NCBI GenBank assembly: GCA_902586925.1
Contig: CACIJE010000004.1
Location: 1-41,230 of the forward strand
DNA length: 41,230 nt
DNA from: an uncultured SAR86 cluster bacterium
GTDB taxonomy: Bacteria > Pseudomonadota > Gammaproteobacteria > Magnimaribacterales > D2472
Direction: 5' to 3'
Shown here: positions 1-41,230 of the stretch, piece by piece
How the letters are laid out: each line of letters starts with the position of its first letter
Position numbering within the stretch: position 1 is the first letter of the stretch
Program-made: the position numbers and the translations under genes
Notes under the pieces: model-generated
Database searches by the model: none
What the model was told of the DNA's origin: nothing
What the model saw: only the letters and a program-made list of their open reading frames with translations

Positions 1-1
1 T

Positions 2-610
2 TCATATGGAGATGTGCTTGGAGCAGGAGGTGGTTGGTCTAAAACTATTTTATACAATAATTTTGTTAAAGATCAGTTTCAAGAATTCTTTAATAATAAA
101 AAAGTATTCACACTTGGTGTCTGCAACGGATGCCAGATGTTATCAAATTTGAAAGATATAATCCCTGGAGCAGATTCATGGCCAAGTTTCGAAAGAAATT
201 TATCCGACCAATTTGAAGCGCGCTTAGTTCAGGTAAAAATTTCAGAAACAGAATCCGTTCTTTTAAATGATATGGAGAATTGGATCATACCAGTAGCATC
301 AGCACATGGAGAAGGAAGAACGCATTTTAGTGATAATAACCTTGAAGAGTTAGAAAAATCTAATCAAATTGCTATGCGTTTTATTGATTCTCAAGAAAAT
401 CAAAGTGAAAAGTATCCGATTAATCCAAATGGTTCCCCAAACGGGATTACTGGGATAACAGCTGCAAATGGAAGGGTTACTATTATGATGCCGCACCCGG
501 AAAGAGTATTTAGAAAAGTTCAAATGAGTTGGTATAGCAAAGACTGGGGAAAATTTTCTCCGTGGATGCAAATTTTTGTTAATGCAAAGAAATTTTGCGA
601 TAAAAACTAA
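2..610 (+). CDS. purL: Phosphoribosylformylglycinamidine synthase, C-terminal glutaminase part (partial)
   Basis: This is the 3' end of purL; the reading frame is open from base 2, so the gene begins outside the window. The visible part is the class I glutamine amidotransferase domain that supplies ammonia for converting FGAR to FGAM in purine synthesis. The segment opens with SYGDVLGAGGGW, typical of the PurL glutaminase domain. GVCNGCQM carries the nucleophilic Cys, and MPHPERVFR near the C-terminus carries the catalytic His, followed by the expected Glu of the triad. The presence of a fused glutaminase domain indicates the large single-chain PurL of proteobacteria rather than the separate PurQ/PurL form. 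It converges on the Nudix gene downstream, whose stop codon is directly adjacent, leaving no room for an intergenic terminator. Confidence 0.95.
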   Translation, partial: SYGDVLGAGGGWSKTILYNNFVKDQFQEFFNNKKVFTLGVCNGCQMLSNLKDIIPGADSWPSFERNLSDQFEARLVQVKISETESVLLNDMENWIIPVASAHGEGRTHFSDNNLEELEKSNQIAMRFIDSQENQSEKYPINPNGSPNGITGITAANGRVTIMMPHPERVFRKVQMSWYSKDWGKFSPWMQIFVNAKKFCDKN

Positions 611-1147
611 TTACCAAAGTTTGATATCTTCTTCTCTAAAAATAAACTCATTCTTTTTTAAATCTTCAATGTAGTACTCAAGAGTTTTCTTAACGGTTGG
701 GAAAGCTATTTCATCCCATAAGATGTCTTTAGTATCAAAAAGTTGAACATCTGAGCTCTCAAAAGTTGGCCCAAAGTTATCGTCTAAAAGATCTGCTAAA
801 AAAAACATATGAACTTGGTTGATATGTGGAAGACTAAACATTGTATAAGCCATTTTAATTTTAGCTTTTGAACCAGTCTCTTCAAATGTTTCTCTGATAG
901 CACCTTCTTGAAGTGTTTCAGCATTTTCCATAAAGCCTGCTGGAAGTGTCCACAAACCCTTGCGAGGATTAATGTCACGTTTAGCCATTAAAATTTTATT
1001 GTCTCGTATACATAGTGCTCCAACAACGTTATTGGGATTTGTATAAAAAATCGTGCCACAGTCCTGACAGCAGTATCTTTTAATGCTGTCATGTTCTGGG
1101 ACAATAAATTTTAAATTTGAGCTTCCGCAATTAGAGCAATATTTCAA
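611..1147 (-). CDS. Zinc-ribbon Nudix hydrolase (NudC/ADP-ribose pyrophosphatase-like)
   Basis: A 178-residue Nudix hydrolase. An N-terminal zinc ribbon has paired cysteines (CSNCG at residues 4-8 and CCQDCG about 20 residues later). It is followed by the Nudix fold with a complete Nudix box (G-x5-E-x7-REx2EE-xG) starting at GFMENAETLQEGAIRETFEE. These enzymes cleave a nucleoside diphosphate linked to another moiety. The zinc ribbon resembles NADH pyrophosphatase NudC, but the protein is too short for the complete NudC architecture, so the substrate is uncertain. The start is TTG at 1147, chosen because a strong purine-rich Shine-Dalgarno (AAGGAAGGAA, minus strand) lies just upstream and no ATG is available. 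It is divergent from the next Nudix gene across about 50 bp. Confidence 0.85.
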   Translation of the reverse strand: MKYCSNCGSSNLKFIVPEHDSIKRYCCQDCGTIFYTNPNNVVGALCIRDNKILMAKRDINPRKGLWTLPAGFMENAETLQEGAIRETFEETGSKAKIKMAYTMFSLPHINQVHMFFLADLLDDNFGPTFESSDVQLFDTKDILWDEIAFPTVKKTLEYYIEDLKKNEFIFREEDIKLW

Positions 1148-1166
1148 TTTCCTTCCTTAATTTAAG

Positions 1167-1172
1167 ATTATA
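1167..1172 (-). promoter_or_regulatory. -10 element for the zinc-ribbon Nudix gene
   Basis: On the minus strand this reads TATAAT, a perfect sigma-70 -10 box, in the short divergent gap between two Nudix genes and about 20 bp before the TTG start. No convincing -35 was found. Confidence 0.45.
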
Positions 1173-1199
1173 GATACTTTAGAAGTTAAACTTATCTAT

Positions 1200-1799
1200 A
1201 TGTTAGACAGCATAAAGCAAAAACTTGAACAAATAAATCTAATAGATTCTGCTGAGTTCAAAAAAGCTGGAGTGTTAATTATTTTAATGAGAGAGGAGGG
1301 TCTTGATGATTTACAAATTTTGTTCACCAAAAGATCCTCAAATCTTTCAACACACTCTGGAGAAGTCAGTTTTCCTGGAGGTAAATGGGAAAAAGGTGAT
1401 ACTGATTTGTATCAGACAGCATTAAGAGAATCTAATGAGGAGATAGACCTTGATATCAATAATATTCAAAGATTAGGCGCACTAAACTACCTTTTATCTA
1501 AACATAAGATTGAAGTACATCCATATATCGGGTATTTAAACAAACATCAAAACTTTTCTGGTAATTATGAGATTGATGAAATATTTACAGTACCACTGAG
1601 TTTTTTAATGCATCCAAAAAATATAACTTATAAAGAGTTCAAAAAGAATGAATTAAAACTATATATTCCAAGTTGGGTCTATAATGGAAATAAAATTTGG
1701 GGCCTAACAGCAATGATAGCAGCAGATTTTTTAAATATTTGTTTTGATGCCTCAATAAAAACTGATTTTGATTTAATTAGAAAATATGATGAATATTGA
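1200..1799 (+). CDS. CoA pyrophosphatase-type Nudix hydrolase (NudL-like)
   Basis: A 199-residue Nudix protein of the CoA diphosphatase group. The diagnostic stretch [19 protein letters not shown] precedes a Nudix box with the metal-binding RESNEE segment. In this family the LxxHxGxVSFPGG signature distinguishes CoA/acyl-CoA pyrophosphatases, which release 4'-phosphopantetheine and 3',5'-ADP. The gene starts at ATG 1200 directly after the divergent promoter region. Its end overlaps the start of the carbonic-anhydrase-like gene by 14 bp, so the two are probably cotranscribed and translationally coupled. Assignment to the CoA pyrophosphatase branch is by motif; the exact substrate is inferred. 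Confidence 0.85.
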
Positions 1800-2319
1800 A
1801 TTAGGTGATAAAAAAATGAAAACTGATGGAGATGATTTCTGGATTGCTCCAAATGCAACAGTTATTGGCGATGTTATTCTCAAAAAAGATGCAAGTATTT
1901 GGTTTAATGCTGTCTTAAGAGGAGACAATGAACCTATTGAAATTGGTGAAGGTTCAAACGTCCAAGATGGAGCAATTCTTCATACCGATCCAGGATTTAA
2001 ATGCACAATTGGAAAGTTGGTTACAGTTGGTCATATGGCAATGCTGCATGGATGTACTGTTGGAGATGGAAGCTTAATTGGCATAGGCTCAGTGGTTTTG
2101 AATGGTGCAAAAATAGGAAAGAATTGCATCATTGGATCTAAAGCACTTATTACAGAGGGAATGGAAGTGCCAGATGGCGCTATGGTTTTAGGAATACCAG
2201 GGAAGGTGAAGAAAGTTCTAAACAATGAAGAGCAAAGTGCTCTATCTATTGGCGCATCTTATTACATAGAAAACTATAAAAGATACAAAAAATTAATGAG
2301 TTACAATGAAAACAAGTGA
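1786..2319 (+). CDS. Gamma-class carbonic anhydrase-like hexapeptide-repeat protein (YrdA/PaaY-like)
   Basis: A 177-residue left-handed beta-helix protein. Repeated hexapeptide turns run through most of the chain (for example [49 protein letters not shown]). The His residues in [14 protein letters not shown] match the metal-ligand histidines of gamma-carbonic anhydrases. Members are trimeric metalloproteins; many bacterial YrdA-type proteins have weak or unproven carbonic anhydrase activity. It overlaps the CoA pyrophosphatase upstream by 14 bp and alaS downstream by 14 bp, making a tightly coupled run. Two consecutive ATG codons at 1786 and 1789 make the exact start ambiguous by one residue. 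Confidence 0.88.
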
Positions 2320-4882
2320 AATTAGAAAAGCTTTTTTAGAATTTTTTGATAAAAAAAATCATCAAGTTGTTCCATCGAGCTCACTTATTCCAAGTAATGA
2401 CGAAACATTACTTTTCACAAATGCTGGTATGGTTCAATTCAAAGATATTTTCTTGGGAACTGAAACAAAGAGTTATAAACGAGCAACTACTTCTCAGCGT
2501 TGTATTAGAGCTGGAGGAAAGCATAACGATTTAGAAAATGTAGGTTATACGCTTAGACACCATACATTCTTTGAAATGCTTGGTAATTTTAGTTTTGGTG
2601 ATTATTTTAAAGAAGATGCTATTAAATTTGCTTGGGAATTTTTAACCGATGTTCTTAAATTAGATAAAGATAAGCTTTGGATAACTGTATATAAGGACGA
2701 TGATGAAGCTGAAGAAATTTGGAAAAATGTTATTGGTATTGAGCCAAGCAGAATTGCAAGACTTGGTGATGAAGAAAACTTTTGGTCTATGGGAGATACA
2801 GGACCATGTGGACCATGCTCAGAAATTTTTTATGATCATGGTGATCATATTGAGGGAACGCCTCCAGGGACAGATGGTGACGAAGGAGACAGATTTATTG
2901 AGATATGGAATCTTGTTTTCATGCAATTTAACAGAGATGAAAATGGAAAAATGGAACAACTTCCAAGGCCATCAGTTGATACTGGAATGGGATTAGAAAG
3001 AATTGCTGCAGTTCTTCAAGGAGTAAATTCAAATTATGAAATAGATGTTTTTAAAGATTTAATTTCTTCATCTGAAAAATTACTAGGAAGCCCTAAAAGT
3101 TCGTCTCATAAAGTAATAGCCGATCATATTCGATCAAGTGTTTTTTTAATTAGTGATGGAATTATTCCTGAAAAAGAGGGAAGAGGTTATGTTTTAAGAA
3201 GAATCATGAGAAGGGGCATTAGACATGGGTATAAGATAGGAGCAAGAAAGCCATTTATGCATTTGCTTGTAAAGGATTTAGTCAATTTAATGGATTCTGC
3301 GTATCCAGAACTAAATAAAAAACAAAAAGAAATTATTGAATTGATAAAAAATGAAGAAATTAAATTCTTTGAAACCCTTGAGACTGGCATAACTATTCTT
3401 GATGAAGCAATTTTAGAGATGAACAATAAAGTCTTATCTGGTGATATTGTTTTTAAACTTCATGATACCTATGGATTCCCGTTTGATTTAACAGCAGATA
3501 TTGCGAGAGAAAAAAATTTAGAAATAGATGAGAAAAGATTTAATGAATGCATGGATCAACAAAAACAAAGTTCAAAAGCATCAAGCAGTTTTATTTCGTC
3601 ACTTCCAGCAGCAGCTGGAGTCATGGAAACAAATTTCTTAGGATATGAAAAACTTGAATCGGATTCAGAAATTTTAGTAATTTGGAAAGATCAAAATAGA
3701 ATAGATATAGCAAAAAATAATGATGAAATATTCTTTGCATGTAATCAAACTCCTTTTTATGCAGAAGCTGGAGGACAAATAGGTGATAAGGGAAAATTTG
3801 CATCTAATTCGTCTGCTGGTAGTATTTTAGATTGTAAGAAACAAGGAAAGGTATATTTACATAAGGCAATAATTGAGAAAGGAAAAATTAATACAGGCGA
3901 TGTTATCAAGATGAGTGTTGAAAAAGAAAAAAGATCTGCAATTACTATACATCACTCTTCAACTCATTTAGTTCATGCGGCGCTTAGAGAAGTGTTAGGA
4001 GACCATGTTCAACAAAAAGGATCATTAGTTGACGAAAATAAACTTAGGTTTGATTTCTCTCATTCAAAGCCCTTAACTCAAAAAGAAATTAGCAAGATCG
4101 AGGAAATTGTAAATAAGGAAGCGCTTAAAAATCTTGAGGTGAAGACAGAGTTAATGAAACTCGATGATGCACTTAAATCTGGAGCTATGGCTTTATTTGG
4201 TGAGAAGTATGACGACGATGTCAGAGTACTTACTATGGGCGAAAATTCGTATTCTGTTGAATTATGTGGAGGGACACATGTCAATAGAACTGGTGATATT
4301 GGATTATTTGTAATCACTAATCAATCAAGTGTTGCCTCTGGAATTAGAAGAATTGAAGCAATAGCAGGAAGAAAATCTCTTGGACATATAAATAAAATAA
4401 GAGAGATTAATGTATCGTTACAAAGCACCTTAAATGTTCCCATTGAAGAAATGCAAGAAAAGATAAAATCTTTAATGGAGGAAAATAAAAAACTTAAGAA
4501 AAATTCAACTAAGAGTGCATCAGATACATCTGTTATTTCTACAGAAACTTTTAAAGTTGAGGATTGGAAGCTTATAGTTGAGCAGGTAAATATTGATGAT
4601 ACAAAAGATCTAAGATTTTTAGTCGATGTTAAAAAAAATACAAATGAAAAACTATGTGTTGTCGTCTTGACAGAGTCTTCAAACAAAGTGGCAATGGTAT
4701 GTGGAGTAACAAAAAACTTAGTAGAAACTTTATCAGCAAAAGAAGTAATAGTATTGTTGTCCGAACAAATTAACGGAACAGGTGGCGGAAGAGTAGATTT
4801 CGCACAAGGCGCTGGTGAAACAGATAATTTGAAAGATTTCGTGACTTCTATTCCAAATTCAGTAAAATCCCTCGCAAAATAG
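2306..4882 (+). CDS. alaS: Alanine--tRNA ligase
   Basis: An 858-residue class II aminoacyl-tRNA synthetase that charges tRNA-Ala, close to the usual bacterial length. The N-terminus ([20 protein letters not shown]) is characteristic. The class II catalytic core follows, with [19 protein letters not shown] and [13 protein letters not shown]. The editing domain has the zinc-binding pattern HSSTH (H550, H554) and CGGTH (C654, H658), which clears mischarged Ser and Gly. The C-terminal C-Ala domain ends with [14 protein letters not shown]. The start codon lies inside the preceding gene (14 bp overlap). The next gene, an aspartate kinase, begins 8 bp after the stop; alaS followed by lysC is a common gammaproteobacterial neighbourhood. 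Confidence 0.97.
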
Positions 4883-4890
4883 AAAATACT

Positions 4891-6105
4891 ATGTCAGAAA
4901 CTATAGTTCAAAAATTTGGAGGAACTTCTCTTGGTTCTGTTGAGAGAATTGATGCTGTAGCTGAAATCATCAAGAAAGCGTCAAAAAAAAATAAAATTGC
5001 TGTTGTTGTATCTGCAATGAGTGGCGAAACAAACCGATTGATAGATTTAGCAAATTCATTTGGAAATAACCCTGACAAAAGAGAGTTTGATGCTCTAGTA
5101 TCAACCGGTGAAACAATAAGTTCAGCATTATTATCAATGGCGCTTCATTCAAAAGGTATTAAGGCAAGATCATTTTCAGCCTCGCAAATAGCAATCAGAA
5201 CAACAAGTTCATATTCAAAAGCAAAAATATTGGATGTTGATGCAAAAAAAATATTAGATGTTCTTGAAAATGACACAATTCCTATTATTACTGGTTTTCA
5301 AGGTATAACTGAGGGTGGTGATATTACAACACTTGGAAGAGGTGGTTCGGATGCAACTGCGGTTGCAATTGCTGCGCAGATAAACGCTAATCGATGTGAT
5401 ATTTATACCGATGTCGATGGGATTTTTACAACAGATCCAAATATTGTAAGTAATGCAAAAAAATTAGATTCAATTACAATGGAAGAGATGCTTGAGCTTG
5501 CAGGACAAGGTGCAAAAGTTGTGCAAACAAGAGCTGTAGAATTTGCAAATAAATATCATGTTCCAGTTAGAGTTTTATCAAGTTTTAACGATGGAAGTGG
5601 AACACTTATTTCATTAAAGGATGAAAGTATGGAAAATGCACTTGTTTCTGGAATCGCCTCTCAGAAAGATCAAGTAAAGTTCACCTTACATAGTGTTGGT
5701 GATATTCCAGGAACAGCTTTTAAAATCTTAGGTCCTATTAGTGAGGCTGAAGTTGAGGTTGATGTTATTGTGCAAAACGTGAGTATTGACGGTAAAACCG
5801 ACTTCACTTTTACAGTTTCAAATGAAGATCAAGCAATAGTCAAAAAGATTCTTTCCAATATAAAAAACGAAATAAATTATAAAGAGCTCATTATAAACCC
5901 AGATATTGCTAAGGTTTCACTGGTTGGAGCAGGAATGCGATCACAGTCTGGGGTTGCTAGCAAGGCATTTAAAGCTCTATCTGAAAACGATGTTAATATT
6001 CAAATAATATGTACTTCTGAAATCAAGATAACAATGGTTATCAAAGAAGAAGAGGTAGAAAAAGCTATAAATGTTCTTCATGAGGAATTTGAATTAGATA
6101 AATAA
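4891..6105 (+). CDS. lysC: Aspartate kinase
   Basis: A 404-residue monofunctional aspartokinase, the first step of the lysine/threonine/methionine pathway (aspartate to aspartyl phosphate). The N-terminal kinase domain begins with VQKFGGTSLGS (the K-F-G-G nucleotide/substrate motif) and contains TTLGRGGSDATAVAIAA and the DIYTDVDGIFTTDP segment. The C-terminal part from about residue 265 carries two ACT domains, including the FKILGPISEAEVEVDVIVQN and LVGAGMRSQSGVASKAF regions, implying feedback regulation by end-product amino acids. The single-domain form without fused homoserine dehydrogenase fits LysC of the Pseudomonas-like type. It lies between alaS (8 bp gap) and the dihydroorotase, whose ATG follows its stop codon directly. 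Confidence 0.95.
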   Translation: MSETIVQKFGGTSLGSVERIDAVAEIIKKASKKNKIAVVVSAMSGETNRLIDLANSFGNNPDKREFDALVSTGETISSALLSMALHSKGIKARSFSASQIAIRTTSSYSKAKILDVDAKKILDVLENDTIPIITGFQGITEGGDITTLGRGGSDATAVAIAAQINANRCDIYTDVDGIFTTDPNIVSNAKKLDSITMEEMLELAGQGAKVVQTRAVEFANKYHVPVRVLSSFNDGSGTLISLKDESMENALVSGIASQKDQVKFTLHSVGDIPGTAFKILGPISEAEVEVDVIVQNVSIDGKTDFTFTVSNEDQAIVKKILSNIKNEINYKELIINPDIAKVSLVGAGMRSQSGVASKAFKALSENDVNIQIICTSEIKITMVIKEEEVEKAINVLHEEFELDK

Positions 6106-7440
6106 ATGCATGACTTAATTCTAAAAAATTGCAAAGTTGTTAATGAAAACAGAATCATCGAATCTGATATTGCTATCAAAAATGATCGAATTGAACAGGT
6201 TGCAACCTCAATTGATGTTGAATCAAAAGAGATAATTGATTTAGATGGAAAATTTGTTATTCCAGGTTTAATTGATGATCAAGTACATTTTAGAGAACCA
6301 GGACTTACCCATAAAGGCGATATTGCAACTGAATCAAAAGCGGGTCTCGCAGGCGGTGTTACAAGTTTTTTTGAAATGCCAAACGTAAATCCAACCACTA
6401 CAACAAATGAAAACTTAACAAAAAAATTTGAACTAGCTTCCACCAGGTCTTTATCAAATTATTCATTTCATCTAGGAGCAAGTAATTCCAACATAGAAGA
6501 AATTAAAAAAGTTGATATAAATCAAGCTGCCGCACTTAAGGTGTTTATGGGTGCTTCTTTTGGTGAAATGTTAGTTGATGATATAGATGCACTTGATGAT
6601 ATTTTTAATTATTCTCCTTTAATTGTTGTTACACATTGTGAAGATCAAAAAACAGTTAAAAAAAATGAGGAGATATACTCAAAAAAATTTGGGGATAATT
6701 TGTGTGCTGAACAACATCATCTTATAAGGGATGTGGATAGTTGTTATTTATCTAGCTCGCTTGCAGTTGACCTAGCAAAAAAATATAACTCAGATCTTCA
6801 TGTCTTTCATTTGACAACAGAGAAAGAGATGGAACTTTTTACAGCTGGAAAAATCGATGGCAAAAAAATCACTGCAGAGGTTTGCGTTCACCATATGTAT
6901 TTTAATGAATCTAGGTACGCTGATCTTGGGAATCAAATCAAATGTAATCCATCTATAAAATTTGAGTCGGACAGATTAGCTCTTATTGATGCTCTTCTTG
7001 ATGACAAAATAGATATTATTGCTACAGATCATGCTCCTCATACATGGGAAGAGAAAAGCCAAAGTTACACAAAAGCTCCAGCCGGACTTCCACTTGTACA
7101 GCATGGAATGCAAATATTAATGGATTTCTATCATCAAGATATTCTCTCACTAGAAAAGATCGTTCAAAAAACAAGCCATAACGTTGCTAATAGATTTCAA
7201 GTTAAAGATAGAGGCTTTATAAGAGAGGGTTATTATGCCGATTTAGCAGTTTTAGATATTGATAAGCCATATACTGTTTCTAATGAAAACATTCTATACA
7301 AATGTGGATGGTCACCCTTTAATGGACATACATTTCAATCATCAATTTTTATGACAATAGTGAACGGGAATATTGCTTTTAGAAATGGCCAAATTTCAGA
7401 TAATTTACCCTTTGGTATGCAAATAGAATTCGATAGATAA
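6106..7440 (+). CDS. pyrC: Dihydroorotase, class I type
   Basis: A 444-residue amidohydrolase expected to interconvert carbamoyl-aspartate and dihydroorotate in pyrimidine synthesis. The class I dihydroorotase pattern is clear: LIDDQVHFREPGLTHKGD, the carboxylysine region AALKVFMGAS, the metal His in VVTHCEDQ and HVFHLTTE, and the catalytic Asp in IIATDHAPHTWEEK. The usual first metal-ligand pair HxH is QxH here (DDQVH). From family knowledge this DDQVHFREPG variant is typical of dihydroorotases from Bacteroidetes, so it is probably functional, but it is unusual for a gammaproteobacterium. The ATG directly abuts the lysC stop codon. The next downstream feature is a tRNA with its own promoter. 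Confidence 0.88.
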   Translation: MHDLILKNCKVVNENRIIESDIAIKNDRIEQVATSIDVESKEIIDLDGKFVIPGLIDDQVHFREPGLTHKGDIATESKAGLAGGVTSFFEMPNVNPTTTTNENLTKKFELASTRSLSNYSFHLGASNSNIEEIKKVDINQAAALKVFMGASFGEMLVDDIDALDDIFNYSPLIVVTHCEDQKTVKKNEEIYSKKFGDNLCAEQHHLIRDVDSCYLSSSLAVDLAKKYNSDLHVFHLTTEKEMELFTAGKIDGKKITAEVCVHHMYFNESRYADLGNQIKCNPSIKFESDRLALIDALLDDKIDIIATDHAPHTWEEKSQSYTKAPAGLPLVQHGMQILMDFYHQDILSLEKIVQKTSHNVANRFQVKDRGFIREGYYADLAVLDIDKPYTVSNENILYKCGWSPFNGHTFQSSIFMTIVNGNIAFRNGQISDNLPFGMQIEFDR

Positions 7441-7468
7441 ATTAGTTATCTTTATATTTTCAAAGAGT

Positions 7469-7474
7469 TATAAT
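7469..7474 (+). promoter_or_regulatory. -10 element of the tRNA-Ser promoter
   Basis: A perfect TATAAT lies 19 bp before the 5' end of the mature tRNA-Ser, in the 53-bp gap after the dihydroorotase. The -35 is weak (TTATCT at 7446, 17-bp spacer). The position suits a short tRNA leader. Confidence 0.5.
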
Positions 7475-7493
7475 CCAACATCTTAAACAAATA

Positions 7494-7583
7494 GGAGAGT
7501 TGGCTGAGTGGTCGAAAGCGCCTCCCTGCTAAGGAGGTAACTGGGCAACTGGTTCGAGGGTTCGAATCCCTCACTCTCCGCCA
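7494..7583 (+). tRNA. tRNA-Ser(GCT)
   Basis: A type II tRNA folded by eye. The acceptor stem GGAGAGT (7494-7500) pairs with ACTCTCC (7573-7579). The anticodon stem CCTCC/GGAGG encloses the loop CTGCTAA, giving anticodon GCT at 7528-7530, which reads AGC/AGT serine codons. A long variable arm follows (GTAACTGGGCAACTGG region), as expected for tRNA-Ser, then the T-arm with GGTTCGAATCC. The discriminator G is at 7580 and the 3' CCA (7581-7583) is encoded. It sits alone between the dihydroorotase and the MetF-like gene. Confidence 0.96.
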
Positions 7584-7603
7584 ATTTTATGTTTTAATAT
7601 ATT

Positions 7604-8455
7604 ATGCAAAATAAAGCTGTAAAAAATTTTTTAGATGGATTTTCAGTAGAAGTTACACCTAGAGCTGCTGCTAAAATTGATAATTTTGAGAATCTTGTTC
7701 CTAAAAATACATTAATTTATATCGCACATATTGAAGGAACACCTATAGATGAAATGGTTAACACTGCGAAAAAAATATCTGATCAAGGCTTTTCTCCGAT
7801 GCCACATTTTCCAGCAAGAATTATAAAAGATAAAAATACTCTACAAGAATGGATATCTAGATATCAAAATGAAGCCAATGTAACAAATGCTCTTTTAATT
7901 GCAGGCGGAGCAAATAAACCATATGGAGACTATGATTCTTCTATTCAATTAATTGAATCAGAACTTTTTGATAAAGCTAATTTTAAAAGTCTTCATATTG
8001 CTGGACATCCTGAAGGAAGTATGGATATAGATCCAGACGGATCAACAAAAAATGTTGATGAGGCTTTATCTTGGAAATATGAATTTAGTAAAAGAACCGA
8101 CGCAGCAATGGCAATTACGACTCAATTCAGCTTTGATTCAAAAACTGTAATAGATTGGGCAAACAGCATTAAAGAATCCGGTATAGATATTCCAATTCAT
8201 ATTGGAATAGCTGGACCAGCTAAGCTTCAAACCTTATTAAGGTATTCAATAGAATGTGGAGTTGGCGCTTCTGTAAAAATCATTCAGAAGCGAGCTAAAG
8301 ATTTAACTAAGCTTTTATTACCCTATAAACCAACAGCAATAGTTTCAGAATTAGCAGAATATAAGGTTAATAATCCAGATTTTAATATTGAAAAAGTTCA
8401 TTTTTATCCACTCGGTGGTATTAAACAAGTTTCTAACTTTGTTAAAGAAGCCTAG
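7604..8455 (+). CDS. Methylenetetrahydrofolate reductase-like protein (MetF superfamily)
   Basis: A 283-residue protein of the FAD-linked methylenetetrahydrofolate reductase superfamily. Visible family features are a beta/alpha-barrel pattern with the N-terminal FSVEVTPR segment, a LLIAGGANKPYG stretch, LHIAGHPEGS and the flavin-region segment AMAITTQFSFD. The C-terminal part has IPIHIGIAGPAKL. It differs from canonical MetF, which has a more typical E-F-F-P-P N-terminus, so it may belong to the MetF-like proteins that marine bacteria use in one-carbon oxidation rather than methionine synthesis. It follows tRNA-Ser by about 20 bp. No methionine or methyl-donor gene is adjacent, so the role is inferred from fold only. 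Confidence 0.7.
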   Translation: MQNKAVKNFLDGFSVEVTPRAAAKIDNFENLVPKNTLIYIAHIEGTPIDEMVNTAKKISDQGFSPMPHFPARIIKDKNTLQEWISRYQNEANVTNALLIAGGANKPYGDYDSSIQLIESELFDKANFKSLHIAGHPEGSMDIDPDGSTKNVDEALSWKYEFSKRTDAAMAITTQFSFDSKTVIDWANSIKESGIDIPIHIGIAGPAKLQTLLRYSIECGVGASVKIIQKRAKDLTKLLLPYKPTAIVSELAEYKVNNPDFNIEKVHFYPLGGIKQVSNFVKEA

Positions 8456-8536
8456 AAATATACAAAAAATTTACATAATTACCAATCACTATTCTCTCTT
8501 ATTTAGTAATATAAAGAATCAAACAACAAATAATAT

Positions 8537-8541
8537 GGGAG
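8537..8541 (+). promoter_or_regulatory. Strong Shine-Dalgarno (GGGAG) for the small membrane protein
   Basis: GGGAG lies 6 nt before the ATG at 8548. Most genes in this window lack a recognisable ribosome binding site, so this strong site fixes the start and suggests efficient translation. Confidence 0.6.
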
Positions 8542-8547
8542 AAATTT

Positions 8548-8952
8548 ATGGATGGATTTATGAATGAAATGGCAATTTGGAATGGTATGAGCTCAGCTTT
8601 TATTAGCAATGCTATATTTTTTGCAGCCTGTGCATTTTTAATTTGGGTTGGCTTTAGGTTTACCAGCAGAATTTACTATGATGGTGATGTAAATTTGTTA
8701 GGAAAAATTTTTACAACTTTGTTTTGCTTATCAATTGTTTTATTTACTCTTGGAACAATGGTCCAAGGCCAAAATATAGCTCTTGGATATTCAAATGCAT
8801 TTAGTGCACTATCTGAAGTTCAAGATATTTCATCTAATGCAGAAAACTTTATATCAATGGCAGACGGTAAACTAGGTCCAGTTCAGTGGATATTTTTAGG
8901 TTCAGTTGTTGTTATGCAGCTGACTCAAATCTGGGTAAAAAAACCAGATTAG
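8548..8952 (+). CDS. Small polytopic membrane protein of unknown function
   Basis: I do not recognise this 134-residue protein. It has three likely membrane segments: about residues 18-40 (AIFFAACAFLIWVGF), 50-72 (IFTTLFCLSIVLFTLGTMV) and 112-128 (IFLGSVVVMQLTQIWV). Between the second and third is a mostly polar loop rich in Ser, Asn and Glu. There is no signal peptidase site and no catalytic motif. The gene stands alone, with a 92-bp upstream gap, a strong Shine-Dalgarno and a hairpin just downstream, so it is probably a single-gene transcript. Its isolation and strong ribosome binding site suggest an abundant small protein; function is unknown. Confidence 0.75.
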   Translation: MDGFMNEMAIWNGMSSAFISNAIFFAACAFLIWVGFRFTSRIYYDGDVNLLGKIFTTLFCLSIVLFTLGTMVQGQNIALGYSNAFSALSEVQDISSNAENFISMADGKLGPVQWIFLGSVVVMQLTQIWVKKPD

Positions 8953-8961
8953 TAAAAAAAT

Positions 8962-9001
8962 ATTATTCTAGTGTGAGTATAAAACTTCACACTAGAATAA
9001 T
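8962..9001 (-). terminator. Rho-independent terminator overlapping the ctlX stop codon
   Basis: A perfect 15-bp inverted repeat (arms 8962-8976 and 8987-9001, 10-nt loop). On the minus strand it is followed directly by a T-run (complement of AAAAAAA at 8954-8960), so it terminates ctlX. The right arm lies partly inside the last ctlX codons and stop. There is no T-run on the plus-strand side, so termination of the membrane-protein gene here is less certain. Confidence 0.85.
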
Positions 9002-9888
9002 TCAGTCAACATACATCTTGCAGAACCACCACCATATTTCTCAATGGTTGGAATATCTGAATGAATAATTTCCTTGTAACTCTCTAATAATTTTTTTATC
9101 TGATTTTGATTTAGTGCTTTATAGGCTCGTGTTGATATTATTAAAAACAACTCATTTTTATCATTTTTTGCCTCAATGGCATTTCCACAAAAATCCTGAA
9201 TTTGTTCAGCAGAAAGTTCCAGTACATCATGATATTGATTAACTTTTTCTCTCACAAATTCTCTATGCTCTGGCTTTATGACATCTAAACAAATACCAAT
9301 TATGTCCGTACCAACATACATTAGAACATCGGTATGATAGATTGGTGAACCTTTATGGCTTTCAGTCTCAAATAAAACAAGGTCATAATTATTATTTCTG
9401 CACCAAATAATTAATTGAACTGCATTTGTTCTTGGGGATATTCCTCCATAAACGATTCTATTTACTCTATCAAAGACCATGCTGCTAGTTGATTCAAGGA
9501 AGATTTCTTTCTCTTCCAAATGCGAAATATCATCTGTTAGTTCATATGTTTCTGAAAGGTGTTTAATCATATGTGATTTTTTTTCTTCCCTTCTATTTGG
9601 TGCCATCATGCTGAATATTTGCATTGTTTTATCATCGAAGGTTATAAACCAATTTGGAAAGATATGATCTGGACAATCACTTGAACCTAATAAACTAGTT
9701 ACTTTAATACCTCTTTTTTCAATTGCATTTTTTAGACCGTGAAATTCAGCTAAAGCTTTTTCTGCAATCTTTTCTGCTGCTTCATCAAGGTCTGTTTTCT
9801 GGTAATGATTTGTATATGCAGTTTGTTCATTAGAGTAGAATTCTACTGGTTCTATCATGAACAAATGTGACGTTGATTGTTGGTGCAT
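8992..9888 (-). CDS. ctlX: Amidinotransferase-fold hydrolase, citrulline utilization hydrolase CtlX type
   Basis: A 298-residue member of the arginine deiminase/amidinotransferase superfamily, best matching the CtlX group that hydrolyses citrulline to ornithine. Supporting motifs are the N-terminal SNEQTAYTNHYQ, CPDHIFPNWFITF, SPIYHTDVLMYVG with the catalytic His, and the C-terminal GGGSARCMLTELF with the catalytic Cys at residue 292. The ATG at 9888 is preceded by a good Shine-Dalgarno (AAGGAAG), which supports this start over the ATG ten codons in. It is divergent, 42 bp away, from an ornithine aminotransferase. The pair would carry citrulline or arginine nitrogen to glutamate semialdehyde. 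Arginine or dimethylarginine as substrate cannot be excluded by sequence alone. Confidence 0.8.
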   Translation of the reverse strand: MHQQSTSHLFMIEPVEFYSNEQTAYTNHYQKTDLDEAAEKIAEKALAEFHGLKNAIEKRGIKVTSLLGSSDCPDHIFPNWFITFDDKTMQIFSMMAPNRREEKKSHMIKHLSETYELTDDISHLEEKEIFLESTSSMVFDRVNRIVYGGISPRTNAVQLIIWCRNNNYDLVLFETESHKGSPIYHTDVLMYVGTDIIGICLDVIKPEHREFVREKVNQYHDVLELSAEQIQDFCGNAIEAKNDKNELFLIISTRAYKALNQNQIKKLLESYKEIIHSDIPTIEKYGGGSARCMLTELF

Positions 9889-9918
9889 CTACTTCCTTGT
9901 AGAAAAAAACTATGCGAG

Positions 9919-9924
9919 TAAAAT
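9919..9924 (+). promoter_or_regulatory. -10 element of rocD, possibly giving a leaderless transcript
   Basis: TAAAAT (5 of 6 matches) ends 6 nt before the rocD ATG, so transcription would start at or next to the start codon. There is no Shine-Dalgarno before this ATG. The -35 (TTGTAG at 9897) is weak. The divergent ctlX promoter must share this 42-bp gap. Confidence 0.4.
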
Positions 9925-9930
9925 ACACCC

Positions 9931-11178
9931 ATGACATCAAGTTTACAAGACAATTTTATAAAAAAAGAATCATTGTATGGCGCCCAAAATTATTCTCCAT
10001 TATCAGTTGTTTTAGAAAAGGGCGAGGGTGCATATCTTTGGGATGTTGATGGTAATAAATATCTAGATATGGTCTCAGCTTACTCAGCAGTCAGCCATGG
10101 ACACTCTCATCCAGAATTAATAAAGACTCTTCATGATCAATCTTCAAAACTTGCAATTACATCAAGAGCTTTTTATACAGAACCCTTTGCAAACTTTTTA
10201 GAAAAATTATCAAATATTTCGAACTTTGAGTCTGTGCTGACAATGAATACAGGAGCTGAAGCAGTCGAGACTGCAATCAAAGCTGCTAGAAGATGGGGTT
10301 ATTTTTCAAAAGGTATCCCAGAAGATGACGCTGAAATAATTGTTGCTGATGGAAATTTTCATGGAAGGACAACAACTATTGTTAGTTTCTCCTCTGACTT
10401 GTCATATAAAGAAGGCTTTGGCCCTTTCACACCTGGATTTGAAACTGCAGATTATTGTGGATCATGTGAATGTGGACCAATTGATAATTGCTTATCAATT
10501 AAATCTTTTGAAAAAAAAATTAACGAGAATACTTGTGCAATTTTAGTTGAGCCAATTCAAGGAGAAGCTGGAATAAGGGTTCCAAGTGAAGGATGGCTTA
10601 AGGAGCTTAGAGAATTATGTACAGCCAAAAATATTCTTATGATATTGGATGAAATTCAATCTGGTTTAGGTAGAACTGGTAAATTGTTTGCATATCAGCA
10701 CGAGAACATAATTCCTGATGGTCTAATTCTTGGCAAAGCTCTCGGTGGAGCACTTTTACCAATTTCTGCATTTTTGAGTTCAAAAGATGTTATGCAACAT
10801 TTTAAACCAGGGTCACATGGATCAACTTTTGGAGGTAATCCATTGGCTTCAAAGGTTGCTGCTAAGGCTATAGATTTATTATTTGAAGAAAAATTAATTG
10901 AAAACAGTGAGAAGATGGGTAATTATTTTTTATCTAAACTCAGACAAATAAATTCTAAAGTTATTAAAGAAGTTCGAGGAAAAGGATTATGGATTGGGAT
11001 GGAATTAAATACATCAGATGTTAACGCAAAAGATTTATGTTTAATGCTGCTTAATGAAGGCCTTTTGTGCAAAGAGACACATAAAACAGTTATAAGATTT
11101 GCACCTCCTTTGATGATTTCAAAAGATGACTTAGACTGGGCTATTGATAAAATCACTAAAGTTCTTAGATCTATTTAG
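9931..11178 (+). CDS. rocD: Ornithine aminotransferase (ornithine--oxo-acid transaminase)
   Basis: A 415-residue PLP-dependent class III aminotransferase converting ornithine plus 2-oxoglutarate to glutamate semialdehyde plus glutamate. The N-terminus shows YGAQNYSPLSVVLEKGEG and LDMVSAYSAVSHGHSHP, specific for ornithine aminotransferases. LVEPIQGEAG, LDEIQSGLGRTG (PLP-binding Asp240) and GLILGKALGGA (Schiff-base Lys269) complete the active site; GSHGSTFGGNPL follows. Unusual is a short insertion at residues 172-190 with four closely spaced cysteines (C176, C179, C181, C187), which I do not expect in the family. It is divergent from ctlX, the likely source of its ornithine. The minimal MGMT starts directly after its stop codon. 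Confidence 0.93.
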   Translation: MTSSLQDNFIKKESLYGAQNYSPLSVVLEKGEGAYLWDVDGNKYLDMVSAYSAVSHGHSHPELIKTLHDQSSKLAITSRAFYTEPFANFLEKLSNISNFESVLTMNTGAEAVETAIKAARRWGYFSKGIPEDDAEIIVADGNFHGRTTTIVSFSSDLSYKEGFGPFTPGFETADYCGSCECGPIDNCLSIKSFEKKINENTCAILVEPIQGEAGIRVPSEGWLKELRELCTAKNILMILDEIQSGLGRTGKLFAYQHENIIPDGLILGKALGGALLPISAFLSSKDVMQHFKPGSHGSTFGGNPLASKVAAKAIDLLFEEKLIENSEKMGNYFLSKLRQINSKVIKEVRGKGLWIGMELNTSDVNAKDLCLMLLNEGLLCKETHKTVIRFAPPLMISKDDLDWAIDKITKVLRSI

Positions 11179-11445
11179 ATGAAACTTGGGTTAGATTTTA
11201 AGCACTTAGTTTTTGAACAAATAGAAAAAATACCTTACGGAGAAACAAAAACATATAAAGAAATTGCTAATGAAATTGGAAAACCAAAAGCATACAGAGC
11301 TGTTGCAAATGTTTGTGGCAAAAATCCTATACCAATTATTAGACCATGCCATAGAGTAATATGTTCAGATGGAAAAATAGGCGGTTATAGCGGACCAGGC
11401 GGAATAAAATTAAAGAAATTATTACTTAAGTTAGAGTCTACATAA
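11179..11445 (+). CDS. Minimal O6-methylguanine-DNA methyltransferase domain protein
   Basis: An 88-residue protein equal to only the C-terminal DNA-binding/active-site domain of O6-alkylguanine-DNA alkyltransferase. The family motif IRPCHRVI is intact with acceptor Cys57, and the helix-turn-helix region with AYRAVANVCGKNP and the C-terminal GGYSGPGG segment are present. Alkyltransferase-like (ATL) proteins have the same size range but replace the Cys; here it is retained, so suicidal methyl transfer is possible. The RNase-H-like N-terminal domain of Ada/Ogt is absent. The ATG immediately follows the rocD TAG, so it is cotranscribed. It converges on the metalloprotease gene with only 6 bp between stops. 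Confidence 0.88.
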   Translation: MKLGLDFKHLVFEQIEKIPYGETKTYKEIANEIGKPKAYRAVANVCGKNPIPIIRPCHRVICSDGKIGGYSGPGGIKLKKLLLKLEST

Positions 11446-11451
11446 ATTAGC

Positions 11452-13983
11452 TCATTTATTTTCGAAAAAATTATTCACGTTGAAATAAATTAAATCAAAA
11501 TGACCTGATTTAAATCTATATTGTTTACTGTAATCAAGAATACCTTTTAAAGCAGAATAAACTGCTGCTTTTGAAATTTCGTCATATTCAGCATCATTAA
11601 ACCCGCCTATGAGTAGGTTTACATATGTAGACTGTAAATTCCTCTTAAATGTATCAGGATTTTCACCCGTTACAAATATTGCTCCATTCAAATCAGAAAG
11701 TACTTCATCTGGCATATATCTATTTCCATACAAAGAGCTATTAACTAATCTTCTCATTACTGCAGGATGTAATATGTTTCTTAAAATATTACTTTGACTC
11801 GCTAAAACTAGTGAATGAAAATCTGGATCATTATTATCTCCATAAGTAGCATAGAAGCTATCGATATCTCGTTCATATATTAAATTAGCAAGTATTTTTG
11901 GATCGTAGTCCATGGCTCCATTTGAGAATACTTCTCTTTTTAGAAGCTCAAAGGCTTGTTTTTGTTTTTCGTATGGCACAGGCTCTAGGGATTCAAAATC
12001 TGTTTGACTAGATGCAATTTTATTAATGTAAACACCACCTATTTGTTGTGCAACTGTTTCTAGGAATCTTCCTTTAGTTCTTATTAATCTATAAAAAGAA
12101 TTTGTGTAGTTATTAAAACCCTCTTCATCTGCAAAAATTTCTGGTAGTTCACTTATTTTTTGATCAACAATCTTAACTATATCCTCTGCATATGAAATAG
12201 GATCATTGCTCATGTCATATCTTTTTGTTCTTGGATCAATATTATTGCCAGGATAAGACATAGCCTCATCATCTGTTCCAAAGGTAAGCTCTTTTTTAAT
12301 AGATTCACGGAGCAATTCCTCTCTATCTTCATCAGATAAATTTGGTGTATACCCAAATTTTATAGCCCATTTATCATAAATTCCTGGTTCTGTTGAAAAG
12401 AAAATGCCTTGTTCTGTTCCTTCAGGAGCAACATTGATTGGATCGTAGTCCATGACAGAGTTCATAAGACTATTTCCAGTGATTTCTTTATTATGAATCT
12501 CTTCAGGGCTATAAAGATAACTGCCTCTGAAATTATGTCTCAAACCCAAAACATGACCAACCTCATGCAAAGTAAGGTTTGTAATATATTGCATCAAAGG
12601 ATCATTATCTTCAGTGTATCCATATAGTTTTCTGTAGTTGTAACCAATTTTAACTGCAAGGAGTTTGTTAACAACATCAGCAGAAATTATTTCGCCAGTT
12701 AATGGATTGCTAACACTCGGCCCAATTCCAAGCAAACCGCCATCTGGTTCAGAAGACCATCTTACAACATTATAATCATAATCTGCTGCATCCCAATCTG
12801 CGTCTTCAGGTTGAATTTTTGCAACAACTGCATTAATAAAACCGGCTTCTTCAAATGCAATATTCCAGTTTTCAATTCCTGCAACTACTGCTGGAACTAT
12901 CTCCTTTGGAGTAGAATTTTCAACCCAAAATACAATAGGTTCTTCAGGCTCTGACATTTCAGCATCAGGATTTTTTTTGATTAACCTCCACTTATTTATG
13001 AGAGCAAAATTTGCAAAATTCTCATATGAAGTTAAATCTGTAGATCTGTTTACAAAATATCCAATCCTATGATCATTTACCCTTGGTTCAAATCTATCAT
13101 CTGGCATCTTAATAAAAATATGCCTAGCTGTTACTGACAAATATCTTGGATCAGTTACCGCTGATACCCTATAAGCTCTTGGATTTGGGGCCTGATTTTC
13201 ATATGCAAAAGTAACCTCAAAGGCTGTATTAGAGTCGTTATTAAAGACATTTTTTACAAAGGTTTTAGACTCATTTGGTCTGCCATAATTAACTGCTATT
13301 CTTTCTCTATATTCATTAGGAACATAGCTTAAAGAATCCAATTTTTCAGATAATAAAATACCATTTACATTAATTAATACAGATTCATCTGTTTTAGCTG
13401 ATGGTTTGAAAACTTCAACAAATGCCTCAGTTATATTTGTAATAGTTGATTTTGAAATGTTATTAGTTTCATCGCCATTAATATAATTAGTATTTATTTG
13501 ATACAGACCAATACTGTCTTTTTTAAAGTTTCTAAATTCTAGAACTCTACCATCTGAGGGAAGGCCTCCAGTTAATGGGCTTCCTTGAGGTGCATTCATG
13601 ATATATGAGAAATATAAAAATTGTGAATTTAAATCCTCAGCATCTAGTCGTAAGAAATACTCTGAGTTGTCTTCATTTGTAAATATTTTCATATATCCAT
13701 CAATTGATGAAAGTTCTTCCTCTTCAATAAATTCATCTATTGTTTTCATGAATTTTTTTTCACAATCTTTTGCATCCTTTTTACTCTTAGCCTGCATCTT
13801 GCACTCCTTGAGATTTTTAGGATCTGTTTTTTCATCTTTAGAATTTTCGTCTAGCTCTGATGATACTTCTTGAGTATCTTTTTCTTTCATATCAGGATAA
13901 GCATCTACATTGCTTACACTTAAAGCCAATATCACTCCAAATACGAAAGCACAATAATTATTCAAAAATTTATTTAAAAGCAT
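11452..13983 (-). CDS. Secreted zinc-dependent metalloprotease (metzincin; DUF5117/DUF4953 type)
   Basis: An 843-residue predicted exported protease. Residues 1-28 form a signal peptide (hydrophobic core FVFGVILALSVSNVDA). A lysine/glutamate-rich linker follows (about residues 33-75). The catalytic motif HEVGHVLGLRHNF at about residue 470 is the metzincin HExxHxxGxxH zinc site. The central and C-terminal parts (MNSVMDYDPIN with the Met-turn-like segment, YDKWAIKFGY, HPAVMRRLV) match the large family of secreted zinc metalloproteases annotated with DUF5117/DUF4953. It probably degrades external proteins or peptides for nutrition. It is transcribed alone, divergent from the SDR gene (82-bp gap). 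Minus-strand AGGTAAT precedes the ATG as a weak ribosome binding site. Confidence 0.87.
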   Translation of the reverse strand: MLLNKFLNNYCAFVFGVILALSVSNVDAYPDMKEKDTQEVSSELDENSKDEKTDPKNLKECKMQAKSKKDAKDCEKKFMKTIDEFIEEEELSSIDGYMKIFTNEDNSEYFLRLDAEDLNSQFLYFSYIMNAPQGSPLTGGLPSDGRVLEFRNFKKDSIGLYQINTNYINGDETNNISKSTITNITEAFVEVFKPSAKTDESVLINVNGILLSEKLDSLSYVPNEYRERIAVNYGRPNESKTFVKNVFNNDSNTAFEVTFAYENQAPNPRAYRVSAVTDPRYLSVTARHIFIKMPDDRFEPRVNDHRIGYFVNRSTDLTSYENFANFALINKWRLIKKNPDAEMSEPEEPIVFWVENSTPKEIVPAVVAGIENWNIAFEEAGFINAVVAKIQPEDADWDAADYDYNVVRWSSEPDGGLLGIGPSVSNPLTGEIISADVVNKLLAVKIGYNYRKLYGYTEDNDPLMQYITNLTLHEVGHVLGLRHNFRGSYLYSPEEIHNKEITGNSLMNSVMDYDPINVAPEGTEQGIFFSTEPGIYDKWAIKFGYTPNLSDEDREELLRESIKKELTFGTDDEAMSYPGNNIDPRTKRYDMSNDPISYAEDIVKIVDQKISELPEIFADEEGFNNYTNSFYRLIRTKGRFLETVAQQIGGVYINKIASSQTDFESLEPVPYEKQKQAFELLKREVFSNGAMDYDPKILANLIYERDIDSFYATYGDNNDPDFHSLVLASQSNILRNILHPAVMRRLVNSSLYGNRYMPDEVLSDLNGAIFVTGENPDTFKRNLQSTYVNLLIGGFNDAEYDEISKAAVYSALKGILDYSKQYRFKSGHFDLIYFNVNNFFENK

Positions 13984-14065
13984 TTGATTACCTATTAGAT
14001 TGTTTAATTTATGAAAATAACATGTAATTCTATCTCAAACTAACTCATACTGGTAGTATATAAAT

Positions 14066-14860
14066 ATGGAAAATTCTTATGCTTTAATAACCGGAGCATC
14101 ATCAGGGATAGGCGAAGAGATTGCAAAAAATCTTGCAAATAAAGGATATAACTTAATATTAACTGCAAGAAGAAAAGAACTTCTTGATGATATAGCTCAG
14201 GAAATTAGAAAAAGACATAATATCAGTGTGTCTGTAATAGCTAAAGATTTAAGCAAATACCAAACACCTAGTGAAATACATAACTTTTGTGAAGAGAATA
14301 ACTATAAAGTAGATTTATTGGTTAATAATGCTGGATACGGAATAAAAACTTCGTTTCATGAAACTAGTTTAGATGATGAAGAAGATTTTATTAGAGTGCT
14401 AGGAACATCAGTAATAATGTTAACAAAATTATTTCTACCAAAAATGATTTCAAATGGTGGAGGCAAAATTATGATAGTTTCCTCAGTCGCATCTTTTGCT
14501 GCACCATCAGCCATTCAGCCACTATATGGACCAATCAAAACATTTATGAATAGATTTAGTGACAGCATAAATATTAATTATAAAAGCAAAGGAGTAACAT
14601 CAACTGCAGTTTGTCCTGGGTTTACTGTTACAGGATTTCATACTGCGAGTGGAGTTCAAGAGCAAATGGATAGAGTGCCTAAATTTTTAGTTTTTTCAGC
14701 TCGGCGAATAGCTGATGAAGCTGTTAAAGCAACACTAGCCGGTAAAAGATTATGCGTACCTACTAAAACATATAAATTTTTAGTTTTTATGTTAAGAAAT
14801 TTACCTCAGTCGGTTCTTACTCTTCTTGGAAAAATTCTTGCTCCAGGCAGATATGACTGA
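14066..14860 (+). CDS. SDR-family short-chain dehydrogenase
   Basis: A 264-residue classical short-chain dehydrogenase/reductase. The N-terminal cofactor motif is TGASSGIG, and the following arginine pair (TARRKELL) suggests NADP(H). VNNAGYG is the NNAG motif. The catalytic Ser lies in MIVSSVAS and the YxxxK motif is YGPIK, followed by the C-terminal CPGFTVTGFH. It is related to the DltE/YqjQ-like SDRs acting on lipids or keto compounds; the substrate is unknown. It is separated by 82 bp from the divergent metalloprotease and converges on the GloC-like gene. A TAGTAT sequence 6 nt before the ATG may be a -10 with a leaderless start. Confidence 0.88.
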   Translation: MENSYALITGASSGIGEEIAKNLANKGYNLILTARRKELLDDIAQEIRKRHNISVSVIAKDLSKYQTPSEIHNFCEENNYKVDLLVNNAGYGIKTSFHETSLDDEEDFIRVLGTSVIMLTKLFLPKMISNGGGKIMIVSSVASFAAPSAIQPLYGPIKTFMNRFSDSININYKSKGVTSTAVCPGFTVTGFHTASGVQEQMDRVPKFLVFSARRIADEAVKATLAGKRLCVPTKTYKFLVFMLRNLPQSVLTLLGKILAPGRYD

Positions 14861-14867
14861 GAACAAA

Positions 14868-15512
14868 TTAGCTTAAAGCTGAATCTGAAACAAATGGATT
14901 GGTCTCTCTTTCAACCTTGAATGTCGATGAAGGACCATGGCCTGGAATAAAATATATATCATCACCAAGCGGCCATAACTTATTTTTAACAGAATTTATG
15001 AGTTGGTCAAAATTTCCACCTGGTAAATCTGTTCTGCCAATGGAACCATTAAATAAAACATCTCCAACAAGAGCAAGACTTGCTTTTTTGTTGAAAAAAA
15101 TTATGTGTCCTGGTGAATGACCAGGACAAAAGAATACTTCAAGTATTTCATTTCCAATATTGACAATATCCCCCTCATCAAGCCATTTATCAGGTGAGCA
15201 GTTTTTTGATGGCAGTCCAAACATTTCACCTTGTTTTTTAAGACCATCCAGCAGGAATTTATCATCAATATGTGGTCCATAAATTTCAATATTTAGAATC
15301 TCTGATATCTCTGATGCTCCACCAGCATGATCAATATGGCCATGTGTTAATAAAATTTTTTCTGGAATTAATTTATTATCTTTTGCAACGTTTAATAAAA
15401 CATCTATATCTCCACCAGGATCAACGATTGCACATTTTTTTGTTTCATCGCAGAAAATGATTGATGCATTTTGTTCAAAAAGAGTTACTGTTTGAATTAA
15501 AGCTTTCAACAT
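14868..15512 (-). CDS. gloC: Metallo-beta-lactamase fold hydrolase, YcbL/GloC type
   Basis: A 214-residue binuclear metal hydrolase. The canonical motif THGHIDHAGG carries the metal ligands, followed by CPGHSPGHI, GDVLFNGSIGRTDLPGG and FIPGHGPSST. The C-terminal pattern GDDIYFIPGHGPSST...ERETNPF closely follows that of E. coli YcbL (GloC), a type II glyoxalase that hydrolyses S-lactoylglutathione to lactate and glutathione. It lacks the C-terminal helical domain of GloB. The stop codon is 7 bp from that of the convergent SDR gene. Upstream it is divergent from the orphan membrane protein with a 44-bp gap. Identification as GloC is by strong motif resemblance. Confidence 0.88.
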   Translation of the reverse strand: MLKALIQTVTLFEQNASIIFCDETKKCAIVDPGGDIDVLLNVAKDNKLIPEKILLTHGHIDHAGGASEISEILNIEIYGPHIDDKFLLDGLKKQGEMFGLPSKNCSPDKWLDEGDIVNIGNEILEVFFCPGHSPGHIIFFNKKASLALVGDVLFNGSIGRTDLPGGNFDQLINSVKNKLWPLGDDIYFIPGHGPSSTFKVERETNPFVSDSALS

Positions 15513-15556
15513 AATGATTTACAATATATCAAATATAACAATTGTAAATATTTATA

Positions 15557-17269
15557 ATGGCTAAAGAAATAAATGAATCTTATTTGAGTCTGAGAATACC
15601 TTCAAATGAGAATGATGAAAAATTTATATCTGGAATAAATGCATCTTATGAGGCAGCCAAATTAAGAAGCGCTTCAAGAGAGGCAAAATCTAATCAATAT
15701 CATTCACCAGTTAAATTCTCGTGGAAAGAGTTCTGGAAAACAATGATTTATGAAAATCTCCCTCCAGTATTATTTTCACCAATAGCCACTTTATTTCTTG
15801 AAAAATCTCTAAGTCGAGCATGGCACGTTAGTCAGAATAGAATGCTATTGGCTGTTTCAACTAAACATCATACCTTAGGAGAGATTATTCAAATGTGGTT
15901 AGTTGTCTATCCTGGTTCTTGGATAATGAATATTGGATTATATTTTGCATTGTTTAGTGAAAGCACACTAATCCTTAATATTGATCCTTTTCATATGATT
16001 CTTGCATATTTACTTTTGTTTATGCGCAGGTTAATTATTTCAACTAAGTATGGCTACTTCAGACCTGAAGATAATGAAAGACTTTGCTTACCGGCTCCTG
16101 ATTGGGATAGAAATAAAACTAACAGGCGTCTGGTTGGTCAGGGATGGCTTCAGCCTTGGCTATTTCCTGGGCTAATTGAAGATGAATTAACCGTAGCAAT
16201 GGATGAAAATGATATTTGTCTTCAAGGAATACCTGCTGAAGTTGATGAAGAAAATGAAAAAAAGTTCTTAAAAGAAGATTCTAATGACTTATTTCCTGTA
16301 AAGACTAGTGTTTCAAATGAAAAAGAAGTGGCATCTGGTTATATTCTTTTTAACATTATCAAATCAGTATACAGCAGCCCAACAATGAAAAACTTTAGAA
16401 CTATCTTGGTTGTTACTGTTTTATCTTTATCAGTTACACCATTTTTAGTTAAGTTTTTATATGGAATACCTCTTTTTGGAATGACAATTAATGAAAAAAT
16501 AATTTCTGCTGCTTCTTTAATCGGATTGCTTAATGGCTTTCAATTAATAATGTTTGGTCTGGTATGTTCAGTCGATTATGAAAGGCGATATAAATGTTCT
16601 AAGAAATTGGGTGATTTGGTCACTTTTCCCGGCTTAAGTTTTAATGAAATGTTTAGCTCATCTGATGATACAAAAAAAGTCTATATAGATCTGCAAAAAA
16701 GATTAAATGTATTTAGCTGGATGAATATGAGAAAAGTTCTCCGATCTTTTGGAGAAGCCTTTTATCTTAGAATTCAAACCTATACATCAATATTAATTTT
16801 TTATTCACTTTTTTGTGTTGCAATTCTAAATTTAATTGTCTGGACTGAATTGAGACATCATATATCAACGATGTATTTAATTTGTGTTGTAATCTTTTTT
16901 GTTTCTTCAATTAGCTTATTTGCTATCTACAAAGCAATCAAACTTCAGTCGCTTAGTGCTGAGCATAGAGATTTTATAAGAAACGAAATATTCATTATTG
17001 AAGAAGAAATCTGGGAACTTAAGGTCCAAGGTGGCAATGAGGAAAGGATTACTGATCTTACAAGCGCAAAAGCACTTTTGGAGCAAGTTGATGAATCTAT
17101 AAACTACAAAGAGTTAATATATAAACCAACAACTATTCTTGGATACGCAGCAAATAATGGTGTAATTGGTTCTGTTTTAGGTCTTGTTTTGACAGGTTGT
17201 CTTTTTGCAGTTCAAGGTTTTGTGTCCACAGGAATAGAATATGATGCCTCTGGTTGGTTTAATTTTTGA
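15557..17269 (+). CDS. Large multi-pass membrane protein of unknown function
   Basis: I do not recognise this 570-residue protein. The N-terminal 65 residues are soluble. Hydrophobic segments lie at about 105-133, 140-165, 282-310, 316-340, 400-420, 428-450 and 535-560, giving roughly seven or eight membrane passes. A soluble region of about 115 residues (165-280) has acidic clusters. A second, around 455-530, is charged and helical (IFIIEEEIWELKVQGGNEER) and may be a coiled coil. The tail IVGSVLGLVLTG-like segment is Gly-rich and could be a pore-lining helix. No transporter, enzyme or sensor motif is visible. It is divergent from gloC and precedes folE by 45 bp. Confidence 0.7.
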   Translation: MAKEINESYLSLRIPSNENDEKFISGINASYEAAKLRSASREAKSNQYHSPVKFSWKEFWKTMIYENLPPVLFSPIATLFLEKSLSRAWHVSQNRMLLAVSTKHHTLGEIIQMWLVVYPGSWIMNIGLYFALFSESTLILNIDPFHMILAYLLLFMRRLIISTKYGYFRPEDNERLCLPAPDWDRNKTNRRLVGQGWLQPWLFPGLIEDELTVAMDENDICLQGIPAEVDEENEKKFLKEDSNDLFPVKTSVSNEKEVASGYILFNIIKSVYSSPTMKNFRTILVVTVLSLSVTPFLVKFLYGIPLFGMTINEKIISAASLIGLLNGFQLIMFGLVCSVDYERRYKCSKKLGDLVTFPGLSFNEMFSSSDDTKKVYIDLQKRLNVFSWMNMRKVLRSFGEAFYLRIQTYTSILIFYSLFCVAILNLIVWTELRHHISTMYLICVVIFFVSSISLFAIYKAIKLQSLSAEHRDFIRNEIFIIEEEIWELKVQGGNEERITDLTSAKALLEQVDESINYKELIYKPTTILGYAANNGVIGSVLGLVLTGCLFAVQGFVSTGIEYDASGWFNF

Positions 17270-17279
17270 AAAAATACTA

Positions 17280-17285
17280 TAGAAT
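17280..17285 (+). promoter_or_regulatory. Candidate -10 element for folE
   Basis: TAGAAT (5 of 6 matches) lies 29 bp before the folE ATG in the 45-bp gap. The -35 region is poor, so this is only a candidate. Confidence 0.3.
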
Positions 17286-17314
17286 AGGCGTTTTTAACAT
17301 TATTGGAATAAAAA

Positions 17315-17959
17315 ATGAGTAAAAAAGTATCAAAAGAAGAAGCTTTAAAGGCTGTAAAGACAATTACAAAAGAGATTTCTGAGAGTTCGCTTGAAAAGGA
17401 AGCACTTGAGGCTGTCAGAACATTAATACTTTGGGCTGGTGATGATCCTGAAAGAGAAGGTCTTGTGGATACTCCAAAAAGAGTTGTTAAGGCATACAAA
17501 GAGTTCTTCTCTGGATATGAAGAAGATCCAGAACAAATTCTAAGCAGAACGTTTGAAGAAGTTGAAGGTTACGACGATGCGGTCATTGTAAGAAATATAA
17601 GAGTTGAATCTCATTGCGAACATCATATGGTCCCAATTGTGGGTGTTGCCCATATTGGTTATATCCCAAAAAAGAGAGTTGTAGGTATCAGCAAATTAGC
17701 TAGATTGGTTGACTTATTTGGTAAAAGACTACAAACGCAAGAAACAATGACAGCTCAAATTGCAGATACAATTGAAAAAGTTCTTCAACCAAAAGGTGTT
17801 GCGGTTGTAATCGATGCCAATCATCAGTGTATGAGTACTAGAGGTGTTCATAAGACTGAATCAAGCACAATAACATCTAGGATGCTAGGTACATTTAGAT
17901 CAGATAGTAAAGCAAGAGAAGAATTTATAAGCCTTATTAACTCACCTAAAAAGTACTAA
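17315..17959 (+). CDS. folE: GTP cyclohydrolase I
   Basis: A 214-residue GTP cyclohydrolase I that makes dihydroneopterin triphosphate for folate synthesis. Diagnostic motifs are ESHCEHHMVPIVGVAHIGYIP with zinc-binding and catalytic Cys/His residues, VVGISKLARLVD, KRLQTQETMTAQIAD and the second zinc ligand in DANHQCMSTRGV. The N-terminal 35 residues form a charged helix typical of the family. It is followed directly by the maf gene, whose ATG abuts the stop codon, so the two are likely cotranscribed. Confidence 0.97.
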   Translation: MSKKVSKEEALKAVKTITKEISESSLEKEALEAVRTLILWAGDDPEREGLVDTPKRVVKAYKEFFSGYEEDPEQILSRTFEEVEGYDDAVIVRNIRVESHCEHHMVPIVGVAHIGYIPKKRVVGISKLARLVDLFGKRLQTQETMTAQIADTIEKVLQPKGVAVVIDANHQCMSTRGVHKTESSTITSRMLGTFRSDSKAREEFISLINSPKKY

Positions 17960-18583
17960 ATGAGCAGATCTCTGGAAGATTCCAGTATCAAGCCAAAAGT
18001 TCCAATTATACTTGCATCTGGTTCCGCTAGTAGAAAGCAGATGCTCGAAGAAGCTGGAATTCTTTTTGATGTTCAAGTCTCACCAACAGATGAAGATTTG
18101 ATTAAAGATAAAATCTCCTCACTGCCATTTTGTGAACAAGTAATTCATCTTGCAAAAGCAAAAGCTGAAAGTGTTAGCAATCAAAATCCAGAATCTGCAG
18201 TAATTGGTGGAGATCAAATGTGCGCACTTGATGATAGGCTTCTTCATAAACCTGGCACAAAGGCAAAAGCTATTGAAAGTCTAAAAAGTTTGTCTAATAA
18301 AAAGCATTTTCAACATAGCGGAGTCTGCATATTTAAAGATAATGAGTGTTTATGGCAATATTCAGAAACAGTTGAGTTAAAGATGCATAATTTAACTGAA
18401 AAGGAAATCATTAATTATGTTGATATAGAAAATCCCATTAATGCTGCAGGATCATATAAATTTGAGTCAATGGGCTGTAACCTTTTTTCATACGTAAACG
18501 GCTCATCACACACTGTAAGAGGAATGCCTTTATTACCTTTATTAAATGCATTGAGAGAATTAAATTTTATTGATTTAGAATAA
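17960..18583 (+). CDS. Maf-family nucleoside triphosphate pyrophosphatase (YceF-like)
   Basis: A 207-residue Maf protein, hydrolysing non-canonical or modified nucleotides to monophosphate and pyrophosphate. The family signature ILASGSASRKQMLEEAG is near the N-terminus. VIGGDQMCAL contains the catalytic Asp in a GDQ context, and INAAGSYKFESMGCNLF and VRGMPLLPLLNALREL follow. The DQ form and the C-terminal segment resemble E. coli YceF (7-methyl-GTP pyrophosphatase) more than YhdE (dTTP/UTP). An extra 15 residues precede the usual start, with no better ATG. It is tightly linked to folE and cysS. Confidence 0.9.
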   Translation: MSRSLEDSSIKPKVPIILASGSASRKQMLEEAGILFDVQVSPTDEDLIKDKISSLPFCEQVIHLAKAKAESVSNQNPESAVIGGDQMCALDDRLLHKPGTKAKAIESLKSLSNKKHFQHSGVCIFKDNECLWQYSETVELKMHNLTEKEIINYVDIENPINAAGSYKFESMGCNLFSYVNGSSHTVRGMPLLPLLNALRELNFIDLE

Positions 18584-18587
18584 ATCT

Positions 18588-19970
18588 ATGAATAACGGTC
18601 ATTCATTTTATCTGTTTAATACTCTTAGTGGCAATAAAGAAAAATTGGAGGCTATCGATCCAAAACATTTAAAAATTTATGCTTGTGGTCCAACGGTATA
18701 TAACTATGCTCATATTGGTAATGCAAGAATGGCAGTAGTTTTTGATACTCTTGTCAGAACTTTAAGAGAAATTTATCCAAAGGTTACATATGTATCTAAT
18801 ATTACGGATATCGATGACAAAATTATTGATGCTGCAAAGGAGCAAAATGTTGAAATAACATCAATCACTGAAAAATACACAAAAATTTATAATGATGATA
18901 TGGCTAAACTTAATGTTCTAGCTCCAGACGTTCAACCAAAAGCAACTGAGTATATTCCAGAAATGATAGAACTTATTATCGAATTAATAGAGAAAGATTT
19001 TGCTTATGAAAAAGAAGGACATGTACTTTTTCATGTACCTTCGTACTCTAACTATGGGAAACTTTCAAAAAGAAATAAAGACGAGCAAATTGCTGGTAGT
19101 CGAGTTGAAATTGCACCATTTAAAAAAGATCCAGCAGATTTTGTTCTATGGAAACCTAGTACTGAAGATCAACCTGGTTGGAAATCTCCTTGGGGTATTG
19201 GAAGACCTGGATGGCATACAGAATGTTCAGCAATGTCAAAAAAAACTCTAGGCCTTCCATTTGATATTCATGGTGGTGGAAGAGACTTAATTTTTCCACA
19301 TCATGAAAATGAAATTGCACAGAGTTGTTGCTCTACAGCAAATATAGATGAGCCGAGTTCATACGCTAAGTATTGGATGCATAATGGCTTTGTGACAATT
19401 AATGGTGAAAAAATGGCCAAATCTCTTGGAAATATTATTTTAGTTAAGGACTTGGCTGAAAACTATCATGGTGAAGTTATTAGACTTGCTTTACTGTCAT
19501 CTCATTACAGACAAGGCTTAGATTGGAATGAGAAGGTTATTCATCAAGCAAGTAAATTAATCAATAAATTGTATGAGATTAAAAATGATTTAGAAGAAGT
19601 AGTAATCCCTAAAAATAATAAAACTAATCTAGATAAAATATCAATTCTTATGGATGATTTGAACACACCAGGATTAATTACAGAGTTAAATAAAATAGTA
19701 AAAGAATATAATTCATCAGAAGTGGATAGAGAAAATATCAAAACAAGACTCAGTTTGATGAGCAATGTTTTGGGTATTTTGCAGGATGAAACTTTTAATA
19801 ATATTTCTGAGGAATTTAAAACTAAAATTGATGATTTAGTTGCAAAAAGATCTAACGCTAAAAAAAATAAAAATTTTGAATTAGCAGATGCAATTAGACA
19901 GGAATTACTTGAGTTAGGAGTTGAAATAAAAGATTCAACTGATGGAACAAAATGGACACTTAAGTCGTGA
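18588..19970 (+). CDS. cysS: Cysteine--tRNA ligase
   Basis: A 460-residue class I aminoacyl-tRNA synthetase of normal length. Motifs: ACGPTVYNYAHIGNAR (zinc-binding Cys and the HIGH-type HIGN), NITDIDDKIIDAA, GWHTECSAMS (second zinc Cys), GGGRDLIFPHHENEIAQS and KMAKSLGN (KMSKS equivalent). The C-terminal DALR-type helical domain follows. It starts 4 bp after maf. Its TGA overlaps the GTG start of the PNPOx-like gene (4 bp). Confidence 0.97.
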   Translation: MNNGHSFYLFNTLSGNKEKLEAIDPKHLKIYACGPTVYNYAHIGNARMAVVFDTLVRTLREIYPKVTYVSNITDIDDKIIDAAKEQNVEITSITEKYTKIYNDDMAKLNVLAPDVQPKATEYIPEMIELIIELIEKDFAYEKEGHVLFHVPSYSNYGKLSKRNKDEQIAGSRVEIAPFKKDPADFVLWKPSTEDQPGWKSPWGIGRPGWHTECSAMSKKTLGLPFDIHGGGRDLIFPHHENEIAQSCCSTANIDEPSSYAKYWMHNGFVTINGEKMAKSLGNIILVKDLAENYHGEVIRLALLSSHYRQGLDWNEKVIHQASKLINKLYEIKNDLEEVVIPKNNKTNLDKISILMDDLNTPGLITELNKIVKEYNSSEVDRENIKTRLSLMSNVLGILQDETFNNISEEFKTKIDDLVAKRSNAKKNKNFELADAIRQELLELGVEIKDSTDGTKWTLKS

Positions 19971-20566
19971 CAAGTGAATCAAGACTAGATTTACCCATTG
20001 AGTATTCAAAAATTGAAGATACTCTGATAAGTGCGGAAAAAATTTTAATAAATGCAGTAGATGATGCAAAATCTTTATTCCATACCCCTGTTGTTTCATC
20101 TATAAAAAATAATCAAATCACATCAAGAGTTATGGTCTTGAGAGAATTCGATTTAGAAGGACGAAAAATGAGATTTCATACCGATTACCGTGCATCTAAA
20201 ATACATCATTACGAAGAAAATTCATCTGCGACAGTAATAGGATATGACCCAGAGATAAAGATTCAAATCAAACTCCAGGGGAATATATCTATTCATTATG
20301 ATGATGAAACTACAAAGCTAGCTTGGGACAATTCAACACCAAGATCAAAAAAATGTTACTCAGTTAAAGGAGGATCTTCAAAAGAAGTAAGCAATCCTGA
20401 AGATTATGACATTAAGGATTTTGAAGTAGAAGAAGGCTATAAAAATTTTGCAGTGTTAGTATTTCATTTTAATTCACTAGAATTTTTATATCTCAAAAGT
20501 TCTGGACACAGAAGAGCGATTCATAAATGGAATGATGAATATGACTCAAACTGGTTGGTACCATAG
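19967..20566 (+). CDS. Pyridoxamine 5'-phosphate oxidase-family flavoprotein (PdxH-like)
   Basis: A 199-residue FMN-binding split-barrel protein. It has the family core with TSRVMVLREFDLEGRKMRFH followed by DYRASKIHHYEENSSA, the region that contacts FMN in PNPOx. The C-terminal SGHRRAIHKWNDEYDSNWL resembles the last strand of PdxH/Alr4036-type proteins. Canonical PdxH ends with a more conserved R-L-x-P tail, so this may not be a true pyridoxamine-phosphate oxidase. The start is GTG overlapping the cysS stop (GTGA), so it is translationally coupled. The next feature is tRNA-Arg on the opposite strand. Confidence 0.75.
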   Translation: MTSESRLDLPIEYSKIEDTLISAEKILINAVDDAKSLFHTPVVSSIKNNQITSRVMVLREFDLEGRKMRFHTDYRASKIHHYEENSSATVIGYDPEIKIQIKLQGNISIHYDDETTKLAWDNSTPRSKKCYSVKGGSSKEVSNPEDYDIKDFEVEEGYKNFAVLVFHFNSLEFLYLKSSGHRRAIHKWNDEYDSNWLVP

Positions 20567-20569
20567 ATT

Positions 20570-20645
20570 TGGTGCCCTCTGAAGGAATCGAACCTTCAAC
20601 TAATCCTTAGGAGGGATTTGTTATATCCATTTAACTAAGAAGGCA
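20570..20645 (-). tRNA. tRNA-Arg(CCT)
   Basis: Minus-strand tRNA folded by eye. Acceptor stem TGCCTTC (from 20645) pairs with GAGGGCA (to 20573), including a G-T wobble. The anticodon stem AATCC/GGATT encloses CTCCTAA, anticodon CCT (20609-20611 on the plus strand), reading AGG arginine codons. The T-arm is GAAGG-TTCGATT-CCTTC. The CCA end is encoded (20570-20572). It lies antiparallel to the flanking protein genes. Confidence 0.95.
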
Positions 20646-20662
20646 TTAAAATTGCGTAATTA

Positions 20663-20691
20663 ATTTTATTTAAATGATAAAACACTTACAA
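20663..20691 (-). promoter_or_regulatory. Promoter of tRNA-Arg(CCT)
   Basis: On the minus strand, -35 TTGTAA (20691-20686) and -10 TAAAAT (20668-20663) are separated by exactly 17 bp, with transcription starting about 10 bp before the tRNA. The -35 lies inside the first codons of the divergent hydrolase gene, which begins at 20674. Confidence 0.55.
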
Positions 20692-22527
20692 AAAAATAAA
20701 TTACTTTCTTACTGTTTAGCAATTATTTTTGTATCAAGCATAATTGCCTCTTTCATACAGACAAGTTTTAACAAAGTTGAGATTGAACTTAGAGAACTCA
20801 AAACAGATGATGGTCAGACATTAATATATGACCTATACAAACCTCAATTAGCCACAAGTGAAAATAAAGTTCCTTTTGTAATCGTTGTACCCGGTTTTCA
20901 AAGATCCAAAGAAGCGTTATCAAATATAGCTATTGAATTATCAAGAAGGGGTCTTGCTGTTGCTCTCATCGATCCTTACGCACAAGGAATGTCTTCATCC
21001 TCAACTAGTAGAATTGCTGCCACAACTCAAGGCTATGGAATGTTTGCTCTTGTGGACTATGCATATGATGGAAACTTTCCTTTTGTAGATACAAAAAAAA
21101 TCGGTTCAACCGGTCATTCTATGGGAGGTAATGCTGCTATCAGAGGAGCGGATTATTTTGGAAAACAAGCAATTAAAGAAAATAAAGAAAGTAAATTACA
21201 TTCTGTATATATCTCAGGTTATGTTTTGACTCTCAGAAACGAGGTTTTAAAAGATTCAAGATCAAATATGGGAGTTAGTTATGCATATTATGATGAGGGA
21301 GCATTCAGAAATGAACTAAAAGGATGGGATGCAGGCAATATGGAAATTGCTCCAGAATCATTAAGAGTAATAAATAATGTTCTCCCAAGCACAGATCAGA
21401 TTAGCAAAGTTGAACTTGGGAATTATTATGGCAATAAAAATAATAATACTCTCAGGGTTATCTTTAATGAAAGATTATTACATCCATTTCAACCATACAA
21501 TAAAGAAGCTACTGCAAATCAAATAGACTATTTTGAAACAGTATTTGGTTTTCCAAATAGAATCGATTCATCAAATCAAATTTGGCAATATAAAGAGTTG
21601 TTAACTCTAATAAATATGATTTTATCATTAATCATGATAGTGCCATTAACAAGAACTTTTCTTAGGCTTAAGATTTTTTCAGCACTTATAAAACCAGTTC
21701 CAGAACCACTTCCAGCTCAGACAAAAGATGGAAAAATTGTTTTCTGGAGTATATTTTTCGTAAGTGCCACTATCGCATGTGTAACATTTATTCCAATGGT
21801 AGGTCTCTCAAAAATTTTTTTTGTTGAAGCAGCAAACAGAGAACTTACCTGGTTCTTTCCTCAAAGAATGAATAACTCCGTTATGCTTTGGGCTGCATTA
21901 AATGGAACTATAGGACTAATAATATTTTTTCTTTCATATTATTTTTTTGGTCGTCATCATGGAACATCACAAGATTCATGGGGATTAAAAATTTCATTAA
22001 ATGAACTTAGTAAAACAATTTTGCTCGGGCTAATTGTCTTTGCTTCATATTACTTAATATTATTTGTCGTCTACTTCTTTTTCCATATTGATTATAGATT
22101 TTGGTTTATGGGTGTTCGAGTTTTTCAACCTGAAATGATATTGGTACTTTTAATGTATTTCCCATTATTTTTTATCTTTTTCTTTTCAAACTCTCTTAGA
22201 GTAAATGGGTCTATGCGATTTAAGAATCAAGCTGAATGGAAATCACGTCTAATAGCAGGTTTTGCAAACTCTCTTGGCCTAATATTTATAATTATTATTC
22301 AATATTCTGTTTTTGCTGCTACTGGAGCAGTATATTGGAGCTCTAATTCAACGGATTGGCTAAGTGTTAACCTTTTATTTGGAATTGTTCCAATGATGTT
22401 TATTCTTCCTTATTTCAATAGAATATTTTTTCAAATGACTGGTAGAGTTTATCTTGGCCCAATTATTACATGCTTAATATTTATAATGATTCTTTCTACA
22501 AATACTGTTATTTACCTGCCGATATAA
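20674..22527 (+). CDS. Membrane-anchored alpha/beta hydrolase with C-terminal polytopic domain
   Basis: A 617-residue two-part protein. One N-terminal membrane helix (about 11-29) is followed by an alpha/beta hydrolase domain (about 35-290). The nucleophile elbow is GHSMGG with Ser149, and an oxyanion-region VVPGFQRSKEA and LIDPYAQGMS follow the usual strand order. After residue 305 come about seven membrane segments (for example LINMILSLIMIVPL, MLWAALNGTIGLIIFFL, LIVFASYYLILFVVYFFF). The family domain resembles dienelactone hydrolase/esterase-like enzymes; the membrane part matches nothing I recognise. The hydrolase probably faces the periplasm. The ATG is chosen as the first possible start after the tRNA-Arg gene. 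Confidence 0.72.
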   Translation: MIKHLQKNKLLSYCLAIIFVSSIIASFIQTSFNKVEIELRELKTDDGQTLIYDLYKPQLATSENKVPFVIVVPGFQRSKEALSNIAIELSRRGLAVALIDPYAQGMSSSSTSRIAATTQGYGMFALVDYAYDGNFPFVDTKKIGSTGHSMGGNAAIRGADYFGKQAIKENKESKLHSVYISGYVLTLRNEVLKDSRSNMGVSYAYYDEGAFRNELKGWDAGNMEIAPESLRVINNVLPSTDQISKVELGNYYGNKNNNTLRVIFNERLLHPFQPYNKEATANQIDYFETVFGFPNRIDSSNQIWQYKELLTLINMILSLIMIVPLTRTFLRLKIFSALIKPVPEPLPAQTKDGKIVFWSIFFVSATIACVTFIPMVGLSKIFFVEAANRELTWFFPQRMNNSVMLWAALNGTIGLIIFFLSYYFFGRHHGTSQDSWGLKISLNELSKTILLGLIVFASYYLILFVVYFFFHIDYRFWFMGVRVFQPEMILVLLMYFPLFFIFFFSNSLRVNGSMRFKNQAEWKSRLIAGFANSLGLIFIIIIQYSVFAATGAVYWSSNSTDWLSVNLLFGIVPMMFILPYFNRIFFQMTGRVYLGPIITCLIFIMILSTNTVIYLPI

Positions 22528-22545
22528 AAAATTGTTTAACCAATC

Positions 22546-22551
22546 TATAAT
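22546..22551 (+). promoter_or_regulatory. -10 element of thrS close to the start codon
   Basis: A perfect TATAAT ends 6 nt before the thrS ATG, with no Shine-Dalgarno between. If used, it gives a leaderless or nearly leaderless thrS mRNA. No good -35 was seen. Confidence 0.4.
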
Positions 22552-22557
22552 ATATAA

Positions 22558-24492
22558 ATGAAAATTACTTTGCCTGACAACAGTTTAAGAGAATTACCAG
22601 AGGGTTCCTCGGGTTATGATCTTGCGAAAGATATAGGTCCTGGTCTTGCAAAGTCAGCTGTTGCTGTAACAATCAATGGTATTCAAAAAGATTTACATGA
22701 TGTCATAGAAGGCGATGTATCTGCCTCAATAATTACAATTGACTCTGATGAGGGCATTGAGATTATGAGACATACTCTAACAGCTCAAGTCTTAGCAAGG
22801 GCTGTTAAAAATATTTACCCTAATTCAAAATTAGCCATAGGACCCACTATTGAAGATGGTTTTTATTACGATGTTGAGACTGAGGAAGCCATATCTATAG
22901 ATGATCTTAAAAAGATCGAAGATGAAATGATAAAAATTGTAAAGACCAAATCATCTATTACAAAAAAATTGGTTAGCAAAGAAGAAGCTTTAAAAATATT
23001 CAAATCACAAAAAGAGACATATAAAGAAAGCATTATTGACGAATCAGAGCAAATATCTGATTTTCAACTTTATTATCAAGATGACAAAAAGTTTGTAGAT
23101 TTATGTAGAGGCCCTCATTTACCAAATCTAAGTTTTGTTGGAGCATTTAAATTAACTAAAGTTTCAGGAGCTTACTGGAAAGGTGATTCAAAAAATAAAA
23201 TGCTTACAAGAATTTATGGAACAGCATGGAAAAATGAAAAAGAACTAAATAAATACTTAACTACCCTAGATGAAGCTCAGAAAAGAGATCATAGAAAGCT
23301 TGGTAAAGAAATGAATTTATTTCATTTTCAAGATGAGGCACCTGGGATGGTATTTTGGCATCCTGATGGTTGGACAATATATAGAAATCTCAGGAATTTT
23401 GTAAGAAAAAGATTGCAAGACAATGACTATATTGAAGTAAATACACCACAAGTAATTGATAGAAAACTATGGGAGGCCTCAGGACATTGGGATAAATATC
23501 GCGAAAATATGTTTATAACTGAGATTGATGAAGAGCATGCTAATGAGAAAAGAGTTAATGCACTCAAACCAATGAATTGTCCTGGTCATGTTCAAATTTA
23601 TAATCAGGGAATAAAATCCTATAAAGATTTGCCATTAAAGTATGCAGAATTTGGTCTTTGTCACCGCTATGAACCATCTGGAACTATGCATGGTCTTATG
23701 AGAGTAAGAGCATTCACCCAAGATGACGGACATATATTTTGCACAGAGGATCAAATCGAATCAGAAACAGGATTATTTATTGAATTTCTCTCGAATATTT
23801 ATGCAGACTTAGGATTCAAAGATTTTGATATAAAACTTTCTACCAGACCTGAAATGAGGGTTGGATCTGATAAAACTTGGGATAAATCTGAAAAAGCTTT
23901 AGAGGATGCGATAAAAAATTTAGGCTATCCTTATAGAATTGATGAAGGAGATGGAGCTTTCTATGGGCCTAAGCTAGATTTTGTTTTAACTGATGCAATT
24001 GGAAGAGAATGGCAATGCGGAACTTTTCAATTAGATTTTAACTTAGCAGAAAGGCTTGACGCTCAATATGTTGGTGAGGATGGAAAAAAACATTATCCTG
24101 TAATGATTCATAGAGCTGTGCTTGGATCATTTGAAAGATTTATAGGGATTTTGATTGAAAATTATTCAGGTAAGCTTCCTTTTTGGTTGGCCCCACAACA
24201 AGTTGTTATCGCCTCAATTATTTCTGACGTTAACGATTATTCAATTGAAATAATGGAACAGCTCAAAAAAGAAGGTATTCGAGCTGAAGTTGACCTAAGA
24301 AATGAAAAAATAAGCTATAAAATAAGAGAACATAGTTCAAAGAAAGTTCCAATTATTATAGCAATAGGTAAAAGTGAAAAAAGCGAAAAAACAGTCTCAA
24401 TAAGAAGAATTGGAAGCTCTGAGACAGAGATTTTAGAATTAAATGAAGCTTTAAAACAAATTAAAAAGGAAAATATTTTAGTTAGTACATGA
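22558..24492 (+). CDS. thrS: Threonine--tRNA ligase
   Basis: A 644-residue class II synthetase of standard length. An N-terminal TGS domain (residues 1-60) is followed by the editing domain (IGPTIEDGFYYD, DLCRGPHLPN, FKLTKVSGAYWKGD). The catalytic core shows ALKPMNCPGHVQIY with the zinc Cys, LCHRYEPSGTMHGLMRVR (motif 2) and FTQDDGHIFC. The anticodon-binding domain closes the protein. The gene is not followed by infC-rpmI-rplT, the usual proteobacterial arrangement; instead its last 4 bp overlap yidD (ATGA). Confidence 0.97.
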   Translation: MKITLPDNSLRELPEGSSGYDLAKDIGPGLAKSAVAVTINGIQKDLHDVIEGDVSASIITIDSDEGIEIMRHTLTAQVLARAVKNIYPNSKLAIGPTIEDGFYYDVETEEAISIDDLKKIEDEMIKIVKTKSSITKKLVSKEEALKIFKSQKETYKESIIDESEQISDFQLYYQDDKKFVDLCRGPHLPNLSFVGAFKLTKVSGAYWKGDSKNKMLTRIYGTAWKNEKELNKYLTTLDEAQKRDHRKLGKEMNLFHFQDEAPGMVFWHPDGWTIYRNLRNFVRKRLQDNDYIEVNTPQVIDRKLWEASGHWDKYRENMFITEIDEEHANEKRVNALKPMNCPGHVQIYNQGIKSYKDLPLKYAEFGLCHRYEPSGTMHGLMRVRAFTQDDGHIFCTEDQIESETGLFIEFLSNIYADLGFKDFDIKLSTRPEMRVGSDKTWDKSEKALEDAIKNLGYPYRIDEGDGAFYGPKLDFVLTDAIGREWQCGTFQLDFNLAERLDAQYVGEDGKKHYPVMIHRAVLGSFERFIGILIENYSGKLPFWLAPQQVVIASIISDVNDYSIEIMEQLKKEGIRAEVDLRNEKISYKIREHSSKKVPIIIAIGKSEKSEKTVSIRRIGSSETEILELNEALKQIKKENILVST

Positions 24493-24686
24493 TAGCAAGA
24501 ATTTTTATACTACCAATTAGATTTTATCGTTATTTTATATCTCCTTTATTTCCTCCAACGTGTAGATTCCATCCAACTTGTTCACAATATGCTATTGATG
24601 TAATTTTGAAATATGGCATTTTTAAAGGTACCTATCTTGCAATAGTCCGAATAAGTAAATGCCATCCTTGGTATAGAGAAAAGTAG
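24489..24686 (+). CDS. yidD: Membrane protein insertion efficiency factor YidD
   Basis: A 65-residue YidD. The conserved core RFYRYFISPLFPPTCRFHPT with CSQYAIDVI and KCHPW is intact. YidD is a small membrane-associated protein that aids YidC-dependent insertion. It is normally encoded between rnpA and yidC; here it overlaps thrS by 4 bp and ends early after CHPWYREK, lacking the usual GGxDPVP-type tail. The upstream overlap implies cotranscription with thrS. Confidence 0.92.
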   Translation: MIARIFILPIRFYRYFISPLFPPTCRFHPTCSQYAIDVILKYGIFKGTYLAIVRISKCHPWYREK

Positions 24687-24798
24687 CTATTTATATTAAT
24701 TTGTCAATAAAACTAGTACTAAAAAAAAATGATTTTTTTTGTATATAGTATGTATAAATGATATAGTTTTGACTAAATAGAAGTTTATAAACAGTCTT

Positions 24799-24805
24799 AG
24801 GGGGA
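24799..24805 (+). promoter_or_regulatory. Strong Shine-Dalgarno for the TonB-dependent receptor
   Basis: AGGGGGA lies 4 nt before the ATG at 24810, at the end of a 123-bp gap that contains an A9-TGA-T8 tract and several TATA-like sequences. It fixes the receptor start and is among the strongest ribosome binding sites in the window. Confidence 0.65.
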
Positions 24806-24809
24806 ATTT

Positions 24810-27644
24810 ATGGGCAACTTATTTAAAACAACGTTTTGTGTATTTTCGTTTCTAATTTTATCTTTTTCACCAAATTCAATTTCACAAGAAGTTGAAGAAG
24901 TTGTAGTTACAGCTACTAAGAAAGAAGAGTCCATTCAGGACATTGCTGTATCTATTCAAGCTTTTGATGCTGGTAGTATTGCCGCGGATCAAATATATGA
25001 CCTTTCTGATTTGGCAGAAGTAGTACCTGGCTTTGGTGTTGGCAAAACAATAGGCTCTGGATCAGCCTTTCTCGTGAGGGGAATAGGTTCTTTTGGTATT
25101 GGTGCCGCCGTTACAAGTTCTTTTGTGGCAGCAATTAACGGGCACAGTGTAAGCGAGAGCGTCCTGAGTGATTTAGGTTTTATAGATTTAGAGAGAATAG
25201 AGGTTTTAAAAGGCCCACAGGGTACACTGTTTGGAAGAAATGCAGTTGCAGGTGTTGTTAACCTTGTTACAGCAAGGCCCACTGACGAATTGGGTGGATA
25301 CATTGACTATGAGGTCGGTTCATTAGACAGAAATCTTATTAAAGGCGCTATAAACGTTCCAATTTCAAATGATGTAAGAATGAGATTGGCATTTGCTCAA
25401 AACTCAAGAGATGGAATAGTCGAAAATTTACCAATAGAAGATTATTTTGTACTGGACACTACTGGAAGCGACTTTGATGATAGAAATGATCAGTCAATAA
25501 GACTTTCAGTTGATTGGGACATCAACGATATAACAGAACTAAAATTTACTTATTCTGGTCAAAAAAGTGAGGATACAAGGCCTCAAGAGGAAGTTTCTTT
25601 CTGTCAGCAAGATCAATTCTTTGGTTGCTCACCATGGGAGAGAGGTCCTATTAACTCATCAGCTGATAGTAGAGGTATCGGTGCAGGGTTTTTTGGATTT
25701 TTTGCTGCTCTATACCCAACAACAATAACTAATGGTTATGCTAATTCTCCACGTAGTACAGATTTTGGAAGTCAGTATTTAAATAGATCGCCAATGCATT
25801 ATCAAGAAGCTGAATTCACTAACTTACAACTAGATAGACAACTTAATGATAATTTACTTCTAACAGCTAAGTATACTTATGAAACAAGAAGATTTATGCA
25901 AATAAATGACAATGATGGTTCTATTTCTGTAGATCCTTTACTTGGTGCTGGGCAATCTTTAGGCTTGCCTCCAATAGTCGCTGAACTTTGTTTTGGTACG
26001 TCAAACTTTGGATTCTGTGAAACCGTTGATTCTGATAGAGCATATGATTTTTCTGATGTTTTCATGAATGGCTCTAATGCTGAAATCAACATAATTTCAG
26101 ACTATGATGGACCATTTAATTTCACAGCTGGTCTTTATTTTTATGACAACAGAAACGATAACGAGTACAGAGTTCAAACAACTGGTACTCAATTTATAGG
26201 TAGTTTTGCTGAACATCCATATTACCCAGTAGTTACTAATTTACTAGGTATTGATTTTGGTGGTAAAGGTGGAGTTCCTTTCTATCAAGGATTACTTCCT
26301 GTTGTTGCGTTAGCAAATCCTGCCTTAACTGCACAGGGAATGCTTGCATTGGGTATGCCAATTTCAGCACTTCAGTTAGCACAGCTTCAGGCTTTTGGAG
26401 CAGGTGTTGCTGCTTTACAAGCTCTACCTGATGTAATTGTACCAATGGATATAAGGGGTACTTTGAGTGATCAGCACGTTAGAACGTATTCTAGGGCACT
26501 ATATGGTGAGATGTATTATGATTTAAATGATACTACTAAATTAACTGTTGGCTTGCGTTTCGACATGCTTGGTAATAAAACAGCAACTTACGATGGCGGT
26601 ATTTTATCTGGTGACTGGTTGAGGGCTGGTGGCTTCCTATATGAGAATCGTATGGATGTCCCAGGATTAGTTACTGCAGTGAAACAAGAGGAAGATACTG
26701 TAAATGGAAAAATAGCTATTCAGAAATACTTAAAAGACGATGTGATGGTGTATGGTAGTTATACTACTGCTTCAAAAAGTGCTGGATTAAATGCTGGTAA
26801 TAATCCTGTGCCTTACGATAAAGAAGAAACAAGCGTTATTGATCTTGGTTTAAGAGCTAAGTTTCTTGACGGTGCAATGCTTCTGAACATGAATCTCTTC
26901 AAAAACGATAACAAAGGAATGTTAGTTGCAACTATTAGAGACACACAATCTTTTAATAATAATGTTGATGCGGAAATTACTGGTTTTGAAGGCGAGATGA
27001 ACGTATTTTTATCTGATACTACTCAGTTACAATTTTCATGGTTGCTCGTTGATGCAGAAATTACTGATGCACCAGCTGTGATTAATTATCTTAATCCGTT
27101 GAATGCCAATAGTGTTCTGCAGTATCTAGGACCAGTTGATGGAAATGGTGCAGGTTTTGTAACTGGAGCAGTCATGGACAATGGACAGACATTATTTAAG
27201 TCAGCAGGATTTAATTGTACTTCACCATTATTTGCTCCTGCAGGTAACATTGATTGCCCTGCAAGCTTGGGAACTCCGGTAAGTATTGCAGGAAATCCTT
27301 TACCTGCAACATCTGACACAGAATACAGCTTATCTTTAACTCAATTGTATCCTACTGAAAACGGTGTTACATCTGCAAGACTTTCATACAGATTCAGAGA
27401 TGAAACCAATACAGATCCATTTAATTATTCTAGATTTGATATTCCTGAACAAAAAACATGGGACGGATTAGTTAGATATACTCCAAATAATGCAGATTGG
27501 TACCTCGGAGTTTATGTTAAAAACTTAGCTGACGATCAGATATTGAATTACTTAAGATCTGGAAGTAACATTCAAGGTGGTCAGTTATATGGTAACTTTA
27601 CTGAACCAAGAACGTTTGGCCTTCAGTTTGGCTTGTCCTTTTAA
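24810..27644 (+). CDS. TonB-dependent outer membrane receptor
   Basis: A 944-residue TonB-dependent receptor for active uptake of a large or scarce ligand. Residues 1-26 form a signal peptide ending SISQ. EEVVVTATKKEESIQDI is the TonB-box region, with the plug domain after it (VPGFGVGKTIGSGSAFLVRG, LERIEVLKGPQGTLFGRNA). The remainder is the 22-strand barrel, ending with the terminal Phe (GLQFGLSF), needed for BAM recognition. Unusual is an Ala/Leu/Pro-rich, largely uncharged insertion at about residues 478-548. The ligand is unknown; no siderophore, vitamin B12 or glycan-utilisation gene is adjacent. It is a single-gene unit with a strong ribosome binding site and a clear terminator. Confidence 0.94.
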   Translation: MGNLFKTTFCVFSFLILSFSPNSISQEVEEVVVTATKKEESIQDIAVSIQAFDAGSIAADQIYDLSDLAEVVPGFGVGKTIGSGSAFLVRGIGSFGIGAAVTSSFVAAINGHSVSESVLSDLGFIDLERIEVLKGPQGTLFGRNAVAGVVNLVTARPTDELGGYIDYEVGSLDRNLIKGAINVPISNDVRMRLAFAQNSRDGIVENLPIEDYFVLDTTGSDFDDRNDQSIRLSVDWDINDITELKFTYSGQKSEDTRPQEEVSFCQQDQFFGCSPWERGPINSSADSRGIGAGFFGFFAALYPTTITNGYANSPRSTDFGSQYLNRSPMHYQEAEFTNLQLDRQLNDNLLLTAKYTYETRRFMQINDNDGSISVDPLLGAGQSLGLPPIVAELCFGTSNFGFCETVDSDRAYDFSDVFMNGSNAEINIISDYDGPFNFTAGLYFYDNRNDNEYRVQTTGTQFIGSFAEHPYYPVVTNLLGIDFGGKGGVPFYQGLLPVVALANPALTAQGMLALGMPISALQLAQLQAFGAGVAALQALPDVIVPMDIRGTLSDQHVRTYSRALYGEMYYDLNDTTKLTVGLRFDMLGNKTATYDGGILSGDWLRAGGFLYENRMDVPGLVTAVKQEEDTVNGKIAIQKYLKDDVMVYGSYTTASKSAGLNAGNNPVPYDKEETSVIDLGLRAKFLDGAMLLNMNLFKNDNKGMLVATIRDTQSFNNNVDAEITGFEGEMNVFLSDTTQLQFSWLLVDAEITDAPAVINYLNPLNANSVLQYLGPVDGNGAGFVTGAVMDNGQTLFKSAGFNCTSPLFAPAGNIDCPASLGTPVSIAGNPLPATSDTEYSLSLTQLYPTENGVTSARLSYRFRDETNTDPFNYSRFDIPEQKTWDGLVRYTPNNADWYLGVYVKNLADDQILNYLRSGSNIQGGQLYGNFTEPRTFGLQFGLSF

Positions 27645-27658
27645 ATCTACTTAATTTT

Positions 27659-27688
27659 AAAGCCCAGTATTACACTGGGCTTTTTTTT
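27659..27688 (+). terminator. Rho-independent terminator after the TonB-dependent receptor
   Basis: A 10-bp stem AAAGCCCAGT (27659-27668)/ACTGGGCTTT (27674-27683) with loop ATTAC and a T-run to 27688. It lies 14 bp after the receptor stop and is the clearest classical terminator in the window. Confidence 0.95.
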
Positions 27689-27704
27689 GCTTATAATTCA
27701 AAGA

Positions 27705-28175
27705 ATGAAATCCCTGCCTTATAAAAACGTTGCAATAAAAGTGACACATGATATGTGTGATTATAATGGACACATGAATGTAAATTATTACTACAAAATC
27801 TTTGATAGCAGTTATACGTCGTTTTATATAAATGAGTTGGGTTTTGATAAAGCATATATGGAGAAAGGCTTTTCTACTTTTACTCTTGAAGATAGCATTA
27901 GATACTTGAAAGAATTTAAATTAAATGAAGAGGTTTATCCATCGTTTCTTCTTTATAAATCAAATAAAAAACTTTTACACTTTGTTGGAATACTTCAAAA
28001 CATAAATGATGAACTTGCTGCAATTTTTGAAACAGTGCTAGGTCATATTGATCTCAAGGAAAGGAGAGTAGTGAATTTTCCTGAAGAAAAAATAACCAAC
28101 CTTCAAAAAATTTGTAAAAAACAAAGAAAAAATACAGATATTCCATTTGACATCAAACTATATATAAAAGATTAA
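27705..28175 (+). CDS. Hotdog-fold acyl-CoA thioesterase-like protein
   Basis: A 156-residue hotdog-fold protein. The N-terminal segment VTHDMCDYNGHMNVNYYYKIF contains the family D-x-x-G-H-M-N pattern of 4-hydroxybenzoyl-CoA-type thioesterases, with the catalytic Asp. The family hydrolyses acyl-CoA thioesters; the acyl group is unknown. I choose the ATG at 27705; an upstream TTG at 27687 would add six residues but lies inside the receptor terminator T-run. The EEP-family gene starts one base after its stop codon. Confidence 0.8.
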   Translation: MKSLPYKNVAIKVTHDMCDYNGHMNVNYYYKIFDSSYTSFYINELGFDKAYMEKGFSTFTLEDSIRYLKEFKLNEEVYPSFLLYKSNKKLLHFVGILQNINDELAAIFETVLGHIDLKERRVVNFPEEKITNLQKICKKQRKNTDIPFDIKLYIKD

Positions 28176-28176
28176 A

Positions 28177-29178
28177 GTGAATATTAAATTTAGAACTTTA
28201 TTTTTTATATTTTGCTTTATTCCTAATTTAGCATTTAGTTTTGAATTAAGTGTCATGACTTTAAATGTAGATAATTTATTTGATACTTACGATGACAAAA
28301 ACAAAGATGATAAAGCCTATCTTCCAATTGAATTTAAACAAAGTAAGTCTCATATAAATTCATGTAATAAAATACCAGTTAAAACTTGGAAAAATGAATG
28401 CTTATTTTTAGATTGGGACGAAGAAACTAAAGACAGAAAACTACAAAATATAGTCAAAGAAATTATCTCTTATAATGAAACAGGCCCGGATATACTTGCT
28501 CTTCAGGAAATTGAAAATAACAATATTCTTGCAGAACTTTTCAACTTATTGCTACCTTATGGATATATAGACTCTAAACTTATTGAGGGAAGAGACTATA
28601 GAGGAATTGATACAGCACTAGTTACAAAATTTAAGATTAGCGATTCAAAATTACATTACATTAAATTTTCTGGCGAATTTGAGGGCAAAGATACAAGACC
28701 GATATTAGAGGCTTCTTTGAATATTAATGGAAAAACTTTAAAAGTCTATAATGTCCATTTTCCTTCAGGATTTCATGATGTTTCTATGAGAATAGATTCA
28801 TTAAATACCTTAAGCCAACTGCTCAAAAATCATACTTATCCCTCAATTGCACTAGGTGATTTTAACGTAAATTCAAAAGAAGATAATCGTCTAAATATTT
28901 ATAGATCTCAAAATGATTGGGATGTTGCTCATTTGATAGGTTGCAATGGGTGTAAGGGCTCTTATTATTATAATTATGGTAAAAGTTGGGATTTTTTAGA
29001 TACAATTTTTATGTCTAGAAACAGAGGTATTTCATTCATTCCGGGTAGCATTGATATAGTAAGGACTAAAAGGAATTCATATAGCGACTCAGGCAAACCT
29101 AAGAACTTTAATCCAATTAAGGGTTTTGGTGTCTCGGATCATTTACCAATGGTAGCTAAATTCAAACTTATAAATTGA
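28177..29178 (+). CDS. Secreted endonuclease/exonuclease/phosphatase-family protein
   Basis: A 333-residue EEP-superfamily protein with a signal peptide (residues 1-22, FFIFCFIPNLAFS). Superfamily motifs occur in order: VMTLNVDNLFD (Asn), ILALQEIENN (metal Glu), VHFPSG, ALGDFNVN (catalytic Asp/Asn) and VSDHLPM (Asp-His). The export signal favours an extracellular or periplasmic phosphodiesterase or nuclease, for example for phosphate scavenging from nucleic acids; the substrate is inferred. The start is GTG at 28177, one base after the thioesterase stop. Its 3' end overlaps the convergent MerC-like gene by 11 bp. Confidence 0.87.
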   Translation: MNIKFRTLFFIFCFIPNLAFSFELSVMTLNVDNLFDTYDDKNKDDKAYLPIEFKQSKSHINSCNKIPVKTWKNECLFLDWDEETKDRKLQNIVKEIISYNETGPDILALQEIENNNILAELFNLLLPYGYIDSKLIEGRDYRGIDTALVTKFKISDSKLHYIKFSGEFEGKDTRPILEASLNINGKTLKVYNVHFPSGFHDVSMRIDSLNTLSQLLKNHTYPSIALGDFNVNSKEDNRLNIYRSQNDWDVAHLIGCNGCKGSYYYNYGKSWDFLDTIFMSRNRGISFIPGSIDIVRTKRNSYSDSGKPKNFNPIKGFGVSDHLPMVAKFKLIN

Positions 29179-29569
29179 CTTGCTTACTATCGTGACAATT
29201 GCATTGTAATTGCTTACAGGCTATATAATTTTTGTAGTGAGCATATGCAACAAACATAGAACCTAATAATGTAATAACTTGTTCTCCTAATTCTTCAAAC
29301 AAGATATCTGAAAGAAGGACAGCTGAGAGTAGAACTGCTAAACCAAAAGAACCTACAAAAAGGTGTGAGACAACCTTGTGATTTCTATATCCAGATATTA
29401 AGGCAAACATGCTTACAGGAAAAGCTAATAATAAAATTAGGTAATGTATTAGCTCACTATCAATAGAAAAAGATAAAAAGCTATAAGATAAAATGATTAA
29501 AGAAGGAGCAAAAAAGCAATGAATTACACAAGCCGTTGATAATGCAACAGCGATTTTATCGCTATTCAT
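29168..29569 (-). CDS. MerC-domain membrane protein
   Basis: A 133-residue, four-helix membrane protein with the MerC-domain signature. The first helix carries the Cys/His pair STACVIHCFFAP, and the C-terminal cytoplasmic tail is Cys-rich (ACKQLQCNCHD). MerC proteins transport mercuric ion, but members of this domain family without mer genes are common in marine bacteria and may handle other metals. A TTG at 29584 would add five residues; I prefer the ATG at 29569, though no clear ribosome binding site decides it. It lies just downstream of the cupin gene on the same strand, suggesting one operon. Confidence 0.8.
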   Translation of the reverse strand: MNSDKIAVALSTACVIHCFFAPSLIILSYSFLSFSIDSELIHYLILLLAFPVSMFALISGYRNHKVVSHLFVGSFGLAVLLSAVLLSDILFEELGEQVITLLGSMFVAYAHYKNYIACKQLQCNCHDSKQVNL

Positions 29570-29584
29570 TTGTGCTTTTAACAA

Positions 29585-29983
29585 TTAAACTCTCCAGCCG
29601 CCTCTATCAAAGATTCTCAGATATGTTAATTGATCATGTTCAGAGTCATTTACAACCTTACAATAATCACCTGATTCAACAAGAATTACATCACCAGCAG
29701 ATAATTCATATGAATCTTTATGCTCTATCCCATAAGATGGATTAGAACCATGCCCTTCATCAGAATTCATGTATTCCACAACCTCCATAGTTCCTCTTCC
29801 ATTGGTAATTACATAAACCACATCTGAATCAATTAGCTTATGCCCAAGTGTTGATTTACCAGGCTGAATAACTGTTTTACTAGCAATTACTCTTTGTAGT
29901 AAATCATTTGTCCATACAGTGTAATCTTCTGTAACTTTTGAAGGTGAGCCGCCGATTCTAAAATTTGTATATTTTTTCGCCAT
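29585..29983 (-). CDS. Cupin-domain protein
   Basis: A 132-residue single-domain cupin. The beta-barrel pattern shows a first motif around GKSTLGHKLIDSDVVYVITNG and a second around LSAGDVILVESGDYCKVVNDS. The metal-binding set is incomplete (GHKL, then D rather than the usual HxH), so catalysis is not assured; it may bind a small ligand. The ATG is preceded by AAGGA and a perfect TATAAT on the minus strand. It heads a two-gene unit with the MerC-like gene and is divergent from metY. Confidence 0.75.
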   Translation of the reverse strand: MAKKYTNFRIGGSPSKVTEDYTVWTNDLLQRVIASKTVIQPGKSTLGHKLIDSDVVYVITNGRGTMEVVEYMNSDEGHGSNPSYGIEHKDSYELSAGDVILVESGDYCKVVNDSEHDQLTYLRIFDRGGWRV

Positions 29984-30006
29984 AATACTTAAAATCCTTT
30001 TCGGTA

Positions 30007-30012
30007 ATTATA
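30007..30012 (-). promoter_or_regulatory. -10 element for the cupin/MerC unit
   Basis: Minus-strand TATAAT, perfect match, placing the transcript start near 30000 with AAGGA directly downstream and the ATG at 29983. No strong -35 is visible. Confidence 0.5.
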
Positions 30013-30035
30013 GTTATTTGTATTTAATATACCAG

Positions 30036-30096
30036 CATTAAGTCTTCACGTAGGTTTTCGTATAGAACATTAAGACATTATTTACTATACTTAATG
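30036..30096 (+). promoter_or_regulatory. Three CATTAAG motifs around the metY promoter (candidate operator)
   Basis: CATTAAG occurs directly at 30036-30042 and 30068-30074 and inverted (CTTAATG) at 30090-30096. Start-to-start spacings are 32 and 22 bp, near three and two helical turns. The last copy overlaps the candidate -10 TATACT (30086-30091), so a bound protein could repress. The second and third copies extend to an 8-bp inverted repeat that could also form an RNA hairpin (30067-30074/30090-30097). Confidence 0.45.
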
Positions 30097-30110
30097 TATT
30101 AAAGTTAATA

Positions 30111-30116
30111 GAGGAG
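30111..30116 (+). promoter_or_regulatory. Shine-Dalgarno of metY (GAGGAG)
   Basis: GAGGAG lies 9 nt before the ATG at 30126, supporting this start. The 142-bp gap upstream of metY otherwise holds the divergent promoters and the CATTAAG motifs. Confidence 0.65.
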
Positions 30117-30125
30117 CACTAAATA

Positions 30126-31418
30126 ATGAGTAAGACATATACAAACCCTGAGACAATTGGACTTCACGCGGGATGGAGAAAAGACGACTCAACAAATTCA
30201 GTAGCAGTACCAATTCATCAGACATCTAGCTTTCAGTTTGATGATTGTGACCATGCTGCAAATTTATTTGCATTATCAGAATTAGGAAATATTTACTCTA
30301 GGATAATGAATCCAACATGTGCAGTTCTCGAAGATAGAATTGCTGCTCTTGAAGGAGGAGTTGGGGCATTAGCAGTAGCATCTGGTCAAGCAGCTTCTGC
30401 ATATGCAATTCAGAATATTGCTAGAAAGGGAGATAATATAGTTGCTTCATCTCATTTATATGGAGGCACATATAATCAGTTTAAAAATCCAATGTCTGAT
30501 ATGGGAATTGAGGTAAGGTTTGTAGATCCTGCTGATCCAAATAATTTTGCTGAGGCAACTGATGAAAATACAAGAGCTTACTATGGCGAAGTCTTACCAA
30601 ATCCAAGTTTTGAAGTTTTTCCAATTAGTGAAGTTGCTGAAATAGGACGACCTCTTGGAATACCATTGATTGTTGATAACACAGCTGCACCAGTTATTTG
30701 TAAACCTTTTGAGCATGGAGCTGCGGTACTAATTCATTCAACAACAAAATTCATTGGTGGTCATGGAACTTCAATTGGTGGAATTATTGTTGATAGTGGA
30801 AATTTCGATTGGGAAGCCTTTCCAGATAGACAACCAGCTCTCAACAATCCTGATCCTTCCTATGGAGGCGCAGTTTGGACTGAGGCTGTAAAGCCGCTGG
30901 GACCAATTGCTTATATTTTGAAAGCTAGAACAACTGTTCTTAGAGATATGGGCGCGGCAATGAGTCCTTTTAATGCTTTTATGTTCATTCAAGGGCTTGA
31001 GACATTAGCACTAAGGATGAGAGAGCATTCTTCAAATGCGGAAGTGATTGCAAAATACTTATCTGAACATGATTCTGTTGAAAGAGTGATTTATCCCTCT
31101 GTGATGGATGGTTACGCAAAAGAAAGAGCTGAAAAATATCTCACAAGAGGCAATGGAGGATTGATGGGATTCGAAGTAAAAGGCGGCAGGGAATCTGGAG
31201 AAAAATTCATCAATTCACTTGAGATGGTATATCACGTTGCAAACATTGGTGATTCTAGAAGTTTAGCAATTCATCCAGGTAGCACTACGCATAGTCAACT
31301 TTCAGAAGAAGAGTTACTATCAGCTGGAATAACTCCTGGATTTGTCAGGTTATCAATAGGTCTTGAACACACAGATGATATTATTGCTGATTTCGAACAA
31401 GCCTTATCGAAAATATAG
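30126..31418 (+). CDS. metY: O-acetylhomoserine sulfhydrylase (homocysteine synthase)
   Basis: A 430-residue Cys/Met-metabolism PLP enzyme. The N-terminus ([28 protein letters not shown]) and the [20 protein letters not shown] segment are typical of MetY, which makes homocysteine from O-acetylhomoserine and sulfide. [12 protein letters not shown] and YGGTYNQF contact PLP, and the Schiff-base Lys208 lies in [11 protein letters not shown]. The C-terminal region ends with [22 protein letters not shown]. The length of about 430 residues separates it from cystathionine gamma-synthases (about 390). Direct sulfhydrylation suits a genome lacking the transsulfuration route, but that cannot be judged here. 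It starts after a gap with a candidate operator and precedes the glycosyltransferase-like gene by 6 bp. Confidence 0.93.
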
Positions 31419-31424
31419 TATATC

Positions 31425-31934
31425 TTGAGTCAAGAATTAGTTACTTATATAGTTCTTGGATCAGCAGAAAGGTTAAAGAAGCTTAAGTGTCCTAAATCAA
31501 ATAAATCTGAAGAGTTTTTATTTGCAAATTTCCCTGATTCTAAAGTATCAGAGAAGCAAGTTGATGATTTAGTCACACAGTCAAATGGTAAATTAATAGT
31601 TTTGTTGCCACCATCAACTTTCCCAAGCACAAACGCAAAAAAATCCTTAAAAAAAATTTCTATGATAGATTTTTCAACCTGGGGTTGGTTTAAACTTAAT
31701 GAAAAGAAGAATATTTTTAAAAATATAAAAAAAATATCAACTTCACTAAGAAATATTCCACAACTTGAACAAGGAATTTTTTTTAGTAAAAGATTATATT
31801 TTTCTGTTGGAGGCATTGGAAAATTTGAATCTAATCCATTTAATGAAATATCTAAAAGATTTTATTCACGAATTGATCCACAAAATCCTTTACCTGCACT
31901 TATAATAAGAACTAAAAATCACAATATATTCTAA
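31425..31934 (+). CDS. Degenerate family-2 glycosyltransferase-like protein
   Basis: A 169-residue protein whose second half resembles the TIGR04283-like family 2 glycosyltransferases. LEQGIFFSKRLYFSVGGIG matches the family segment GDQGIFVRRSLFEALGGF, followed by FNEISKRFYSRID in place of MEDVELSRRLRR. WGWFKL matches the preceding strand. The region where the family has the nucleotide-sugar Asp motif (LHADTRLP) reads LLPPSTFP here, and the N-terminal sugar-nucleotide strand is missing. It may therefore be catalytically dead or have a changed role. The start is TTG at 31425. Its stop overlaps the ccmA ATG by one base, so it leads the ccm operon. Confidence 0.5.
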   Translation: MSQELVTYIVLGSAERLKKLKCPKSNKSEEFLFANFPDSKVSEKQVDDLVTQSNGKLIVLLPPSTFPSTNAKKSLKKISMIDFSTWGWFKLNEKKNIFKNIKKISTSLRNIPQLEQGIFFSKRLYFSVGGIGKFESNPFNEISKRFYSRIDPQNPLPALIIRTKNHNIF

Positions 31935-32512
31935 TGACTGATAATTCTTTAATCACTGCTAAAACTATTAGTTATAAAATTAATGAAAATAAGCTTTTTC
32001 ATAATTTATCTTTTGAGTTAGGCGAGGGTTGTGCTCTCCTTATTAAAGGAAAAAATGGTTCAGGCAAATCAACTTTATTAAGGATAATCCTTGGAATTAC
32101 AGTTCCAACAAAAGGAAATATTTATAAAGCTGCCTCTATACAAATTTGTTATTTGGGCCATAAAAATGCACTTAAGAGCTATCTTACAATGAGAGACAAT
32201 ATTGATTTAATGCAATTAAAGAATCATAAAGAACTAAATTACTATCTTGATTTGTTGAGTCTAAAGAAACATCTTGATGTCACAGTTTCAAGCCTATCTT
32301 TCGGGCAACAAAAAAAACTTGCATTATTAAGAGTTTTTCTAAATACCTCAAAATTATTAATATTAGATGAACCGTTTGTTGGACTAGATGATGCTACGCA
32401 TGAACAACTTACCAATTTTCTTAGTAATGAATTGATTATGGGCAAAGGATTAATCTTTACATCTCATATTCCATGCGAAATAAAAGCTGACTCATTAGTA
32501 CTAATCAATTAA
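31934..32512 (+). CDS. ccmA: Heme exporter ATP-binding protein CcmA
   Basis: A 192-residue ABC ATPase of cytochrome c maturation System I. Walker A is GKNGSGKST, the signature region LSFGQQKKLALLRVFL replaces the usual LSxGQ, and Walker B is LLILDEPFVGLDD. It powers release of heme-loaded CcmE from CcmC with CcmB. The ATG overlaps the preceding gene by one base (TAATG), and ccmB begins one base after its stop. Confidence 0.94.
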   Translation: MTDNSLITAKTISYKINENKLFHNLSFELGEGCALLIKGKNGSGKSTLLRIILGITVPTKGNIYKAASIQICYLGHKNALKSYLTMRDNIDLMQLKNHKELNYYLDLLSLKKHLDVTVSSLSFGQQKKLALLRVFLNTSKLLILDEPFVGLDDATHEQLTNFLSNELIMGKGLIFTSHIPCEIKADSLVLIN

Positions 32513-32513
32513 C

Positions 32514-33161
32514 ATGGAAATATTAAAAGTAGAATTTTTAAAATTAAGAAAAAAAACTAGAATTTGGTTGGGGCCAATATTAGTTTTTTGGCTAATAATG
32601 ATTGCTTACCCATTAACAGTTGAGTTACTTCAAGACAAGCTCCAGATCGGTTTCTTTTCAGTGCTTTGGATAGCAATATTAATTTCTATGATGCTAGCTA
32701 CCGAAGATATTTTTACTGAAGATTATAATGACGGATCACTGGAACAAACAATCATACAAGAATCTTCATTTTCAACGAACATAGGCTTAAAAGTTTTTAT
32801 TTATTGGTTTTTAACAGGCATACCAGTGTCAATTTTAAGCTTTATTTTTTCTTTTGGAACAACACAAAATTTTGGTCTTAGTCTTTCAATTTTTCCACTT
32901 GCATTAATTAGCTCATATATTTTTTTAAACTTATTTGTATTGGGTAATTCACTTAGTTTAAATAAAGGATCTGTTTTGGGTGCAATCGTAACCATGCCAA
33001 TTGCCTTACCAGTGTTAATAGTTTTAGGTAAAAGCATTACAGCCCTTCAATTTGATATAAACTTTGAAGGCTTTATTTTGTTATTATTGGGCAGCTTATC
33101 GATTATAATAGTATTAGTACCAATTGTAGTATCTTATATAATCAGAGCCCATTTAGAGTAG
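32514..33161 (+). CDS. ccmB: Heme exporter membrane protein CcmB
   Basis: A 215-residue integral membrane protein with about six helices, following ccmA in the canonical order. The N-terminal segment LKVEFLKLRKKTRIW and the EDIFTEDYNDGSLEQ motif are typical of CcmB; the rest is hydrophobic. It forms the CcmAB transporter that acts on CcmC/CcmE. It is followed by a 23-bp gap before ccmC. Confidence 0.93.
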   Translation: MEILKVEFLKLRKKTRIWLGPILVFWLIMIAYPLTVELLQDKLQIGFFSVLWIAILISMMLATEDIFTEDYNDGSLEQTIIQESSFSTNIGLKVFIYWFLTGIPVSILSFIFSFGTTQNFGLSLSIFPLALISSYIFLNLFVLGNSLSLNKGSVLGAIVTMPIALPVLIVLGKSITALQFDINFEGFILLLLGSLSIIIVLVPIVVSYIIRAHLE

Positions 33162-33184
33162 GGTTAATCAGTACGCAGTTAGAA

Positions 33185-33916
33185 GTGATTAAAAAATTTA
33201 TACATCAGTTTGCATCTCCAAAAACATTTCTGCTTCAAGTGGATAAATTCTATGGCCTTATCTTTTTTACCTCTTTATGTATATATATCTTTTCAATTAT
33301 TTGGGGACTACTATTTACACCTGAGGATTTTGTTCAAGGAAACTCATTTAGGATTATGTATTTACATGTTCCTGCATCATTTTTATCTCAGTCTTTATAT
33401 ATTGCAATGGCAGTTTCTAGTGCCACCTATTTGATTTGGAGAGTGAAATTAGCAGCATATTTTGTAATTGCAATTGCTCCAATTGGTGCGATGACAACTT
33501 TCATTGCATTGGTTTCTGGTTCAATTTGGGGAATCCCTACATGGGGAACTTGGTGGCAATGGGATGCAAGAATTACATCAACTTTAATTTTATTTATTAT
33601 GTATTTGGGATTAATTTCACTTCATAATTCCTTTAGTAATTATGAAAAAGCAGATAAATTACTTTCTTGGCTAGTTATAGTTGGAGCTGTAAATATACCA
33701 ATTATAAAAAAATCAGTTGATTGGTGGACTACATTGCATCAATCAGCCTCAATCACACTTACTAATAAGCCTTCAATTGATCCGGTAATGTTATATCCTC
33801 TTATTGGAACAATTATTGGTTTTTTTGGATTAATAATTTGTTTAATTTTAATCTCATCAAAAAATCAAATATTTATTAGAGAAAAAAATAAATCTTGGGT
33901 AAAAGATTATGTTTAA
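33185..33916 (+). CDS. ccmC: Heme-handling protein CcmC
   Basis: A 243-residue six-helix membrane protein of the heme-handling family. The tryptophan-rich periplasmic motif WGIPTWGTWWQWDARITS binds heme, flanked by conserved histidines (YLHVPASF, LHQSASI). It loads heme on CcmE. The start is GTG at 33185. The last 8 bp overlap ccmD. Confidence 0.95.
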   Translation: MIKKFIHQFASPKTFLLQVDKFYGLIFFTSLCIYIFSIIWGLLFTPEDFVQGNSFRIMYLHVPASFLSQSLYIAMAVSSATYLIWRVKLAAYFVIAIAPIGAMTTFIALVSGSIWGIPTWGTWWQWDARITSTLILFIMYLGLISLHNSFSNYEKADKLLSWLVIVGAVNIPIIKKSVDWWTTLHQSASITLTNKPSIDPVMLYPLIGTIIGFFGLIICLILISSKNQIFIREKNKSWVKDYV

Positions 33917-34076
33917 TTTTGCATTTAATTCTTTCTATGAGGCCATATATATGAATGGTCATGGTATTTATGTATGGAGCGTATTAATCATAGTATTGTT
34001 TAGTTTGCTAGTTTTTTTTACTGTCTACCAATACAAAATAAAGAAAATTAAAGAAAAATTAGATGAATTCAATTAG
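33909..34076 (+). CDS. ccmD: Cytochrome c maturation protein CcmD
   Basis: A 55-residue gene fitting CcmD, the small single-helix partner of CcmC and CcmE. The N-terminus FYEAIYMNGHGIYVW matches the CcmD pattern (F-x-x-F-x-x-MGGHGxYVW), followed by one membrane helix (WSVLIIVLFSLLVFFTVY) and a basic tail (KIKKIKEKLDEFN). It overlaps ccmC by 8 bp and ccmE by 14 bp. It is below a typical ORF cut-off and is easily missed. Confidence 0.93.
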   Translation: MFNFAFNSFYEAIYMNGHGIYVWSVLIIVLFSLLVFFTVYQYKIKKIKEKLDEFN

Positions 34077-34473
34077 AAAAAAAAGAATTTACAATATTTG
34101 CTTAGTTATTTTATTTTCCATATCTGGAGTTGGATTAATATTGTATTCATTAAATTCAAATCTTGATTATTTTTTTACGCCAACTGAATTAAAAAACAAA
34201 ACTATTCCAGTTGATAAGAGAATCAAGGTTGGTGGCATGGTTTTAAAAGGTTCAGTAGAGAGAATCTCCTCTAAAGTATCTTTTACAATTACTGATTACG
34301 AAAACTCTGTAAATGTAGAGTATGACGGCATTGTTCCTGATTTATTCAAAGAAGAGAGTGGGGTTGTTGTGCTTGGTTATTTAAAAAACCAGATGGTCTT
34401 TGCTGAAGAAGTTTTAGCAAAACATGATGAAAATTACATGCCACCAAGTTTAAAAATAGTAAATGATAATTGA
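34063..34473 (+). CDS. ccmE: Heme chaperone CcmE
   Basis: A 136-residue periplasmic heme chaperone with an N-terminal membrane anchor (about residues 11-30). The heme-binding motif AKHDENYMPP has the covalent heme ligand His121 and Tyr125 (HxxxY). GGMVLKGSVER and VEYDGIVPDLFKEESGVVV are conserved OB-fold segments. It overlaps ccmD upstream and ccmF downstream (11 bp). Confidence 0.96.
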   Translation: MNSIRKKRIYNICLVILFSISGVGLILYSLNSNLDYFFTPTELKNKTIPVDKRIKVGGMVLKGSVERISSKVSFTITDYENSVNVEYDGIVPDLFKEESGVVVLGYLKNQMVFAEEVLAKHDENYMPPSLKIVNDN

Positions 34474-36358
34474 AATATCACATTTTCTATCGATTATGGC
34501 TACTGGCTTGTTTTTTCTTGTAGGATATTTTGCTCTTTTCACTCCTGCTACAAATTCAGCATATTTATCAAACTTAATATCAAGAACATATTCTCATGGT
34601 TTTTTATTTTTGATTTGTTCTTTCCTAATTTACATTTGGTTGGCGATTACTGACAATTTTAGTGTTGAGTATATTGCAAATCATTCAAATACAGCACTAC
34701 CTACTTTTTACAAAATCTCCTCTATTTGGAGCGCTCATGAGGGTTCAATGTTCCTATGGATTGTATTTTTATCATTGTGGGGTTTTATCTTTAATCTATC
34801 AGTTAAAAATGAAGAAATATTAAAAGCAAAAAGTATTGGTATCATTTCTTTAGTTATTGTAGGTTTTTTAGTATTCTTACTTGCTACTTCGAATCCTTTT
34901 TCAACAATTCTTCCAATACCACCAATGAATGGCGCAGATATTAACCCTGTTCTTCAGGATCCAGCTTTAGCAATACATCCACCAACACTATATTTAGGCT
35001 ATGTAGGTTTTGTTATACCATTTGCGTGTGCAATTTCATTTCTTTTAGAAGGTAAATCATCCATAAAATGGGAGGCATTAGCAAGAAAGTGGTCTGTGGC
35101 TGCTTGGGTTTTCCTTACTATTGGTATTACTCTTGGAAGTTGGTGGGCATATTATGAATTAGGCTGGGGCGGATATTGGTTTTGGGATCCTGTAGAAAAC
35201 GTTGCTTTAATGCCTTGGCTAGCAGCAACTGCATTTGTCCATTCACTGAGCGTATCTATAAAATCATCACAACTGAGAGTTTGGACAATCTTACTATCGA
35301 TTTTAGTTTTTTCTTTAAGCTTATTTGGTGCTTTTATTGTAAGGTCTGGAATTATTGATAGTGTTCATTCTTTTGCAAATGATCCAGAAAGAGGACTTTA
35401 CTTATTAGTGTTTATCGGATTAATAATCTTTATTTCTATATCACTATTTGTGTTAAGAATATCAAGTATTAAATCCAAATTAACTATAAAGAAATTTTCA
35501 AAACAATCTTTTATATCTATAAATAACATCATATTTGGAACATTAATATTTTCAGTAATATTAGGAGTGACATACCCATTAATATACGAATATTTGTATG
35601 ATCAAAAAATTAGTATTGGTGCTCCTTTTTACAACGCAATATTTATACCAATAGTCTTACTTGCATCCTTCTTTTTATTCTTTTCAGTTGATTCGAAATG
35701 GTCTAGAAATACAAGCCTTAGCTTTTTAAAGACTCCAATATATTTATCATTAATGTTATCAATAATTTCAACAATATTTGTGATGATATTTTTTAACACA
35801 AAAAATATTCCAATACTTTTATCTGTCTTTGCAGGATTACTAATCATCTTCAGATATATTTATGAAATCATAAATCACTTTATTTATAAGAAATTTATTA
35901 ATCCGTTTAGTGTTATTGCACATGTATCTTTAGGCTTATTAATAGTATCGATATCATTTAATAGTCTTTTGAGTACTGAAAGAGCTATGAATATTTATAT
36001 TAATCAATATGAAGAGTACAAAGATTTAAAGATTTTGTTTCAAGATATTGGTGTTGAAGAAAAATCAAATTATGACTCTATAAAAGCAAAATTTCTAGTG
36101 GAGGATTTAAAAGGAAATAAATTCAATTTGAATCCTGAAAAAAGAAAATATTTTACAAGAGGACAAATTACAACCGAAACTGCAATTTATGTCACTCCTT
36201 TAAGAGATATTTATATGACTATTGGAGATCAGCTTGATGATGGTAGCTGGATTGTTAATATTCAAATAAATTACCTAATAAGGTGGATATGGATTTCTGC
36301 CATATTAATGGGACTTGCAGGGATAATGTTAATTTTTTCTAAAAGGTATAGAGCATGA
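34463..36358 (+). CDS. ccmF: Cytochrome c heme lyase subunit CcmF
   Basis: A 631-residue polytopic protein (about 15 helices) that transfers heme from CcmE to apocytochrome. The WWD motif GWGGYWFWDPVENVALMPW and the surrounding WSAHEGSMFLW, DPALAIHPPTLYLGYVGF and FGAFIVRSGIIDSVHSFANDPERG segments are diagnostic. Its length matches the family. The last 4 bp overlap ccmG. Confidence 0.97.
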   Translation: MIIEISHFLSIMATGLFFLVGYFALFTPATNSAYLSNLISRTYSHGFLFLICSFLIYIWLAITDNFSVEYIANHSNTALPTFYKISSIWSAHEGSMFLWIVFLSLWGFIFNLSVKNEEILKAKSIGIISLVIVGFLVFLLATSNPFSTILPIPPMNGADINPVLQDPALAIHPPTLYLGYVGFVIPFACAISFLLEGKSSIKWEALARKWSVAAWVFLTIGITLGSWWAYYELGWGGYWFWDPVENVALMPWLAATAFVHSLSVSIKSSQLRVWTILLSILVFSLSLFGAFIVRSGIIDSVHSFANDPERGLYLLVFIGLIIFISISLFVLRISSIKSKLTIKKFSKQSFISINNIIFGTLIFSVILGVTYPLIYEYLYDQKISIGAPFYNAIFIPIVLLASFFLFFSVDSKWSRNTSLSFLKTPIYLSLMLSIISTIFVMIFFNTKNIPILLSVFAGLLIIFRYIYEIINHFIYKKFINPFSVIAHVSLGLLIVSISFNSLLSTERAMNIYINQYEEYKDLKILFQDIGVEEKSNYDSIKAKFLVEDLKGNKFNLNPEKRKYFTRGQITTETAIYVTPLRDIYMTIGDQLDDGSWIVNIQINYLIRWIWISAILMGLAGIMLIFSKRYRA

Positions 36359-36882
36359 AATTACTGCTAAAAATATCAGTCTTCATAATTCCAATGAGTT
36401 TTATATTTATGTTCTTCATTTTACTTACAAATGAGGATTCTTATCCAGGCGCAGATTATGATATATATGAGATGCCGCAATTTGAGCTAAAGGATTTAGA
36501 TAATATTGAAACTATTCGTACCGATCTTTTTAATGGCGATTTTATCTTAAATGTCTGGGCAAGTTGGTGCATAACTTGCATCATTGAACACCCTTATTTA
36601 ATGAGTCTTAATTCTAGAGGCATTTCAGTAATAGGACTTAACTATAAGGATGAGCGAGATGATGCAGTTATTTGGCTTAATAAATATGGCAATCCATATA
36701 AAACAATAATTCATGATTTTAAAGGGACTCTTGCTTTAGACCTTGGCGTAACAGGTGCCCCTGAAACATTTTTAATAAGCAATGGTCAAATTGTTGCTCA
36801 CTTTCAGGGCGAGGTTAATGACTTAATATGGAAAGATGTTTTTTTACCTGTAATTGAAGATAGGAAAATGTTTTTAAAATGA
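36355..36882 (+). CDS. ccmG: Thiol:disulfide interchange protein CcmG (DsbE)
   Basis: A 175-residue membrane-anchored thioredoxin-like protein. One N-terminal membrane helix (7-24) is followed by a thioredoxin fold with WASWCITC (C72, C75). The family usually has WCxxC with Pro before the second Cys region (WCPTC); here Ile replaces Pro. GVTGAPETFLISNG carries the cis-Pro loop. It keeps apocytochrome cysteines reduced for heme attachment. It overlaps both neighbours by 4 bp. Confidence 0.93.
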   Translation: MKLLLKISVFIIPMSFIFMFFILLTNEDSYPGADYDIYEMPQFELKDLDNIETIRTDLFNGDFILNVWASWCITCIIEHPYLMSLNSRGISVIGLNYKDERDDAVIWLNKYGNPYKTIIHDFKGTLALDLGVTGAPETFLISNGQIVAHFQGEVNDLIWKDVFLPVIEDRKMFLK

Positions 36883-37244
36883 GACTCTTAATTATATGCA
36901 TACTGACATTCAATGCTTACACAGATAATTTATATTCCTTTGATAGTGAAATCGATGAAGAGAGATTTAATAATTTAATTAAGGATATCAGATGTCCAAA
37001 ATGTACATTTGGGTCATTGTCTAGCTCTAATGCTCCAGTATCTGAAGATTTAAAGTTAAAAATTGCGCAAATGATCAATGAAGATCAAACAGATCAAGAA
37101 ATAAAAAAGTATGTTTCTGACAGGTTTGGATCAGATTCGTTATATCAACCAGAATTTAACAATAAAACATACATTCTTTGGTTTTCGCCCTTTATACTCT
37201 TGATTTTAACATTGACATTTTTTCTTTTTAGAAAAAAAGTATGA
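36879..37244 (+). CDS. ccmH: Cytochrome c maturation protein CcmH
   Basis: A 121-residue CcmH/CycL protein. After a short signal peptide comes the IRCPKC motif (C39, C42), in place of the usual RCxxCQ, then a helical domain and one C-terminal membrane segment (LWFSPFILLILTLTFFLF). It reduces the disulfide of apocytochrome c. It overlaps ccmG by 4 bp and the ccmI-slot gene by 4 bp. No fused CcmI part is present. Confidence 0.9.
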   Translation: MRLLIICILTFNAYTDNLYSFDSEIDEERFNNLIKDIRCPKCTFGSLSSSNAPVSEDLKLKIAQMINEDQTDQEIKKYVSDRFGSDSLYQPEFNNKTYILWFSPFILLILTLTFFLFRKKV

Positions 37245-38026
37245 TAATTTTTTATATACTAACAATATTTGCCTCATTGCCAATAATTGCATATTTGTTA
37301 GCTCAAAAAACTTCTAATAAGGGTATTATTTTTGGGACTTCAGTCATAGTTCTTTGCTTTTGTCTGACAATATTTGTTAGTAAATTTGCTCTTGTTGGCT
37401 CGGTTAAAAAACAAATATTAAATGATAAAATTTTTGATCAAATTTATGTTGATTCCAAGATATCAAATCAGTTTTTAAGAGAAATTGAAGACTCTTTTAA
37501 TGAAGACGAAATTAAGAGATGGTTAGTTGGATTGATAACGAAGTCAATTGATTTAAATAAACTTGAATCAGCAGAGAGCCTGATTACTTTTTCTGAGAGA
37601 TTTTTTGTTTCAAGTGATGAGAAGATTATATTTTACCAATTATATACATTGCTAAGAGATGAAAAATTTCCAGGATATAAAAATGCTAGTTTTACGATAG
37701 ATTTTGATACCATGAAACCATGTGAGATATCTTATGGAGAAATAAACTTATTGATAATGAATGGCCCAAAGATACCTATTGCAAAAAGAGAATTTATAAA
37801 TATACAAAACTTAAAGTTAACTAATTTAGATAGCGTTCTTCCAGGATTTGATCTTGCCTCTGCATATTTAAATGAAGAATCTATTGAATTAAATATTAAT
37901 GTTTTATGTCTTGAAAACAATGAAAAATTATATATCCAGAACATAATTGTATTAGATAAAAATAGTACACTTAACACATATAAAATTGCTTCAAATGAAT
38001 GGTTAAAAAAGTCTCAGGAGTTATAA
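37241..38026 (+). CDS. CcmI-position protein, divergent (possible CcmI)
   Basis: A 261-residue protein in the ccmI slot of the operon. Two N-terminal membrane segments (about 2-20 and 28-49) match the topology of CcmI, followed by about 210 soluble residues. A short acidic/helical stretch (IEDSFNEDEIKRWLVGLITKSI) could be a TPR remnant, but I do not see clear TPR repeats. The C-terminal region is beta-rich (IELNINVLCLENNEKLYIQNI). Its position and topology suggest it presents apocytochrome to CcmF as CcmI does; sequence similarity is not evident to me. Confidence 0.55.
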   Translation: MIIFYILTIFASLPIIAYLLAQKTSNKGIIFGTSVIVLCFCLTIFVSKFALVGSVKKQILNDKIFDQIYVDSKISNQFLREIEDSFNEDEIKRWLVGLITKSIDLNKLESAESLITFSERFFVSSDEKIIFYQLYTLLRDEKFPGYKNASFTIDFDTMKPCEISYGEINLLIMNGPKIPIAKREFINIQNLKLTNLDSVLPGFDLASAYLNEESIELNINVLCLENNEKLYIQNIIVLDKNSTLNTYKIASNEWLKKSQEL

Positions 38027-38046
38027 TAGATTAGGTTAACTTAATC
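38022..38046 (+). promoter_or_regulatory. smc promoter with palindrome at the start site
   Basis: A perfect -10 TATAAT (38022-38027) overlaps the stop codon of the ccmI-slot gene. Directly downstream, GATTAGGTT (38029-38037) and AACTTAATC (38038-38046) form an 18-bp palindrome with one G-T mismatch, centred on GTTAAC, over the expected transcription start. It is a candidate repressor site for smc-zipA-ligase. Confidence 0.4.
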
Positions 38047-38051
38047 TTGAA

Positions 38052-40250
38052 ATGCAGCTAAAACATATAAAACTATCAGGTTTTAAAAGCTTCGTTGATC
38101 CAACGAAGATTTCTTTCCCTACAAATATGGTTGGAGTTGTTGGCCCAAATGGTTGCGGTAAATCTAATGTAATTGATGCTGTTAGATGGGTCTTAGGAGA
38201 ACTGTCTGCAAAGAATTTGAGAGGTGAGTCTATGGTTGATGTCATCTTTAATGGCTCTGAAAAAAGAAAAGCATCAGGTCAGTGTAGCATTGAACTTTTA
38301 TTTGATAATTCACTTGGAAAGATTAGTGGTGAATATGTTTCATTTAATGAAGTTTCAATTAAAAGAGTAATGACAAGAGATGCTCAATCTGATTACTACA
38401 TAAATAATACAAAGTGTCGAAGGAAAGATGTTCAAGATATATTTCTTGGAACAGGACTTGGTCCAAGTTCATATGCAATCATTGAGCAGGGCATGGTAAG
38501 TAAACTTGTAAGTGCAAAACCAGATGAACTTCGCACTCACATTGAGGAAGCAGCTGGTGTTTCTAAATACAAAGAGAGAAGAAAAGAAACAGAATCAAGA
38601 ATTAAAAGAACAAAAGAAAATTTATCAAGAGTGAAAGATATTAAAGACGAAATTGGAAGAATGATTAAAAGATTAGAAAATCAAGCAAAGGCTGCCGAAA
38701 AATATAATTCACTTAAAGAAAAAAAAGCAGAGTTAGAACTTGATAAGGCAATATTATTTTCTATCGAAGCAAAAACAAGAAGAGATATTCTTCAAAAAAA
38801 ATTAGATTCGTTAAATAGAGATCTTAAAATTAAAAATGCTGAGTCTGATACTACCCAAGCTCAAATAGATAAATTTAGAACAGAAAATGAATCTACTTTA
38901 AATGAATATGAAATTGCTCAAAAGAATTTTTATGCCATTGGAGCTGAAATAGCAAAGAGAGAAGCCAATCTCCTCAATATTAATAAAAACGAACAAGATA
39001 CAAAATTAGATCTTGAAAAAGTAAAGCAAAGTTACGAGAAAGCTAAGGAAACTGAAAAGAACTTTGATGAGTTAAGTCCAAGAGAGAAAGCAATGCATAT
39101 TTTAGATGATATTATTCAAATAATTGAAAAATATGCCATTAATAATGAAAGTATTCTTCAAAAAGCAAAAAAGCTTAAAAGTTTACTAATTGACATATTA
39201 AATATTGCAACTAAACAATCAAAAACATTAACAGATGAGTATCTTTCAAGACAAAATGAACTTGAAAAGCAAATAATAAGTGACGAAAATCAAAAGAATT
39301 CCATTGAAAATGAAATGAAAGATTTTGCAGAAAAAAGTTCAAATGCTGAATCTATTCTTATATCTTTAAGACAAAAACAATCAAAATTTAATGAACAACT
39401 AAGAGACTTTGAAAATAAAAAATCAATATCAGATATTGACGCAAGAACGATTTCTGAAAAAATTACCAACATAAGAATTGAACAAAAAACATATGAAATT
39501 AATTTAGATAACTCGAATAAAAAACTTGAGCAAGCTGGTATTGACATAGAAACCGTAGATTTTTCAAATTATGAAAATAAAAATACTGAGGATCTTGAAA
39601 ATAAATTAACCGAACTTGAAACTAAAATAATTAAATTAGGAGCCATTAATCTGGCTGCTCCAGAGGAAATTCAAGAAGAGACTAAAAGAAAAGAGGAGTT
39701 AGATAAACAATATGATGATTTAACAGAGGCTCTAGATAAGCTTAGTGCAGCAATACAAAAGATTGATAAAGAAACTAAGACTATTTTTAAAGAAAGTTTT
39801 GATTCAGTAAATTCAAAACTTAAAGAAATGTTCCCAAAATTGTTTGGTGGAGGTGTGGCTGAACTTACTATGACTGATGATGATGCACTTAATGCTGGCG
39901 TAATTTTGATGGCAAGACCACCAGGCAAGAAAAATTCATCAATATCTCAATTGTCTGGAGGTGAAAAAGCTCTTACAGCATTAGCTTTAGTTTTTGCATT
40001 TTTCGAATTAAATCCCGCGCCTTTTTGTTTACTTGATGAAGTTGATGCTCCGTTAGATGATTTAAACACATTAAGATTTATTGATATGGTTGAAGAAATG
40101 TCAAAGAATGTCCAATTTATTTTTATAACACATAATAAAGTTTCTATGGAAAGAAGTGATCATCTCATGGGAGTAACAATGCAAGAAGCTGGTGTTTCAA
40201 GAATGGTATCAGTAGATGTAAATCAAGCTTTAGAATTAGCTGAATCATAG
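38052..40250 (+). CDS. smc: Short SMC protein lacking a hinge domain
   Basis: A 732-residue chromosome-segregation ATPase; canonical bacterial SMC is about 1150-1200 residues. The N-terminal head is intact: FKSFVDPTKISFP, Walker A GPNGCGKSN (31-39) and GPSSYAIIEQGMVS. The C-terminal head is intact: LFGGGVAELTM, signature LSGGEKALTA (634-643) and Walker B FCLLDEVDAPLDD (658-670), followed by FIFITHNKVSME. Head sequences are typical of gammaproteobacterial SMC. Between residues about 170 and 525 only coiled coil is visible, interrupted by a less regular helical stretch at 341-397 (SPREKAMHILDDIIQIIEKY region). No Gly-rich SMC hinge is recognisable. The arms are about half normal length. zipA begins directly after the stop codon. 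Confidence 0.88.
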   Translation: MQLKHIKLSGFKSFVDPTKISFPTNMVGVVGPNGCGKSNVIDAVRWVLGELSAKNLRGESMVDVIFNGSEKRKASGQCSIELLFDNSLGKISGEYVSFNEVSIKRVMTRDAQSDYYINNTKCRRKDVQDIFLGTGLGPSSYAIIEQGMVSKLVSAKPDELRTHIEEAAGVSKYKERRKETESRIKRTKENLSRVKDIKDEIGRMIKRLENQAKAAEKYNSLKEKKAELELDKAILFSIEAKTRRDILQKKLDSLNRDLKIKNAESDTTQAQIDKFRTENESTLNEYEIAQKNFYAIGAEIAKREANLLNINKNEQDTKLDLEKVKQSYEKAKETEKNFDELSPREKAMHILDDIIQIIEKYAINNESILQKAKKLKSLLIDILNIATKQSKTLTDEYLSRQNELEKQIISDENQKNSIENEMKDFAEKSSNAESILISLRQKQSKFNEQLRDFENKKSISDIDARTISEKITNIRIEQKTYEINLDNSNKKLEQAGIDIETVDFSNYENKNTEDLENKLTELETKIIKLGAINLAAPEEIQEETKRKEELDKQYDDLTEALDKLSAAIQKIDKETKTIFKESFDSVNSKLKEMFPKLFGGGVAELTMTDDDALNAGVILMARPPGKKNSSISQLSGGEKALTALALVFAFFELNPAPFCLLDEVDAPLDDLNTLRFIDMVEEMSKNVQFIFITHNKVSMERSDHLMGVTMQEAGVSRMVSVDVNQALELAES

Positions 40251-40874
40251 ATGACTACAAACTCAGAAATATATTTAATTGGACTGTCAGTATTAATATT
40301 TTTAATAATTGTTTTTCTATTTATAAGAAAGATTTCTAATGAAGGCAAATTAAAGCTTAAGATTGAAAAAGTATCCGACTTGAATGATTCATATGTTTCT
40401 CAAGAAATTCCAGAAAAACAAGAATCTTTTAGTTTTAATAAAGAGGTTTTTGAAGAACAGGAATTAGTAATTTTCAATTTGATATCTATGGATAGATCTG
40501 TGTTTGATATGACCCAAATGTTTGGCTTTCTCTCAAATCTTGGTGCTATAAATACTAATAACTATTTTGCATTTTATGAAAATGAGGTCGAAAAATTTAG
40601 ATTAATCAATGCCTTAAAACCTGGAACATTTCAGGAAAATACTCAAACATTTGCAGTCGCAATTGTAGCCGATTTATACTCTAGTTTGGATCCATATAAT
40701 ACTGTGAAACAAATGATTGAATTTGCAGTTACTTTTTCAGATAAATTTCATGCAACATTATGTGATCAAAATCGAACACCTATTACTAAACAAATGATAT
40801 CTCATGTTGAATCAAAAGCTCAAGATATTGCAAGATTAAAACAATTAAATAAAAACGAAACTATAGGAGCATAA
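40251..40874 (+). CDS. zipA: Cell division protein ZipA
   Basis: A 207-residue ZipA-like protein. An N-terminal membrane anchor (about 8-27, IGLSVLIFLIIVFLFIRK) is followed by a short linker and a C-terminal FtsZ-binding domain (from about residue 70, ELVIFNLISMDRSVFDMTQM, NALKPGTFQENTQTFAVAIVADL). The usual Pro/Gln-rich linker of E. coli ZipA is much reduced. Its place directly after smc is the conserved gammaproteobacterial order. The ligase gene follows after 4 bp. Confidence 0.85.
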   Translation: MTTNSEIYLIGLSVLIFLIIVFLFIRKISNEGKLKLKIEKVSDLNDSYVSQEIPEKQESFSFNKEVFEEQELVIFNLISMDRSVFDMTQMFGFLSNLGAINTNNYFAFYENEVEKFRLINALKPGTFQENTQTFAVAIVADLYSSLDPYNTVKQMIEFAVTFSDKFHATLCDQNRTPITKQMISHVESKAQDIARLKQLNKNETIGA

Positions 40875-40878
40875 TCCT

Positions 40879-41230
40879 ATGATAATTAAACCTTGGGAGA
40901 TTGTTAAAGAACTTGAAAGTAACAACAGTAGGTTATTTAAAGAAAGTGTTATTGAAAAGGTCTTAGAAAATAAAACTATCCAAAAAGGTCTATCAATGTG
41001 TCTCGATCCTCTTGTTACATTTGGTGTTAAGCAGATTCCTGAATGTGAAAATGACGGCCCTGGTCTTGACTGGGATGAATTTCAAAATGCTGCTGAGTCA
41101 TTAATTAAAAGAGATAAAACTGGCCATGCAGCTAGAGATCTTATAATAAAATTAATTGATTCTTCATCTATTATTCAATGGAATGATTGGTACAGAAGAA
41201 TTTTGATCAAAGACCTTAGATGTGGAGTTA
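40879..41230 (+). CDS. ATP-dependent DNA ligase, T4/marine-phage-like, N-terminal part (partial)
   Basis: The first 117 codons of a gene that runs off the window. The visible sequence matches the N-terminal DNA-binding domain of phage-type ATP-dependent DNA ligases, especially those of T4-like marine phages: DPLVTFGVKQIPE, GPGLDWDEFQNAAESLIKRD, TGHAARDLIIKL and WYRRILIKDLRCGV. The adenylation motif KxDG would lie beyond the window. It has a Shine-Dalgarno AGGAG (40865-40869) and starts 4 bp after zipA. In most gammaproteobacteria this slot after smc-zipA holds NAD-dependent ligA. No LigA motif is visible here. Confidence 0.78.
   Translation, partial: MIIKPWEIVKELESNNSRLFKESVIEKVLENKTIQKGLSMCLDPLVTFGVKQIPECENDGPGLDWDEFQNAAESLIKRDKTGHAARDLIIKLIDSSSIIQWNDWYRRILIKDLRCGV

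Follow-up and report, generated by a model that had tools for sequence, protein, structure and literature searches.

SAR86 is an abundant clade of free-living ocean bacteria. At the end of one SAR86 contig, the gene after zipA begins an ATP-dependent DNA ligase where the NAD-dependent ligase LigA would be expected, and an initial annotation proposed that the essential enzyme had been replaced in situ by a phage enzyme. According to the available text of a 2016 review, functional NAD ligases occur in all bacteria, and their genes are essential there (PMC5052709). Has LigA been displaced at this locus, and by what? We conclude that, in part of the SAR86 family, a viral-type ATP ligase has very probably displaced LigA in its own slot and become the sole ligase of the cell. 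The two ligases occupy the same slot and exclude each other almost perfectly, each tested genome with the ATP type has one such ligase, and the enzyme has conserved catalytic residues and is under purifying selection.

The ligase gene and its complete relatives

The window, the whole stretch of DNA analysed here, is an entire contig (G000:C4, 41230 b) from a 1.18 Mb genome that is 94.6% complete. The ligase ORF starts with ATG and encodes 117 amino acids without a stop codon before the window ends (Table 1). The upstream zipA gene ends 4 nt before the ATG, and the AGGAG motif lies 9 nt upstream of it, in agreement with the ribosome binding site noticed in the initial annotation; the three protein motifs quoted there are likewise all present in the ORF. 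The fragment matched PHROG 114 (ATP-dependent DNA ligase) with an E-value of 8.6e-12; Pfam gave nothing at E-values of 1 or below, because the fragment covers the N-terminal part only. The catalytic lysine would fall past the contig end, and the assembly of the window genome lacks the catalytic part. A profile search of this 94.6% complete genome found no PF01653, a domain of NAD-dependent ligases, and the same search was positive in 11 of 14 control genomes; PF01068 was not found either, the ligase gene being truncated at the contig end. The window genome as assembled shows no complete ligase and no LigA. As a separate observation, the Smc protein of the window has only 732 residues, in which SMC_N was matched and the SMC hinge domain was not. 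No Pfam match to the hinge was obtained in any of the nine Smc proteins tested from the order (732–996 aa); their length varies by lineage, with 995 aa in genus g17, and a typical Smc has about 1150–1200 residues.

Table 1. Features of the ligase slot at the end of the window.
Feature	Position	Strand	Evidence
smc (732 aa), next gene upstream, in conserved order	38052..40250	+	PF02463, E 4.8e-58; synteny
zipA, upstream flank of the ligase slot	40251..40874	+	PF04354 (ZipA_C), 46 bits, E 5.8e-12
AGGAG, likely ribosome binding site of the ligase, within the zipA 3' end	40865..40869	+	sequence
ATP-dependent DNA ligase, N-terminal domain only	40879..41230 (ORF 40879-41229)	+	ORF, PHROG 114, homologues in 26/60 genomes

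Homologues of the fragment were found in 26 of the 60 genomes searched, the window genome included (E 9e-78 to 9e-47), and most of them are complete frames of about 428 amino acids. The three complete relatives tested (L056, L080, L058) all contain PF01068 and PF14743 and show DNA-binding, nucleotidyltransferase and OB domains with a full-length profile match; two complete copies matched PHROG 114 with E-values of 4.8e-91 and 8.8e-95. None of the NAD-ligase domains (Ia, PF01653, HhH, BRCT) was found in these three proteins, and the NAD-type LigA of the SAR86 genome G026 carries Ia, PF01653, OB, HhH and BRCT. Fifteen motif residues do not vary across any of the 40 aligned rows, which come from SAR86, viral contigs, alphaproteobacteria, Prochlorococcus and a Marinimicrobia bin. 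These residues include K162, D164, G165, R167, D208-E210, E306, K311, K327, K329, R413 and R416 (numbering of the G011 protein), which we take to be nucleotidyltransferase motifs I, III, IV, V and VI, with K162 as the motif-I catalytic lysine. Omega was 0.035–0.096 in 10 of 11 close ligase pairs, similar to smc, and the eleventh pair was saturated.

A structure model of the G011 protein built from 40 rows reached a pLDDT of 89.6; an earlier model from 11 SAR86 rows (pLDDT 45.6) was set aside. Foldseek matched the model, in order, to Pmar-Lig of Prochlorococcus marinus (49% identity), a Rhizobium phage ligase and T4 ligase (6DT1). The TM-score to Pmar-Lig was only 0.57 with an rmsd of 9.8, which we read as a probable rearrangement of domains within a shared fold. 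The SAR86 ligase would be powered by ATP because it belongs to PHROG 114 and the family of the Pmar-Lig and T4 enzymes, and its motif-I lysine would be adenylylated from ATP.

Gene-for-gene exchange and mutual exclusion

The order smc-zipA-ligase-SLT lipoprotein recurs in 25 loci with the ATP ligase and 15 with LigA, the flanking genes being smc, zipA, an SLT transglycosylase lipoprotein gene and an M16 peptidase gene. LigA lies in this very slot in all 35 LigA loci examined. The distance from zipA to the ATP ligase is -14 to 18 nt in 36 loci, except for 412 nt at one split copy, and that from zipA to LigA is -14 to 11 nt, as measurable in 32 of the 35 loci. The downstream gene overlaps the ATP ligase by 1–95 nt in 35 loci (the window reaches no such gene) and lies between -74 and +5 nt of LigA in its 35 loci. 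The junctions are without room for a remnant or a phage gene. Because the junctions are similar, the flanks shared and no spare room exists, the change between LigA and the ATP ligase is a gene-for-gene exchange in place, and the in-situ replacement proposed in the initial annotation holds; the gene order also recurs in related genomes. The split copy belongs to G016 (AG-422-O05, L078, around 6415), where the ligase is frameshifted into 140 and 289 amino acids and no other ligase was found in the genome; this is probably a sequencing error.

The gene at the contig end could have suggested a viral contig wrongly joined or binned with a SAR86 contig. This artefact is extremely improbable: the zipA-ligase junction recurs in 36 loci, cellular genes come next in 35 of the 35 loci that extend beyond the ligase, and the sources comprise single cells, MAGs and a complete chromosome. 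A prophage passenger was also considered and ruled out, since the flanks are smc, zipA, the SLT lipoprotein and M16 peptidase genes with no adjoining phage genes; a prophage just beyond the window was looked for and not found, with cellular genes on both sides in all 25 ATP-ligase loci first examined.

Across 107 genomes of the family, 43 have the ATP ligase, 48 have PF01653, one has both (G141) and 17 have neither, one of the latter (G002) being 90% complete. The exclusion is significant by Fisher's test with relatedness ignored (p 9e-15). The 19 genomes at least 90% complete divide into 11 with the ATP ligase, 7 with the NAD ligase and 1 with neither (G002). PF01068 gave exactly one match in each of 10 ATP-ligase genomes of this completeness, PF01653 was absent from the same ten, and PF01068 was absent from all nine LigA genomes tested. 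No PF01653 was detected in the complete chromosome CP097973 (G060) or in SAR86A (G061), nor LigA in the one-contig ATP-ligase genomes G034 and G135. Among 13 further relatives with the ligase, PF01653 was absent in 12, and the thirteenth has the same cut-off match as G141. The G141 exception is an NAD-ligase-like ORF of 184 amino acids, cut at the locus end, beside a groEL-like ORF and outside the slot. In other families of the order, PF01653 was found in 24 of 24 genomes searched, with a weak split match only in G036, and LigA is for this reason regarded as ancestral in the order.

These counts bear on whether the ATP ligase might be an accessory repair enzyme beside an unassembled LigA, an arrangement known from many other bacteria. 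Two observations could have favoured such a role: the window genome, 94.6% complete, has a contig break inside the gene, and in Prochlorococcus, according to the accessible text, Pmar-Lig is additional to the replicative NAD enzyme (PMC6698739). An accessory ligase is nevertheless very improbable, as LigA holds this very slot in the 35 LigA loci, a full-length PF01653 frame occurs in 0 of the 43 ATP-ligase genomes, including the one-contig G034 and G135, CP097973 has none, and closed genomes contradict it. A LigA gene elsewhere, against which the initial annotation had set its proposal, was absent from the window genome, G034, G135 and CP097973, with the cut-off ORF of G141 as the exception among the 43. 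Judging from sequence, the ATP ligase most likely acts as the cell's replicative ligase, because its catalytic residues are invariant, selection is purifying and the ten near-complete genomes contain no other ligase. It would then seal Okazaki and repair nicks in LigA's stead. A link between the switch and the NAD cycle was tried and rejected: in 46 of the 107 genomes, some with each ligase state, PF02464 (PncC/CinA) scored 18.9–27.7 bits; 19 of these matches slightly exceed Pfam's cut-off of 23.5, and we see in them no clear PncC and no association with the ligase state.

Viral kinship and spread within SAR86

A first ligase tree contained 34 SAR86 rows longer than 400 amino acids, 27 of the best 80 viral loci and 13 cellular rows, and left out the window fragment and the split G016 copy. 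The 34 SAR86 ligases form one clade (support 100/99) within a clade that holds 13 viral contigs (100/99). Outside SAR86, the closest sequences come from IMG/VR viral contigs; among the best 80 of at least 528 loci, identity reaches 63%, and 25 of these 80 lie at 55–63%. Other cellular matches are 47–55% identical, those at 55% being a partial Prochlorococcus match and a contig from a Pacearchaeota bin that falls with viral contigs in the tree. In a second tree of 14 SAR86 rows, 63 viral contigs, five phage isolates and 13 cellular rows, rooted on the isolates, SAR86 shares a clade (SH-aLRT 100) with 46 viral rows. Neighbouring genes were scanned in part on six viral contigs. On the SAR86 side of the tree, L178 carries a T4-type gp32 gene about 4 kb from the ligase, L165 and L171 carry HNH endonucleases and L180 a RuvC-like resolvase; in other clades, L187 carries a tail-fibre gene, and two neighbouring proteins scanned on L204 matched nothing. 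The resemblance to T4-like phages proposed in the initial annotation stands as kinship with viral contigs, one of them with gp32. It does not extend to close isolates: the top-ranked isolated phages are 33.6% identical to the full protein among the best 60 of 1661 records, all below 60%, and 34.6% identical to the 117-residue fragment. Among solved structures the best match is Pmar-Lig, with T4 ligase lower but still matched.

A position of SAR86 within the viral clade has support of 98/90 and 95/73 in the first tree and 97 in the second, but is not claimed here, because AU tests allow the alternative: viral relatives as one clade beside SAR86 were not rejected (p 0.368 and p 0.676), and at p 0.676 the tree with one viral clade even scored better. 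Of the phage origin proposed in the initial annotation, the viral kinship holds, and the AU tests are compatible with either direction of transfer. The same result would fit the reverse direction, in which viruses captured a cellular ligase of the SAR86 type that was not viral in origin. We consider this unlikely, given that LigA is ancestral in the order, with PF01653 in the 24 genomes of other families (weak and split in G036), and that viral rows surround the Prochlorococcus copies and also occur among the outer branches of the tree. Transfer from virus to SAR86 is the direction that we favour, because of the ancestral LigA; the first copy of the ligase might have come from a bacteriophage and taken LigA's chromosomal slot between zipA and the SLT gene.

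The distribution of the two states within the family is uneven. Genus g1 has 25 ATP-ligase genomes, 2 with the NAD ligase and 7 with none, g2 has 1 with the ATP ligase, g15 has 1 ATP, 3 NAD and 1 none, g16 has 1 ATP, 5 NAD and 1 none, and g17 has 14 ATP, 2 NAD, 1 with both and 1 none; genera g3, g12, g13, g14 and g18 have only the NAD ligase (35) or none (7). The number of state changes is 5 on the ThrS tree (3 forced), 8 on the zipA tree (4 forced), 5 on the SLT gene tree (2 forced) and 6, all forced, on the tree of the combined thrS, smc and M16 flanks, which has 57 rows and excludes genomes whose ligase state is unknown, as well as G005 and G019, where smc is cut. Every marker used in these counts is linked to the slot, and the only genome-wide reference for them is the genus labels.

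Such changes could also mean that SAR86 started out with the ATP ligase and acquired LigA anew on several occasions, instead of a repeated spread of the ATP ligase. We regard regain as rather unlikely. It would explain why the LigA genome G026 nests among ATP-ligase g1 genomes on the thrS+smc+M16 tree, but on the ThrS tree G024 and G026 form an outer branch of g1, with the inner group supported at only 81/97. LigA sequences follow the genera, as vertical descent predicts, and the ligase of G129, a g15 genome, groups with g17. This ligase is 88% identical to those of the g17 genomes G147 and G149, whereas its zipA is 50–51% identical to theirs vs 64–67% to its own genus, and its SLT protein 74–75% vs 84–88%. 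Since zipA and the SLT protein are nearer its own genus, the ligase alone has evidently moved between SAR86 genera in G129, as the protein identities show. A comparable, less clear-cut example is G135 (g16), whose ligase is 67–72% identical to the other SAR86 ligases compared and whose smc reaches 55–64%. In the repeated spread that we prefer, later copies may have been exchanged by homologous recombination within the two flanking genes, zipA upstream and the SLT gene downstream.

Known ligases, other lineages and implications

Pmar-Lig (PDB 6RAU, 6RAS, 6RAR) belongs to the same family over its full length (phmmer 438.7 bits, residues 7–429) but is the additional ligase mentioned above (PMC6698739), and the SAR86 and Prochlorococcus ligases form separate clades, each with viral contigs. 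T4 gp30-type phage ligases share PHROG 114 (4.8e-91) and the fold of 6DT1; they differ in the 33.6% identity of the top-ranked isolates (best 60 of 1661), and the SAR86 copy is chromosomal, in the ligA slot. The available text on Babela massiliensis and TM6 describes a bacterial lineage like SAR86 in this respect, with no NAD-dependent ligase and an ATP-dependent one instead (PMC4378268), although Babela is a parasite of amoebae, that text mentions neither gene position nor a viral origin, and SAR86 has swapped one gene for the other at a single site. In nucleo-cytoplasmic large DNA viruses, NAD and ATP ligases are reported, in the portion of the source available, as complementary, with the NAD type repeatedly displaced by the ATP type; these are viruses of eukaryotes for which the authors favour ligase-less intermediates (PMC2806865), whereas SAR86 swaps the same chromosomal slot. 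LigE and phage-borne minimal ligases, as described in the accessible text, are ATP-dependent bacterial enzymes with a proposed phage origin and the OB domain PF14743, which the SAR86 enzyme shares, but they have 250–370 residues and are non-essential, LigE with a predicted export signal (PMC8455567); the SAR86 enzyme has about 428 residues and an N-terminal DNA-binding part. In the open-access literature, we found no report linking SAR86 with an ATP-dependent DNA ligase and no precedent for an in-place swap of LigA. The enzyme family and, from Babela and TM6, the cofactor switch are known; what would be new is the displacement of a core replication enzyme, in place and with lateral spread, by one of viral type.

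Beyond SAR86, PF01653 was absent from all seven alphaproteobacterial genomes with a homologous ligase. In the family of one of them, it occurred in 1 of 32 genomes of unstated completeness, and 27 of the 32 matched the ligase profile, 22 in full length, 2 cut but strong and 3 weakly; the weak matches lie in frames of 526–544 amino acids that are probably another ligase type. G165 of this family has both ligases. Full LigA is also present in a Marinimicrobia bin and a Proteobacteria bin with the ligase (G078, G082). At the alphaproteobacterial loci, an ORF of 242–246 amino acids lies directly 5' of the ligase (L132 5280-6014, L147 5274-6014, L151 5276-6004, L163 5270-5998), with weak similarity in L132 to Cas4/PD-(D/E)XK nucleases, below the cut-off. 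The 2.0 Mb Rickettsiales MED657 bin (L151/G077) holds three full-length ligase copies, two with equal score, and is probably a mixed bin. Five Prochlorococcus single cells (L246, L247, L248, L250, L251) contain PF01653 ORFs of about 250 amino acids whose resemblance to an NAD ligase is confined to its N-terminal and adenylation parts, and full LigA was not found in any of the five, which are genomes of unstated completeness. An NAD ligase is named for the genus in the available text of the literature (PMC6698739), and the short ORFs are a lead towards a possible loss of LigA.

Viral ligases might have displaced LigA independently in several streamlined ocean lineages, namely SAR86, the alphaproteobacterial family (ligase in 24 of 32 genomes) and perhaps Prochlorococcus, with the SAR86 slot as a repeatedly switched, laterally exchanged allele; we hold this broader proposal to be evenly balanced between true and false. 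If true, selection would act again and again on a core function of replication, driven for instance by cofactor economy or by phages. The SAR86 slot has switched state more than once, and both states occur within single genera. Such natural matched pairs may help to address the purpose of LigA's extra domains and of its NAD use, and how an essential gene is displaced, and the slot could offer a view of viral replication enzymes turning cellular.
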